A stretch of DNA of 64,000 nt from Halorussus pelagicus (GTDB taxonomy: Archaea; Halobacteriota; Halobacteria; Halobacteriales; Haladaptataceae). The position numbers were made by a program, and so were the translations under genes. The notes beneath the pieces were generated by a model. It saw only the letters and a list, made by a program, of their open reading frames with translations. It had not been told where the DNA came from and made no database searches. Of this stretch, positions 1 to 64,000 are shown in pieces; position 1 is the first letter of the stretch; every line of letters begins with the position of its first letter. The stretch spans positions 1,364,001-1,428,000 of the forward strand of contig NZ_CP035119.1 of assembly GCF_004087835.1 (NCBI RefSeq), in the 5' to 3' direction.

Positions 1-287
1 CCGGCAGTCTGGGGGGATTCGTCCGTCCGCTCGCCGGACTGATTCGGGTCGGCGTTCGCGCTCCGGGCCTGCTGTGCCTCGTGTTGGCACGTTGGACAGA
101 ACTCCTGACCGTCGTGTCGGAAGATGGGGTCGCCGCAGTTGTCGCAGTGTTTGCCCGTCATCGTCGCGCCCTTCAGGAGGAGTTCGCTCATCCGGCGAGT
201 GTTCTCGCGGTCCGCGTCGTCGTCGCCGTACTTCTCCCGAAGTTTCTCGCGTTCGGCCTCCTTGTCGAATCCCGAGTCGTCGCTCAT
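1..287 (-). CDS. Sjogren/scleroderma autoantigen 1-type zinc-ribbon protein (partial)
   Basis: The 3' part runs off the window, leaving 95 codons. The N-terminus is acidic and helical, with the segment RRMSELLLKGATM followed by a zinc ribbon (CDNCGDPIF, then CPTC). This order is typical of the small archaeal proteins related to Sjogren's syndrome/scleroderma autoantigen 1. The biochemical role of the family is not established; metal binding follows from the four cysteines. The start is the first ATG (285-287). It is divergent from malate dehydrogenase across a 257-base spacer in which I see only promoter-like AT patches. Confidence 0.8.
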   Translation of the reverse strand, partial: MSDDSGFDKEAEREKLREKYGDDDADRENTRRMSELLLKGATMTGKHCDNCGDPIFRHDGQEFCPTCQHEAQQARSANADPNQSGERTDESPQTA

Positions 288-544
288 ACCGAGGTGAAGA
301 ACGTCCGAAACCTTCCGGCTTTTGCTCCGGTTCGGGGCGCACCGAGTTCGAGGAGTTCGTCGAGCGGTGGGAGGTACTACCGACGACGCCGTCGAATGGG
401 GAGCGAGTAGAGATTTCGGTGCAGTTCTCCGTCCGAGAGATACGACGATAGTCGAACTCGGGAGCGTCGTCTGACGACCCCTTCGGCCGGTTTTTCGGTC
501 GTTCCGAAGCACTTAACGGATTTCCGGGTGGAATTTTACGTGGC

Positions 545-1459
545 ATGACGAAAATCAGTGTGGTCGGCGCGGCCGGAACCGTCGGGGCCGCGGCGGCGTA
601 CAACATCGCGCTTCGGGACATCGCAGACGAACTGGTACTGGTAGACATCCCGGACAAAGAAGAGGACACCGTCGGGCAGGCCGCCGACGTGAACCACGGG
701 GTCGCCTACGACTCGAACACCACCGTCCGACAGGGTGGCTACGAGGCGACCGAGGGTTCGGACGTAGTCGTCATTACTGCCGGGATTCCGCGCCAACCCG
801 GCCAGACCCGCATCGACCTCGCGGGAGACAACGCGCCCATCATGGAGGACATCGGCTCCTCCGTCGCGGAGTACAACGACGACTTCGTGACCGTCACGAC
901 CTCGAACCCGGTGGACCTCCTGAACCGCCACCTCTACGAGACGGGCGAGCGCTCGCGCGAGAAAGTAATCGGCTTCGGCGGCCGCCTCGACTCCGCGCGA
1001 TTCCGATACGTGCTGAGCCAGCGCTTCGACGAGCCGGTTCAGAACGTCGAGGCGACGATTCTGGGCGAACACGGCGACGCGCAGGTGCCGGTTTTCTCGA
1101 AGGTCCGCGCCAACGGCAAGGACCCCGAGTTCAGCGACGATGAGAAAGAAGAGATTCTGGAGGAACTCAAACAGAGCGCGATGAACGTCATCGAGAAGAA
1201 GGGCGCGACCCAGTGGGGTCCGGCCACCGGCGTCGGCCACATGGTCGAGGCCGTCGTCCGCGACACCGGCGCGGTCCTGCCCGGTTCGGTCAAACTCGAC
1301 GGCGAGTACGGCCACGACGACGTGGCGCTGGGCGTCCCCGTCAAGCTCGGTAGCGACGGCGTGCAGGAAGTCGTCGAATGGGACCTGACCGAGTTCGAGC
1401 GCGAACAGCTCGGCGAGGCCGCGGACAAACTCTCCGAGCAGTACGACGAAATCGCGTAA
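545..1459 (+). CDS. mdh: malate dehydrogenase (LDH-like family)
   Basis: NAD-dependent oxidation of malate to oxaloacetate in the TCA cycle, cytoplasmic. The 304 aa protein has the Rossmann motif GAAGTVG (residues 8-14), an active-site loop with the substrate arginines in [10 protein letters not shown] (80-89), the NP pair at 121-122, the D149/R152 pair in GRLDSAR, and catalytic His176 in GEHGDAQVP. Length and motifs match the LDH-like tetrameric malate dehydrogenases characterised in haloarchaea. The ATG is preceded by an AT-rich stretch with little room for a leader. It stands alone, with a convergent phosphoesterase gene 42 bases downstream. Confidence 0.95.
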
Positions 1460-1501
1460 CTGCGACGACCCGATTCGGTCTTCGTTCTTTTTCGCTGGTC
1501 A

Positions 1502-2161
1502 CTACTTCCCGTGTTCCAATCGCTCGCCGATTCGACTCGGCAGTCCCGCGTCCTCGACGGCCGCCTGCACCGCCGCCACGTCGTACTCGACGCGGTGTTC
1601 GGTCACGCTCAGGTCGTCCAAGTCAAGGACGGCGTAGGCGGCCCGCGGGTCTCCGTCTCGGGGTTGGCCGACGCTTCCGGGGTTCATGACGACGCCCTCG
1701 CCGTACTTCTGATGATGCTGGACGTGCGTGTGGCCCATAATCAGCGCGTCCTCGTCGCCGAGCAGGTCGGCCGCGAAATCGCTGGGCATCGTGTAGCGGT
1801 CGGGGTCGTCGGGGTGGCCGTGGACGACTTTCACTCGGCCGTCGAAGAGGCGACGCTCGTTCGGGAGGTCGCCAAGCCATTCGGTCTGCTCGTCGGTGAG
1901 GCGTTCGCGGGCGTGTTCGACGCCCGCCTGTGCCATCCCGTTGAAGGGGAAGGCGGTGTCCGAGGCGACCGCTCGGTCGTGATTACCCATAATAATCGAA
2001 ATATCTCGTTCCCGGACTATCTCGGCGCACTCGGCGGGCCACGGGTTGTACCCGACTACGTCGCCAGCGCAGACGAGCGCGTCCACCTCCGGCATGTCGT
2101 CGAGGACGGTCTCGAAGGCAACTCGATTCGAGTGAACGTCTGAGAGAACGCCTATCTGCAT
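1502..2161 (-). CDS. metallophosphoesterase, YfcE/MJ0936 family
   Basis: A 219 aa calcineurin-like phosphoesterase with all five metal-binding blocks in order: SDVHSN (7-12), GDVVGYNP, GNHD, VHGHP and GHTHVQ. This small single-domain architecture is shared by the YfcE and MJ0936 phosphodiesterases. The natural substrate is not predictable from sequence. The start is the ATG at 2159-2161, which begins directly with the conserved MQIGVLSD strand. It is followed on the same strand by mdh in the opposite direction, so it is likely monocistronic. Confidence 0.88.
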   Translation of the reverse strand: MQIGVLSDVHSNRVAFETVLDDMPEVDALVCAGDVVGYNPWPAECAEIVRERDISIIMGNHDRAVASDTAFPFNGMAQAGVEHARERLTDEQTEWLGDLPNERRLFDGRVKVVHGHPDDPDRYTMPSDFAADLLGDEDALIMGHTHVQHHQKYGEGVVMNPGSVGQPRDGDPRAAYAVLDLDDLSVTEHRVEYDVAAVQAAVEDAGLPSRIGERLEHGK

Positions 2162-2212
2162 GTCCGGTCGTTGGTACGCCCGCGACTTAGTTCCGGGCCT
2201 TGACGTCGGGAG

Positions 2213-2791
2213 TCAGACGCCGTTCTCGACCGCAAACTCGAACCCGGCGTCGGTGCGCGTGACTCCCGCCGCACAGACCGCGTGTTCGAAGTCGAGGTCG
2301 TACGACCGGCTAGCGGCCTCGGCAGCGGAGTCGGCCGCGAAGTCGAACGCTTCGGGGCCGTTCCTCTCGTAGGTCGCCACGAGCGTCGGTTCGGTCACCT
2401 CGCGGACGAGCAGGGCGTCGCTCCGGACGGTGCCGACGAACGCCGAGTCGTCGGTCAACACGCCCGCGATTCGCGGGGTGTCGTAATCGTCTTTCTCGTA
2501 GTCAAGCGCGAGCAGACTCTCGGCCAGCGCGTCGCGCGCGGGATAGCCGAGTTCGAGTTTTTCCGTGATAGGGTCTACGTGCGACCCGTTTCCGACGACG
2601 GCCGACTCGTCGCCGACCGTCCGCGCGCAGTTGTACGAGATGTAGGGGTTGTCCGTCTCGGGCGCATCCTCAGTGGGCGCGACGGTCAGCGCGCCGTCGC
2701 GCTCGATTATCTTCCGGTTCGGGAACGACCGCGAGGAGACGCGGTAAGCCGCGACTTTCGGGCCGACGACGACGAAACGTCCGACGTACAT
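2213..2791 (-). CDS. purO: archaeal IMP cyclohydrolase PurO
   Basis: Closes the purine ring of FAICAR to give IMP, the last step of de novo purine synthesis in archaea. The protein is 192 aa, counted from the ATG at 2789-2791 ([10 protein letters not shown]). The open frame extends nine codons further, but that extension is not similar to PurO. Diagnostic blocks are the N-terminal strand [21 protein letters not shown] and YNCARTV. The length agrees with the stand-alone PurO family. Its neighbours do not form a purine operon. Confidence 0.88.
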
Positions 2792-2953
2792 ACACGAACG
2801 TGCGTACTTATTCGGCAAATAGATGTTGGTTTATGCACGGTCAGCGAGTACAAGCGAGCGTCGTCGGGCATTATCGAGCGGAGTGAGAACGGTTAGCAAA
2901 TCCGGACGAACGCGCAACGCTTACATTCCCCCGGCGAGTATCTGGTATTGCAG

Positions 2954-3026
2954 AGTCCCATGGGGTAGTGGCCAATCCTGAAGCCTTCTGGGGGCTTCGA
3001 CCCAAGTTCGAATCTTGGTGGGACTA
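2954..3026 (+). tRNA. tRNA-Gln (anticodon CTG)
   Basis: A full cloverleaf can be folded. The acceptor AGTCCCA pairs perfectly with TGGGACT and is followed by discriminator A. The anticodon stem is AAGCC/GGCTT with loop TTCTGGG (anticodon CTG), and the T arm is CCAAG-TTCGAAT-CTTGG. CCA is not encoded. It lies 163 bases upstream of and divergent from purO. Confidence 0.95.
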
Positions 3027-3104
3027 TTCCGGGTTTTCTCGTCGCGCCGTTTCCAAACGGGGTTTTTAAACCGCTTCGCCGACCGAACCTCCGTCGTCGC
3101 ATTT

Positions 3105-3127
3105 AACCCCTTCGTTTCAACTGGAAC
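3105..3127 (-). promoter_or_regulatory. ORB-like Orc1/Cdc6 binding box (dispersed copy 1)
   Basis: Read on the minus strand this is GTTCCAGTTGAAACGAAGG followed by GGTT, matching the archaeal origin recognition box (TCCA-N3-GAAACGAAGGGG). It is intergenic between tRNA-Gln and a small acidic gene, about 10 kb from the replication origin. Confidence 0.7.
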
Positions 3128-3145
3128 TTCCGACGCGACCGAGCG

Positions 3146-3334
3146 TCAGTTTGCGTCAACGCTTGACTCGTCGTCGGTCGTCTCGGCGTCGAGTTCCCCG
3201 AGCGCACGCTCGTCGTTGTACTCTTCGGGACCGGCCACGTCGCCGAGCATGTCCTCGACGCTCTCCGTTCGCTCGCGCTGGTGTTCGCGGGCGTGCTGTT
3301 GCTCTTTCTTGGCGTCGGGGTCGTAGTCGGCCAT
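3146..3334 (-). CDS. small acidic protein, unrecognised
   Basis: A 62 aa protein rich in D and E (MADYDPDAKKEQQ at the start) with no cysteine, membrane segment or known motif. Acidic composition and GC-rich third codon positions are those of a real haloarchaeal gene, whereas the overlapping frames give Arg/Ser/Pro-rich shadows. A short helical segment (residues 8-30) is followed by a disordered tail. No function can be assigned. Confidence 0.6.
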   Translation of the reverse strand: MADYDPDAKKEQQHAREHQRERTESVEDMLGDVAGPEEYNDERALGELDAETTDDESSVDAN

Positions 3335-3448
3335 GTGCGTTGGTTGGGTCCAAATGTTCGTAATCCTACTGGCTACCTCGGAGTGGTGTCGCGGTTGGGC
3401 AACGAGTGGTCGCCACTTCCTTTCCGCCGCTTCTGATTCTGCTCTCCG

Positions 3449-3976
3449 TTACTTCTCCACGTCAAGCAGGGCCACGCGCTCGCGGACGAGGTCCGCGAGC
3501 GTCGCGTCCGTGGCGTCCAGTTCGGTCTCGCTCACGTCGAAGAAGTCCCGGACTTCCTCGGAGTCGATTCGGTCGGGCGCGAGCGCGCCCGCGCCCGTCG
3601 AGGCGGACGCAGGCGCGAGCAGGTCGCCGACCGCTTGGGCGGCCGCGTGTTCGTCCTCGGCGTCGTCCTCCGGCGAGTGGACGACGACGACCACGTCGGT
3701 CTCGCCCTCGCCGACGCCCATCCGGAGCGCGCGGTTAATTTGTCGGCGGCCCGCGGCGTACAGCAGGATTTCGACCGCGCGCTCGCGGGCGACGTTCGCG
3801 TCGCGGTCGAAGGCGCGGTCGGCGCGCTCGACCGCAGTTCGGAGGTGGTCCTCACCGAGGACGTAGTCGGCGTCGAACGCCTGAATCGCGCAGTCGAACT
3901 CGTCGGCGACGGTCCCGATGTCGGCGAGGAACGCGTCGAGGTCGGCGATTTCGGCGCGGCCTTCGACGAGTTTCAT
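3449..3976 (-). CDS. cgi121: KEOPS complex subunit Cgi121
   Basis: Accessory subunit of the KEOPS complex, which makes the t6A37 modification of ANN-decoding tRNAs; Cgi121 binds Bud32 and tRNA. The protein is 175 aa from the ATG at 3974-3976. The frame stays open upstream but only as low-complexity Ser/Arg sequence overlapping hel308. Family features are the N-terminal strand MKLVEGRAEI, the helix VLGEDHLRTAVERA, and the core AVEILLYAAGRRQINRALRM. It directly follows hel308 with about 34 bases between them, so the two are probably co-transcribed. Confidence 0.85.
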   Translation of the reverse strand: MKLVEGRAEIADLDAFLADIGTVADEFDCAIQAFDADYVLGEDHLRTAVERADRAFDRDANVARERAVEILLYAAGRRQINRALRMGVGEGETDVVVVVHSPEDDAEDEHAAAQAVGDLLAPASASTGAGALAPDRIDSEEVRDFFDVSETELDATDATLADLVRERVALLDVEK

Positions 3977-4010
3977 GCGGGACCCTCCGAGCGAAACTGT
4001 TGGTTGCGAG

Positions 4011-6281
4011 TCATTCGAAATCACCGAGGCTCTGTTGTCCGTCGTCTCCCCTTTCGGTCGCGCTGGTCGCGCTCCCGGCTTCCGCGGCGTCTCCGTCACC
4101 GACCTCGCCGTCCGCTTCGACGCCCTCCAAGCCGGGGTCCTTGCGCCCGACGTTTTCGAGGATGGTCTCGGTGGTCTTCCGGCGACCGCGGAGCGCCCCG
4201 AGAATGACCGACTTGTTGGTCTCTCGGAGGTCGGCGCGAGACTCGATACCCGCCTCGTGGAGTCTCCGGGCGCGTTTGCGGCCGACGTTCCTGACACCTG
4301 CGAGGTCGAGCAGTTCCTCGCGGACGCCGTACTCGACGCGCTTTTTCGCCTCGCGGATGGCCGGGCCGGAGTCGAGACCAAGTTCGCCCGCGAGTCGCTC
4401 GGCGGCGTTGAGCAACCACTCGGCGGTTTCGACCTTGCCGCGGATGTCGCCCGGACCGACGCCGTACTCCTCGGCCATGTCGTCCTCGTCCAACTCGGAG
4501 GCCCAATCTTCGAGCAGTCGGGCGGTCTTGAGCGCCGAGAGCCAGTCCTCGAAGGCGTTATCTTCGAACTCCGAGGGCATCGATCCGAGGAACTCGGCTT
4601 CGCGCTCGTAGGCGAGTTCGGTGTACTCCTCGCGGTCCCCCGACCGCAGGTAGAGTTCGTACATGTCGGGAGTGCGCGCGACGAGGTGGTAGAGTCCCAT
4701 CGCGGTCGGTCGCTCGTCGGCCGACCGGATCCCGTCGATGATTTCGGCGGCGCTCATCGGGTCGATGTAGAGTTGCGAGACGCGGTGGCCGAGTCCGGTC
4801 GCCCGTAGTCCTCCGTCCTCGCGTTCGAGGAACTCGTTGCGCTCCAGATAATCGAGGACGTTCTGGGTGACGGTTTCGAGGCGACCGGTCTCGTCGGTCT
4901 GGGTCGCATAGAGGGTGCGTTCGAGGAACGAGACGAGTTCGTCCTCCGAATCGGCGAACCCGGAAGCGACGGTGGCGAGGATGTGGGTCCGCAGGGCGGG
5001 TTCGGCCGCGAGTTTCGACCGGACCGGTTCGGGTTCGGCCCAGACGTAGCGGTCGAACAGTTCGTCGAGTTCGTCGTGGCTGTTGGCGATGAGGACCGCC
5101 TCGCCGTAGGGGTCGAGTCCGGGGCGACCTGCCCGGCCGAACATCTGGTGGACCTCTAGCACGTCGAGCGGTTGCATGCCGCCCACGTCTCCGTCGTAGC
5201 GCCGCCAGTCGCGGACGATGACCCGGCGAGAGGGCGTGTTGACCCCGGCGGCCAGCGTCGGCGTCGCGGAGATGACTTTCACGAGTCGGTCGCGGAAGGC
5301 GTCTTCCACGAGTTCACGGCTCTCGCTGGAGAGACCTGCGTGGTGGAACGCCGACCCCTTTTCGACGGCGTCGGCCAAATCGTCGCTGGTCTGGGTGTCG
5401 CTTGCGTCCCGAATTTGGGCGGCGATGTCGCGGAGTTCCGTTCGTTCCTCCGGCGTGAGGTAGTCGCGGGTCACGTCGCCGAGTCGCCGGGCAGCGGCCT
5501 CGGCGTTGCGCCGGGAGTTGACGAAAACGAGGCTCGACCCCTCGTCGGTCAGGGTGTCCTCGACCAGCGCGGCGGTGGCCTTCTCGTTGCCTCTCGAAAT
5601 CTGTTTCTTCGACCCGTCGTCCAAGTGGAGGGCTTGGCCGTAGAGGACGCCCTTCTGAAGGTCGATGGGCCGCCACGTCGAGTCCACGAGGGTCGCGTCG
5701 AGCCATTCCGCGATTTCGTCGGCATTGCCCACCGTCGCCGAGAGCGCGACCGTCTGGAGGTTCGCGTTCAACTTGCGGAGTTTGGCGAGCGTGACTTCGA
5801 GCGTGGGTCCGCGATGGGAATCGTCCACGAGGTGAACCTCGTCGGCGACGACGCAGGTCAGGTCGTCTACCCACTGGGCACCGTTCCGGACGAGCGAGTC
5901 CACCTTCTCGCTGGTGGCGACGATGATGTCCTTCTGGGCGAGCCAATCGCCGTCGCTGTCGTAATTTCCGGTCGAGACGCCCACGTCGATGCCGTACTGC
6001 TCGAACTCCTCGAACTCGGCTTTTTTCTCACTGGCCAGCGCGCGCAGCGGGACGATGTAGAGGGCCTTCCCGCCGCGGGCGACGCTGGTGAGCATCGCCA
6101 GTTCGGCGACGAGCGTCTTCCCGCTGGCAGTCGGCACGCTGGCGACCACGCTCTCGCCGTCGGCGACTCCGGCCTCAACGGCCTCGCCTTGGGGCGGGTA
6201 CAACTCCTCGATGCCCTGCTCGCGGAAGTGTTCGGGAACGCCGTCGGGGAGGTCCGGGATGTCACCGATTTCGACAGTCAC
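4011..6281 (-). CDS. hel308: ATP-dependent DNA helicase Hel308
   Basis: SF2 3'-5' helicase acting on stalled forks and recombination intermediates. I place the start at a GTG (6279-6281, protein [10 protein letters not shown]), giving 756 aa. The frame is open for 50 more codons but those are not Hel308-like; a second GTG three codons upstream is possible. Motifs: Walker A VPTASGKT (about 49-56), DEVH box (147-150), SAT block [16 protein letters not shown], and motif [13 protein letters not shown] winged-helix/ratchet region follows, then a C-terminal helix-hairpin-helix ([15 protein letters not shown]). The neighbouring cgi121 is probably in the same transcript. Confidence 0.93.
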
Positions 6282-6443
6282 GCCGCCCACCTCGGGAGTC
6301 CAGAGATGAGAGTATCCATTACCCCGAGGTAGGCGCGTCTTGTGGTTTAAACTGTCGGGTCGGACAGGGCGATGGGTTCGAGTTCTCGGAAAGGGAGCGT
6401 AGTTATCTCGAACTCTGAGAACGTGCAACACACTACGAGAAAA

Positions 6444-6450
6444 TATTTAT
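6444..6450 (+). promoter_or_regulatory. TATA box of the nucleoside phosphorylase gene
   Basis: TATTTAT ends 23 bases before the ATG at 6473. This is the spacing expected for a leaderless haloarchaeal transcript. Confidence 0.6.
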
Positions 6451-6472
6451 CACCGATGGGAAACGTCCAACT

Positions 6473-7249
6473 ATGCCAATTCCGAACTTCGGCGACAAGT
6501 ACGACGCCGACGCGCTCTTCTCTCCGGAGGAGGCCGTCTCCGAGCAAGGTGACGGTGGCGGTCTGCCGGACGTGCCGCCAGCGGTCATCCTCGGTTTCGA
6601 GGACGTACTCTACGAGTCAGTAGTGGAGCGTAGCGACGAGTCCGTGAATCTCGTTCGGAGCCAAGAGGTCCACCTGCTGAACGACGACGTGGGGTTCATC
6701 GGCGATTTTGGCATCGGTGCGCCGGTCACGGCGACTATCACGGAGAACGTCATCGCGGCCGGAGCGGAAGTCGTCTGCATCCTCGGCGGATGTGGCTGTC
6801 TCCAACGGTCAATCCCGCCGAACGACGCCATTCTACCGACCACGGCGATTCGGGACGAGGGCGTTTCGTACCACTATTTGCCACCTGAGGAAGAGGTGCG
6901 GGCCACCCCGAACCTCGTGGACGCGCTGGACGAGTCGCTCTCCGCGGCGGGCGTCGAGACCCACCGCGGGCCGACGTGGACCACCAGCGCGATGTACCGC
7001 GAGACCGTTCCCGAAATCGAGCAGTACGCCGAGGAGGGCGTCGTCTCGCTCGGCATGGAGAGTGCCGCGATGCTGGCGGTCGCGGCGTACCGCGGGGCGG
7101 ACGCCGCCGTGGTCCACGAGATCGGCGACCACCTGACGCCCGACGAGTGGGAGTCCGGCGTCGAGCGCGAGGAGACCTTCGCGGAACTTCTCGACCCGAC
7201 CGTGGAAGCGCTCCGGGAGTTCGTCGCCGCCGACTCCGGCAAGAATTAG
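6473..7249 (+). CDS. nucleoside phosphorylase (PNP/UDP family)
   Basis: Phosphorolysis of a nucleoside to base and ribose-1-phosphate in nucleoside salvage. The 258 aa protein has the family layout: phosphate-binding region FGIGAPVTATITENVIAAG (about 78-96), glycine-rich strand ILGGCGCL, and the nucleoside-binding block GVVSLGMESAAMLAVAA with the conserved MES. The closest family resemblance is to archaeal uridine/purine phosphorylases; the preferred base cannot be read from sequence. The start sits just behind a TATA box. The ferredoxin gene follows 24 bases downstream and may be in the same transcript. Confidence 0.85.
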   Translation: MPIPNFGDKYDADALFSPEEAVSEQGDGGGLPDVPPAVILGFEDVLYESVVERSDESVNLVRSQEVHLLNDDVGFIGDFGIGAPVTATITENVIAAGAEVVCILGGCGCLQRSIPPNDAILPTTAIRDEGVSYHYLPPEEEVRATPNLVDALDESLSAAGVETHRGPTWTTSAMYRETVPEIEQYAEEGVVSLGMESAAMLAVAAYRGADAAVVHEIGDHLTPDEWESGVEREETFAELLDPTVEALREFVAADSGKN

Positions 7250-7273
7250 GTCCACCCCGCCGAACCCTGACCC

Positions 7274-7519
7274 ATGCGAATCGAGTTCGACCGCGACACC
7301 TGCACCGGGATGTTCCAGTGTACTGCCGAGTGGGACGCCTTCGAGGAGAACCGCGACGACGGGAAGGCCGACCTGCTCGACGCTGAGGAGGAGACCGCGG
7401 ATACCTTCGTCCGCGAAATCCCGGAAGACGCCGAGTTCGACGCCAAGATGGCCGCGCGCGTCTGTCCAGTGGACGCCATCCGAATCTACGACGACGACGG
7501 CGAGCAGTTGATTCCCTGA
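7274..7519 (+). CDS. ferredoxin, single-cluster, three cysteines
   Basis: An 81 aa cytoplasmic electron carrier. Cluster ligands are C10, C16 and C64 (RVCPVDAI). The position usually holding the second cysteine or an aspartate (C-x2-C/D-x2-C) is Met13 in CTGMFQC. Three cysteines suggest a [3Fe-4S] cluster or a labile [4Fe-4S] cluster; this is inference. An acidic insertion (residues 24-55) separates the two ligand groups, giving the fold a halophilic bulk. Redox partners are not evident from the neighbours. Confidence 0.82.
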   Translation: MRIEFDRDTCTGMFQCTAEWDAFEENRDDGKADLLDAEEETADTFVREIPEDAEFDAKMAARVCPVDAIRIYDDDGEQLIP

Positions 7520-7573
7520 GTGCGGTCGGAAAATATTCTGTCTGCCGACCACGTCGAGAGCGACGAATCGAAA

Positions 7574-7596
7574 TCTCCAGACGAAACGGAGGGGTA
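7574..7596 (+). promoter_or_regulatory. ORB-like box (dispersed copy 2)
   Basis: TCTCCAGACGAAACGGAGG followed by GGTA matches the ORB core GAAACGGAGGGG with the upstream TCCA. It lies in the intergenic region after the ferredoxin gene, 5.5 kb left of the origin core. Confidence 0.65.
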
Positions 7597-7716
7597 GCGA
7601 GAAAATCGGGCGCTCGGTGGGGTCTCAGCGTCGGTGTCAACTTCGAATCGACCGATATTGACTCCGAGTCGGGCCGTGAATCGACCGTGAAAACGAGTCG
7701 CATCTGCGCCGCAGTC

Positions 7717-7824
7717 TCATTCGGTCGTCGGTCCCTCGGCGCGCTCCTCGTCGTCGTCGCCGTCGGGGTAGAGCTGTTCCTCCCAGCCGTGTGCGTCACC
7801 GCGCACGTCCCAGTGGTCACCCAT
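7717..7824 (-). CDS. small acidic protein of 35 aa
   Basis: ATG (7822-7824) to TGA gives 35 codons beginning MGDHWDVRGDAHGWEEQLYP and ending in an acidic tail. Third positions are nearly all G or C and the composition is acidic, as in real genes here. The two tryptophans and the HGWEEQLYPD segment look conserved-protein-like, but I cannot name a family. It might form a transcript with nothing else, because its neighbours are separated by an ORB box on one side. Confidence 0.5.
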   Translation of the reverse strand: MGDHWDVRGDAHGWEEQLYPDGDDDEERAEGPTTE

Positions 7825-7920
7825 AACTGTTCGTTCTACGACTAGCTACGGAGCGTCAAAATTGTTACGGGAAGTGCAAAAGTCGCGTGCTAGAGCGGCT
7901 CACACACCAGTTCTACCCGG

Positions 7921-8691
7921 TCACTGGAAAGTCTTTTCAGCCCACTTGACCGCGTAGTCCGCGCCGTGGTCGCGGTAGGCCGCAGTGTCGAGCGCCGCGA
8001 ACGGCGCGGGGAGTTCGAGACCGTGTTTCACCGCCGCGCAGGCGAACTCCGCGGCGTCCGCGAAGTCGGTCTCGTCGCGGGCCATCGACGACGGAAGCCC
8101 CTGCAATCGCGGTTCGATTCGCTCGCCCGCGTCCTGCCACGCCGCAAAGAGTCGCGGGTGGTCGTCGTCCCATCCCGCAAAAATGTCGCGGGTGTGGAGT
8201 CCGAGGTAGGCGTCGTACAGCGCCGCCGCGATTTGATACACGCTTCCGGAGTCGAAGGGAAGCGCGGCGTCGAGGTCCCGGTATCGGTCCTCGAAGAACC
8301 CGAGGAACTGCTCGGGGACTCCGGTGCCGATTTCCACGAGCGCCTCGGCCACGAGGAAGTCCACGAAGTCGTCGGGCGACCCCTGCACGCGAGGCTTCAC
8401 GAACGCGACCGGCGGATCGGTCTGGCGCGTCCACGCGACGCTCCCGTCGCCGGGCATCCCGACCGTGAAGTCCGACGAGGCGAACCGGGCGAGGAGTTCA
8501 GGCGCGTCCTCGGGAAGCCACTCGTCGGGGTAGGCCAGCGGGTCGAGCGCGTCCACGAGCAGACCGAGGTCCTCGGCGCGCGCGGGGTCGAGCGTCTCGA
8601 AATCCGGTCCTGAGTCGAGAACCAGCGCGTCGGGCGCGTGGCTCTCCCGGACCGCAGCGACCTCTCCGGAAAGCGAGCGTTCTTCGAACAT
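7921..8691 (-). CDS. haloarchaeal conserved protein, function unknown
   Basis: A 256 aa soluble acidic protein from the ATG at 8689-8691; upstream in-frame sequence is not protein-like. It is mainly alpha-helical by composition. Notable segments are DPLAYPDEWLPEDAPELLARF, the helix VDFLVAEALVEIGTG and the aromatic-rich GLHTRDIFAGWDDDHPRLFAAW. It has no nucleotide-binding or metal motif and no membrane segment. Its start codon overlaps the stop of the 30-residue membrane peptide gene upstream (TGATG), which implies translational coupling. I do not recognise the family. Confidence 0.75.
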   Translation of the reverse strand: MFEERSLSGEVAAVRESHAPDALVLDSGPDFETLDPARAEDLGLLVDALDPLAYPDEWLPEDAPELLARFASSDFTVGMPGDGSVAWTRQTDPPVAFVKPRVQGSPDDFVDFLVAEALVEIGTGVPEQFLGFFEDRYRDLDAALPFDSGSVYQIAAALYDAYLGLHTRDIFAGWDDDHPRLFAAWQDAGERIEPRLQGLPSSMARDETDFADAAEFACAAVKHGLELPAPFAALDTAAYRDHGADYAVKWAEKTFQ

Positions 8692-8783
8692 CACGCCGCG
8701 AGCCAGAGATTCGCCAACACTGCGACCGCCAGTATCGCCACGATGCCGATAGTTCCGACCGTAATCTTGGTTGCCTTGCTCAT
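8691..8783 (-). CDS. 30-residue membrane peptide, translationally coupled
   Basis: ATG (8781-8783) to TGA encodes a 30 aa peptide: MSKATKITVG, then a single hydrophobic helix (TIGIVAILAVAVLANLWLA) filling the rest. Positive charge at the N-terminus predicts the N-in orientation. The stop codon overlaps the start of the downstream 256 aa gene by two bases, so both are likely translated from one mRNA. It may anchor or recruit the soluble product to the membrane; that role is inference. Confidence 0.6.
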   Translation of the reverse strand: MSKATKITVGTIGIVAILAVAVLANLWLAA

Positions 8784-8833
8784 GGTCGTTCGTTCGGGCG
8801 CGAGCGTTTAAAACTATCAGGAATCGCCTCGCG

Positions 8834-10312
8834 TCAGTCCGCGCCGGTCCCCGCTCCGACATCGGACTCGCGGGCGATTCGCTTCCACTCGCCGGTCCAG
8901 AACCGGAAGACGTTGACGCCCGCGCGGAGGTACATGTCTCCGAGGATGGAGACGTACACCGCCACCAGACCAAGCCCCATCCCCGGCGCGAACTGCCAGC
9001 CAGCGATTTCGAAGAGGGCGACGCCGGGCGCGACCGCGAGGAACGCGACGGGGAGCTTGAAGAAGTACGTCCCGACGAACGCGCCGTAGAAGGGCCAGCG
9101 CGTGTCGCCAGCGCCGCGAAGTCCGCCGCGCATGGTTCTGGAGACGCTGAATCCCGCGACACCGAGTCCGAACACGCGGACGAAAGTGACCGTCAGGTCT
9201 ACGTGGTCGGTGCCGAACGCGACGGCGACGGGCCGGGCCGCCGCAAACAGCGCCGCACCGATGAGCAGTTGCGTGACCAGCGCGATGCGCAGGGTCTGCC
9301 AGCCGTATTCGGTGGCCGCGTCCTCGTCGCCCGCGCCGATGGACTGGCCGACCAGCGTTGAGGAGGCTGTCGAGTAGCCCCACGCGGGCATCAGGGCGAG
9401 GAGCATCACTCGGCGGCCAATTGCGTAGGCCGCGACGACGGGCGTGCCCAGCGTGGTGAGGACGATGAGGAAGGGGAAGCGTCCGAGCGTCCGCGAGAGG
9501 CGCGTCCCCGCGAGCGGCGCGCCGACGCGGACGATTTCTCCCGCGATGGACCAGTCCCACTGCTTGCCGCCGAGCGGGAGGCGCACCGAGTATCGGCCCG
9601 AGAGGAGCGCGCCGGTGAAGATAGTCGCCGCGAGGACGTTGGCGAGGGCGGTGCCCCACGCCGCACCTGCGACGCCCAACTCGGGGAACGGTCCCCAGCC
9701 GAAGATGAGGACCGCGTTGAGGAAGATGTTCGTCGGGAGCGTGAGCAGGCGGACGTACATCGGCGTCCGAGTGTCGCCGACCCCGGCCAGCGCGCGGGCG
9801 GCGATCATGCTCCAGAACCGGAACGACACCGAGAGCATGATGATTTTGAGGTAGATAGCGCCGAGTCGGATGGTATCGGGGTCGTCGGTCAGCACGTCTA
9901 TCATCGGTTCGGCGTAGACCCACGTCACCGCGGTAATCGGGACCGCTATCAGGAGCGCGAGCCAGAGCGACTGCTTGATGGCGAAGTTGGCCTTTTCGTG
10001 TTCGTCCGCGCCCTCGAACCGCGAGACGACGCTGATGGTGCCGCTGGTCAGCGCCAGCGAGAGACCGAACGGGATGAAGAAATACTGGAAGCCGAGTTCG
10101 AGCGCGGCGACCGCCTCGTCGCCGAGCGCCCGCCCGACCATGAAGAAGTCCGCGACCCGGAGCAGGGTCCGCATCCCGCCAGTGACCATCACGGGGACCG
10201 CGAGGTCGAACGCCTCCTCGCCCTTCTCGCGGTCGAGCAGGCCGAGACGAGCTAACGCGGCCGGAAAGAGGAACGCGACGCGCTGAACTCGGCGCTTGGC
10301 GTCGTCGAGCAT
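8834..10312 (-). CDS. MATE-family efflux transporter (DinF/NorM type)
   Basis: A 492 aa polytopic membrane protein with about 12 predicted helices in two homologous halves, as in multidrug and toxic-compound extrusion transporters driven by Na+ or H+. Typical segments are GGMRTLLRVADFFMVGRALGD in helix 1-2, GVGDTRTPMYVRLLTLPTN near the middle, and GLRGAGDTRWPFYGAFVGTY in the second half. The substrate is unknown. The spacer upstream of its start holds 32-base tandem repeats. It is separated from the downstream peptide gene by about 50 bases. Confidence 0.88.
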   Translation of the reverse strand: MLDDAKRRVQRVAFLFPAALARLGLLDREKGEEAFDLAVPVMVTGGMRTLLRVADFFMVGRALGDEAVAALELGFQYFFIPFGLSLALTSGTISVVSRFEGADEHEKANFAIKQSLWLALLIAVPITAVTWVYAEPMIDVLTDDPDTIRLGAIYLKIIMLSVSFRFWSMIAARALAGVGDTRTPMYVRLLTLPTNIFLNAVLIFGWGPFPELGVAGAAWGTALANVLAATIFTGALLSGRYSVRLPLGGKQWDWSIAGEIVRVGAPLAGTRLSRTLGRFPFLIVLTTLGTPVVAAYAIGRRVMLLALMPAWGYSTASSTLVGQSIGAGDEDAATEYGWQTLRIALVTQLLIGAALFAAARPVAVAFGTDHVDLTVTFVRVFGLGVAGFSVSRTMRGGLRGAGDTRWPFYGAFVGTYFFKLPVAFLAVAPGVALFEIAGWQFAPGMGLGLVAVYVSILGDMYLRAGVNVFRFWTGEWKRIARESDVGAGTGAD

Positions 10313-10391
10313 CGGATACGGGTGTTTGAAAAGCGCGAGGTAAACAGTTTTGCCAAGCCCTCGTGTTTTGCTGGAACCATCGCCGTGGTGA

Positions 10392-10519
10392 AATCAACCG
10401 GGATAGTCGGTCCGGAAATGATGGTGGGTCGGCGTTCGTTGGTCCCGAAGTAACAGTGAGTCGGTGTTCGTTGGTCCGAAAGTAACAGTGAGTTGGCGTT
10501 CAACCGGAAGAAACGGCCT
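10392..10519. repeat. 32-base tandem repeat array, about four units
   Basis: Units start at 10424, 10456 and 10488, exactly 32 bases apart, with shared segments such as GTGAGTCGGTGTTCGTTGG and TCCGAAAGTAACA. A degenerate unit precedes them at 10392, and the last unit decays (GTTCAACCGGAAGAAACGG). The array fills the spacer between the MATE gene and oapC. Confidence 0.8.
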
Positions 10520-10520
10520 A

Positions 10521-11372
10521 TCAGCGTTCGACGGGGTCCCACGCGTCGGGGACTTCGATGACGTACTTGCCGTCCTCTTGCAGGGAGATGATGTACTCCT
10601 CGCGCTCGTACAGTTCCATCAGGTTGAGTTCGTACTGGCCCGGATTGACGATTCGGATGCTCTCGAACTGGCTGTTGAGTTCTTCTCGGAGTTCCTTCAG
10701 GCCGGGGTTGTCGTCGTCGGGCGCGCTGACGACGTTCGCGTCGTCCGCGTCTTCCGAGGTGGGACCGACCTCGGCGGCGTTCTCCGGCGCGTCCTCCGGG
10801 AGTTCCGAGTCGTTCACCACGTCGGAACGAGCGCTCGCCTGCGCCGAATCCTCGGAACTCGGCGCGGCGTCGGAGTTCGCGGGCGAGTCGGGTCGAGTCG
10901 CCCTGTCAGGACCGGCGGGCGAATCGGGTCGAGCCGACGACGACTTCGCTCCGTCAGCCCGTTCGTTTCGGGTGGAGTCCGAGCGGTCGCGCTCGGCGGA
11001 CTTCTTTGCAGTTCGGTCGGCAGACTCCTCGGAGTAGTCGCGGTCGCTATGCGGTTCCGTCTCGTCGCGCGTACCAACCCAGTCGCGCACGGTCGCGGCC
11101 GCGCGGTTGACCGCGCCCGTGCGGGCATCGTCCGCACTCGGGGCGTCCCGCTGGGCCTGTCGAACGTCGTCGGCACTGTCGCGGGCGCTCTCTGGCGTCT
11201 TCTTCGGTTCGGTCGCGGCGGTTCCCGCCGCGACGCCGTCGCCAGCGGTCCCATCTGCGGCGCTCGCGGGCTTAAACTGGAACTTGTTCCCGCCACAGTC
11301 CGGACAGCCCGAAAGCATCTCCTTCGAGCCGTCTCCGAACGTCCGACCGCAGTTGGTACACTGGTGAGGCAT
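10521..11372 (-). CDS. oapC: origin-associated zinc-ribbon protein OapC
   Basis: 283 aa. The N-terminal zinc ribbon has CTNCGRTF and CPDCGGNKFQF (residues 5-31). A long disordered acidic/Ser/Pro linker follows (about 35-205), then a conserved C-terminal domain (about 210-283, LKELREELNSQFESIRIVNPG onward). This architecture and its place downstream of a DUF2073 protein and an Era-like GTPase beside orc1 match the oapABC cluster named for haloarchaeal origins. The molecular role is unknown. Its ATG overlaps the oapB stop by one base. Confidence 0.82.
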   Translation of the reverse strand: MPHQCTNCGRTFGDGSKEMLSGCPDCGGNKFQFKPASAADGTAGDGVAAGTAATEPKKTPESARDSADDVRQAQRDAPSADDARTGAVNRAAATVRDWVGTRDETEPHSDRDYSEESADRTAKKSAERDRSDSTRNERADGAKSSSARPDSPAGPDRATRPDSPANSDAAPSSEDSAQASARSDVVNDSELPEDAPENAAEVGPTSEDADDANVVSAPDDDNPGLKELREELNSQFESIRIVNPGQYELNLMELYEREEYIISLQEDGKYVIEVPDAWDPVER

Positions 11373-11761
11373 TATTTACGAGAGACGAGCGCGCTGATGA
11401 GGTTCTCGTCTTTGTGGAGCGTTTCGATTTGGTTCGCCGGGCCGATGACTGTCAGTTTATGGGTCGATTCTTTGCCCATCAAGCGGTCGAGGAAGCTCTG
11501 GTCGGCGGTCTCCGAACGGGGATACGTCTCGATTTCGATACCGTTGAACTCGTCGGGGCTGATTTCGGTCATCGTCACCTCGATGAGTTTGCTCTCCTCG
11601 TCCGGCGAGAGTCCGGTTTCGAGGATGACGATGTTGCCGTCGCGGACCCCGTCGAGAATCATGCGAATCTTCTCCATCGAGGCCATCTCAGCCATCCGGT
11701 CGGCCCCGATGAGGTCGATCTGCACGCCGTCGTTCGGGCCGTCCTCTGTCACTTCCGGCAT
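11372..11761 (-). CDS. oapB: origin-associated DUF2073 protein OapB
   Basis: A 129 aa protein of the DUF2073 family. The central strand-helix pattern includes MASMEKIRMILDGVRDGNIVI and LIEVTMTEISPDEF, and the C-terminal strand HKLTVIGPANQIETLHKDEN. No catalytic motif is visible. Archaeal DUF2073 proteins are usually encoded beside an Era-like GTPase, as here. The start (11759-11761) lies four bases after the oapA stop and its stop overlaps oapC, so the three genes form a tight operon reading away from the origin. Confidence 0.85.
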   Translation of the reverse strand: MPEVTEDGPNDGVQIDLIGADRMAEMASMEKIRMILDGVRDGNIVILETGLSPDEESKLIEVTMTEISPDEFNGIEIETYPRSETADQSFLDRLMGKESTHKLTVIGPANQIETLHKDENLISALVSRK

Positions 11762-11765
11762 GATG

Positions 11766-12407
11766 TCACCCGAAATACTCCGCGATTTTCGCGTACACTT
11801 CGTCCATATTGTCGCCTTCGAGCGCCGAGAGCGGAATCGTCTCGTGCTGCGGGAAGGCGTTTCGGATGCGCTGGACGCTCGAATCCTCGAGGTCGGTCTT
11901 GTTGGCCAGAATGAGGACGGGGAGGTCTTGACTCTCGATGATACCGATGAGCATCGTGTTGACCTGCGTGAAGGGGTCGGTCGAGCTGTCGAGGACGTAG
12001 ATTACTCCGTCCACGTCCTCGCGGAGCCAGTGCATCGCTTCTGCGACGCCCTCGGTCGCTTCGCGGGAGCGACGCACGGCGTCTTCTTTCTCCATATCGT
12101 GGTCGAGGAACTCCTCGTAGTCCACCTTGGTCGTCACGCCCGGCGTGTCAACGATGTCGATGGACACCGTCTTGCCGTCGCGCTCTATCTCGACGTTCTC
12201 CTTGCGGCGTGCGCGTCGAGTTTCGTGTGGAATGTGGCTCTCTGGTCCGACGGCGTCGCCGGTCCAATCACGGGCAATACGATTTGCGAGGGTCGTTTTT
12301 CCGGCGTTCGGCGGGCCGTAGATACCGATACGCTTCGGCTCCTGCGCCGAGAAGAGCTTATCCGTAACGCGGGAAATACTGTCTTTCAGGTCCGTAAACA
12401 ATCCCAT
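11766..12407 (-). CDS. oapA: Era-like GTPase OapA
   Basis: A 213 aa single-domain GTPase. G1 is GPPNAGKTTL (about 31-40), G3 is DTPG (in DIVDTPGVTT), and G4 is NKTD (ILANKTDLED). Switch I lies in the arginine-rich stretch HETRRARRKENVEIERDG. It resembles Era/Obg-like regulatory GTPases but lacks a KH or other RNA-binding domain. First gene of oapABC, transcribed away from oriC. A role in origin or ribosome regulation is suggested by position only. Confidence 0.88.
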   Translation of the reverse strand: MGLFTDLKDSISRVTDKLFSAQEPKRIGIYGPPNAGKTTLANRIARDWTGDAVGPESHIPHETRRARRKENVEIERDGKTVSIDIVDTPGVTTKVDYEEFLDHDMEKEDAVRRSREATEGVAEAMHWLREDVDGVIYVLDSSTDPFTQVNTMLIGIIESQDLPVLILANKTDLEDSSVQRIRNAFPQHETIPLSALEGDNMDEVYAKIAEYFG

Positions 12408-12599
12408 CCTTTCCTCCTAGACCCCACTATCGGCGTCCGTAACCGTCACGGGGGCTGTTGCGCGAACAACTATATCCCACTCACTTAAACCTATGTCAGA
12501 CACCCCTCGGGAAAAATGACGGGTTCGGGGTTTCGGAACGAACTTGGCCGACAAATCGAGACCGCAGTTTCGAGTTGAGCCGGTCGATACGAGCGGGTA

Positions 12600-12745
12600 G
12601 AGCGTTGAAGATGGAGGAGGCGTAGGAGGTAGTGGATTTGGTTCACCAGAGTGATGAAAGAGCGAGGGTGAAAGGGCGAGGAGTGAAAGAATGGGGAGTG
12701 AAAAGGCGAGTGTGGAAGACGAGGAGTGAAAGTCGAGAGAGTTAT
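12600..12745 (+). repeat. purine-rich degenerate repeats left of the origin core
   Basis: The top strand is almost all A and G. Variants of GAGGAGTGAAAG recur near 12664, 12678, 12693 and 12721. The stretch ends shortly before the ORB at 12798. Confidence 0.6.
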
Positions 12746-12797
12746 TATCGTGCTAGAAACGGAAGTGGAGAACTCGAAAGCGAAAACCGGGAGCCGA

Positions 12798-12819
12798 TTC
12801 CAGTTGAAACGGAGGGGTT
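12798..12819 (+). promoter_or_regulatory. ORB, left outer
   Basis: TTCCAGTTGAAACGGAGG followed by GGTT. It matches the ORB core and lies at the edge of the purine-rich segment. Confidence 0.8.
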
Positions 12820-13129
12820 GTGCCAACCAGAGCCAAAGAGACCCTCAACAAAATAGTCGAATGACGCAACAGTGATAGTGAGTCAAAGACTAAGTAGGGC
12901 GAAGCGACGTAGACAGTCGGGAAAAGCGACGAGTACCATACGCTGTGTGAGAAATACGGGGTGAGCCGTGACCCCGCACTGTATGAACGGCGACGGTACA
13001 CCATGAATCGGTCAGGACTGAGTTGACCGGACTCGACTTTCGAGGAGTCGATGGGGTTTGTCGATGGAGGTTGTCGGGGAAACTGTCCGAGGGAGTTGTC
13101 GGTAGAGGTTGTCAGTGGGGTATCCCCCC

Positions 13130-13152
13130 ACCCCTTCGTTTCGGGTGGAGTT
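13130..13152 (-). promoter_or_regulatory. ORB, left inner, with G-string
   Basis: Minus-strand AACTCCACCCGAAACGAAGG followed by GGT and a further run of G. It is the inverted partner of the box at 13321, with the G-strings of both pointing outward from the AT-rich core. Confidence 0.85.
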
Positions 13153-13184
13153 GGTCAGAGAGTGGGGCCGGGGTGGAGCCGCGG

Positions 13185-13291
13185 GATATTTTCCGAATAA
13201 AACACAATGGAAATATATAGAATTACTAGTTTAGGCTAGTTTGCGGGTACTGTTTTAGTGCTAATGTAATAAAGGTTTCCTAATTTAAACA
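13185..13291. other. AT-rich duplex unwinding element
   Basis: The only strongly AT-rich stretch of its length in the window outside promoters, with GGAAATATATAGAATTAC and TTTCCTAATTTAAAC. It lies exactly between the two inverted ORBs. A short near-palindrome CTAGTTTAGGCTAG lies inside it. Confidence 0.8.
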
Positions 13292-13320
13292 CCCTCCCCC
13301 ACCCCACCATCGATCTCCAC

Positions 13321-13343
13321 GTTCCACCCGAAACGAAGGGGTG
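13321..13343 (+). promoter_or_regulatory. ORB, right inner, with G-string
   Basis: GTTCCACCCGAAACGAAGG followed by GGTGGGGGG. It shares the core CCACCCGAAACGAAGGGG with the inverted box at 13130. Confidence 0.85.
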
Positions 13344-13617
13344 GGGGGAACCCGCCTAAGAATCTACTCACGGTCATGTTGCTCCGGGCTTATATCCGAC
13401 ACTCGACCCCACGTTTCGTGGTCTACGAGAAACAGCGGGGGTTGGAGAAATCGTGACCAACTCTATCCCCCTCCTGTGCTGAACAATCGACGCGACATGA
13501 ACTCCGTTCTATATGAAGTCGGTGGTACATGAATTCCGCGCTGATGGAATCAGCCTTCGTCTCAAATGGTTCTGCTATCCTCGTCTCAAACGTGTCTGTT
13601 ACTTTTCATTTTCGCGC

Positions 13618-13663
13618 TGTCGGTACGCTTCGCTGTCGGTACACTTCGTGTCGGTACGCTTCA
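13618..13663 (+). repeat. three 15-16 base direct repeats right of the origin core
   Basis: TGTCGGTACGCTTCG-type units start at 13618, 13634 and 13649. They sit in a pyrimidine-rich stretch that runs from about 13570 to 13780. Confidence 0.7.
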
Positions 13664-13777
13664 CCACCGCAACACTTTCGCAACGACGGGTCCACTCGTT
13701 ACGGCAATTCACTCACCACGACCCCGACTCTTCGCTACGCCTCCTAATCCACTCGTCACGACGACGACTTCGACCGG

Positions 13778-13800
13778 CACTACACCCGAAACGAGGGGGT
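13778..13800 (+). promoter_or_regulatory. ORB, right outer
   Basis: CACTACACCCGAAACGAGG followed by GGGT. The core has one base fewer between GAAACG and the G run than the inner boxes, so it is slightly degenerate. Confidence 0.7.
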
Positions 13801-14037
13801 CCGACAACCGGAAATCGTAGCCTACTTCCCGATTCACGTCAGCTTTCACCTGCTGATTTCACCGTTTTCGAGCCTTCTAGAGTCAGTTCTCCTGAACTGC
13901 ACCAAAAGAAGAAAGAGTTTAATACCCTGCTGGACCTTTAGTTCTCCTGCATCAACTGGACGCGCTCGCAACTTCTCGACCTCGGCATCCCGTCGCTCGC
14001 CGTCGATTTCGCCGAAATTCGCTCGCGCGTTGCGCGT

Positions 14038-14060
14038 CTTCCACCTGAAACGAAGGGGTC
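14038..14060 (+). promoter_or_regulatory. ORB immediately upstream of orc1
   Basis: CTTCCACCTGAAACGAAGG followed by GGTC. It ends 11 bases before the orc1 ATG, so Orc1 bound here could also control its own gene (inference). Confidence 0.85.
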
Positions 14061-14071
14061 GGAACGAACGT

Positions 14072-15562
14072 ATGTCAGACGAAAATAACAAACCGACGGA
14101 CGACGCGGTCGATGTTAGCCCCGACCGTAGCTTCGACAACGTCGATTTAGACGACGTGGTCTTCGAGGACGAAGACGACGATCAGGGGCTTTTCGACGAC
14201 CTGTTGTCCGGCGAACCGATATTCGAGAACAAGGAGGTCCTCCGTCCGTCGTACACGCCACACGAGCTTCCTCACCGGAAGGACCAGATCAACAATATGG
14301 CGACGATTCTTGTCGCCGCGCTCCGCGGAGAGACGCCCTCGAACATCCTGATATACGGCAAAACGGGGACTGGCAAGACTGCCAGCGCGAAGTTCGTCAG
14401 CAAGGAACTGGAGAGCACGTCCCAGAAGTACGACGTGCCCTGCAACGTCGAGTACATCAACTGCGAGGTGACCGACACCCAGTACCGCGTCCTCGCGCAA
14501 CTCGCCAACAAGTTCATCGAGAACAATCAGGAGTTCGTTGCCGACCGCGTCGCCGAACTCGACGCGCTCCGCGAGGAGGCCGCCGCCGACCCCGCTCGAC
14601 TCGCCGATACCGACTTCGACTCGCCCGAGGAGGTGGACGCGCGCATCGAGGAGTTGGAAGACGACCGCGAGGAGATGGAGTCGGTCCCGATGACGGGGTG
14701 GCCGACCGACCGCGTCTACAACACCTTCTTCGAGGCGGTGGACTACGAGGAGCGCGTCGTGGTCATCATGCTCGACGAAATCGACAAACTCGTCGAGAAG
14801 TCCGGCGACGACACCCTCTACAACCTTTCGCGGATGAACTCAGAGTTGGAGAATTCGCGGGTCTCCATCATCGGCATCTCGAACGACCTGAAGTTCACCG
14901 ACTTCCTCGACCCGCGCGTGAAATCCTCCTTGGGAGAGGAAGAAATCGTCTTCCCGCCGTACGACGCCAACCAGCTCCGGGACATCCTCCAGCACCGCGC
15001 GGAAGTCGCGTTTAAGGCCGACGCACTCAGCGACGACGTGATTCCGCTCTGTGCGGCATTTGCGGCGCAGGAACACGGCGACGCCCGGCGTGCGCTCGAC
15101 CTCCTGCGGACCGCGGGCGAACTCGCCGAGCGCGACCAAGCCGAGGGCGTCAACGAAAAGCACGTCCGAAAAGCTCAGGAGAAAATAGAACTCGACCGCG
15201 TGGTCGAAGTCGTGCGCACGCTCCCCACGCAGTCGAAACTCGTGCTCTTTTCCATCGTCTCGTTGGAGAAGAACGGCGTCCACAACGTCAACACCGGCGA
15301 AGTGTACAATATCTACAAGCGTCTCTGCGAGGAAATCGACGCCGACGTGCTGACCCAGCGCCGCGTCACCGACCTCATCAGCGAACTCGACATGCTCGGC
15401 ATCGTCAACGCCGTGGTCGTCAGCAAGGGTCGCTACGGCCGCACGAAGGAGATCAGCCTCTCGGTGCCCATCGACGAGACCGAGGCGGTGTTGATGTCTG
15501 ACTCCCGACTCGGCGACATCGAGAACGTCCAACCGTTCGTACAGGCGCGCTTCGACAACTGA
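14072..15562 (+). CDS. orc1: origin recognition protein Orc1/Cdc6
   Basis: AAA+ initiator that binds ORBs and loads MCM. 496 aa from the ATG at 14072 (MSDENNKP); the frame continues 14 codons upstream, but that part reads through the ORB. An acidic N-terminus (1-50) precedes Walker A GKTGTGKT (96-103). Walker B is IMLDEIDKL, sensor 1 is IIGISNDLKF, and the initiator-specific region is LGEEEIVFPPYDANQL. The C-terminal winged helix includes LTQRRVTDLISELDMLGIV. A charged insert (about residues 160-205, DALREEAAADPAR) lies between Walker A and B. It is the first gene right of the origin and is transcribed away from it. Confidence 0.95.
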   Translation: MSDENNKPTDDAVDVSPDRSFDNVDLDDVVFEDEDDDQGLFDDLLSGEPIFENKEVLRPSYTPHELPHRKDQINNMATILVAALRGETPSNILIYGKTGTGKTASAKFVSKELESTSQKYDVPCNVEYINCEVTDTQYRVLAQLANKFIENNQEFVADRVAELDALREEAAADPARLADTDFDSPEEVDARIEELEDDREEMESVPMTGWPTDRVYNTFFEAVDYEERVVVIMLDEIDKLVEKSGDDTLYNLSRMNSELENSRVSIIGISNDLKFTDFLDPRVKSSLGEEEIVFPPYDANQLRDILQHRAEVAFKADALSDDVIPLCAAFAAQEHGDARRALDLLRTAGELAERDQAEGVNEKHVRKAQEKIELDRVVEVVRTLPTQSKLVLFSIVSLEKNGVHNVNTGEVYNIYKRLCEEIDADVLTQRRVTDLISELDMLGIVNAVVVSKGRYGRTKEISLSVPIDETEAVLMSDSRLGDIENVQPFVQARFDN

Positions 15563-15635
15563 GAGAGACTGTTACTGCTTGAGGTTTCACTGACCGAGCG
15601 ATTTCGTCTGGAGACGAGAAGTTACGTTCCGAGAG

Positions 15636-16514
15636 CTACGCGGTTCCCGCGAGTCCGCCAGCGGTCGAACTGGGGGCGAGTGGCGTCGCCCCGACGTTCA
15701 GCGGCGTCGCGCCGGGCGAGAGATACGCCGCGCCGGAGAACTTGAGACGGACCCAACCGAGCCACGGAATGCGAATCTCAGCGGTGCCCCGAATCCAACT
15801 CGGCTTCACGGGGTCGCTAATTTCCATGCCGTTCGACTGGTCGTAGTAGGGGTTCGCGTCGCCCTTCGTGATGAACCCGGCGTTCGGTGCGGGGCAGTTG
15901 GTCAACTGCTCGCAGTTCTCGGCCTGAATGTACTCTTGGTTCGCTCTGTCGAACCAGTTCTCGCCCTCCTCGACCCAGAACCGAGCGCGGTGAATTATCG
16001 GCGTCGCGTAGCTACTCCCATCCGGTTTGTAGACGATTACGTCCCCGTAGTTGTTGAACGTCCTGTACCCGGCGTCCTCACCGGCCTGATAGCCGACGAC
16101 GCCGGTGCCCTGCTGTGCCGCTCCGGGCGCGAGACGACCTTCCTCCATGATGAATACGAGGTCTCCCTTCTCCATGTGCGGTTCCATGCTCCCGCTCTCG
16201 ATGGCGACCATCGGGGGCCAGACACCGCTGATGGCAAACAGGAGAAGTCCGATAGCCAGCACGATACCGGCGCTACTCAACACCTCGCGGACGAACACCA
16301 CGACCTCGTTGTCGCTGTTGCGGAACCGACGAACGAGCGCGAGCGGGCCGATGCCCTGTTCGCGCTCGCCGCCATCGGACCGGGTCTCCCGCTCGGCGCG
16401 CGAGCGGTCGGTCCCGTCGGCGGCCACGTCGTCGGACCGCTCACCGGACGAGGCGCGCGGGCCGTCGGCCCGTTCGTCCTCGCCGGAAGAGGGGTCGTCT
16501 CGGGAAGAACTCAT
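15636..16514 (-). CDS. sec11: signal peptidase I (S26, archaeal/ER type)
   Basis: Membrane serine protease that removes Sec signal peptides. About 292 aa from MSSSRDDP (16512-16514); an ATG three codons upstream is also possible. A hydrophilic Ser/Asp/Arg-rich cytoplasmic N-terminus (about 1-75) is followed by a membrane helix (EVLSSAGIVLAIGLLLFAI). Then come the catalytic Ser in IESGSMEPHM, the box GDVIVYKPDG, His in IIHRARFW (His instead of Lys, the archaeal/ER catalytic type), and ITKGDANPYYD. A second hydrophobic stretch lies near the C-terminus. Divergent from the PolD gene. Confidence 0.9.
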   Translation of the reverse strand: MSSSRDDPSSGEDERADGPRASSGERSDDVAADGTDRSRAERETRSDGGEREQGIGPLALVRRFRNSDNEVVVFVREVLSSAGIVLAIGLLLFAISGVWPPMVAIESGSMEPHMEKGDLVFIMEEGRLAPGAAQQGTGVVGYQAGEDAGYRTFNNYGDVIVYKPDGSSYATPIIHRARFWVEEGENWFDRANQEYIQAENCEQLTNCPAPNAGFITKGDANPYYDQSNGMEISDPVKPSWIRGTAEIRIPWLGWVRLKFSGAAYLSPGATPLNVGATPLAPSSTAGGLAGTA

Positions 16515-16699
16515 CGGACCCACCTTACCGTTCCGAGGTTGTCAATTTTCCGGGTGCGGCGCGGGCCGAAGTTGGCTCCGGGTCGAACGGAGTGTAGTCT
16601 CGGGAGGCTTCCCGACTCGTGCGCCCGGACCGTGCCGTCGATTATCGCACCGGGGAACGCTCCGCTATCCTTTTTGCTACCCCCCGAGATCCTGTGTAC

Positions 16700-18409
16700 G
16701 TGCCGCTGGAGACGCCCGCTCGTATCGTCAGCGAACTCACCAGTCGCGGGTACAACGCCGACCGCGAGGCCGTGACGCTCCTCGCGGGGGCCGACGACCC
16801 CGACGCCGCGCTCGACGCCGCCGTCGAGCGCGCGCCCGACGACGCGCTGAAACTCTCGGCCGACCACGTCGAGGCGACTCTTACGGAGTTCGAGCGGGCG
16901 GACGACACCATAGTTTCGAGTGGAGCAAAAAACGGAAATAAATCGGCGACGACGCCTACCTCTCCAAGCGAAACGGAGGGGGTTCGAGGGAACGACGAGG
17001 AAGTTGGAGAGAGCGGAGCGGAGGCTCAGGGGGACGAAGGAGAAGTTCAGACGGACGAGGAGGCACTTCGAGAGGACGAACAAGAAGTCCGAGAGCAGTC
17101 CCGTCGCGGCCGCGCGCACGACTCCGGCGTCGGCGAGAGCGTCACCGACGTTTCCCGGCCCGAGGAGTCGGTCAGGGACCCGGACTTCGACGCTCGCTCG
17201 CTCGAAATCGACGGCGACGTGACGGGCGAGAGTACCGGCACGGGCGAGTATGGGGACTTCGTGTCGGTGTTCCGCGACCGGTTCAAGCGCCTCTCGAAAC
17301 AGCTCCGGTCGCGGGTCAACGCGCGGCCGACCGCCGCGGTCCAGAAGATGCCCGGCGGGGGCGAAACCGCCATTGTCGGGATGGTCAGCGATATCCGCTC
17401 GACCGCCAGCGGACACTGGCTCATCGAGTTGGAGGACACGAGCGGGATCTACCCCTGTCTCGTGATGAAAGACCGGAAGTTCGCCGACGCCGTGGACGAA
17501 CTGCTCCACGACGAAGTAATCGCCGTCGAGGGAACACTCTCGGACGACAACGGCGACGGCGACGGTATCCTGTTCGTGGACGCGCTGTACTTCCCGGACG
17601 TGCCCCGGACCTACAAGCCCTCGACCGCCGACCGCCACGTACAGGCCGCGCTCATCAGCGACGTTCACGTCGGCAGTCAGGAGTTCATGGCCGACGCGTG
17701 GTCCAGTTTCGCCGACTGGCTTCACACGCCTGAGGCCGAGAACGTCGAGTATCTCCTCATCGCTGGCGACATGGTCGAGGGCGTCGGCGTCTACCCGAAT
17801 CAGGACGAGGAACTCGACATTATCGACATCTACGATCAGTACGAGCAGTTCTCGGAGCATCTCAAGGAGGTGCCCGGCGACCTCGAAATCCTGATGATTC
17901 CGGGCAACCACGACGCAGTTCGACTCGCCGAACCGCAACCCGGATTCGACGAGGAGTTGCGTGACATCATGTCGGTCCACGACGCCCAAATTTCGGGCAA
18001 CCCTTCGACGGTGACCGTCGAGGGTGTGGACATCCTCATGTACCACGGCGTCTCGCTGGACGAGGTCATTGCGGAACTCCCCGACGAGAAAGCGAGTTAC
18101 GACGACCCGCACAAGGCGATGTACCAACTGCTGAAGAAACGCCACGTCGCGCCCCAGTTCGGTGGGAAGACCCGCCTCGCGCCCGAGGAGAAAGACTACC
18201 TCGTGATGGATTCGGTGCCCGACGTGTTCCACACCGGTCACGTCCACAAACTCGGTTGGGGGAAGTACCACAACGTCCTCGCGGTCAACTCCGGGTGCTG
18301 GCAGGAACAGACTGCGTTCCAGAAGTCGGTCAACATCGACCCCGACGCCGGGTTCGCGCCCATCCTCGACCTCGACACGCTGGACATGACGGTCCGACGA
18401 TTCCGGTAA
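16700..18409 (+). CDS. polD1: DNA polymerase D small subunit DP1 (3'-5' exonuclease)
   Basis: Proofreading subunit of the replicative archaeal polymerase PolD. I place the start at a GTG (16700-16702, PLETPARIVSELTSRGYNA); the frame is open upstream and GTG at 16694 is an alternative, giving about 569 aa. An N-terminal domain (1-80) is followed by a long acidic unconserved linker (about 85-200), an OB fold (TAIVGMVSDIRSTASGHWLIE) and a calcineurin-like phosphoesterase domain. All metal motifs are present: DVHVGS, GDMVEG, PGNHD, YHGVS and TGHVH. The linker DNA contains an ORB-like box. The gene lies 2.6 kb from orc1. Confidence 0.92.
   Translation: MPLETPARIVSELTSRGYNADREAVTLLAGADDPDAALDAAVERAPDDALKLSADHVEATLTEFERADDTIVSSGAKNGNKSATTPTSPSETEGVRGNDEEVGESGAEAQGDEGEVQTDEEALREDEQEVREQSRRGRAHDSGVGESVTDVSRPEESVRDPDFDARSLEIDGDVTGESTGTGEYGDFVSVFRDRFKRLSKQLRSRVNARPTAAVQKMPGGGETAIVGMVSDIRSTASGHWLIELEDTSGIYPCLVMKDRKFADAVDELLHDEVIAVEGTLSDDNGDGDGILFVDALYFPDVPRTYKPSTADRHVQAALISDVHVGSQEFMADAWSSFADWLHTPEAENVEYLLIAGDMVEGVGVYPNQDEELDIIDIYDQYEQFSEHLKEVPGDLEILMIPGNHDAVRLAEPQPGFDEELRDIMSVHDAQISGNPSTVTVEGVDILMYHGVSLDEVIAELPDEKASYDDPHKAMYQLLKKRHVAPQFGGKTRLAPEEKDYLVMDSVPDVFHTGHVHKLGWGKYHNVLAVNSGCWQEQTAFQKSVNIDPDAGFAPILDLDTLDMTVRRFR
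16960..16982 (+). promoter_or_regulatory. ORB-like box inside the DP1 coding sequence (dispersed copy 3)
   Basis: CTCTCCAAGCGAAACGGAGG followed by GGG. It lies in the part of the gene that encodes the unconserved linker, preceded by a local AT-rich stretch (AAAAAACGGAAATAAATC) and followed by a purine-rich tract. Confidence 0.6.
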
Positions 18410-18437
18410 CTCACTTCTCGCGGCGCTCCTGTTTTAT

Positions 18438-18460
18438 TCTCCACCTGAAACGGAGGGGTC
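18438..18460 (+). promoter_or_regulatory. ORB-like box after polD1 (dispersed copy 4)
   Basis: TCTCCACCTGAAACGGAGG followed by GGTC. A close match to the origin boxes, in the 94-base spacer between two convergent genes, where no promoter is expected. Confidence 0.75.
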
Positions 18461-18503
18461 GCCGTAGTCGTTACCCGACCGAGAATCGATTTTTCGTAGC
18501 GAC

Positions 18504-19004
18504 TCACCGACGCGCGGACCCCGCTCGACTCGACGGTTCGAGGCGATACTCGACGGTTCGGCGGCCCTCGAACCGAGGGCCGGTCCCCGAGCGCTGGAAC
18601 CCCGCGGCTTCGACGACCTCCTTGGTCTCGCTCTCGTCTTCGGGAACCAGTGCCTCGACGGCCATTTCTTCCTTTCGGGCGAATCGGACTGGCTCCTCCA
18701 GCAGGCGCTCGCGGGCCTCGGGCGTCCCACGGAGGTAGGTCACACGGACGGTTCCCGGCATCGCGTCGAACCCTACGAACCCGACGACCGTCGCGTCGTC
18801 CGTGTCGTCGGTCTCTTCGATATCCTCGCTCTCGCCTACCTCTGGGGCGTCGAAGCCGTCGCTGGCGGGACCGTCGCCGTTTGGGGACCGTTCGGCCACT
18901 CGAACCGTCCGGTCGTGTATCACGTTACGCATCACCTCGGCGGGGGCGTCTGCGAGTTCGCCGAGACTCTCCCCATCTTCTTCGACAGCATCTCGCACGC
19001 GCAT
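18504..19004 (-). CDS. GNAT-like acetyltransferase-fold protein
   Basis: 166 aa. The N-terminal MRVRDAVEEDGESLGELADAP has the opening strand-helix of GNAT domains. An acidic insert (about 48-72) precedes the strands VVGFVGFDAMPGTVRVTYLRG, the helix LLEEPVRFARKEEMAVEALV, and the C-terminal AAGFQRSGTGPRFEG typical of GNAT ends. The acetyl-CoA loop (Q/R-x-x-G-x-G/A) is not clear, so catalytic activity is doubtful. It is convergent with polD1 and divergent from the KaiC-like gene. Confidence 0.65.
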   Translation of the reverse strand: MRVRDAVEEDGESLGELADAPAEVMRNVIHDRTVRVAERSPNGDGPASDGFDAPEVGESEDIEETDDTDDATVVGFVGFDAMPGTVRVTYLRGTPEARERLLEEPVRFARKEEMAVEALVPEDESETKEVVEAAGFQRSGTGPRFEGRRTVEYRLEPSSRAGSARR

Positions 19005-19131
19005 TGTTCACGTATCCGCCGCCTACGAAGTTAAAGACCGTGGGACTTCTCGTGGTAATCGGAACCGGCGAGAAACTGTCAACAGCGTCACCAACGTGCA
19101 GGACTTTTGGCTCGCCGACTAACTCGTGTGT

Positions 19132-20190
19132 ATGGATACGACGGACGACTCCGAACTCTGTGACTTCTGTCGGCTCCCGTGTCCGACCGACCCGGTTACG
19201 ATGGAGTGTGATTCGACGGTCTACGAGTTCTGCACCGAGACCTGCCGTGACGCGATGGTTGAGAGCGACCGCGTGTTCACTGAGTATCACGGCTTTCGGC
19301 GCATCCAGACCGGCGTCTCGGGGTTGGACACGTTCCTCCCGCAGGGGTTACCCCGAAACTCGTTCGTCCTGTTGGCCAACGACGAGGGCGCGCGCGACGA
19401 CGCCCTCCAGGCCGAACTCGTCTGGCGGGCCTTGGAACGCGACGAACCCGCTGCGGTCGTCTCGTTCACCGAACCGCCCGTCTCGGTCGTTGAGGGGTTT
19501 CTCTCGCTGGACTGGAACGTCCTCCCGTATCTCGAATCCGGCCAACTCCACATCGTGGACTGTTTCACCTACCGGATGGACGACCGCGACCGCGAGCGCA
19601 TGTTCGAGCGGATGGACGAGTGGAACCGCCACATCTACGACATCACGAAGTCGGTGACTCAAACCGTTCGGGACCCGAGCGACCCGAGCGAACTCCACAA
19701 CAAGATCGACAACTGCCTCGAAGGGCTGTCGATGAGCGACTGCGGCGTCGTCGTCATCGACTCGCTGACCGAGTTCGGCACGCTCGTCCAACCCGTGCAG
19801 GCGTACAACTTCGTCAAGGACCTCCGGGCCGACATCTGCAAGGGCCGGTTCGTCCCCATTTTCGCTGGCGCGACGTTCACCGTCGAGGAGGGTGAGTTCC
19901 CCCACGACCTCGGCTACGCGGTGGACGGCATCGTGGACATGCAGGTCAACGGTACCATCGTCGAGGACACGCTCATCAAGCGCATCCGAATCCGGAAGAT
20001 GAACGGCGTGCTGGCGATTCCCGAATGGGTCGCCTACGAGTTCACCGCGGGAGAGGGGCTGGTCACCTTCGACCCCATTGCCGAGATGAGCGACACCTAC
20101 GAGGGCGGCGGCCGCGAGGGAGGCGGCGAGCGCGACACCCGAAACGAGGGCGTCGGCGCGGACGAGTCGCGGGTGGAAACCGACCAGTGA
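19132..20190 (+). CDS. KaiC/RAD55-like protein with zinc finger and degenerate P-loop
   Basis: 352 aa from the ATG at 19132. An N-terminal treble-clef-like zinc site (LCDFCRLPC about residues 8-15, CTETCRD about 34-40) is followed by a RecA-fold domain beginning IQTGVSGLDTFLPQGLPRNS. The usual GxxGxGKT P-loop is replaced by LLANDEGARDDAL, so nucleotide binding is probably lost. The Walker B strand is present (GVVVIDSLTEFG). Family members in haloarchaea are often regulatory; no target is evident. The C-terminus is a disordered acidic/Gly tail. Confidence 0.75.
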   Translation: MDTTDDSELCDFCRLPCPTDPVTMECDSTVYEFCTETCRDAMVESDRVFTEYHGFRRIQTGVSGLDTFLPQGLPRNSFVLLANDEGARDDALQAELVWRALERDEPAAVVSFTEPPVSVVEGFLSLDWNVLPYLESGQLHIVDCFTYRMDDRDRERMFERMDEWNRHIYDITKSVTQTVRDPSDPSELHNKIDNCLEGLSMSDCGVVVIDSLTEFGTLVQPVQAYNFVKDLRADICKGRFVPIFAGATFTVEEGEFPHDLGYAVDGIVDMQVNGTIVEDTLIKRIRIRKMNGVLAIPEWVAYEFTAGEGLVTFDPIAEMSDTYEGGGREGGGERDTRNEGVGADESRVETDQ

Positions 20191-20310
20191 ACCGACAGAA
20201 CCGGCAGTGGCAAGCTTCTCACAGATGAAAGCAGTTATCTGGGTGCCAGAGTTAGCCTCTCTCATGCATCAGTTTCGCACGTCGCGGTCCGCTCGCTCGC
20301 AGGTGATAGT

Positions 20311-21495
20311 ATGCGAGTAGTGGCGAAGTTCGGCGGAACGAGCCTCGGAAGCGGCGACCGAATCAATCGCGCGGCCGACTCGGTGGCCGACGCCGTGGCG
20401 CAGGGCCACGAAATCGCGGTCGTCGCCAGCGCGATGGGCAACACGACCGACGAACTCTTGGACGAAATCGAGTTCGAGACCGAGGAGACCGACCGGGCCG
20501 AAATCGTCAGCATGGGCGAGCGGACCAGCGTCCGGATGCTGAAAGCCGCCTTGGCGGCCCGCGGCGTTGACGCCGTCTTCGTGGAACCGGGGAGCGAGCG
20601 CTGGCCGGTCTTCACCGACGGCGACGGCGAACTCGACGCCGAGCGGACGAAAGCCGCCGCCGCGGAACTCGCCGCACAACTTGACGACGTGGTCCCGGTC
20701 ATCACTGGTTTCCTCGCGGAGGGTCCCGACGGAAACGTCACCACGCTCGGACGTGGCGGGTCGGACACGACCGCCGTGATGCTCGGCAACTACATGACCG
20801 CCGACGAAGTCGTCATCGTGACCGACGTGGAGGGCGTCATGACCGGCGACCCCCACGTCGTGGAGGGGGCGCGGAACGTCGGCGAAATCTCGGTGGACGA
20901 ACTCCGGAATCTATCCTTCCGCGGGGCCGAAGTCGTCGCGCCCAGCGCGCTCTCGTACAAGGGCGAGAACCTGAGCGTCCGCGTCGTCCACTACCAACAC
21001 GGCGACCTGCTGGCTGGCGGCACCGACATCATCGGCGAGTTCGAGAGCCTCATCGACATGCGCGAGGAACCGCTGGCCTGTCTCACCGTCGCGGGCCGGG
21101 CCATTCGGAACCGACCGGGCATCCTGCAGGACCTCTCGACCGCGCTCGGCGACAGCGACATCAACGTCGATGCGGTGGCCAGCGGGATGGACTCGGTGAC
21201 GTTCTACGTGGACGAGACGGTCGCCGAGCGCGCCGAGAACATCCTCCACCGCGAGGTCATCGACGAGGAGTCGCTGTCGAGCGTCACGGTGGACGACGAC
21301 GTGGCCGTCGTCCGCGTGATGGGCGGGGAACTCCCGAACCAACCGGGCGTCATCCGGACCCTCGTTGACCCCATCGCCGAGGCCCACATCAACATCCACG
21401 ACCTCCTCACGAGCGCGACCAGCGTCGCCGTCTTCGTGGACTGGTCGGACCGCGAGAAGACGCTGGACATCGTTCAGAACGAGTTCGACAACTGA
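20311..21495 (+). CDS. lysC: aspartate kinase
   Basis: First step of the aspartate pathway (Lys, Thr, Met, Ile), ATP-dependent phosphorylation of aspartate. 394 aa. The kinase domain starts VVAKFGGTSLGSGDRI (KFGGTS motif) and includes SMGERTSVRMLKAAL and TLGRGGSDTTAVMLG. Two C-terminal ACT domains follow (LTVAGRAIRNRPGILQDLSTAL and VRVMGGELPNQPGVIRTL), the usual allosteric sites for Lys/Thr feedback. Upstream 120 bases are non-coding. No other aspartate-pathway gene is adjacent. Confidence 0.93.
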   Translation: MRVVAKFGGTSLGSGDRINRAADSVADAVAQGHEIAVVASAMGNTTDELLDEIEFETEETDRAEIVSMGERTSVRMLKAALAARGVDAVFVEPGSERWPVFTDGDGELDAERTKAAAAELAAQLDDVVPVITGFLAEGPDGNVTTLGRGGSDTTAVMLGNYMTADEVVIVTDVEGVMTGDPHVVEGARNVGEISVDELRNLSFRGAEVVAPSALSYKGENLSVRVVHYQHGDLLAGGTDIIGEFESLIDMREEPLACLTVAGRAIRNRPGILQDLSTALGDSDINVDAVASGMDSVTFYVDETVAERAENILHREVIDEESLSSVTVDDDVAVVRVMGGELPNQPGVIRTLVDPIAEAHINIHDLLTSATSVAVFVDWSDREKTLDIVQNEFDN

Positions 21496-21619
21496 CAGGT
21501 ATTCTCGTAGAATTTCAGAGATTCACGACGCAGAAGGTGGGTTCGGGCACTTTCTCCGCTGGAGCCGGTTTCGAGGATGTACGACTTGCTACGATAATCC
21601 CTATGACCGGCCCGGAACG

Positions 21620-21626
21620 TTTTTTA
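21620..21626 (+). promoter_or_regulatory. TATA-like box before the pheST leader ORF
   Basis: TTTTTTA ends 23 bases before the ATG at 21650. This fits a near-leaderless transcript that would begin at the leader ORF rather than at pheS. Confidence 0.5.
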
Positions 21627-21649
21627 CCGATTGCGAACAACTACCGAGC

Positions 21650-21733
21650 ATGTCGTCCGAATCCCGAGTCGGCGGAACCGTTCGCCAGTCACGCCACCCG
21701 CGGGCGGGGTTCGGCTTCTTCTTCGCGGTCTGA
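21650..21733 (+). CDS. Phe-rich leader peptide upstream of pheST
   Basis: ATG to TGA, 27 codons. It starts MSSESRVGG and ends AGFGFFFAV, so four of the last seven residues are phenylalanine. It stands 164 bases upstream of pheS, the gene for the enzyme that charges tRNA-Phe, and just behind a TATA-like element. A run of codons for the amino acid handled by the downstream operon is the hallmark of attenuation leaders (E. coli pheST itself has the Phe-rich leader pheM). A regulatory role here is inference; the ORF and its sequence are directly visible. Confidence 0.6.
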   Translation: MSSESRVGGTVRQSRHPRAGFGFFFAV

Positions 21734-21789
21734 CCGAGTGGCGGACTTCCCGACCGGGCGACGAGTCCGGCGGGAACGAAACCGCTCGC

Positions 21790-21820
21790 GCGCGGTCGTC
21801 GGCCAGCGGCGCGACCGTGC
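21790..21820 (+). promoter_or_regulatory. hairpin between leader peptide and pheS
   Basis: GCGCGGTCG (21790-21798) can pair with CGACCGTGC (21812-21820), nine pairs with one G-T wobble and a 13-base loop. No T-run follows, so it is not a simple intrinsic terminator. It could take part in a translational or transcriptional switch. Confidence 0.35.
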
Positions 21821-21897
21821 TTCAGAAACGATAAGCGGGCGCACGGACACGTATCGACAACGAGCGACCCGACCGACGACGAACGATTCCAAACACG

Positions 21898-23406
21898 ATG
21901 AAACTACCCGAATCACAGGCCGCGGTGTTACGAGCCGCGAGCGCGAACGACGCACGGAGTATCGACCAACTGGCAGACGAGACCGGCCACAAGCCCGAGA
22001 CGGTCACGGGCGCGGCCTTCGAGTTGGAGTCGGCAGGTCTCGTGTCGGTGGAAGAAGCGACCGACGAGACCGTGACGCTGACCGACGAAGCGCGCGAGTA
22101 TCTCGACGACCGTCTCCCCGAGGTCCGACTCTACGAGGCCGCGATGGACGCGGGGGCCGACGCCGAGACCGTCCAGATGGGCCGGGTCATCGGCCAGTCC
22201 GGACTCGAAGGGCCGCAGGTGGACATCGCCCTGTCGAACTACGCCCGGAAGGGGTACGGCACTATCGAGAGCGGCGAGATTACCGCCGACCCCGACGCCG
22301 ACCCCGAGTCTGACGCTGAGGCCGACGCCCTCGCCGCGCTCGACGCGGCCGAGTCGGTCGAAGACGACGCCGTGCTGGAGCAGTTGGAGCGTCGCGGACT
22401 CGCAGAACTCTCCGAATCGACGGTCCGGTCGGTGACGCTGACCGACGAGGGCGTGACCGCGATGATGGAAGGCGTCGAGACGGCCGAGACCGTGGGCCAA
22501 CTCACTCCCGAGATGCTGACCTCCGGCGAGTGGCGCGACGTTGAGTTCGCCGAGTACAACGTCGAGGCCGACGCCGAGAACATCGACGGCGGCAAAACCC
22601 ACATCCTGCGCCAGACCGCCAACCGCGTGAAGGATACGCTGGTCGGGATGGGCTTCGAGGAGATGGAGGGTCCCCACGCCGACGCGGAGTTCTGGATCAA
22701 CGACTGTCTGTTCATGCCACAGGACCACCCCGCGCGGACCCACTGGGACCAGTTCGCGCTGGAGAACCCGCGCGAAATCGGCGAGTTGCCCGACGATTTG
22801 GTGGCGCGCGTCGAGGACGCCCACCGGAACGGCGTCGGCGAGGACGGCGACGGCTATCACTCGCCGTGGACCGAGGAAGTTGCGCGGGGAATCGACCTGC
22901 GCGGACACACCACCTCGCTGTCGATGCGGTATCTCTCGGGCCACGAAGTCGGCGAGTTGGAACCGCCCCAGCGGTTCTTCAGCGTCGAGAAAGTGTACCG
23001 AAACGACACGCTCGACCCGACCCATCTGTTGGAGTTCTACCAGATAGAGGGCTGGGTGATGGCCGAGGACCTGTCGGTGCGGGACCTGATGGGCACGTTC
23101 GAGGAGTTCTACGCGCAGTTCGGCATCACGGACATCGAGTTCAAGCCCCACTACAACCCCTACACGGAGCCGAGTTTCGAACTATTCGGCACGCATCCGA
23201 CGACCGGCGAGATGGTTGAAATCGGAAACTCGGGGATGTTCCGCGAGGAAGTTCTCTCTCCGCTCGGCGTCGAGTGTGACGTGATGGCGTGGGGACTCGC
23301 GCTGGAACGCCTGCTGATGTTGATGTACGGCTTCGAGGACATCCGCGACGTTCACGGGACGCTGTGTGACCTTGAACTGCTCCGCGAGACGGAGGTGCTA
23401 CACTGA
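21898..23406 (+). CDS. pheS: phenylalanyl-tRNA synthetase alpha subunit
   Basis: Catalytic subunit of the (alpha-beta)2 PheRS. 502 aa. N-terminal winged-helix repeats (QAAVLRAASANDARSIDQLA onward, about 1-210) are typical of archaeal/eukaryotic PheS. The class II catalytic domain (about 225-502) has motif 2 in FFSVEKVYRNDTLDPTHL and motif 3 in GLALERLLMLMYG. The stop overlaps the pheT start (TGATG), so the two subunits are translationally coupled. A Phe-rich short ORF precedes it. Confidence 0.95.
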   Translation: MKLPESQAAVLRAASANDARSIDQLADETGHKPETVTGAAFELESAGLVSVEEATDETVTLTDEAREYLDDRLPEVRLYEAAMDAGADAETVQMGRVIGQSGLEGPQVDIALSNYARKGYGTIESGEITADPDADPESDAEADALAALDAAESVEDDAVLEQLERRGLAELSESTVRSVTLTDEGVTAMMEGVETAETVGQLTPEMLTSGEWRDVEFAEYNVEADAENIDGGKTHILRQTANRVKDTLVGMGFEEMEGPHADAEFWINDCLFMPQDHPARTHWDQFALENPREIGELPDDLVARVEDAHRNGVGEDGDGYHSPWTEEVARGIDLRGHTTSLSMRYLSGHEVGELEPPQRFFSVEKVYRNDTLDPTHLLEFYQIEGWVMAEDLSVRDLMGTFEEFYAQFGITDIEFKPHYNPYTEPSFELFGTHPTTGEMVEIGNSGMFREEVLSPLGVECDVMAWGLALERLLMLMYGFEDIRDVHGTLCDLELLRETEVLH

Positions 23407-25172
23407 TGCCAGTCGTAGACGTGAATCCCGACGAACTACGGGACCTGACCGGCCGCGACGAGAAGAGCGACGACGAACTCATCGACGACATGTTCGCCCT
23501 CGGTCTCGAATTCGAGGGGCGGACCGAGGACGGCGACCTCCAACTGGAGTTCGCGCCCGACCGACTCGACCGCCTCTCGGTCGAAGGCGTCGCGCGCTCG
23601 CTGCGCTACCAGTACGGCGACGACCGGGGCATCTACGTGCCGGGCACCAACGACGCCGACTGGACCATCGAGGTCGAGGAGTCGGTGCCCGACGAACGGC
23701 CCTATGTCACCGGCGCGGTGATTCGTGACGTGGACCTGGACGAGGAAGCGCTCGACTCGCTCATCCAGTTACAGGAGAAACTTCACGCGACGATGGGCCG
23801 CAAGCGCGCGAAGGGAGCCATCGGCATCCACGACCTGACGATGCTGAAGGGGCAGGCCGCCAGCGTGGAGGGCCAAACCGAGGCGGGCAACTCCATCGTC
23901 TACCGGGGTATCGACTCCGACGGCGACCGATTCGTCCCGCTCGACTCGGACGCCGATATGACGCCCGACGAGGTCCTGCGCTCGCATCCGACCGGCGAGA
24001 CGTACGCCGACCTCGTCGCCGAGTACGACCGGTATCCCGCCATTTACGACGACATCGGCCTGTTCTCGTTCCCGCCGGTCATCAACGGCCGCCGGACCGA
24101 GGTCTCGACCGAGTCGCGGGACCTGTTTGTGGAACTGACCGGCACCGACCAGTGGACCATCGACCACATGTGCAACATCATCTGCTACGCGCTCGACGCT
24201 CGGGGCGCGAAAGTCGAGGAAGTCGCGGTTAGCTATCCGGACCGCGACCTCCTTCGGCCCGACTTCGAGGTCCGCGAGAAGACGGTCACCCACGAGCGCA
24301 TCGAGAGCCTGCTCGGCATCGACCTGAGCGCCGAGCGGGTTATTGATCTGCTGGAGCGGTCGGGTCTCGACGCTCGAACCGAGGAGGTCGGCGACGACGA
24401 GTTGGCCTACGAGGTCGAGATTCCGCCCTACCGCGTGGACGTGCTTCACCCCCTCGACATCGTGGACGACGTGGGCCGCGCCTACGGCTTCAACGACCTC
24501 GAACCGCGCTACCCCGACGTGGGGACGGTCGGCGGCCGACACGAGCGGTCGAAACTCGAAGACGCCGCCCGCGAGGTTCTCGTCGGACTCGGCTTCGAGG
24601 ACCTGCTCAACTTCCACATGATAAACGAGGACGAGAACTTCGACCGAATGGGACTCGCCCGGCCGGGTGAGTCGGCAGACCCCGACACAGATGGTGCGGC
24701 CGCGGGCGACGTTCTCGGTGCGGACGACCCCGCGACCATCCTCGAACCCTACAGCGAGGACTACACCATGCTCCGGACGTGGGCGCTCCCCTCGCTGCTG
24801 ATGGTGCTAGAACGGAACACCCACCGAAGCTATCCGCAAGACCTCGCGGAAATCGGTCTCGCGGCCCGTGTTGACGAGAGCGAGAACACTGGTGTCGCCG
24901 AGCGCCGGACGGTCGCCGGAGCGCTTGCGCGCCACGACGCCTCCTACGAGGACGCGAAGGCGCGACTGCAGGCCATCGCGCGTAATTTCGACGTCGAACT
25001 GGAAACGCCAGCGACCGACCATCCGTCGTTCATTGACGGGCGCGCGGCCTCGGTCGTACTGGACGGCGAGACCGCGGGCGTCGTCGGGGAACTCCACCCT
25101 AAGGTGCTGGTCGAACACGACCTCGAACTGCCGGTCGCGGCGTTCGAGTTCCGACTCGACGCGTTAGAATAG
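23406..25172 (+). CDS. pheT: phenylalanyl-tRNA synthetase beta subunit
   Basis: 588 aa, archaeal/eukaryotic-type beta subunit. It starts MPVVDVNPDELRDLTGRD, then B3/B4 editing domain (IGLFSFPPVINGRRTEVS about 215-235), B5 domain (LLGIDLSAERVIDLLERSGL), and a class II-like non-catalytic domain with NFHMINEDENFDRMGLARPG. Lacks the tRNA-binding EMAP-like extension of bacterial PheT, as expected for archaea. It lies in one operon with pheS. The unconserved insertion around residues 415-440 is acidic. Confidence 0.94.
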   Translation: MPVVDVNPDELRDLTGRDEKSDDELIDDMFALGLEFEGRTEDGDLQLEFAPDRLDRLSVEGVARSLRYQYGDDRGIYVPGTNDADWTIEVEESVPDERPYVTGAVIRDVDLDEEALDSLIQLQEKLHATMGRKRAKGAIGIHDLTMLKGQAASVEGQTEAGNSIVYRGIDSDGDRFVPLDSDADMTPDEVLRSHPTGETYADLVAEYDRYPAIYDDIGLFSFPPVINGRRTEVSTESRDLFVELTGTDQWTIDHMCNIICYALDARGAKVEEVAVSYPDRDLLRPDFEVREKTVTHERIESLLGIDLSAERVIDLLERSGLDARTEEVGDDELAYEVEIPPYRVDVLHPLDIVDDVGRAYGFNDLEPRYPDVGTVGGRHERSKLEDAAREVLVGLGFEDLLNFHMINEDENFDRMGLARPGESADPDTDGAAAGDVLGADDPATILEPYSEDYTMLRTWALPSLLMVLERNTHRSYPQDLAEIGLAARVDESENTGVAERRTVAGALARHDASYEDAKARLQAIARNFDVELETPATDHPSFIDGRAASVVLDGETAGVVGELHPKVLVEHDLELPVAAFEFRLDALE

Positions 25173-25207
25173 CGTCCGTCGTTCCACTTTTGATTTCTTC
25201 GGCGTCG

Positions 25208-26263
25208 TCACTCTATGTCCACGCCCACGGCGTCTTCCACCGAGTCGAAGCCGTCGCGTTCGAGCAGGTCGAGCAGGCCCTCGTTGATGTCGCGGGCGAC
25301 GGACGGGCCGCGATAGACCAGTCCGGTGTAGAGTTGCACTACGCGTGCGCCCGCGCGAATCTTTTCGTACGCGCCTTCCGCAGTGGACACGCCCCCGACG
25401 CCGACCACCGGCACGTCCACGCGCTCGGCGACGAACCGGACCATCTCGGTAGCCCGCGACTCGATGGGCTTGCCCGACAGACCGCCCTCCTCCGCGCGGT
25501 TGTGACTCTTGAGGGTGTCCGGTCGGTCGGTTGTGGTGTTCGTCGCAATGACGCCGTCGAGACCGAGTTCGTTCACGAGGTCCAGCGCGTCCTCGACGGC
25601 GGGGTCCGGCAGGTCGGGCGAGAGTTTGACGAGGAGCGGACTCGCCCCCGCGTCGAGCAGCGTGGTGAGGATGGCCTCCATCGAGTCGCGGTTCTGGAGG
25701 TCGCGGAACCCCTCGGAGTTGGGGCAGGAGACGTTGACGACAAAGAAGTCGCCGCCGTCGGCGACGCGCCGGTAGGTGTAGCGGTAGTCCTTGGGGGCGT
25801 CGTCGATGGCAACGTGTTCGGTCTTGGCAAGATTGACTCCGACAGGAACGTCCACGTCCGCGCCCGTGAGGCGCTCGCCGACTACGTCCGCCCCGTGATT
25901 GTTCAAACCCATCCGGTTGACGATGCCTTCGTCCTCGCGGAGGCGGAACATCCGCGGGCGGGCGTTGCCCGATTGCGGATCGGCCGTGACGCCGCCGACT
26001 TCGACGGATCCGAATCCGAGACTCGCCAGCGTTGATGGCACTTCGGCGTTCTTGTCGAACCCGGCCGCGACGCCGACCGGGTTGGGGAACGTCTGGTCGA
26101 ACGCCTCGACTCGGAGTCGGTCGTCGTTGACGACGTATCGCGCTCGGAGCGCGTCAGTGAGCGGTGTTCCCTGCGCGGCGCGCATCCCCGCGTGGACCAC
26201 GCTATGGGCCGTCTCCGGGGGGAGACCGAACAGAAGTGGTTTCACCGACTGGTAGGCATTCAT
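25208..26263 (-). CDS. pyrD: dihydroorotate dehydrogenase (class 2, quinone)
   Basis: FMN enzyme of pyrimidine synthesis, membrane-associated. 351 aa. The N-terminal amphipathic helices (MNAYQSVKPLLFGLPPETAH) are the quinone/membrane anchor of class 2. FMN and active-site blocks are NPVGVAAGFDKNAE, SVEVGGVTADPQ, NRMGLNNHG, VVNVSCPNSEG (catalytic Ser of class 2) and GVGGVSTAEGAYEKIRAGA. The gene is convergent with pheT. The small AbrB-like gene lies upstream on the same strand, 45 bases away. Confidence 0.93.
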   Translation of the reverse strand: MNAYQSVKPLLFGLPPETAHSVVHAGMRAAQGTPLTDALRARYVVNDDRLRVEAFDQTFPNPVGVAAGFDKNAEVPSTLASLGFGSVEVGGVTADPQSGNARPRMFRLREDEGIVNRMGLNNHGADVVGERLTGADVDVPVGVNLAKTEHVAIDDAPKDYRYTYRRVADGGDFFVVNVSCPNSEGFRDLQNRDSMEAILTTLLDAGASPLLVKLSPDLPDPAVEDALDLVNELGLDGVIATNTTTDRPDTLKSHNRAEEGGLSGKPIESRATEMVRFVAERVDVPVVGVGGVSTAEGAYEKIRAGARVVQLYTGLVYRGPSVARDINEGLLDLLERDGFDSVEDAVGVDIE

Positions 26264-26308
26264 CGTACGTTTACCCAGACTCCGGTAGCAAAAGTCTCTC
26301 GTTCCACC

Positions 26309-26506
26309 TTAGAATTCGTGTTCGACCTCGTCTTTGTCGGCTTTCTGAATGATGATTTTGTCTTCCCTGACGCGCACGAACACCTCGTCGCCGATGTCCA
26401 TGCCAGCGACGGCGAGTTCGTCCTCGTGAAGATTGATGTGGACGTTGTGATACTCGCCGTCCTCGCCTTTTGCGCCACTCGGGCTAAGCTTCTTTTTCCG
26501 TACCAT
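26309..26506 (-). CDS. AbrB-like small DNA-binding protein candidate
   Basis: 65 aa. A basic start MVRKKKLSPSG is followed by a beta-rich body (YHNVHINLHEDELAVAGMDIG, EVFVRVREDKIIIQKAD) with the L-x-E-x-G-x-x-x-G-D-x-V/V-x-V pattern of swapped-hairpin AbrB/MazE proteins. The pattern suggests a dimeric transcription factor; I cannot assign a target. It could form an operon with pyrD. The start is the ATG at 26504-26506. Confidence 0.7.
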   Translation of the reverse strand: MVRKKKLSPSGAKGEDGEYHNVHINLHEDELAVAGMDIGDEVFVRVREDKIIIQKADKDEVEHEF

Positions 26507-26709
26507 CGCGGTATCGTGCGCGTAAGTTCGCCCCAGATTATACTTAAGTGTTTTCTACCGGCCGACTCGCTGCTCACACTAGCCGCCGTTTCTCACCGAC
26601 TTCGACTCCCGTATTCGACTTCCACGGCTGGTTCGAACTGCCGGGAAAAACGCCCGAGGGGACGAATATAGTATATAAAACCTACGACCAAAACGGCTCA
26701 TATCGGCGA

Positions 26710-26719
26710 TATATTTATA
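26710..26719 (+). promoter_or_regulatory. TATA box of the MC1 gene
   Basis: TATATTTATA lies 36 bases before the ATG at 26756. That leaves a short leader carrying a Shine-Dalgarno GGAGG (26744-26748) complementary to the 16S 3' end. Confidence 0.75.
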
Positions 26720-26755
26720 GTGGGTCCTGTGCTGGATTGTCATGGAGGAAAAATC

Positions 26756-27064
26756 ATGGTACGTGAAGACGGTAAACGGAATTTTGCGCTTCGAGAAACG
26801 AGCGGTGACGAGAGCAGTGTCTTCTCAGGAAACACTCCGCGACAGGCCGCACTGAAGGCGGCCCGTCGTCTCAGTCCGGCGTCGTCAGAAGACGCCGCGG
26901 ACCGAACCGAAATTCGACTTCGAGAGAAAGGCACCGACAAGGTACATATCTACGAAGGCTGGGCGTGGCACGAGTCCGCACCTGATGACAAACCTGACTG
27001 GATGCCGGGCGAGATCACCGAAGCCAACGTCTCGAAGCAGGGTATCGAGCACCTCGATGAGTAA
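26756..27064 (+). CDS. hmc: non-histone chromosomal protein MC1
   Basis: 102 aa DNA-bending architectural protein. The family sequence runs through the whole chain: GKRNFALRET, ESSVFSGNTPRQAALKAARR, IRLREKGTDKVHIYEGW and PDWMPGEITEANVSKQGIEHL. Trp residues match those used in DNA contact in methanogen MC1. The start is fixed by the Shine-Dalgarno GGAGG seven bases upstream; an ATG at 26742 is in another frame. The gene ends about 250 bases before the first rRNA promoter. In contrast to most genes here it has a proper leader. Confidence 0.9.
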   Translation: MVREDGKRNFALRETSGDESSVFSGNTPRQAALKAARRLSPASSEDAADRTEIRLREKGTDKVHIYEGWAWHESAPDDKPDWMPGEITEANVSKQGIEHLDE

Positions 27065-27301
27065 CGCGGCCGGAAACAACTCACCCGTTTTCGCTTTTCC
27101 ACGAGCGACGCCTGTCTCGAACGCGACACTTGCACAGCTGTCGGCTCGTTAACGGCCGTTCTGCGTCCAGAAGACCCACTCGCCGGAACGAGGCGTACGA
27201 TTGTTCGGTCCGTCTCTCGCACTAACCCGAGAGTTATCGCTACCTCGTACGGCAAATCGAGCGATTGGCGTGTCACGTCATTGCACCTCGAAGAAGATTC
27301 A

Positions 27302-27725
27302 GTTCGACGGTGTTAAGTGTATCTCGGCCATTCGTTGCAATGTACGCGAGGTCTGGTGGTTTGGGCCTCCGGGAAACGGCGAAAAATCGACGCCTTTTAA
27401 GGCGTCTACGCTGTTTCTCGAAATTAGCTCCGATTCGTTGCCCTTTACTGTACTGGTGCAGTCGAGTTGGGTGGACGCGTCGTCGTGCGATTCGAGACGG
27501 CGAACACGCACCCAATCCGACGGCCTTAAGTGTAAAAGGGTACTCGGATTGGATGTGAACGTGCTTTCGGGGGTCTTCCCACCGAAAGACGACCACGGTT
27601 CGTTGCCCTTATCCGATGCGGGCACCTCGAACCAAAAGCAGAGAAAGATACGATGCGATTCGCGGAACGTTCAATCCGCTCCGCACTCTCGGACCGCCGC
27701 CGAGGTTCGATGGGTTTATAACCCA
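27302..27725 (+). promoter_or_regulatory. rrnA tandem promoter array
   Basis: Repeated elements of the form TTCGACGGTGTTAAGTGTA. TATA-like cores lie at 27313 (TTAAGTGTA), 27395 (TTTTAAG), 27526 (TTAAGTGTA) and 27605 (CTTATCC), and 27714 has TTTATAA inside a hairpin CGATGGG-N7-CCCATCG. Multiple tandem promoters with this CGACGG-N-TTAAGTG type are known for haloarchaeal rRNA operons. The whole stretch 27065-27931 holds no gene. Confidence 0.75.
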
Positions 27726-27931
27726 TCGACGCCAACGTTCAGGTCCGAAGAAGATGAGGATTCCACCCCTGCGGTCCGCCGTACACGATGGAATCTGATG
27801 TTAGCCCTGGCAGTTCGGTGACACCCGACCAACGGTTTGGTTTGGAGTCGTCGAACTGACGGACCATAGAAGATAGACACGATATATGTGTCTCCGCCAG
27901 AAACCCACCGAGCCACTAGTGCTCGGCAACC

Positions 27932-29403
<1,472 letters not shown>

Positions 29404-29556
29404 AACGCACGGGACCATCCCCGACGGGGATGGCCCACAGACTCGTCCGTCATTGTGACGGACACGCGAGGGTTCCTCGACGACTTCGACCGCTTCGGTG
29501 GTCGGGCACCTTCGAACTGCCAGGGCTAATATTCATACCTCCCTGAATGGGGAGGT

Positions 29557-29628
29557 GGGCCCATAGCTCAGTGGTAGAGTGCCTCCTTTGCAAGGAGGAT
29601 GCCCTGGGTTCAAATCCCAGTGGGTCCA
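29557..29628 (+). tRNA. tRNA-Ala (anticodon TGC) in the rrnA spacer
   Basis: 72 bases. Acceptor GGGCCCA/TGGGTCC, D stem GCTC/GAGT, anticodon arm CCTCC-TTTGCAA-GGAGG (anticodon TGC), T arm CTGGG-TTCAAAT-CCCAG, discriminator A. tRNA-Ala in the 16S-23S spacer is the usual haloarchaeal arrangement. Confidence 0.97.
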
Positions 29629-29646
29629 TGCCGTGGTGCGAATTAA

Positions 29647-29670
29647 ACCGTGTTCCTTAAGTGGAAGACG
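29647..29670 (+). promoter_or_regulatory. internal spacer promoter, rrnA
   Basis: CCGTGTTCCTTAAGTGGAAG repeats the CCTTAAGTG core of the upstream rRNA promoters. It lies 20 bases behind tRNA-Ala and 200 bases before 23S. The same element is in rrnB although the sequence around it differs. Confidence 0.55.
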
Positions 29671-29854
29671 GCGCAACGATTCAATCCACACTAACCGATG
29701 CACTACACCGTGAGAGCGCGTGTAGGAAGGGTTCGATGCACGCTCCTACACCACCTGTAGGACGTGACGATGACGACCGTATGTACGTGCAATCCAGGCG
29801 TCCACTGGATCCGATGCAGTCAATCCGGGTCACAGTGCGATGTTTACCAACAGC

Positions 29855-32764
<2,910 letters not shown>

Positions 32765-32855
32765 CATTCATCACCGCACTGCGCCCGATTGATTACATCG
32801 GGTCCAGGCGCAAACTGGATTGCACAAAACACATACGGTCGTTTGCATCGAGCTA

Positions 32856-32899
32856 CCGACGTTGGACAATTGTTCGCGGTTCGATTCCGCGAGTCGGCG
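32856..32899 (+). ncRNA. mini-tRNA-like element before 5S rRNA, rrnA
   Basis: CCGAC (32856-32860) pairs with GTCGG (32893-32897) and encloses a T-arm-like hairpin TCGCGG-TTCGATT-CCGCGA. It ends directly before 5S. In Haloferax volcanii the 5S 5' end is matured by tRNase Z acting on such a tRNA-like structure, so this is probably its recognition site. Confidence 0.65.
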
Positions 32900-33023
32900 T
32901 TAAGGCGGCCAGAGCGGTGGGGTAAACACCCGTACCCATCCCGAACACGGAAGTTAAGCCCGCCTGCGTTTCGGGGAGTACTGGAGTGCGCGAGCCTCTG
33001 GGAAATCCGATTCGCCGCCTACC
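32900..33023 (+). rRNA. 5S ribosomal RNA, rrnA
   Basis: About 124 bases from TTAAGGCGGCCAGAGCGG to GCCGCCTACC. The terminal helix TAAGGCGGC/GCCGCCTA is complementary. The core CCCGTACCCATCCCGAACAC is conserved. Confidence 0.95.
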
Positions 33024-33040
33024 ATTCATACTGTCACCCT

Positions 33041-33068
33041 CTTCAGGAAGTAGTCCTGAAGGGGGTTT
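33041..33068 (+). terminator. rrnA terminator hairpin
   Basis: CTTCAGGA-AGTAG-TCCTGAAG is a perfect 8-base stem followed by GGGGTTTTG. The same element ends rrnB. Confidence 0.7.
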
Positions 33069-33238
33069 TGTATTTCGAACGCGACGATGCTCACTGTCGT
33101 TCAACCCATCTGTCGAGATACAGTGACCGAAACAATCATTTTGAAGCGCGGAGAGAGTTCCGTACCGAACGTGACCAAGATTTCGACTGTAACTATCACC
33201 GCTTCGAACACTTTCTTGCCGTCAGTAGGCTTGTAGCG

Positions 33239-34051
33239 ATGGGACAGACGCACCGAGACCCGGACCTTCGAGACCTGACCCTCCACATCGGGCAGGAGGA
33301 CCGACTGTTAGAGCGTGCGGGCCACACCTCTGCATCCACCGACCTCGTACTCGCACCGGTACAGCTACACCGTCGAAACCTCCAGCGACGGCTTCGGGAG
33401 GACCGACTACCGAAGGATGCGTTCGAGTTCACCGACCCGGCCGACGTTGCCCGTCGCGTGCTTCGAGCGGTCGGGGAATCGACAGATGCGCTCGACCGCA
33501 TCGACCGTCTCTCGGTACTCCGTTCGATACTGTTGAACGAGGACGGCAAAGCGTCGCCGAGCGACCGCCCTCGGATTCCGAACGTCACGACCGACCCGAA
33601 GACCGTCGAACAGCTTCGGTCGGAGGTGGAGTCCGTGACGAACTACCACCCCGAGAGAATGGATTCCCTTCGGGGTACAGCAGACGAACTATCCGTACCG
33701 ATAGACGCCGATTCGACGGCATTGATCGACCTCGCGGTGGGTATCGAGCGCGCGCTCCGCTGTCGGTCCTCACGAGCGGTTTCGAACGTGCAACTCCTGC
33801 GACGGGCGACGCGTCGAATCGGGACCACGGACGGGTCCGCGTGGAACGACGCGTATCCCGACATCGAGTGCGTCTCGCTCGTCGGCGTGAGTAGCGTTTC
33901 CGCGACGCAGGCCGACGTTCTCCGTGTACTCCTCGACGAGACGAACGTAGGTGTTCACGTACACTTCCGACGCGGAACTGGCGACTATCTCGCCGAGCGT
34001 ATCCCCGACTTGCTCGACGTGGCCGACCCCGGCGCGGTGATATTCGAATGA
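33239..34051 (+). CDS. AddB-like N-terminal protein of a helicase-nuclease cassette
   Basis: 270 aa from the ATG at 33239; the frame is open upstream through 5S, so the start is a judgement. It starts MGQTHRDPDLRDLTLHIGQ, then ASTDLVLAPVQLHRRNLQRRL. No GKT/S P-loop is seen, so ATP binding is unlikely. Later strands (CVSLVGVSSVSATQADVLRVL, HVHFRRG) resemble the helicase 1A/2A half of AddB/RecC-type inactivated SF1 proteins. The stop overlaps the next ATG (ATGA), making a tight three-gene operon. The assignment rests mainly on its neighbours. Confidence 0.6.
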   Translation: MGQTHRDPDLRDLTLHIGQEDRLLERAGHTSASTDLVLAPVQLHRRNLQRRLREDRLPKDAFEFTDPADVARRVLRAVGESTDALDRIDRLSVLRSILLNEDGKASPSDRPRIPNVTTDPKTVEQLRSEVESVTNYHPERMDSLRGTADELSVPIDADSTALIDLAVGIERALRCRSSRAVSNVQLLRRATRRIGTTDGSAWNDAYPDIECVSLVGVSSVSATQADVLRVLLDETNVGVHVHFRRGTGDYLAERIPDLLDVADPGAVIFE

Positions 34052-35340
34052 GACCAGAGAGGCTCGCCCTCTCCCGACCGCTCGACGTGCCGGACGTGCC
34101 CGTCGCCGAGGTAGTGGCGACGACGTACCGCGCCGAGGCGCGGACCGCGATGGCGCTGGTTGCCGCGCTCCGTGACCGGGCCGTACCGATTCGTGACCTC
34201 GCGGTCGTCGTGCGCGACCTCGACACTTACGAGGAACCGCTCGGCCGCGCCGCGGTGCAGTACGGCGTCGCTCCGGTGTTCTGGACCCAACTCCGAGTCA
34301 CGCGGACGCGCCCCTACGCGCTCGTGGAGTCGGTATGCGAACTTCTGGACACGGACGAACCCGACCCCGAGACGCTGTTTCGGCCGCTCGAACACCGATG
34401 GGCACCGCCGTCGGCGTCGGAAGCCGACTGGCCGCTCGACCCGGCCGTGCTTCGGACGGCGAGACGCGCGGTTCCGAGCGAGAATCGCCCCGTCGAGGCG
34501 TGGTGTGAGACGTTCCAAGCGACCCCAGAAATCGACGACCGGCTCGCGGTCTTCGCCGAGTGGGTGACTGAGCGTCCCGACCCGACGCCAGAGACCGTCG
34601 TCTCTGTCCTCGACAGTGTCGTCGCGGCTTACGAGGAAGTCGGACTTCCCGTGACGAAAGCGAACGACTCGCCCGCGCTCATGGAAACCGAAACTGACGC
34701 TCGCGCCGTGGTCCGCGTGGCGGATCTCGTCGAGCAGGTCGGCGAGAAGTACGCCGACCGTCTCGAAGGCGAAACGCTCGACGCCGCGTGGAGTAGCGTC
34801 GCGGACCTGTGCGGTCTGCTTGCCACGCAGCGCCCCGGTCGGCGCGAACACTCCAACGCTCGCGCGCTCGACGTATTGGAAGCTAATGACGTTTGGATGC
34901 TCGACATTCCGTACGTCGTCGCGGTCGGCCTGACCGACGGCGAGTGGCCACAGGAGACCGACAGCACCGTTCCCTCGGAGCTACAGGAGGCGATTCTCAC
35001 CGGCGACGGGGAGGCGGCGAATCTCGCGCCCCGGACCGCGTGGACCGACGGCCGGGACCGAGACCAGTTCGCCGACACGCTCAGCGCCGCCCGAAACGGT
35101 CTCGTCGTGACGCGTCACACCGAGAGCGTTGACGGCGACGAGAAACGCCCGTCACCGTTTCTCGCCCGTCTCGACCTCGAAACCGTCTCCGACGCTGACC
35201 GGCGACGACTCGTGGGTTCCGACCGTGAACTCCCGGACGCGATTCGGGGGATGTTCTCCGACGAAGTGAGAGGTGGCAAGGCAGAAGACGAAGGGGGAAG
35301 CAACGAGACGAGCGACGACCGAACGGAGGGAGACCGATGA
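34048..35340 (+). CDS. AddB-like C-terminal helicase-fold protein
   Basis: 430 aa. Its opening segment (VVATTYRAEARTAMALVAAL, IRDLAVVVRDLDTYEEPLGRA) looks like the second RecA domain of SF1 repair helicases (y.diaVl.rd...Y...l). The block LDIPYVVAVGLTDGEWPQE matches the AddB/UvrD vvaVGl..g.wP motif, and ARNGLVVTRHTE matches motif VI without its full arginine set. No nuclease domain is visible. Together with the preceding gene it looks like AddB split in two. It overlaps both neighbours by four bases. Confidence 0.65.
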   Translation: MRPERLALSRPLDVPDVPVAEVVATTYRAEARTAMALVAALRDRAVPIRDLAVVVRDLDTYEEPLGRAAVQYGVAPVFWTQLRVTRTRPYALVESVCELLDTDEPDPETLFRPLEHRWAPPSASEADWPLDPAVLRTARRAVPSENRPVEAWCETFQATPEIDDRLAVFAEWVTERPDPTPETVVSVLDSVVAAYEEVGLPVTKANDSPALMETETDARAVVRVADLVEQVGEKYADRLEGETLDAAWSSVADLCGLLATQRPGRREHSNARALDVLEANDVWMLDIPYVVAVGLTDGEWPQETDSTVPSELQEAILTGDGEAANLAPRTAWTDGRDRDQFADTLSAARNGLVVTRHTESVDGDEKRPSPFLARLDLETVSDADRRRLVGSDRELPDAIRGMFSDEVRGGKAEDEGGSNETSDDRTEGDR

Positions 35341-38300
35341 GCGAAGGGCCGATTCGACTCGCTGGTGCCCAACGCGCTATCCGCGACGCGTACTTCGACC
35401 ACGACTCGGGCCTATTTGCGCTCGACTGCGTGCCGGGGTCGGGCAAGTCGGTCGTCGCTCATCACGTCGCCGCCGAGGACGTACTCCGGCGATACGCCGA
35501 CGGGGACCGGACGCCCGCCCAGCACGTCGCAGTCGTCTCGTTCAACCGTGACGAGGCCGCCGACATCGTGCCGTCGGTCTGCGAGCGACTGCGCGAACTC
35601 GTCGAACACGACCTCGTTCCCGCGGCCGAGGGAGTCACCGAGGCCGAACTGTCGTTCCTGATTCAGCGCGTCCGGCGTGCGCCCTTCGCCGGAACGATAG
35701 ATAGCCTCTTGCACGACGTGTTGCAGGATATCGCCCGAGCGGTCGGGTTCGAGGAGACGCCAGCGGTCGGCAACGACGCGCTCCTGAAGCGCGTTCACGC
35801 CGAGTGCTACGAGCGCGTCCGGACGGACCCGGACTACGCCGGGCGACTCGACCGACTCGAAGCCGCGTACCCCGACGACGAGTACGAGGACGACCCCGCG
35901 GACATGCTCGAACGGGCGGTCGCGTACTGTCGCAATCGCCGACTCTCGACGCCCGAGTTCGCGGCCGAACTCGAACGGACGGTCGAGACCGTCTACGCCG
36001 AGGGTCCCACGGAGTCGTTCGCCGACATCGCCGCCGCCATCGACCGATGCGTGGGCGGCCGCGCGGGCGACCGACCGAGCGAATCCGCGTCCGACGACCT
36101 CGACGCCGAGGAGCGAGCGCGCGCCGTCGCCGCCGACCAGCGATTGCACGACGAGTGGCGGGCGCGCGTCGAGGATTTCCGCGCGGTCCTCGACGCGTAC
36201 CGACGCGCGTACCGCGAGAACTTGCGGGAGTACGCCGTCGTCTCGCACACCGACGCCGCGTATCTCGTTGACCGATACTTCGAGGGGAAACTCGGTGGAT
36301 GCGACGACGCCCGCGAACGCCTCCGCGAGCGGTACGCCGGGCGCATCCGGAGTCTCCTCGTGGACGAGGCCCAAGACGTTTCGGCGGTCCAGCACGCCGC
36401 GCTCTCGCATCTAGTCGGTCCCGACGCTCGGGTGTTCGTCTGCGGAGACACGCTCCAGAGCATCTACCGCTGGCGACACGCCGACCCGACGCTGTTCGAG
36501 TCGGCTGTCGCCGACGGCGAGTATCTCGGCGTCGATTGGGACACCCACGAGAGTCGGACTGCGACGACGACGTACCGGTGCGTCCCCGAAATCGCGGCCG
36601 CCATCGACGCCGTCGCCCGACCGATTTTCACCGACTCCGCGCGTGGGAACGTCGGCGACCTCGACGTGGCGTACCCGTCGCTCGACCCCGCCCGCGACGC
36701 CACCGACGACGCGAGCGTTCACGTCGCGTCGTTCGGCGGCCTCGGGTCTCCCGGTTCGTCGCAGTGGGTCAGTCCTGACGACGGAACCGGCGAGGCCGAC
36801 ATTCTGGCGAGGTACCTCTCGAAGGGACTCGCCGACGGGACGTTCACCGATGAGGACGGCGACGCCTTCGATATCACCGTGCTGTTCCGGCGGGGCACCC
36901 GGATGAGCGAGTACGAGGCGGCGTTCGCCGCCGAGGAACTTCGCGTGTGGAACGCGACGGGGAACCTCTTCGATAGCCCGGCCGTCGAAACCGTCCTCGC
37001 GGTCTGCGAGTGGCTGGTCGAACCCGGCGACCCCGAGCGAACCGCGGCGCTCGTCGCCGAGTCGCATCTCGGACTCGCAGACCTCCAAGCGACCTTCGAG
37101 AGCAACGACTGGGACCTCGACGCCGTTGCCGACGAGGGTGCGCTCGACGATTCGCTCACTGACGGCCCTAACTCCTGCACTGACGCACCCGACTCGCTCA
37201 CCGACCCCCAGCGCGACGCGCTCGCGGGACTCCGACGACTCCGCGACCGGCGCGGCGACTTCGAGCGGCGACCGGCCGCGACCTACGTCGAGGACGTTAT
37301 CGAGGCGCTCGCGCTCCGCGCCGACCCCCACGACCGATTCGGCGACCTCGACGCCCGCCAGCGAGTCGCGGACCTCGACGCGCTCGCGGAGGCAATCGCC
37401 GGATGGGAGACCGGAGAGCAATTCGACCCGCGAACGCTTGCGGACCTCGTCGCGCCGTTCCGAGAAAATCCCGCTGAGGGTCCAGACCGGCCGAGCGCGG
37501 CCGACACGGACCACGATGTGGAGTTCCGGACGGTCCATCGAGCTAAGGGCGACGAGAGCGACGTGGTCGTCCTCGCGGACCCCGGCTTCGACAGCTGGTC
37601 GAGAGGTCCCCACGACCAGCGGTTCGTCGCGCAGGGGGGCGTCGCCGGTCTTGCCCCGCCGACGGACGCCGACGTTCCTGGCGACATCTCGCTTCCGGGA
37701 GTCGGTAGCCTCTACGCCCCCGCCGAGTCGGACGACGACGGTGGCCCGCCGTGGGGCGGTTCCGGCGGCTCCGGGAAGCGTGACGCTGGACTCCGGTGGG
37801 CGTCGGCGCGCTGGTGTGACACCGTGACCGACGCCGCCGACCGTGACGTGCTGGTCGGCCCGGCGCGCCTCCAGCGCGTCGCGGCGAACGAGCGCGCCGA
37901 ACTCTGGCGACTCCTCTACGTCGCGCTCACTCGCGCCCGCGACCACCTCGTCGTCGCGCTTCCTCGGTCGATGCCCGACGACCGACCGCGAGATAGATGG
38001 CTCGACGCCGTTCGGGACGGTCTCCGGTTCGCCGACGATTGTACCGAGTCGTACGCGTTCGACCCTGCCGGAGACGAATCTGCCGAGACATCCCCGAACG
38101 CTGGGCCGGGCGGAACATCGGTGGAAGACGAACCGGACGCGACGCCCGTGGAAGTCGGGGTCAACGACGTGGACTTTTTCGCGCACTCCGACGCCGAGAA
38201 GTCACTCCCTGACCCCGACGTGGCGGTTACCCCGCCCCGCCGCGACGAACTCGCGCCGTGGGTCCCCCGATTCGTCGAGCCGAGCACGATGTACCAACTG

Positions 38301-39002
38301 ACCGAGGACCCCGACCGATACGTCCTCGACCACCTGCTCGGCGGGTCGCTCCACACCGACGCCGGTGATCTGCCCGACGATCTTCCCCTGCGATTCGACC
38401 GACTCGGACCCGAGGCCGTCGGGTCGTGTCTCCACGACGTGCTGACGAAACTCGTCGTGCGCGGCGTCTCCGAGTCGGCCCTCCGCGCGACGGGCGAGGA
38501 AGTTGAGGCCGCCTTTGATGAGGCTCTGCGCGAGTGCGAGGCGCGAATCGGCGAGGCCGAACGCGCCGGGTTGTTGACCTTCTTCGAGGAGTACGTCCTC
38601 GAAGACTTCCTCGCGTCGGACCTCTGGGACCGACTCCGGACTGCCGAGAGCGTCGCTGTCGAGACGCCCATCGACGGACTGGTCGAAGTCGAGGGCGTCG
38701 AAGTCGAGATGCACGGCGAGGCCGATTTCGTCCTCGAACTGCCCTCCGGCGAGCGATACGTCACCGACGCGAAAATCTCGCTCGCGGAGACAACCCCGGA
38801 GACGCGACGGCGTTACAAACTCCAAGTGGCCGCCTACGGCTACCTCTTCGAGCGAGAAAGCGCGTCGTCGGTCCCGGTACACCGAACCGTCGAGACGTTC
38901 GGCGTGACCCAGCGGACAGTCACCTCGGAGTTACCGCTGGCCGTCGTCGAACGCCGACTCTCCGGACTCCTCGACGACCGACCGCTGCGTTCCGGGGAGT
39001 AG
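35337..39002 (+). CDS. AddA/UvrD-like helicase with C-terminal RecB-type nuclease
   Basis: 1,221 aa. SF1 helicase motifs: Walker A CVPGSGKS (31-38), motif II LLVDEAQDVS, motif III FVCGDTLQSIYRWRHAD, motif IV TTYRCVP, motif V FRTVHRAKGDESDVVVLADPG, motif VI LLYVALTRARDHLVVA. The C-terminal PD-(D/E)XK domain has HGEAD (D1130), D1144-A-K1146 and Q1163-x3-Y1167, the RecB signature. This is the AddA architecture for double-strand break end processing. It is the third gene of the cassette with the split AddB-like proteins. Confidence 0.85.
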   Translation: MSEGPIRLAGAQRAIRDAYFDHDSGLFALDCVPGSGKSVVAHHVAAEDVLRRYADGDRTPAQHVAVVSFNRDEAADIVPSVCERLRELVEHDLVPAAEGVTEAELSFLIQRVRRAPFAGTIDSLLHDVLQDIARAVGFEETPAVGNDALLKRVHAECYERVRTDPDYAGRLDRLEAAYPDDEYEDDPADMLERAVAYCRNRRLSTPEFAAELERTVETVYAEGPTESFADIAAAIDRCVGGRAGDRPSESASDDLDAEERARAVAADQRLHDEWRARVEDFRAVLDAYRRAYRENLREYAVVSHTDAAYLVDRYFEGKLGGCDDARERLRERYAGRIRSLLVDEAQDVSAVQHAALSHLVGPDARVFVCGDTLQSIYRWRHADPTLFESAVADGEYLGVDWDTHESRTATTTYRCVPEIAAAIDAVARPIFTDSARGNVGDLDVAYPSLDPARDATDDASVHVASFGGLGSPGSSQWVSPDDGTGEADILARYLSKGLADGTFTDEDGDAFDITVLFRRGTRMSEYEAAFAAEELRVWNATGNLFDSPAVETVLAVCEWLVEPGDPERTAALVAESHLGLADLQATFESNDWDLDAVADEGALDDSLTDGPNSCTDAPDSLTDPQRDALAGLRRLRDRRGDFERRPAATYVEDVIEALALRADPHDRFGDLDARQRVADLDALAEAIAGWETGEQFDPRTLADLVAPFRENPAEGPDRPSAADTDHDVEFRTVHRAKGDESDVVVLADPGFDSWSRGPHDQRFVAQGGVAGLAPPTDADVPGDISLPGVGSLYAPAESDDDGGPPWGGSGGSGKRDAGLRWASARWCDTVTDAADRDVLVGPARLQRVAANERAELWRLLYVALTRARDHLVVALPRSMPDDRPRDRWLDAVRDGLRFADDCTESYAFDPAGDESAETSPNAGPGGTSVEDEPDATPVEVGVNDVDFFAHSDAEKSLPDPDVAVTPPRRDELAPWVPRFVEPSTMYQLTEDPDRYVLDHLLGGSLHTDAGDLPDDLPLRFDRLGPEAVGSCLHDVLTKLVVRGVSESALRATGEEVEAAFDEALRECEARIGEAERAGLLTFFEEYVLEDFLASDLWDRLRTAESVAVETPIDGLVEVEGVEVEMHGEADFVLELPSGERYVTDAKISLAETTPETRRRYKLQVAAYGYLFERESASSVPVHRTVETFGVTQRTVTSELPLAVVERRLSGLLDDRPLRSGE

Positions 39003-39046
39003 GGCGTCGCCAGTTTCTCGCTGTATTTATCGATGCGGCTGAAGAT

Positions 39047-39056
39047 AGATATATAT
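39047..39056 (+). promoter_or_regulatory. TATA box of the lipoprotein gene
   Basis: AGATATATAT ends 24 bases before the ATG at 39080, fitting a leaderless transcript separate from the helicase operon. Confidence 0.65.
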
Positions 39057-39079
39057 GTTAGCGGAACCGAACGAAAACT

Positions 39080-40162
39080 ATGGCCCTCCAGCCATCATCA
39101 CGGACGCTCGCCGCCCTCGCGGTGGTCCTTCTCGTCGCGTTCAGCGGCTGCTCCGCAGTGGAGTTCGGACAGGACCAGTCCGCCGAGGAGATTAGCAAGC
39201 AAGTCGAACAGAAGTACGAAGAGATCGGCACCTACACCGGAACGGTGACGACCGAGGTCGTGATGGGTAACGAGACCAGCACGTCCACGGCCGAAGTCTG
39301 GGCAAACCAGTCCGGCAACGAACTGCGCTATGAGTATTCCGCACCAGAGTCGATGAACGGGACGATTCTCGTCTCGAACGGCTCGACCATGTGGATGTAC
39401 AACGGTACGGACAACACCGTTCGGAAGTCCAATCTCTCCGGGTTCGGCGCGCAGAACGCCACCCCGGACTACGAGTCGATAATTGACAACTTCCTCGAAA
39501 ACTACAACGTCTCCTACGAGGGGACCGAAAGCGTGAGCGACCGGAGTGCCTACGTCCTCTCGCTCACCCCGAAGAACGACAGTTCGACGGCGCAGTTCAC
39601 CGACGAGATGACGCTGTGGATAGACAAGGAGACGTGGTTCCCGGTCAAGCGCCACTCGGTCTCGTCGTTCAATAACGAGACCATCGAGACGACGATGACG
39701 TTCACGAACTTGACGGTTGACGCCGACGTGCCGGACGACACCTTCGAGTTCGACCCGCCGAGTGACGCCGAAGTCGTGGAGAACGAGATGCCCGACCTCC
39801 ACGAACACGACACCGTCGCCCAAGCCGACGCGAACGTCTCGTTCGACGTGACGGCACCCGAGCGCGTCCCCGACGGTTACGAACTGGAGACGGTTCGCAC
39901 GACCTTCATGGGCGACAACGCCACGGCATCGTTGACCTACCAGAACGGGACCGATAAGCTCTCGGTGACACAATCGAACCGAACCGCCACGATTGACGGC
40001 GACGACGAGACAGTCGCTATCGGCGACCACGACGGTTCGTACGCCGAGTACGGTTCGACGGGTATCCTCCGGTGGAATTGTGACGGAAAGTCCTACTCGG
40101 TCGCGGGGTCGCTCCCGAAGTCCGAACTCGTCACGATTGCCGAGTCGATTCGCTGTGCGTAG
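39080..40162 (+). CDS. LolA-like lipoprotein with DUF4367-type C-terminus
   Basis: 360 aa secreted lipoprotein. The signal peptide (TLAALAVVLLVAFSGC) ends in a lipobox with Cys24. The mature N-terminal part (about 25-240) follows the pattern of LolA/outer-membrane lipoprotein-sorting folds (EEIGTYTGTVTTEVVMG, LTLWIDKETWFPVKRHSV-like DEMTLWIDKETWFPVK). A second domain (about 250-360) has ERVPDGYELETV and a terminal regulatory-like fold. Many N-x-S/T sites suggest glycosylation. The cargo in archaea is unknown. Confidence 0.8.
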   Translation: MALQPSSRTLAALAVVLLVAFSGCSAVEFGQDQSAEEISKQVEQKYEEIGTYTGTVTTEVVMGNETSTSTAEVWANQSGNELRYEYSAPESMNGTILVSNGSTMWMYNGTDNTVRKSNLSGFGAQNATPDYESIIDNFLENYNVSYEGTESVSDRSAYVLSLTPKNDSSTAQFTDEMTLWIDKETWFPVKRHSVSSFNNETIETTMTFTNLTVDADVPDDTFEFDPPSDAEVVENEMPDLHEHDTVAQADANVSFDVTAPERVPDGYELETVRTTFMGDNATASLTYQNGTDKLSVTQSNRTATIDGDDETVAIGDHDGSYAEYGSTGILRWNCDGKSYSVAGSLPKSELVTIAESIRCA

Positions 40163-40263
40163 TCGCTGAGTCGGTCGCTCGCCACCGAGACGGTCGCCGG
40201 TTTCTCGGCTACCGCGCTCGTTTCGCCGCTACGTTCATCCCGCTTCGCTCCTAACTATGGGTC

Positions 40264-41601
40264 ATGAGTTCGTCACCGCCCGGTCCGCGCGGAGAACCGC
40301 TGTTCGGTAGCAGTCGTCGGTACGCCCGCGACCCCTTCCGGTTTCTGTCGGCGCTCGAATCGGCGTACGGTAACGTCGTCCAGTTCGACCTCGGCCCGCT
40401 GGACACGTACCTGTTGACCGACCCCTCGGACGTGGAGCGCGTACTGGTCTCGGAGGCAGAGCGGTTCCGCAAGCCCGACTTCCAGAACGACGCGCTCGGC
40501 GACCTGCTCGGGAAGGGGTTGCTCCTCAGCGAGGGCCAGACGTGGCGCGAACAGCGCCAACTCGCCAACCCTGCCTTCGACATGCGTCGAGTGATGGGGT
40601 TCGCCGACGATATCGTCGCTCACAACGACGACCTGATCGCTGACTGGACCGACGGCGAGGTCATCAACGCGGAATTGGACATGACGGAAGTGACGCTGGC
40701 GGTCATCGTGGACCTGATGCTCGGCACCGACCTGAACGACGAGCGCGTGCGGACCATCCGCGAGGCGCTGGAACCGCTCGGCGCGCGCTTCGAACCGGAC
40801 CCCGTCAGGTTCGCCGCGCCCCAGTGGCTCCCGATGCCCGGCGACAGCGAGTACCGGAACGCCGTCGGGACGATGGAGGGCGTCATCGACGACATCGTGG
40901 CCGAGCGCCGCGGCACCCACGGCGACCCCGAGAGCGACGAGGGTCCCGACGACCTGCTGTCGATTCTGCTTCGCGCGCAGGACCGCGGCGAGCAGTCCGA
41001 CCGCCAGATACGCGACGAGGTGATGACGATGCTGCTCGCTGGTCACGACACCACCGCGCTCACGCTGACCTATACGTGGTATCTACTCTCCCAGCACCCC
41101 GAGGCCGAGCGTCGCGTCCACGACGAGATAGACGACGTTCTCGGCGGCGACCCGCCGACGATGGCCGACGTGGGTGACCTCGACTACATCGAGCGAGTCG
41201 TGGACGAGGCGATGCGCCTCTACCCGCCGGTGTACACGATGTTCCGCGAGGCGACCGAACCGGTCGAACTGGGGGGGTACCGAATCCCCGAGGGGAGCGC
41301 CATCATGCTCTCCCAGTGGGCGATGCACCGCTCGGAACGCTACTGGGACGACCCCGATAGCTTCGACCCGGACCGCTGGACCCGCGACCGAGACCGGCCG
41401 CGCTTCGCGTACTTCCCGTTCGGCGGCGGCCCGCGCCACTGCATCGGCAAGCACCTCGCCAAACTGGAGGCGAAACTCATCCTCGCGCGCACCGCCCAGC
41501 GGTATCGCCTCGAATACGCCCGCGACGCCGAACCGGAACTGCGGCCGACGCTGACGATGCACCCCCGCGACGGGATGCCGATGCGCGTCCGGGAGCGCTG
41601 A
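40264..41601 (+). CDS. cytochrome P450
   Basis: A 445 aa soluble heme monooxygenase. Signature elements in order: I-helix LLAGHDTTALTLT with the acid-alcohol pair, K-helix EAMRLYPP (ExxR), meander DPDSFDPDRW, heme loop FPFGGGPRHCIG with proximal Cys393. N-terminal proline-rich start PPGPRGEPLFG without membrane anchor. Substrate cannot be read from sequence. No ferredoxin or reductase lies next to it. Confidence 0.93.
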   Translation: MSSSPPGPRGEPLFGSSRRYARDPFRFLSALESAYGNVVQFDLGPLDTYLLTDPSDVERVLVSEAERFRKPDFQNDALGDLLGKGLLLSEGQTWREQRQLANPAFDMRRVMGFADDIVAHNDDLIADWTDGEVINAELDMTEVTLAVIVDLMLGTDLNDERVRTIREALEPLGARFEPDPVRFAAPQWLPMPGDSEYRNAVGTMEGVIDDIVAERRGTHGDPESDEGPDDLLSILLRAQDRGEQSDRQIRDEVMTMLLAGHDTTALTLTYTWYLLSQHPEAERRVHDEIDDVLGGDPPTMADVGDLDYIERVVDEAMRLYPPVYTMFREATEPVELGGYRIPEGSAIMLSQWAMHRSERYWDDPDSFDPDRWTRDRDRPRFAYFPFGGGPRHCIGKHLAKLEAKLILARTAQRYRLEYARDAEPELRPTLTMHPRDGMPMRVRER

Positions 41602-41868
41602 CGCTCCACCGGTTTGCTTCCCGGCAGGCCAACGTTTCCGGGCGAATACGACCGACCAAAACGAAGCGGAGCGATTGCGATGCATGGCGGGAGCGCGCTG
41701 CCCGATTGGGTCGCAGGACCACGAGTAGCCCACCCCGTCAAGCGACTCGTCTATCGCTTCGTCGGTCGCCCGAATGGTGGGTCCGGTGCGACGGCGTAGA
41801 GAAGAACGAGCGTCCTCGGCGCGTTCGACTCCGCGCACTCTTTACTCCCGGACCCGGTAGCCACGGGT

Positions 41869-42501
41869 ATGGAACCGGACGAGACGGACCCGGAGGAGAG
41901 CCACCGGTACTGGGCGGATCGCTCGGAGGAGTTCTCGCCCTCGTACTACGCCGACATCGGACAGAACGAGATGTCCGAGACCCTCGCCGCAGTCCTCGAC
42001 CACTACGTGACCCGAGACGCCGCGATTCTGGAGGTCGGCTGTAGCTCCGGGCGACACCTCGCCAACCTGCTGGCGGAGGGCTATCAGAACCTCACCGGTA
42101 TCGACATCAACGACGACTCGTTCGACGTGATGGCCGACCACTACCCGCGACTCGCCGAGACGGGGACGTTTCACGCTGGCGCAATCGAGGACATCGTGCC
42201 AGAGTTTCCGGACGACGAGTTCGACGTGGTCTACTCCGTCGAGACGCTCCAGCACATTCCCCCGGAGAACGCCGACGTGTTCGAGGAGTTAGCGCGCGTC
42301 AGTGCCGACCTGCTGATAACCGCCGAGAACGAGGGCAACAGTCCACAGCGCGGCCGCGAGGGTGCCGAGGTGAGCCTCGTCCACGACGACTTCCCGCTCT
42401 ATCATCGCAACTGGAAACAGGAGTTCTCGGAGTTGGGCGTCGCACAACTGCTCTGTGAACCCGGCAAGCGCGACACGGTTCGTGTGTTTCGCGTCCTCTG
42501 A
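41869..42501 (+). CDS. class I SAM-dependent methyltransferase
   Basis: 210 aa. SAM-binding motif I ILEVGCSSGRHLANLL (53-68), acidic residue after beta-2 in LTGIDINDDSF, motif II region DEFDVVYSVETLQHIPP. This is the Methyltransf_11/25 architecture used on small molecules and metabolites. The substrate is unknown. It stands alone; a 272-base spacer with iron-type operators follows. Confidence 0.85.
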   Translation: MEPDETDPEESHRYWADRSEEFSPSYYADIGQNEMSETLAAVLDHYVTRDAAILEVGCSSGRHLANLLAEGYQNLTGIDINDDSFDVMADHYPRLAETGTFHAGAIEDIVPEFPDDEFDVVYSVETLQHIPPENADVFEELARVSADLLITAENEGNSPQRGREGAEVSLVHDDFPLYHRNWKQEFSELGVAQLLCEPGKRDTVRVFRVL

Positions 42502-42506
42502 CGGCG

Positions 42507-42630
42507 TCAGCTCCGGGGTCGCAGAATCTTGGTCGCGGGAAGTTCTCGATGGTGTCCTCGCGGAACGCCTCCTCGTCGAACTCGTACTCCCCGTCGAAAA
42601 AGTCCCTCAGGGTTCGGGTGTCGCGCATGG
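42507..42630 (-). pseudogene. possible gene fragment
   Basis: On the minus strand an ATG near 42628 opens MRDTRTLRDFFDGEYEF then DEEAFREDTIENFPRPRF, a composition like real haloarchaeal protein. About 40 codons in, the frame turns Arg/Pro/Ser-rich. This may be a decayed 5' end of a gene. I do not recognise it. Confidence 0.3.
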
Positions 42631-42718
42631 CGTTTTTCAGACTCGTCGAGCCACCCGGTGACAGCGTGAGGCAGACGACGCCTCGAAAAACGTGAGTCGT
42701 GTTATCAATACTCAGCAA

Positions 42719-42732
42719 TTAGGCTTGCCTAA
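42719..42732 (+). promoter_or_regulatory. iron-type (DtxR/IdeR/SirR-like) operator 1
   Basis: TTAGGCTTGCCTAA, a near-perfect dyad (TTAGGC-N2-GCCTAA). It lies upstream of the TATA-like element TTTATT (42747) of the iron-uptake operon. Confidence 0.75.
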
Positions 42733-42754
42733 AAACCGAAACTGACTTTATTCT

Positions 42755-42768
42755 TTAGGCAGGCCTAA
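42755..42768 (+). promoter_or_regulatory. iron-type (DtxR/IdeR/SirR-like) operator 2
   Basis: TTAGGCAGGCCTAA, a perfect dyad with the same half-sites as operator 1. It lies between the TATA element and the ATG at 42774, centred 36 bases from operator 1. Confidence 0.8.
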
Positions 42769-42773
42769 AACAT

Positions 42774-43979
42774 ATGTCTAGAGAAAGAGACGGTCGTAGC
42801 GCACCGACGCGACGGGAATATCTCAAGTACGGTGGGGTCGTCGTCGGCGGCGGACTGATCGCTGGCTGTACCGGGGAGTCCGGTTCGGAATCGACTCCCG
42901 AGTCCACCACCTCGGAGACGACCACCGCGACCACCACCTCTGAGACCACCCAAACGTCCTCGGAGGATGAAACCACGACCGAAAGCGAGTCGTACTCGGT
43001 TTCGATAGAGCCGGTCGGCGAGGTCTCGTTCGAGGGCGTCCCCGAGACGTGGGTCGCAAACAACGGCAGTTGGGCGGACATGGGTGTCGCGCTCGGCGTC
43101 GAACAGCCCGAGGGCATCTGGCTTCCGAGTCGCTACCACACGCAGTATTACGACGACATTCCGGGCGTGAGCGTTGACAAGAGTTCGATTCAGAAGCTCT
43201 GGGGCGACGGCGGAGTCGGCAAGGAGCAGTTCTACGAACTCGACGCGGACGTTCACGTCGCGGACCCGAACTTCCTGCTGAATCGCGGGAACTGGGAGCA
43301 GTCGGACATCGAGGAAATCAGTACGCAAGTCGCACCGTTTTTCGGCAATAGCATCTTCTCGCGCGGGTACGCGTGGCACGAGGACTACCGATACTACACG
43401 CTGTACCAAGCCTTCGAGAAACTCGCGGACGTGTTCCAGCGCCGCGAGCGCTTCGAGGCGTTCGAGCAACTCCACGAGGAGTTTCAGGCGCGCCTCGCGC
43501 CGGTCGTCCCCGGCCGGAGCGAGCGGCCGTCGGCCGCCGTCATCTGGGGCGGTGGCGACCAACCCGAGGAGTTCTACCCGTACGTCATCGACGAGGGCAC
43601 GAGCTTCAAGCACCTCCGCGACCTGAAGGTGAAAGACGCTCTCGCCACGAGCAATCTCAAGGACTTCCACAGTAGCCGCGGCGCTATCGACTTCGAGACG
43701 CTACTGGATATCGACCCCGAAGTGCTACTGGTCCGCGGACAGGAAGCCAAGTCCGAGACGGAGTTCCGAGAGACGGTCGTCGAGTTCATGGAGGAAGACA
43801 CCGTGGCGAGCGAACTCACCGCCGTCCAGAACGACGACGTGTACCGTGCTGGACCGCTCTATCAGGGTCCCATCACGAACCTCGTCGTCACGGACCGTCT
43901 CGCTCGGTCGCTGTACGACGCTGACGAAACGCTCTTCGACCCCCAGCGGGTCGCGGACATCGTGAACGGAGACTTCTGA
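42774..43979 (+). CDS. ABC-type iron-siderophore substrate-binding lipoprotein (Tat)
   Basis: 401 aa. Tat signal with twin arginine (TRREYLKYGG) and lipobox GGLIAGC. A Thr/Ser/Glu-rich linker (about 35-75) and a FecB/BtuF-type fold follow (VSFEGVPETWVANNGSWADMG, DIDPEVLLVRGQEAKSETEF, NDDVYRAGPLYQGPITNLVV). It captures ferric chelate at the cell surface and feeds the FecCD permease two genes on. The promoter has two iron-type operators, so expression is expected at low iron (inference). First gene of the operon. Confidence 0.88.
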   Translation: MSRERDGRSAPTRREYLKYGGVVVGGGLIAGCTGESGSESTPESTTSETTTATTTSETTQTSSEDETTTESESYSVSIEPVGEVSFEGVPETWVANNGSWADMGVALGVEQPEGIWLPSRYHTQYYDDIPGVSVDKSSIQKLWGDGGVGKEQFYELDADVHVADPNFLLNRGNWEQSDIEEISTQVAPFFGNSIFSRGYAWHEDYRYYTLYQAFEKLADVFQRRERFEAFEQLHEEFQARLAPVVPGRSERPSAAVIWGGGDQPEEFYPYVIDEGTSFKHLRDLKVKDALATSNLKDFHSSRGAIDFETLLDIDPEVLLVRGQEAKSETEFRETVVEFMEEDTVASELTAVQNDDVYRAGPLYQGPITNLVVTDRLARSLYDADETLFDPQRVADIVNGDF

Positions 43980-43981
43980 CG

Positions 43982-45028
43982 ATGCCCGGCGGTACAAACG
44001 ACGGGAGCGTCGGCCGCGGTGACGCGGACGGTGATGCCAGTGATGCAGGCGGCGAAGACCGTGACGCGGACGGCGAACGCGACTACGACGTAGTGGTCGT
44101 CGGTGGCGGACCGGCGGGAAGCTCGGCCGCGGTCTTCGCCGGTCGCTACGGTCTCGACACGGTGGTGTTCGACTGCGGGCGCTCCTCGATTCAGCGGTGC
44201 GCTCATCTGGAGAACTACCTCGGCTTCCCCGCGGGCGTTGACGTTGAAACGTTCTACGGGCTACTGGGTGACCACCTCGCGGCGGCCGGATGCGAACTGG
44301 TCGAAGACCTCGTGGAGTCGGTGGTGCCCGCCGAGGGAAGCGAGGGGTTCGTCGTGGAGACCCAAGAGGGTCGGCGCGTCTCGGCCCGCCGCGTCGTCGC
44401 GGCCACGCGGTACGACGGCGAGTACCTTCGTTCGTTCGACGACGGGGAGATGTTCGAGACGTACGACCACGATGGCGAAGAAATCGAACGATTCGACCGC
44501 TCGTACCCTGATAGCGACGGGACGACGCCGGTGGACGGACTCTACGTCGCGTCCCCGTCCGACGCCGCCGACCGGCAGGCCATCGTCGCCGCTGGTCGAG
44601 GCGCGCGCGTCGGACTCGCGGTCGTTCGGGACACTCGTCGCGCTGAGGGTCTTCCCGACTCCATCGCCACGCACTACGACTGGATGCGCCGGGAGGCGGC
44701 GCGCGACGAGGAGTGGGCCGACCGCGACCGGTGGCGCGAGTGGTACGACAACCGGCGACCCGACGATTTCGAAGTGGAAGACAGCGGTGCGGACGATTCT
44801 GACGCGGACGACGCCGAGTGGGCGCGTTTGCGCGAGCGTGACATCGACCGTCGGTTGGCGACGTATCTCTCGGACGACGAGATGGAAGCGCGGGCCGAAC
44901 GTGGCCAGCGACGCCTGCTCGACCATATCGACGACGAACTCGTCGTCGAGCGCGCACGCGAAATCGAGACCAAGGGAGAGACCGAAAGCGGAGGGGTCGA
45001 GGGTACGGGGGGGAACCAGCGAGTATGA
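43982..45028 (+). CDS. thioredoxin-reductase-like FAD/NAD(P) oxidoreductase
   Basis: 348 aa. An acidic low-complexity N-terminus (1-35) leads to FAD motif DVVVVGGGPAGSSAAVFAG (about 36-54), a further FAD-binding ARRVVAATRY and DGLYVASPSDAADRQAIVAAGRGARVG. There is no CxxC redox pair of thioredoxin reductases, and the substrate half is short. A charged helical C-terminus follows (YDWMRREAARDEEW, ARLRERDIDRRLATYL). It lies inside the siderophore operon, so ferric-siderophore reduction is a reasonable guess. It overlaps the permease gene by four bases. Confidence 0.75.
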   Translation: MPGGTNDGSVGRGDADGDASDAGGEDRDADGERDYDVVVVGGGPAGSSAAVFAGRYGLDTVVFDCGRSSIQRCAHLENYLGFPAGVDVETFYGLLGDHLAAAGCELVEDLVESVVPAEGSEGFVVETQEGRRVSARRVVAATRYDGEYLRSFDDGEMFETYDHDGEEIERFDRSYPDSDGTTPVDGLYVASPSDAADRQAIVAAGRGARVGLAVVRDTRRAEGLPDSIATHYDWMRREAARDEEWADRDRWREWYDNRRPDDFEVEDSGADDSDADDAEWARLRERDIDRRLATYLSDDEMEARAERGQRRLLDHIDDELVVERAREIETKGETESGGVEGTGGNQRV

Positions 45029-46200
45029 CGAGCGAACGCTCCGACGACTCGGCTACGGAGTCGCGCCTCGGTCGCTGGGTCGAGTGGTTCGACGGGTCGC
45101 TGTTCACACTCTGTCTCGGCAGTCTGCTCGTGGTCGTCCTCGGGGGTCTCGCGCAGGTGAGTTTCGGCGCGTTCTCGATGACGATAGTCGAGGCGTGGCA
45201 GGCCGTGTTCAATCCGGACGTGCTGTTCGACCCGCGAGTCTGGGAGACGTTCCTGCTCGGCGGGCAGTTGAACACTGACGCCCTGCTGAATCCGCTGGCG
45301 TGGGACTCGCTCATCGTCAGCGCAGAGCTTCCCGAGATGAGCAAACAGAGTCTCATCGTCTGGAACATCCGACTCCCTCGCGTCCTCGTCGGCGCGCTCG
45401 TGGGGATGAATCTCGCCGTCTCGGGAGCTATCTTTCAGGCGGTCACGCGCAACGAACTCGCCAGTCCGTTTATTCTCGGGGTCTCCTCGGGCGCGGGACT
45501 GGCGATTCTCCTCACGCTGGTCGTCTTCTCGGGGTTGTCGGCGTTCCTGCCGCTCATCGCCTCTCTCGGCGGTGCGGCCGCGTTCCTCGTCGTCTACGCA
45601 ATCGCGTGGAAGAACGGAACTAGTCCCGTGCGACTCGTCCTCGCAGGGGTCATCGTCGGCACGGTGTTCGGGAGCCTCCAGACGGCGCTGTTCTTCTTCG
45701 CCGACGACATCGGCGTCGTCCAGAGCGCCATCGCGTGGACCACGGGGTCGCTGACCGGCACCGACTGGGAGCAGGTCCGGATGGCCCTGCCGTGGAGTAC
45801 CGTCGCCGTGGTGCTGGCGGTCGTCACCTCGCGCCAGTTGAACGTCCTGCTGTTGGGGGAGAACACGGCGAGCTCGCTCGGGATGAACGTCGAGAAGGTC
45901 CGGTTCGCACTCTCGGGCGTTGCGGTTCTGGCGGCCTCGGCGAGCATCGCCGTCGCTGGCATCGTGGGCTTTGTCGGTCTCATCGTCCCGCACATGGTCC
46001 GGACAATCGTCGGAAGCGACTACAAGAAACTCGTCATCGGCTGTATTTTCGCTGGCCCGGCGCTGATGGTGGTCGCCGATGTCGGCGCACGACTTGCGCT
46101 GAGTCCCGTCCAAATTCCGGTGGGTATCGTCACCGGTCTCGTCGGCGGGCCGTACTTCCTCTACCTGATGCGCAAACAGGACACGATGGGCGAAATCTGA
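45025..46200 (+). CDS. FecCD-family iron ABC transporter permease
   Basis: 391 aa, about ten transmembrane helices. Family blocks: IRLPRVLVGALVGMNLAVSGAIFQAVTRN (first third), LASPFILGVSSGAGL, LAGVIVGTVFGSLQTAL, and the cytoplasmic EAA-like loop ENTASSLGMNVEKVR. The end IVGFVGLIVPHMVRTIVGSDYK is typical. N-terminal extension (1-35) is acidic. No ATP-binding subunit gene follows; the usual position is taken by a CbiM remnant. The ATPase may be encoded elsewhere. Confidence 0.9.
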   Translation: MTSERSDDSATESRLGRWVEWFDGSLFTLCLGSLLVVVLGGLAQVSFGAFSMTIVEAWQAVFNPDVLFDPRVWETFLLGGQLNTDALLNPLAWDSLIVSAELPEMSKQSLIVWNIRLPRVLVGALVGMNLAVSGAIFQAVTRNELASPFILGVSSGAGLAILLTLVVFSGLSAFLPLIASLGGAAAFLVVYAIAWKNGTSPVRLVLAGVIVGTVFGSLQTALFFFADDIGVVQSAIAWTTGSLTGTDWEQVRMALPWSTVAVVLAVVTSRQLNVLLLGENTASSLGMNVEKVRFALSGVAVLAASASIAVAGIVGFVGLIVPHMVRTIVGSDYKKLVIGCIFAGPALMVVADVGARLALSPVQIPVGIVTGLVGGPYFLYLMRKQDTMGEI

Positions 46201-46213
46201 CGACACTCCCGAT

Positions 46214-46480
46214 TTTTCGAGCAGTTTCGTCATCTTCCAGTTGAACATCCCGATCTGTGGCGGCGTCCACATGAACCTCACCGGTCTCGTGGGTATTCTC
46301 GCTGGTCCCCTCCTCGGCGCGCTCATCGCGCTCGTGGTGAACGTCTTCTCGGCCGCGCTCGGTCACGGCGCGTCGGCCTGCTCGGTGCGAACACGCTCGT
46401 CAACGCTAGCGAAGCCATCGTCGCGTACTACGGCGTTCCGGACGACGAGGCGACTGACTCGGCCCGCTCGTACTCGGTTC
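46214..46480 (+). pseudogene. CbiM-like transporter remnant, frameshifted and truncated
   Basis: From 46214 one frame reads FVIFQLNIPICGGVHMNLTG then LVGILAGPLLGALIALVV and NVFSAALGHGA. Near 46371 the match jumps to another frame, VGLLGANTLVNASEAIVAYYGV. Joined, these make the core of CbiM-type Co/Ni ECF components (GG-x-H-x-L-x-G ... GHGG-x-LGAN). One base is missing at the junction. The N-terminus with its metal-binding start is absent and the tail past 46480 is not CbiM-like. Confidence 0.6.
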
Positions 46481-46649
46481 TCTCCCCGAAAAATCCGGGC
46501 GAGACCAGTCCGCCGGTGCTCTCTCAACTAGACGAATTACGCGTATTCTGTGGCGTCTGCCTTTCGCATTCGCTAACTGTAGAGACGCCGCGCTCGTCGG
46601 TCGCATTTTACGCGCGAAAAAGGAACTCTGCTACTTACCGTCGAGCGGA

Positions 46650-46934
46650 TTAGTCGATGTGGCCTTCGGCTCGGAGCTGGTCGGCGTCCTGCTGGGTGTA
46701 GCGCCATTCGACGTTGGCTTTCTCGTCCTGCCAGTCCCACGGTTCGACGAGAACGGTGTCGCCTTGCTCGATCCACGTTCGGTACTTCATCCGTCCGGGA
46801 ATCCGGCCCATCCGGTTTTTGCCGTCTTCGCACTGGACGCGCACGTGGTTGCCGCCGTTGTGTTCGGTTACGACCCCGAAGAGTTCGTCGTCATCGGGCA
46901 TTCGAAGATTCCGACGCCCTGTGTTTTCACTCAT
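46650..46934 (-). CDS. eif1A: translation initiation factor aIF-1A
   Basis: 94 aa. OB-fold S1-like domain with [37 protein letters not shown] and [18 protein letters not shown]; acidic C-terminal helix [12 protein letters not shown]. It binds the ribosomal A site during start-codon selection. Acts in the cytoplasm with aIF1 and aIF2. Start at the ATG 46932-46934. It is divergent from rrnB. Confidence 0.94.
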
Positions 46935-47310
46935 ACATTGTAACTGTTCCAGACACGTAAAAACGTCTGGATTGTTCGCGGGGGGAATCCGCTTTCCGAA
47001 CGATGTGCCGACACGTTGTCGGTCGTCGTTGGGTACGCTACCACTCTGACGGAAGGAGTTCTTGAGACTGGTAACGATTTATCCGTACTCGACGATGAAA
47101 GCAGACGCGACTCACCAACGCCTGCGGTAATTCGTGTTCTCTGAACCTCGACTGCTTCACGGCCCACACCATTGTCCGGAAACACGACTTCGCCTCGGAC
47201 CTCTCGATAGGGGTCCTCGACCGTCGTCGCCCGTTTCCGCCTACGCGTTGCCGAGCCTCCGTCACGATTCTGGTCACGACGGGTGAAAACAACTCTCACT
47301 CGGCGTCCGA

Positions 47311-47605
47311 TTCGACGGTCTTAAACGTAACCGGGTACTCGGTAGTGATGTACGCGGCGTCCTGCGGTTTCGGACGTTCGCCACACGCCCAATCCGATGC
47401 CCTTAAGTGGAACAGGACACTTCGGATTGAATGTGAACGTGCCTTCGGGGGTCATCCCGCCGAAGGACGACCACGGTTCGATGCCCTTATCCGATGCGGG
47501 CATCTCGAACCAAAAGCAGAGAAAGATACGATGCGATTCGCGGAACGTTCAATCCGCTCCGCACTCTCGGACCGCCGACGAGGTTCGATGGGTTTATATC
47601 CCATC
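47311..47605 (+). promoter_or_regulatory. rrnB tandem promoter array
   Basis: Elements of the same type as in rrnA: TTCGACGGTCTTAAACG (47311), AATCCGATGCCCTTAAGTGG (47391), GATGCCCTTATCC (47480) and TTTATAT inside the hairpin near 47592. One fewer element is visible than in rrnA, and the upstream sequences differ. From 46935 to 47806 there is no gene. Confidence 0.7.
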
Positions 47606-47806
47606 GACACCAACGTTCGGGTCCGAAGAAGATGAGGATTCCACCCCTGCGGTCCGCCGTACACGATGGAATCTGATGTTAGCTCTGGTAGTTCGGTGAC
47701 ACTCGGTCGGTTACGACCGGCGTCGTCGAACTAACGGACCATAGAAGATAGACACGATATATGTGTCTCCGCCAGAAACCCACCGAGCCACTAGTGCTCG
47801 GCAACC

Positions 47807-49278
<1,472 letters not shown>

Positions 49279-49425
49279 AACGCACGGGACCATCCCCGAC
49301 GGGGATGGCCCACAGACTCGTCCGTCATTGTGACGGACACGCGAGGGTTCCTCGACGACTCGTTCGCTATACCGACCGAGCACCTTAGAACTACCAGAGC
49401 TACACAATCGTCCCCGAGCGGGGAC

Positions 49426-49495
49426 AAATCCATAGCTCAGTGGCAGAGCACCTTCCTTCGGGAGGTAGTCTCAGGTTCGATTCCTGATGGATTTC
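49426..49495 (+). ncRNA. tRNA-like element in the rrnB spacer, shortened anticodon arm
   Basis: 70 bases. Acceptor AAATCCA/TGGATTT perfectly paired, TA, D stem GCTC/GAGC, T arm TCAGG-TTCGATT-CCTGA, variable loop TAGTC: each the same length as in the rrnA tRNA-Ala. The anticodon arm is CCTTCCTTCGGGAGG, two bases short. It folds as a 5-base stem with a 5-base loop, or as a C-TTCG-G tetraloop stem, leaving no normal 7-base anticodon loop. It cannot decode in a standard way. It occupies the place of tRNA-Ala. Confidence 0.75.
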
Positions 49496-49512
49496 TGATT
49501 GGGCTTGACGTG

Positions 49513-49535
49513 AACCGTGTCCCTTAAGTGGGAGA
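49513..49535 (+). promoter_or_regulatory. internal spacer promoter, rrnB
   Basis: AACCGTGTCCCTTAAGTGGG, the counterpart of the rrnA spacer element. Its core CCTTAAGTGG is kept while the preceding tRNA region has diverged. Confidence 0.55.
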
Positions 49536-49721
49536 CGAGAGAACGTTCAAGTCCGAGACAACCGATGCACTACACCGTGAGAGCGCGTGTAGGAAGGGTT
49601 CGATGCACGCTCCTACACCACCTGTAGGACGTGACGATGACGACCGTATGTACGTGCAATCCAGGCGTCCACTGGATCCGATGCAGTCAATCCGGGTCAC
49701 AGTGCGATGTTTACCAACAGC

Positions 49722-52631
<2,910 letters not shown>

Positions 52632-52722
52632 CATTCATCACCGCACTGCGCCCGATTGATTACATCGGGTCCAGGCGCAAACTGGATTGCACAAAACACA
52701 TACGGTCGTTTGCATCGAGCTA

Positions 52723-52766
52723 CCGACGTTGGACAATTGTTCGCGGTTCGATTCCGCGAGTCGGCG
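52723..52766 (+). ncRNA. mini-tRNA-like element before 5S rRNA, rrnB
   Basis: Identical to the rrnA element: CCGAC/GTCGG stem around a TCGCGG-TTCGATT-CCGCGA T-arm-like hairpin, ending just before 5S. Probable tRNase Z site. Confidence 0.65.
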
Positions 52767-52890
52767 TTAAGGCGGCCAGAGCGGTGGGGTAAACACCCGT
52801 ACCCATCCCGAACACGGAAGTTAAGCCCGCCTGCGTTTCGGGGAGTACTGGAGTGCGCGAGCCTCTGGGAAATCCGATTCGCCGCCTGCC
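52767..52890 (+). rRNA. 5S ribosomal RNA, rrnB
   Basis: Same as rrnA 5S except for G instead of A at 52888 in the last bases (GCCGCCTGCC). Confidence 0.95.
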
Positions 52891-52907
52891 ATTCATACTG
52901 ACACCCT

Positions 52908-52936
52908 CTTCAGGAAGTAGTCCTGAAGGGGGGTTT
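52908..52936 (+). terminator. rrnB terminator hairpin
   Basis: CTTCAGGA-AGTAG-TCCTGAAG followed by GGGGGTTTTG, as in rrnA. Similarity between the operons ends about 30 bases further on. Confidence 0.7.
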
Positions 52937-52972
52937 TGTATTTCGAACGCGACGACGCTCGCCGAGGACCGC

Positions 52973-52980
52973 TATATTTA
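52973..52980 (+). promoter_or_regulatory. TATA box of tRNA-Cys
   Basis: TATATTTA lies 29 bases before the tRNA-Cys 5' end and beyond the rrnB terminator. The tRNA therefore seems to have its own promoter. Confidence 0.6.
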
Positions 52981-53009
52981 AGCGCAACGAGTGACTACCA
53001 GAAAGTAGC

Positions 53010-53085
53010 GCCAAGGTGGCAGAGTCCGGCCGAACGCAGCGGCCTGCAGAGCCGCCTACCGCCGGTTCAAATCCGGCCCTTGGCT
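53010..53085 (+). tRNA. tRNA-Cys (anticodon GCA)
   Basis: 76 bases. Acceptor GCCAAGG/CCTTGGC, anticodon arm GCGGC-CTGCAGA-GCCGC (anticodon GCA), T arm GCCGG-TTCAAAT-CCGGC, discriminator T. tRNA-Cys at the end of an rRNA operon is common in haloarchaea; rrnA has none. Confidence 0.96.
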
Positions 53086-53175
53086 TATTTACTTTGCAGA
53101 GTTCACACCGATACTGACGAGCGTAGCAGGAATTATTTATTAGCCGCGCCACCTGACTGAGACGACCCCGACGAC

Positions 53176-56100
53176 ATGACGTGGGAAGAAATTCAGCAGG
53201 ACCTCGACGACGACGGGCAGGGTGTTCTCGCTCGACTGCTCCCGAACGTCTTCGCCCACCGCATCTTCGGCGACCCCGAGGAGCGACGGCGGAGACACGA
53301 GCGGCGACGTGAAGAGGCCCGAGAGGCGTACGAAAACGAGGTCGAACCGGCGCTCGACCGCTGTGACGACCTCGAAGACGCGCTTTCGCCCGCTGTAGCC
53401 GACGGCGAATCGCTTCCGGCAGACGTACCGGCGAAGGGAAAGCAGATAGGGTCCGCACGCGAGAGACTCGCCAATTTCCGCTCGGCCGTAGACAAGGAGT
53501 ACCTTACCGAGTCCGAGCTTACAGCCGTCTCTCGGGCCGAGGAGTCGCTGTCCGAGTACGAGGTGTTCATCCCAGCGAAACGGCGCTACGACGAGCGAAT
53601 CGCGTTGGTAACGCGGACCGTCGAGACGCTGGAGACGGCTCTCGAACCGTTCGTAAACTACGACCGCTACATGACTACTACGGTCGAAGAAACGCTCCGA
53701 GCGCAGCGCAACGAACTCCGCGAGGACCTCCGGTCGTTACGGTCGGACGTGAACCTCTCGGTGCTTTCGGACGCAGACACCGATCAGTTGGAGCGGGTTG
53801 AGGCGTTCTCCGGGTCGGTCTCGTCGTTGCTGGACGGCTACAACGACGAGTTCGTGAATCGTCGAATCGACGACTGCGAGGACTTGTTCACCGACATCGA
53901 CGACGCTGGCCACGACCTCAACCGCGACCAGTGCGAGGCGGTCGTACGCAACGACACGTACAATCAGGTCGTCGCGGCCGCCGGAACCGGCAAGACGTTC
54001 GCGTTGACGTATCGAATCGCCTACCTCGTCACCGAGTGCGGCGTCGCGCCCGACCGAATCGCTGCGCTCACGTACACTACCGAGGCCGCCAAGGAGATGG
54101 AGGACCGACTCGAAGCGCAGTTCGGTATCGCCGACGTGACCGTCCGGACCATCCACTCGTTCGCGTACCGAATCGCGCGCGAGGCCGCCGACGGCGACCC
54201 CCGGCCGCCGCAGTCCGGCGACGTGTACAACCTCATCGACGACGTGATTCGAAAGGAGACTTCGAGCGGCGAAACCAAGTTCGCCCACCACTACGTCCAG
54301 TTTCTCTACCACTACAAGGACGAGTATCTCGACCGAACCGACTTCGAGTCGAAGGCCGACTACGTGGCCGAGCGCGCCGAGCAGACCTACGAGACGTTGG
54401 CGGGCGAGACGGTCGCCTCGCGCGCCGAGAAGGTCGTCGCCGACTTCCTGTTCGCTCACGGCGTCGCCTACCAGTACGAGTCCATCGCCGAGTGGGCCGA
54501 TACCGCCGAGGACAAGGGGGCGTATCGCCCCGACTTCTATCTCCCCGAGTACGACCTCTACATCGAACACTGGGGCATCGACGAGGATGGCGAAGTCGCG
54601 CCGTGGTTCTCGTGGACGACCGAGGAGTATCTCGGGAAACTCCGGTGGGCGCGTGGGGAGTTCGACAAAAACGACGAGTACGAACTGATAGACACGTACG
54701 ACTTCGAGCACCAACGCGACCCCGACCATCTCCGGGCGGTGTTGAAACATCGCCTCGCGCGTCGCGGCGTCGAACTCGACCGGATGGCGTTCGAAGACCT
54801 CGTGGACTCGACGTTCGAGTATCACGAGAAGGAGCGTGACATCAAGGAGTCGTTCAAGGAGTTCGTGGAAAACGCCAAAACGTTCGACGTGGGTCCGGAC
54901 GAGATAGCCGACCGACTCAACCCCGAGCGCCCGCGCCAGTACCACTTCGGACGGTGCGCCGCAATCGTCCTCCGGCGGTACGACGACTATCTCGCTCGCA
55001 ACGACCTCGTGGATTTCAACGACATGATCTACGACGCCATCGCGGCCATCGAGGACGCGCCCGACGAGTACCGAGGTCGGTACGACCACGTCCTCGTGGA
55101 CGAGTTTCAGGACGTTGCGATGAGCCAGATACGCCTCGTCAACCGTCTCACCGGGCCGGACGCCGCGAAGCTGTTTTGCGTCGGCGACGACTGGCAGAGC
55201 ATCTACTCCTTTCAGGGGTCGGAAGTCGAGTATTTCATCGACTTCGAGGAACACTTCGGCCCGGCGGCCGAGACCTATCTCACCGAGAACTATCGGTGTC
55301 CGGCGACGGTCCTCGAAGCCGGAAACGACCTCATCCGGAACAACGACGACCAGATAGAGAAGACGGTGTCAGCCGAGAGCGGCCGGGATACGACCCCAAA
55401 ACTCCACACGCTCGAAGGGTTCACCGACGGTGCGTACGCGCGTCGAGTCGGCGAGTACGCCGCCGACCTCGTGGAGCAGTGCGTCGAGTCGGGGAGCGAC
55501 CCCGGCGACGTGATGGTACTGTGTCGCTACGACGGCGGCGCGCCCTACCTCGACGAACTCAAGAAGGAACTCGAAACGCGCGAGATTCCCTACGACGGCA
55601 AAGAGGACCACTACCGACCGCGCGGATTCGCTGGCGAGCACAGCGACGACTTCGACCCGGAGGTCGGCGTCTCCGCGTTCTCCGTCCACCAGTCGAAGGG
55701 CCGCGAGGCCGAACACGTCATCCTCCTCCACGCCGCCGAGGGCGTCTTCGGCTTCCCGGCGGAGGACCGCGACGACGAACTCGTCGCGCCGGTCCGCGAG
55801 GTGGCGACCAACACGCTGGCCGAGGAGCGCCGCCTGTTCTACGTCGCCATCACTCGGACTGAGGGCAACCTCCACGTTCTCACGAAGCAGAACGCCGTCT
55901 CCCCGTTCGCCGAGGAAATACGCGACTACGTCGATGAAGTCCGCTCGGTCGCGGCACCCGGCGAGGTCGGCGGCCGGACGACGCTCACGGCGGCCGTGAA
56001 CACGCTCTTCGAGGATACCCACTCCACGCAGCGACAGGCGGGCGTCCTGCGCGACGAGACCGGGACGGTCCGGTTCGTCTCGTGGGAGAGCGACGACCCG

Positions 56101-56241
56101 CCGGAGGTCGAGGAGGGCGTCTGGTACCGCTTCGAGGACGTGACGGTCAACGAGTACAACGACGACACCCAGATAGTCGTCTCGGGGGACGCGACCACGG
56201 TCGAACTGTACCGTGAGGAAACCGACGCGGCGACCCGGTAG
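53176..56241 (+). CDS. helicase IV/UvrD-like helicase with nuclease-like insert and RPA-type OB domain
   Basis: 1,021 aa. A coiled, charged N-terminal region (1-245) precedes the SF1 core: LNRDQCEAVV Q-motif, Walker A AAAGTGKT (267-274), VLVDEFQDV, GDDWQSIYSFQGS, NYRCP, FSVHQSKGREAEHVILLHA, FYVAITRTE. An insert in the first domain holds RPDFYLPEYDLYIEHWG (451-467), as in helicase IV proteins with a Vsr/PD-(D/E)XK-like fold. The last 70 residues (GTVRFVSWESDDPPEVEEG, WYRFEDVTVNEYNDD) look like an RPA OB fold. It is probably a DNA repair or ssDNA-guided helicase and directly follows rrnB and tRNA-Cys. Confidence 0.85.
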   Translation: MTWEEIQQDLDDDGQGVLARLLPNVFAHRIFGDPEERRRRHERRREEAREAYENEVEPALDRCDDLEDALSPAVADGESLPADVPAKGKQIGSARERLANFRSAVDKEYLTESELTAVSRAEESLSEYEVFIPAKRRYDERIALVTRTVETLETALEPFVNYDRYMTTTVEETLRAQRNELREDLRSLRSDVNLSVLSDADTDQLERVEAFSGSVSSLLDGYNDEFVNRRIDDCEDLFTDIDDAGHDLNRDQCEAVVRNDTYNQVVAAAGTGKTFALTYRIAYLVTECGVAPDRIAALTYTTEAAKEMEDRLEAQFGIADVTVRTIHSFAYRIAREAADGDPRPPQSGDVYNLIDDVIRKETSSGETKFAHHYVQFLYHYKDEYLDRTDFESKADYVAERAEQTYETLAGETVASRAEKVVADFLFAHGVAYQYESIAEWADTAEDKGAYRPDFYLPEYDLYIEHWGIDEDGEVAPWFSWTTEEYLGKLRWARGEFDKNDEYELIDTYDFEHQRDPDHLRAVLKHRLARRGVELDRMAFEDLVDSTFEYHEKERDIKESFKEFVENAKTFDVGPDEIADRLNPERPRQYHFGRCAAIVLRRYDDYLARNDLVDFNDMIYDAIAAIEDAPDEYRGRYDHVLVDEFQDVAMSQIRLVNRLTGPDAAKLFCVGDDWQSIYSFQGSEVEYFIDFEEHFGPAAETYLTENYRCPATVLEAGNDLIRNNDDQIEKTVSAESGRDTTPKLHTLEGFTDGAYARRVGEYAADLVEQCVESGSDPGDVMVLCRYDGGAPYLDELKKELETREIPYDGKEDHYRPRGFAGEHSDDFDPEVGVSAFSVHQSKGREAEHVILLHAAEGVFGFPAEDRDDELVAPVREVATNTLAEERRLFYVAITRTEGNLHVLTKQNAVSPFAEEIRDYVDEVRSVAAPGEVGGRTTLTAAVNTLFEDTHSTQRQAGVLRDETGTVRFVSWESDDPPEVEEGVWYRFEDVTVNEYNDDTQIVVSGDATTVELYREETDAATR

Positions 56242-56255
56242 CGGCGACGGCCGAC

Positions 56256-56966
56256 CTACGGTCGTCGCGCTTTCAGCACCGGAATTTCTTCGACGCGCTC
56301 GTCGGACAGTGCGTCCCAGAACACGCCACTCGGTTTGGCCGAGTCGGTCTCGGTCCGAATCGTCTCCGTCGGCGTCACCACGAAGTCCAGCGGCACGTCG
56401 TGGGTCTCGACCGCTACCTCGTCGTCCACGACCTGCGAGTCGTGAACCGTGGTTGCGACAGGCGTCTCGCCGTTTACGAGTCCCAACTCTCGGAGGACGG
56501 CGTATTCGAGGTCGCTGTACCCCTCACCTTTCCCCACTCGCGCGCCCGTCGCGGTGACCGCGACGCTCCCCGACACCACGAGGTCGATGCCTGCAACGTC
56601 CTCGGGCGCGACCTGCCGAGCGTACGATTCGACGTGCGAGATAGTCGGCGCGCTGTCGTACTCCTCGGGCGGAATCTCCGCGGGGTCGAGTTCGTAGAAC
56701 GGCTTCTCGTCTCGGAGGCGCGGCACCGCCATGTAGACGGTCTTGCCCTCGCGGAGCGCGCGCCGTCGGACGGGCAGTTGGGGCGCGTCGGGGTTGGCCT
56801 TGATGGCGTCGGCCTCGCGCCATTCCTCCGTCTCGGCGAGTCGGTCGGCGGCGTCGCTCGCCCCGGAGAAGTTCGGGATGCGGTCGTGGGGCGGGAAGGG
56901 GAATCGGGCGATGCCTTCGGCTTCGAGGTGGTCCCAGATTCGCTCGCGGAGGTTCTGTTTGGACAT
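56256..56966 (-). CDS. 5-formyltetrahydrofolate cyclo-ligase-like protein
   Basis: 236 aa from the ATG at 56964-56966; the frame runs on upstream only as shadow of the ABC permease. Family features: N-terminal helix NLRERIWDHLEAEGIARFP, basic stretch PVRRRALREGKTVYMAVPRL, glycine strand DLVVSGSVAVTATGARVGKGEGYSDLEYAVLREL (read here as its parts GARVGKGEGYSD), and DVPLDFVVTPTETIRT. It would convert 5-formyl- to 5,10-methenyl-THF. Substrate identity in archaea is not certain. Confidence 0.85.
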   Translation of the reverse strand: MSKQNLRERIWDHLEAEGIARFPFPPHDRIPNFSGASDAADRLAETEEWREADAIKANPDAPQLPVRRRALREGKTVYMAVPRLRDEKPFYELDPAEIPPEEYDSAPTISHVESYARQVAPEDVAGIDLVVSGSVAVTATGARVGKGEGYSDLEYAVLRELGLVNGETPVATTVHDSQVVDDEVAVETHDVPLDFVVTPTETIRTETDSAKPSGVFWDALSDERVEEIPVLKARRP

Positions 56967-57001
56967 GCCAGAACGAGGGACCGCGGCGACCGAAAAACCA
57001 C

Positions 57002-57859
57002 CTACTGGACTTCGGAACTCGACGCCCGGTTGAGCATGTACACGGCGAACGCGCCCAGAACCAAGTCGAGACCGACCAGCACGGCGACGTTCGGCAGAAT
57101 CGTCTCCCAGACCCACCCGTCGATGACGAGCGCGCGGGCCGCGTCCACGCCGTAGGTCACGGGGTTGAAATCGCTGATGACCTGAATCCAGTCGGGGAGG
57201 AGTTCGACGGGGAGGAACGCCGACGAGACGAACAACAGCGGGAACTGGAGGATGTTCGCGCCGATGATGGTTGACTCTTGGTCGCGGGTAACCAACGCGA
57301 CGACGTTCGAGAACGCGGTGAACCACCCGGCGAACACGATACCGATGGCGACGATGGCGAGCGCGCCCGCGACGCCGGTAACGACATTCGCGCCGAGGAG
57401 GACGCCCAACCCGAGAATGATGAGAATCTGGACCGTGATGCGGAGCATCTCCGCCAAGGTCTTGCCGAGGAACACCGCCGCGCGGTTCATCGGACTCACC
57501 AGCACTTTCTCGAACATCCCTTCCTCGATGTCGTTGACGAGACCGATGCCGGATGTTGCGGCCGCGACCAGCGACACCTGAATCACGATGGCCGGGAGGA
57601 GAAAGCTCTCGTAGGTGATACTCGTCCCGCCGCGGCTGATGGCTCCGGTGGCGACCTGCCCGAAGACCTGCGTGAAGAGGACGAGGAAGACGATTGGTTG
57701 AATCAGCGAGGCGGTCAGCACGAACGGGTTGCGAACCGCCTTCAGGTTCCACCGCTTGAAGTTGACCCACACGTCGGTCCCGAACCCTCGCTCTCCGCCG
57801 CCCGTCTCGCCGGGCGCGATGGTCGGCCCGCCCGTCGCCTCGTCGGTCTCGCTACTCAT
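57002..57859 (-). CDS. ABC-2 type permease (DrrB-like)
   Basis: 285 aa, six transmembrane helices after a soluble N-terminus. Typical ABC-2 blocks are RNPFVLTASLIQPIVFLVLF, GIGLVNDIEEGMFEKVLVSP and the helix ending FVSSAFLPVELLPDWIQ. It forms an exporter with the preceding ATPase (overlap of four bases). Substrate unknown; DrrAB homologues export drugs, lipids or polysaccharide. Confidence 0.9.
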   Translation of the reverse strand: MSSETDEATGGPTIAPGETGGGERGFGTDVWVNFKRWNLKAVRNPFVLTASLIQPIVFLVLFTQVFGQVATGAISRGGTSITYESFLLPAIVIQVSLVAAATSGIGLVNDIEEGMFEKVLVSPMNRAAVFLGKTLAEMLRITVQILIILGLGVLLGANVVTGVAGALAIVAIGIVFAGWFTAFSNVVALVTRDQESTIIGANILQFPLLFVSSAFLPVELLPDWIQVISDFNPVTYGVDAARALVIDGWVWETILPNVAVLVGLDLVLGAFAVYMLNRASSSEVQ

Positions 57860-58872
57860 CGCATCACCTCCGCGTCCACCGCGGAGTCGTCCGGCGCTTC
57901 CTCCAACTCCTCGCCCGTGATGGCGAGGAACACGTCGTCCAGCGTCGGCGCGCGCACGTTGAATCCGGTGACGGTCAGCCCTTCGTCGCGGAGCGCCACG
58001 AGGAGGTCCGTCCCGTTAGTCCGGGCGTTGCGCGCGGTGACGGTCAGGCCGTCGTCGGTCACTTCGACGCTGGCCGAGTCGAAGACGCCCGACGAGCGCG
58101 CGACTTCCGCGGCGCGCTCGCGCGCGGCCTCGCCCCCGTCGATTTCGATGTCGAGGAGTTCGCCGCCGACCCGGCGTTTCAGTTCGGCGGGCGACCCGGT
58201 GGCGACGATTTCGCCGTCGAGGATAACCGCGATGCGGTCGCAGAGCTGGTCGGCCTCTTCGAGGTACTGGGTGGTCAGAAATATGGTCGTCCCCTGCTCG
58301 TTGATACGCTGGAAATATTTCCAGAGTCGGTTTCTGGCCTTCGGGTCGAGTCCGGTGGTCGGTTCGTCCAGAAAGACCAGCGGTGGCTGGTGGACCAGCG
58401 CGGTCGCGGCGTCGAGGCGCTTTTTCATTCCGCCCGAGAAGTCGTCGGCGCGCTTGTCGGCCACGTCCGCGAGGTCGGCGAGTTCGAGCAACTCCTCGAT
58501 GCGCTCTCCTCGCTCGCTCCGAGGGACGCCGTAGGCCTCGCACGCGAACCGGACGTTCTCGCGCGCGGTGAGTTCCGGGTCGATGTTGGTCTCTTGGGCC
58601 ATGTAGCCGATGGATTCCCGAACCGATTGGGCCTGCTCGCGCACGTCGAACCCGTTGACCCGGATTTCGCCGCCGGTCGGTTTCAACAGCGTCGCCAGCA
58701 TCTTGATGGTTGTCGTCTTCCCCGCGCCGTTCGGCCCGAGGAAGCCGAAGAACTCGCCTTCGGGCACCGTGAGGTCCACCGACTTCACGGCCTCGGTCCC
58801 GTCGCTGTAGGTCAGTGAAGCGTTGTCTGCGGCTATCGCGTTCCTCGATTCGGTGGCTGCGTCCGTATCCAT
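57856..58872 (-). CDS. ABC transporter ATP-binding protein (DrrA-like)
   Basis: 338 aa. Walker A GPNGAGKTTT, Q-loop YMAQETNID, signature DDFSGGMKKRL, Walker B PLVFLDEPTTGLD, switch His replaced in the context LTTQYLEEADQLCDRIAVI (Q instead of H, common in DrrA). A C-terminal extension (about 230-338) carries the DrrA regulatory domain. It forms an operon with the ABC-2 permease, overlapping by four bases. Confidence 0.92.
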   Translation of the reverse strand: MDTDAATESRNAIAADNASLTYSDGTEAVKSVDLTVPEGEFFGFLGPNGAGKTTTIKMLATLLKPTGGEIRVNGFDVREQAQSVRESIGYMAQETNIDPELTARENVRFACEAYGVPRSERGERIEELLELADLADVADKRADDFSGGMKKRLDAATALVHQPPLVFLDEPTTGLDPKARNRLWKYFQRINEQGTTIFLTTQYLEEADQLCDRIAVILDGEIVATGSPAELKRRVGGELLDIEIDGGEAARERAAEVARSSGVFDSASVEVTDDGLTVTARNARTNGTDLLVALRDEGLTVTGFNVRAPTLDDVFLAITGEELEEAPDDSAVDAEVMR

Positions 58873-58978
58873 AGTTTTCCCTCGGTGCCGAGAGTCGGTC
58901 GCCGACTCTCCGCACTACTCGTCACATACTACGAACGCGAGAAGGATATACGTGGGAGTCCGAAACCGATTCCACAAG

Positions 58979-59959
58979 TCAGCGACGTTCCACTGGGACT
59001 GACTCGCCGCGTTCGGCGCTCTCGTACAGCGCGTCGATGACCGCCATGTTCTCGACTGCTTCGTCGGCGTCGGTGCGCGGGGAGTCGCCCGACTCGACAC
59101 ACTCCGCGAAGCGTTCGACTTCCAGTCGGTACTGGTCGGTCGGCTCGAACGTCTCGACGGCGTGACGGCCGTCAACCTCGTACTCGATTTCGACGCCCTC
59201 GTCTCCTCGCGGGACGAACGCCTCGCGCGCTTCGAGCCAGCCGTCCTCGGCCTCGACGCGGTAATACTGGGCGTCGGCGGTCTCGAATCCGCAGGAGACC
59301 TCAGCGGTTCGGCCGTCCTCGTACTCCAAGACGCCCGCAAGTTTCGTGTCCACGCCGTAGTCGCCCTCGTCGTGGGTCGTCGCGTACGCGCGCTCGGGGT
59401 CTCCGAGGAAGAGACGCGCCGCGCTGACCGCGTAACACCCCACGTCCATCAGGCTTCCACCCGCGAGGTCCGGGTCGAGGCGGACGTTCTCGGGGTCGTC
59501 CATCGGGAACTGGAAGGTGGCGTTCACCGACCGAACGTCGCCCAACTCCTCGCGGACGACCGCCACGGCGCGCTCGGTTCTGGGGTGATAGCGGTACATG
59601 AACGCCTCCATCAGGGTGACGCCGCGCTCGGCGCAGTAGTCCCCGACTTCGCGGGCCTGCCGCGCATCGACAGCGAGCGGTTTCTCACAGAGGACGTGCA
59701 GGCCCGCGTCGGCGGCCTTCTTCGTCCACTCAGCGTGGAGCGCGTTCGGGAGCGGGTTGTACACCGCGTCTAACTCGTCGTCCGCGAGCAGGGCGTCGTA
59801 GGAGTCGTAGGCCCGCGGAATGCCGAACTCGTCGGCGAACGCCGCGGCCGAGTCCTCCTCGCGGGAGGCGACAGCGAGCAGGTCGTGGTCGGTGTCCAAA
59901 ATTGCGGGGACGACTGCCGCGCGTCCGATGTTGGCGGTGCTGACGACGCCGAAGTTCAT
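58979..59959 (-). CDS. Gfo/Idh/MocA family oxidoreductase
   Basis: 326 aa from the ATG at 59957-59959; a GTG three codons upstream is the alternative. Rossmann start FGVVSTANIGRAAVVPAIL, the characteristic EKP in HVLCEKPLAVDARQA, and MEAFMYRYHPRTERAV in the C-terminal domain. Such haloarchaeal proteins often act on sugars (for example xylose dehydrogenase). The substrate here is not predictable. Independent gene. Confidence 0.88.
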   Translation of the reverse strand: MNFGVVSTANIGRAAVVPAILDTDHDLLAVASREEDSAAAFADEFGIPRAYDSYDALLADDELDAVYNPLPNALHAEWTKKAADAGLHVLCEKPLAVDARQAREVGDYCAERGVTLMEAFMYRYHPRTERAVAVVREELGDVRSVNATFQFPMDDPENVRLDPDLAGGSLMDVGCYAVSAARLFLGDPERAYATTHDEGDYGVDTKLAGVLEYEDGRTAEVSCGFETADAQYYRVEAEDGWLEAREAFVPRGDEGVEIEYEVDGRHAVETFEPTDQYRLEVERFAECVESGDSPRTDADEAVENMAVIDALYESAERGESVPVERR

Positions 59960-60045
59960 GCTCGACACGTCGTGGTCCCGACAGAAAAATCACCCTGCTC
60001 GCGCCCGTGCGTCTCCCCCCGTCGCTTCCCGAACGCTCTCCGAAC

Positions 60046-61575
60046 TCACACCGCGACGGTCCGGGAGACCCACCCTGTCGCGCCGCTCGGATAGGGCTGA
60101 GCGAATTCCTCGGGTTGCACGGTCCCTTCGCCGTCGATTGCTCGGACGACGACCTCGTGTTCGCCCGGCGAGGCCGTCCACTCGTAGCGCCACTGTCGCC
60201 ACACATCCTCGCCCGGAAGCGGGTCCGAGAGTTCGGTCTCCGTCCACGTCTCGCCGTCGTCGGTCGAGACCTCGACTTTTCGAATCCCTCGCGTGCCCGC
60301 ATAGGCGTGGCCAGCGACCTCGACGCGCTCTCCCGGCGAGTCGCCTTGACTGCCAGCGAGCGAACTGTCGAGGCGGTTCACGGCGTGGAGTTTCGCCACC
60401 GTATTCACCGGGCCAGTGCCGTGCCACCCGCGCTTCTCCCAGTAGCCCTCCTGTTCCTCGTCCAGTATCTCGATTTCCGTGACCCACTTGACGTTGATTT
60501 CGCCCCAGTGGCCCGGCACGAGCAGTCTGACGGGGTAGCCGTGGCCGCGCGGGAGTCGCCGACCGTTCATCCCGAACGCGAGGAAGGCGTCTTCGAGCGC
60601 GCCGAGCGGGAACTCCTGATAGTACCCGTCTACCGCTCGGACCAGCACACAGCAGTTCTCGGAGCCACCGCTATCTGCTTCGTCGAGCAGGTCGCTCACC
60701 GGCACGCCGGTCCACACCGCGGTGTCTATCTTCCGCCCGTTGAGCGACTCGCCGACGCACCGCAGAGTGATGACTCGGTTTTCGACGGTCATCTCGGTCA
60801 GTTCTTCAAAGCCGACTGTCACCTCCCGGCCGACCTCGCCCGTCACCGAGAGGTCCCACTTGTCGTCGCTCGGGTTCGGATTCACGTTGTTCACGTCCAC
60901 CTCGTAGAAGCTCTCGGTTGGGGTCACCAGCCCTGACAGGCCGGAAACGCCGAGTGACTGGTCGGCGGCGCGGGCGAGCAGGTCGTCGGCCTCGCGCTGG
61001 GTCGCCTCGCTCGTCACGTCCGAGATAGGACCGGACTCGACGCCCGTGGTGCCAGCGCCCCGGTAGACCGATAGTCCCGCGAACCCGGCGACCGCCCCGA
61101 GCGCGGCTATCGCCTTCCGCCGCGAGGTCGAGACCCGAGACGCCCACACGTCGCGCCCGACCGCCCACCCGCGCTCGCCGACGGCGAGCGCCGCGGCCAC
61201 CGGTCCCGCGACGGCCAGCGACTGCTCGGGCGCGCCGGTCGCCGCGACTGCGAGTAACCAACTGGCGAGACCCCCGGCGACGACCGCGGTGTACGGCACC
61301 TCCGAGCGCTTCCCGATTCGAATCGCACCGAGCGCGACTCCGGCAAGCAGGCCGACAGCGAGCGCGACTGCGACACCGAACGCGAGCCGTTGACCCCAGT
61401 CGCCAAGCTCCCGAATCGCGGTTGTCGTCACGACACCCGGCGTGAGGTCCACGACGAGCGCGGACACCGGGGCGACGACGAACTCGGGTGTCCGCCCCGC
61501 GACGGCGAACGATCCGGCGACCCCGCAGACGCCCGCGCTCATCGCGGTCGCAGTCTCCGCGCGCGAAATGTTCAT
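60046..61575 (-). CDS. membrane-anchored sulfite-oxidase-type molybdoenzyme
   Basis: 509 aa. The first 150 residues form about four membrane helices (VPYTAVVAGGLASWLLAVAA is one). A Mo-pterin domain follows (about 200-390): VITLRCVGESLNGRKIDTA carries the cysteine ligand, then LVRAVDGYYQEFPLGALEDAF and RLPRGHGYPVRLLVPGHWG. A C-terminal Mo-co dimerisation domain follows (VEVAGHAYAGTRGIRKVEVS). The cofactor domain should face outside the cell. Oxidised substrate unknown. The gene is divergent from the next one. Confidence 0.85.
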   Translation of the reverse strand: MNISRAETATAMSAGVCGVAGSFAVAGRTPEFVVAPVSALVVDLTPGVVTTTAIRELGDWGQRLAFGVAVALAVGLLAGVALGAIRIGKRSEVPYTAVVAGGLASWLLAVAATGAPEQSLAVAGPVAAALAVGERGWAVGRDVWASRVSTSRRKAIAALGAVAGFAGLSVYRGAGTTGVESGPISDVTSEATQREADDLLARAADQSLGVSGLSGLVTPTESFYEVDVNNVNPNPSDDKWDLSVTGEVGREVTVGFEELTEMTVENRVITLRCVGESLNGRKIDTAVWTGVPVSDLLDEADSGGSENCCVLVRAVDGYYQEFPLGALEDAFLAFGMNGRRLPRGHGYPVRLLVPGHWGEINVKWVTEIEILDEEQEGYWEKRGWHGTGPVNTVAKLHAVNRLDSSLAGSQGDSPGERVEVAGHAYAGTRGIRKVEVSTDDGETWTETELSDPLPGEDVWRQWRYEWTASPGEHEVVVRAIDGEGTVQPEEFAQPYPSGATGWVSRTVAV

Positions 61576-61726
61576 AGATAACAGTTAGCAGTCTGGCGAC
61601 AAAGCAGTTGGGTCGGCGAACGGCGTGCAAAGCGGAGAGACGACCTTCACGATAGATATGCCGGAATCGTTCTATCGAAAGCAAAAAAAGCAATCATTAA
61701 ACGGCGCGCGTCGAAACGCTTCGAAC

Positions 61727-62542
61727 ATGCAACGACGAGCCGCGACGGTGTACGCCGTCCTCTTCCTCGTAGTCGCCGCTGGGGCCTACTCGCTCATCGG
61801 CGTCGCGCAGGAACCGGGCATCGACCTGCAAGGGGAGACGTACGCCGAGAACGAGACGCTGACCGCCAACGGCATGGAGTACACGGTGGCATCGGTCGGC
61901 GACGGAGAGGGAACGCTGGAGCGCGTCAACGAGTCGGCGCGCTACACCGCGACGTGGGCGAACAACACGACCACGCAGTTGGACAACACCACCTACCGGG
62001 TCCTCATCCCGAACGAGACCGACCCCGGTCAGTTCACCCTCCGCGAGCAGTTCAACCTGAGTGAGAACACCTCCACGGTCACCCAAGACGGAACGGAGTA
62101 CGTCGTCCTCAACGGCAGCGACGGCAACCGCTCGCTCGTGCCGGTCTCCGAGTACAAGCGCCAGCAGTTCGGTGAACCCGAGACTCGGCAGTTCTCCGGG
62201 GGCGACTCCGTCCAGTTCGAGGGCAACCAGACCACCGTCTCCAACATCACGGTAGACGAGGCGACGCTGGAGTGGACCGCTCCGCGAACGCTTCAGACCT
62301 CGCTCGCCGAGGGCACTACCGTCACGCTCGGACCCGAAGACAACAACCAGACGTTCCTCGCGCACTTCCCCGAGGGACAGGACGGCGTGGTCCAACTGGC
62401 GTCGAACCCCGACGCGTATCAGTCGCAGGTCGATGACATCGACACCTTCAACGAGCGCATGGCCGGTCTCTGGGGAATCGTCATCCTCAGCGGCCTGACG
62501 GTCATCCTGCTGTTCGGACTCGCCTTCCTGCCGAACAAGTAG
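61727..62542 (+). CDS. two-helix membrane protein with extracellular domain
   Basis: 271 aa from the ATG at 61727; upstream frame is not protein-like. N-terminal helix VYAVLFLVVAAGAYSLIG, a 200-residue Asn/Thr/Glu-rich exterior domain with many N-x-S/T sites (NETLTANG, NNTTTQLDNTT), and a C-terminal helix GIVILSGLTVILLFGLAFLP. No enzymatic motif. Conserved-looking but unrecognised. Confidence 0.75.
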   Translation: MQRRAATVYAVLFLVVAAGAYSLIGVAQEPGIDLQGETYAENETLTANGMEYTVASVGDGEGTLERVNESARYTATWANNTTTQLDNTTYRVLIPNETDPGQFTLREQFNLSENTSTVTQDGTEYVVLNGSDGNRSLVPVSEYKRQQFGEPETRQFSGGDSVQFEGNQTTVSNITVDEATLEWTAPRTLQTSLAEGTTVTLGPEDNNQTFLAHFPEGQDGVVQLASNPDAYQSQVDDIDTFNERMAGLWGIVILSGLTVILLFGLAFLPNK

Positions 62543-62631
62543 TCTGCCTGCGATTCACTTTTCCGCCGCGTTTCGCCGCTTGCCGAGTAACCTCGTCAAT
62601 CAGCACCGAGCGTGTCGTCTCCGAAAAAGAG

Positions 62632-62832
62632 CTACTGTCGCACGACCCACGCCAGTCCCACACCGATTGCGATTGCGGCGACCGCACCGAGCGACTGGCC
62701 GACCATCAGGAGGGCACCGCCGGACTTGTGCGCCCACGGCGTGCCGACGATGGTCGCCAGTCCGACGAGGACCAGCAGGACGCCGAAACCGGTTCCGAGC
62801 GGTACGAGTCTATCCGCGTTCGCTGTAGCCAT
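62632..62832 (-). CDS. small membrane protein of 66 aa
   Basis: Two hydrophobic helices (GTGFGVLLVLVGLATIVG and LGAVAAIAIGVGLAWVV) joined by a short loop HKSGGALLM. Start at the ATG 62830-62832. No known family recognised. It is followed by trpS in the other order, with 50 bases between. Confidence 0.7.
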   Translation of the reverse strand: MATANADRLVPLGTGFGVLLVLVGLATIVGTPWAHKSGGALLMVGQSLGAVAAIAIGVGLAWVVRQ

Positions 62833-62883
62833 GGTTGGTCTGTCCGGGCGCGCCGGGTTAACTGTTGTTGAAAGAGACTGCGG

Positions 62884-64000
62884 TCAGTCGCGCTTGCGCG
62901 GACTGTCCAACTCGATGTCGGCCGCCTCCAGCAGGTCTTCGACCTCCTCGCGCTTCTCTTGGTGGTCTTCCAAGAACTCACGCATCAACTGGGCGGCCTG
63001 CTCTTTACAGTCGCCACAGAGGCGCTCGCCACCGACGCACTCGTCGTAGACTTCCTTGGCGAACTCGTCGTCGTCGCCCGCCAGCAGGTAGGCGTACAGT
63101 TCGTAGACCGGACACTCGTCGGCCTTCCCGCCGAGTTCGCGCTGTTTCTCGGCGGTTTCCCGGCCGCCCGTGGTCGCGGCCTTCACCTTGTCGTAGCCGT
63201 CTTCGGGGTCGTCGAGCAGGCTGATGTGACTTGCCGGAACTGACGAGGACATTTTTCCGCCCGTCAGGCCGGTCATGAATCGGTGGTAGATGGACGACGG
63301 AGCCGTGAATCCGTAGCCGCCGTGGTCGAGTTCGACCTCGCGGGCCAACTGCTCGGCCGCCTCGCGCGACAGGTCGAACGAGTCGATGTGTTCGTCGAAC
63401 ACGCGCTTGTCCCCTTCGACGGCGTCGATGAGCGCCTCGAAGGCCTCCTCGGTCGCGTTCCGGTCGAGGAACCGGGTGCGGGGCCGGAGCGGTTCCATTC
63501 CGGCATTTTCGAGTTTTCTCAGGACGGTCTTGAGTGCCTTGTCGCCGCCCCCGACGTTCGCTCGCCCCTCTTCTAACCACTCGGCGGCCTCCTCACAACG
63601 CGGTTGGTCCGGGTTTTCGGCATATTCTGCGCGCCCCTCGTAAGCTAGCTGTAAATACTGGTGTTCGTCTTCGTCGGCCTCGAAACTCGCGTAGGCTTTC
63701 GTGACGCCGAAGTAGCCCATCCGGGCCGCGAGGTCCCGCACCAGTCGCATGTGGGGGTCTTGGTCCGGGCCGACCGGAATCACGGTCGGCTTGGGTTCGT
63801 CCAGTTGCGGATAAAGGATGTCGGCCATCTGCGTGACGACCGACTGCATGTGCGACACGTCGGTCTCGCCGTCGAAGTCGTAGATGGCCTGCAACTCCGA
63901 GAAGTTCGTCTGGGAACCCAACTCGAAGGCCAAGTCCTGCACCTCGCGGTCGCCCGACTGCCGATAGAGGGTTCCCTCCTCGGGGTCGAACCCGAGCGCA
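62884..64000 (-). CDS. trpS: tryptophanyl-tRNA synthetase (C-terminal part)
   Basis: The 5' end lies beyond the window. The visible 372 codons include VTQMADILYPQLDEPKPTVI, PVGPDQDPHMRLVRDLA, the class I motif GGKMSSS (in TGLTGGKMSSSVP) and a zinc-like CGDCK near the end (GGERLCGDCKEQAAQLM). Charges tRNA-Trp in the cytoplasm. Length and motifs match archaeal TrpRS. Confidence 0.94.
   Translation of the reverse strand, partial: ALGFDPEEGTLYRQSGDREVQDLAFELGSQTNFSELQAIYDFDGETDVSHMQSVVTQMADILYPQLDEPKPTVIPVGPDQDPHMRLVRDLAARMGYFGVTKAYASFEADEDEHQYLQLAYEGRAEYAENPDQPRCEEAAEWLEEGRANVGGGDKALKTVLRKLENAGMEPLRPRTRFLDRNATEEAFEALIDAVEGDKRVFDEHIDSFDLSREAAEQLAREVELDHGGYGFTAPSSIYHRFMTGLTGGKMSSSVPASHISLLDDPEDGYDKVKAATTGGRETAEKQRELGGKADECPVYELYAYLLAGDDDEFAKEVYDECVGGERLCGDCKEQAAQLMREFLEDHQEKREEVEDLLEAADIELDSPRKRD

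Follow-up and report, generated by a model that had tools for sequence, protein, structure and literature searches.

Attenuation through ribosome stalling is a textbook bacterial mechanism. The pheST attenuator of Escherichia coli relies on a leader peptide, pheM, in which a run of Phe codons reports charged Phe-tRNA, and in actinobacteria auxiliary trpS genes are under ribosome-mediated attenuation. T-box riboswitches likewise provide cis RNA control of aminoacyl-tRNA synthetase genes by tRNA charging. Among the archaea, upstream ORFs (uORFs) with upstream transcription start sites (TSS) are listed before pheS and trpS in long 5'-UTRs of Haloferax volcanii (PMC4983044). No reported case of archaeal or haloarchaeal leader attenuation was found in the open-licence literature searched. 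An earlier note on the DNA described here held that no such control is known to be established for archaeal pheST.

The window analysed is a 64-kb stretch of the Halorussus pelagicus genome in which a short Phe-rich ORF lies in the interval between lysC and pheS (Table 1). From the letters alone, the earlier note had pointed to a 27-codon Phe-rich ORF between a TATA-like box and pheS and to a stable hairpin before pheS; all of these are present, and the hairpin is one of two conserved structures. The leader shares with E. coli pheM its target operon and its form, a short ORF with a run of Phe codons near the end, and its translation would likewise report charged Phe-tRNA. It differs from pheM in being predicted leaderless, with an archaeal promoter and the 5' arm of a stem in its first codons, and in having a spacer without a hairpin-plus-U-run terminator; the two belong to different domains, with no sequence relationship shown.

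Table 1. Features of the pheST leader region, with positions numbered from the first letter of the window.
Feature	Position	Strand	Description
lysC	20311-21495		
P1, promoter of leader	21612-21625	+	BRE/TATA-like, CCGGAACGTTTTTT; from sequence and start-anchored profile
Leader ORF	21650-21733	+	ATG start, 27 codons plus TGA; MSSESRVGGTVRQSRHPRAGFGFFFAV; predicted leaderless
Stem 1, 5' arm	21657-21665	+	CCGAATCCC; codons 3-6
Stem 1, 3' arm	21706-21714	+	GGGGTTCGG; bases just 5' of and within the first Phe codon
First Phe codon	21710-21712	+	TTC, inside stem 1
Putative Phe sensor tract	21716-21724	+	TTC TTC TTC
Hairpin 2	21736-21787	+	3' of leader stop; outer stem 21736-21741 with 21782-21787; inner covarying stem
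GGCGGA of hairpin 2	21740-21745		
GAAACC of hairpin 2	21778-21783		
Extra hairpin	21789-21822		GC-rich
Conserved box near pheS	21823-21838	+	CAGAAACGATAAGCGG; GGAACNGYTAAC across the class; may be a second, weak promoter (P2)
pheS	21898-23406	+	phenylalanyl-tRNA synthetase alpha subunit
pheT	23406-25172	+	beta subunit; start overlaps pheS stop; from ORF position and sequence

P1 consists of a BRE (CCGGAACG) and a T-rich TATA box (TTTTTT), with the T-run about 27 nt 5' of the leader ATG. A start-anchored profile over 136 leaders has C at -37 in 93%, AA at -34/-33 in 91-95% and TTTT at -29 to -26 in 90-99%. A BRE/TATA at this distance from the start codon is the mark of a leaderless haloarchaeal mRNA, so the leader should be translated from such a message. 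Other leaders were sought at chosen genes and within the window, where a scan of both strands for short ORFs with a leaderless-type promoter returned the leader ORF alone. In many loci, with or without the leader, a GGAACNGYTAAC box lies about 39 nt 5' of pheS, and this is perhaps a second, weak promoter (P2).

We gathered 166 distinct pheS upstream regions from across the class Halobacteria, and a homologous Phe-rich leader ORF, mostly of 24-29 codons, precedes pheS in 137 of them. The earlier note had proposed a check on conservation, and across the class the ORF, the promoter and the cluster of Phe codons are all conserved. At the family level pheS was recovered from 28 of 28 genomes searched, and a leader of the MPSE[SP]...GFGFFFA type stands before it in every family genome whose upstream region was read; Haloferax has the leader in 15 of 15 genomes searched. 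The canonical ORF was not found by this search in 29 of the 166 loci, three of which (L037, L132 and L188) retain the promoter and leader-like sequence. On a tree of 93 PheS sequences the leader accompanies 83, with at least eight changes. Phe makes up 13.8% of leader residues versus 3.7% of PheS codons, and 133 of 137 leaders carry at least three Phe within the last 11 residues; the central part of the peptide shows no conservation. We also note two loci (L053, L123) whose leader tail is altered to GFGFRPPKPAAFFAHL, with an insertion that splits the Phe run, and three (L062, L069, L071) with leaders of 46-48 codons, in which the extra sequence falls in the stem 1 loop and the stem is kept.

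Any single short ORF could arise by chance. ATG-initiated ORFs of 15-50 codons with at least three Phe in seven codons occur in 136 of 166 pheS upstreams versus 0 of 166 antisense sequences and 1 of 39 control-gene upstreams, and the Trp version of the same test matched none of the 39 control-gene upstreams. Class-wide conservation together with these controls refutes a chance ORF, an explanation to which we attach next to no credence, and the view that a Phe cluster before PheRS genes is not fortuitous is borne out.

Stem 1 is a 9 bp helix with compensatory changes, in which codons 3-6 pair with the bases preceding the Phe run; CCGAAYCC at codons 3-5 is the reverse complement of GGRTTCGG at the Gly-Phe-Gly codons. 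Helix 1 is paired in 97.1% of cells, and five of its nine pairs show changes on both sides. The outermost pair on the loop side exchanges C:G (84) for G:C (25), some lineages pair GAACGC with GCGTTC, and the variable pair is T:A in 43, C:G in 49, T:G in 21 and C:A in 0. Over the stem as a whole G.U cells outnumber A.C cells by 51:13, an excess which argues for pairing in RNA; judged from the alignment, the substitution pattern is that of an RNA helix. For an RNA ending at the Phe codons the median predicted probability of stem 1 formation is 0.99. Two conserved half-sites just 3' of the promoter could alternatively be read as a DNA operator, with the inverted repeat CCGAAYCC/GGRTTCGG bound by a transcription factor. 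However, the variable pair with 21 G.U and no A.C, the paired change to GAACGC:GCGTTC in other lineages, a half-site spacing that follows leader length and a different repeat sequence at trpS2 all speak against an operator, which we consider very unlikely.

The constraint imposed by stem 1 can be separated from that on the Phe codons. The first Gly codon is GGR in 92 of 92 cases and the first Phe codon TTC in 88 of 88, and the later Phe codons differ. Those 3' of stem 1 vary between TTC and TTT at the third position with TT kept, giving a TTY pattern of period 3, and because this variation is synonymous and periodic the later tract is conserved as codons and is a coding tract. On this evidence, peptide conservation at xE[SP] and GFG is partly RNA structure, and the later Phe codons carry a coding-level signal. 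T-runs of at least four within the Phe tract number 76 in 135 versus 22 expected from pheS codon usage, counts which are inflated by relatedness; Val inside the tract is GTT in 14 of 14. The enrichment suggests, as a lead only, a U-rich signal placed within the footprint of a stalled ribosome, an arrangement compatible with factor-dependent termination by FttA. The Phe tract of the window itself (TTCTTCTTC) has no TTTT.

After the stop codon the class pattern is GGYGGA, a variable stem-loop and GAAACC, and in the window the GGCGGA and GAAACC segments frame a purine-rich internal loop of hairpin 2. Helices 2 and 3 are paired in 85% and 90% of cells, with both-side changes in five of five inner pairs. 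For stem 1 and hairpin 2 together, an alignment of 50 sequences has 92.4% of cells paired versus 80.2% when shuffled and 27-56% when slid, and both-side changes in 12 of 18 pairs (111 cells versus 34, among related sequences). RNAalifold predicts the same three helices when no structure is supplied, and on the tree each pair shows only 2-4 independent concerted changes and none opposed, single pairs not being significant alone. Minimum free energy was dropped as evidence, since the window RNA is predicted to fold no better than its shuffles (z 0.16) and gives no signal in this GC-rich sequence. A covariance model searched against 59 class genomes gave strong matches at pheS in 45, with one strong copy per genome and always at pheS; it matches the window at 21650-21788 (E 5.7e-23) and matched nothing in 77 genomes drawn from the phylum's other classes. 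No Rfam family matches the region at gathering score, the sole hit being at chance level (E 2.2), and a T-box riboswitch or other Rfam RNA was rejected on this ground; unlike in a T-box, sensing here would go via translated codons. The extra GC-rich hairpin that follows hairpin 2 and precedes the P2-like box is seen in Halorussus relatives and is not class-wide.

In two loci (L173, L175) the leader lies 35-37 nt from pheS, with stem 1 kept and both hairpin 2 and the P2-like box absent; hairpin 2 is therefore not essential everywhere. These loci also bear on an alternative in which stem and hairpin serve autoregulation as a site that binds PheRS, tRNA or another protein, and the Phe-rich ORF arises incidentally from the RNA sequence. 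The strict conservation of GGYGGA and GAAACC in a hairpin tied to pheS would fit such a site, as would the one Phe codon fixed by stem 1 pairing, but the stem does not include the later Phe codons, whose TTC/TTT variation has period 3, the trpS2 leader carries Trp codons with no GGYGGA hairpin seen there, and hairpin 2 is missing from L173 and L175, where leader and stem 1 persist. We regard an autoregulatory site of this kind as improbable.

An intrinsic terminator, in the form of a GC hairpin followed by a U-run, was not found between leader and pheS, and for this reason the view that the leader simply reproduces the pheM mechanism of E. coli is not supported. TTTT occurs in 0 of 137 leader-pheS spacers, where 3.6 would be expected, an absence that is weak evidence alone. 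Within the ORF, stem 1 together with the U-rich Phe tract has a terminator-like form and is a candidate terminator at most. An alternative pairing of the leader with hairpin 2 (GGRUUCG:CGAAACC) was rejected: it has a constant purine-A mismatch, shows no covariation and is lost in the GCGUUC lineages. No covarying alternative pairing was found when a switch partner of the conserved structures was sought. Placing a ribosome on the Phe codons shifts the median predicted probability of hairpin 2 from 0.48 to 0.35, and an action on hairpin 2 through folding alone was dropped, the effect not being clear.

A parallel is seen at trpS2, the second tryptophanyl-tRNA synthetase gene. Homologues of Haloferax trpS2 are present in 43 of 145 class genomes at a strict threshold, and none exceeds that threshold in the genome of the window. 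In 27 of 31 loci read, trpS2 follows an ORF of leaderless type that contains Trp codons, such as MQSAPATRWRWQPPGADSVGGAVGAA, with a single Trp in the case of L245. All 27 leaders have an 8-14 bp stem between the first codons and a segment 3' of the Trp codons, and the 3' arm mostly starts 7-13 nt past the last of these. With fixed anchors, eight pairs hold in 99% of cells versus 92% when shuffled, with GC/AU exchanges at three pairs. A conserved pyrimidine-rich GCUCMCUYCGUUCUC is seen 3' of the leader stop at trpS2 loci L201 and L219-L247. As with the auxiliary trpS genes of actinobacteria, a Trp-codon leader stands before a second TrpRS gene; unlike theirs, the haloarchaeal leader is of leaderless type with a 5'-end stem, and it serves here as a parallel to pheST only. 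No cognate leader was found upstream of trpE or pheA in the window genome and eight relatives, and a leader for aromatic pathway genes was rejected; nor was one found in the tyrS and trpS1 upstreams checked.

Leaders with cognate codons precede both pheST and trpS2, which makes amino-acid sensing the most natural interpretation, and a role of the pheST leader as a Phe sensor is well supported by these comparisons. The amino-acid-sensing attenuation suggested in the earlier note is supported. The leader might instead be a functional micropeptide, or only aid pheS translation by coupling or reinitiation, with no sensing of Phe. The peptide is short and conserved, the leader-pheS gap is 35 nt in one locus and 37 nt in another, and haloarchaea have many small proteins (PMC4983044). 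However, the middle of the peptide is unconserved, conservation at its ends is largely base pairing, the median distance of 136 nt from leader to pheS exceeds the coupling range of H. volcanii (PMC12548453), and the codons match the synthetase at two separate genes. This account appears a little less probable still than the autoregulatory site.

Published data for H. volcanii provide a context for the leader transcript. Table 2 of Babski et al. 2016 (PMC4983044) lists a 26-aa uORF of pI 5.9 before pheS (HVO_2948) and a 23-aa uORF before the tryptophan--tRNA ligase gene trpS (HVO_A0127), both in 5'-UTRs of 150-250 nt with the dRNA-seq TSS upstream, and in that table no extra TSS is marked at either gene itself. 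A transcript start downstream of the ORF, which the earlier note had named as refuting its proposal, is thus not what the table reports for H. volcanii pheS. Haloferax leaders of 26 aa have a computed pI of 5.9 in several genomes, which fits the listed pheS uORF, and the nearest Haloferax leader sequence exceeds the listed mass of 2772 by about 20; the two are likely the same. The main text of that paper mentions neither attenuation nor a leader peptide, and its uORF section presents no codon or structure analysis. From the comparative evidence the leader is conserved and real, and it has no earlier interpretation in the open-licence literature searched.

A scenario that we hold to be quite probable is that the leader is a cis-acting, phenylalanine-sensing attenuator of pheST, in which a stalling ribosome senses Phe-tRNA charging. 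Transcription would start at or adjoining the leader ATG and the ribosome would load on the 5' end, as indicated by the promoter geometry and the published TSS of H. volcanii, a relative, and translation of the leader would then report charged Phe-tRNA. When Phe-tRNA is ample the ribosome would pass the Phe codons and leave, stem 1 would close, and the Phe tract and spacer would be left bare. When little is charged, a ribosome stalled on the Phe codons would, to judge from the spacing, occupy both the U-rich tract and the 3' arm of stem 1 and so keep the stem open, a state in which pheST expression would be permitted. The leaders of trpS2 would follow the same design with Trp codons. A ribosome footprint spans about 28 nt; one placed over the Phe codons would mask the 3' arm of stem 1 and one over the Trp codons of trpS2 would sit between the two arms, so that in both a stalled ribosome would exclude the stem. 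As output we prefer factor-dependent termination by FttA/aCPSF1 on the bare U-rich tract or spacer, blocked by the stalled ribosome, to which we give about an even chance within the attenuator explanation; alternatively the fold would control pheS translation. FttA is the likely archaeal polarity factor (PMC12548453).

Several points count against an attenuator. There is no terminator after hairpin 2, transcripts independent of the leader could arise from the P2-like box, 29 of the 166 loci are without the canonical ORF, the Phe tract of the window is without TTTT, and trpE and pheA are without a leader. The leader behaves like ribosome-mediated attenuation, yet it is not classed in the bacterial attenuator family because the terminator that defines that family was looked for and not found.

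Tentatively, and at rather under an even chance, archaea may have their own form of attenuation, with a leaderless leader whose first codons pair beside the sensor codons, and a stalled ribosome that opens the fold and shields U-rich RNA from termination by FttA/aCPSF1; across the Halobacteria its targets would include at least pheST and trpS2, both synthetase genes. If true, archaea would control synthetase genes by leader translation, and the leader would offer a defined site for studying factor-dependent termination in vivo, to which H. volcanii genetics could be applied at once.
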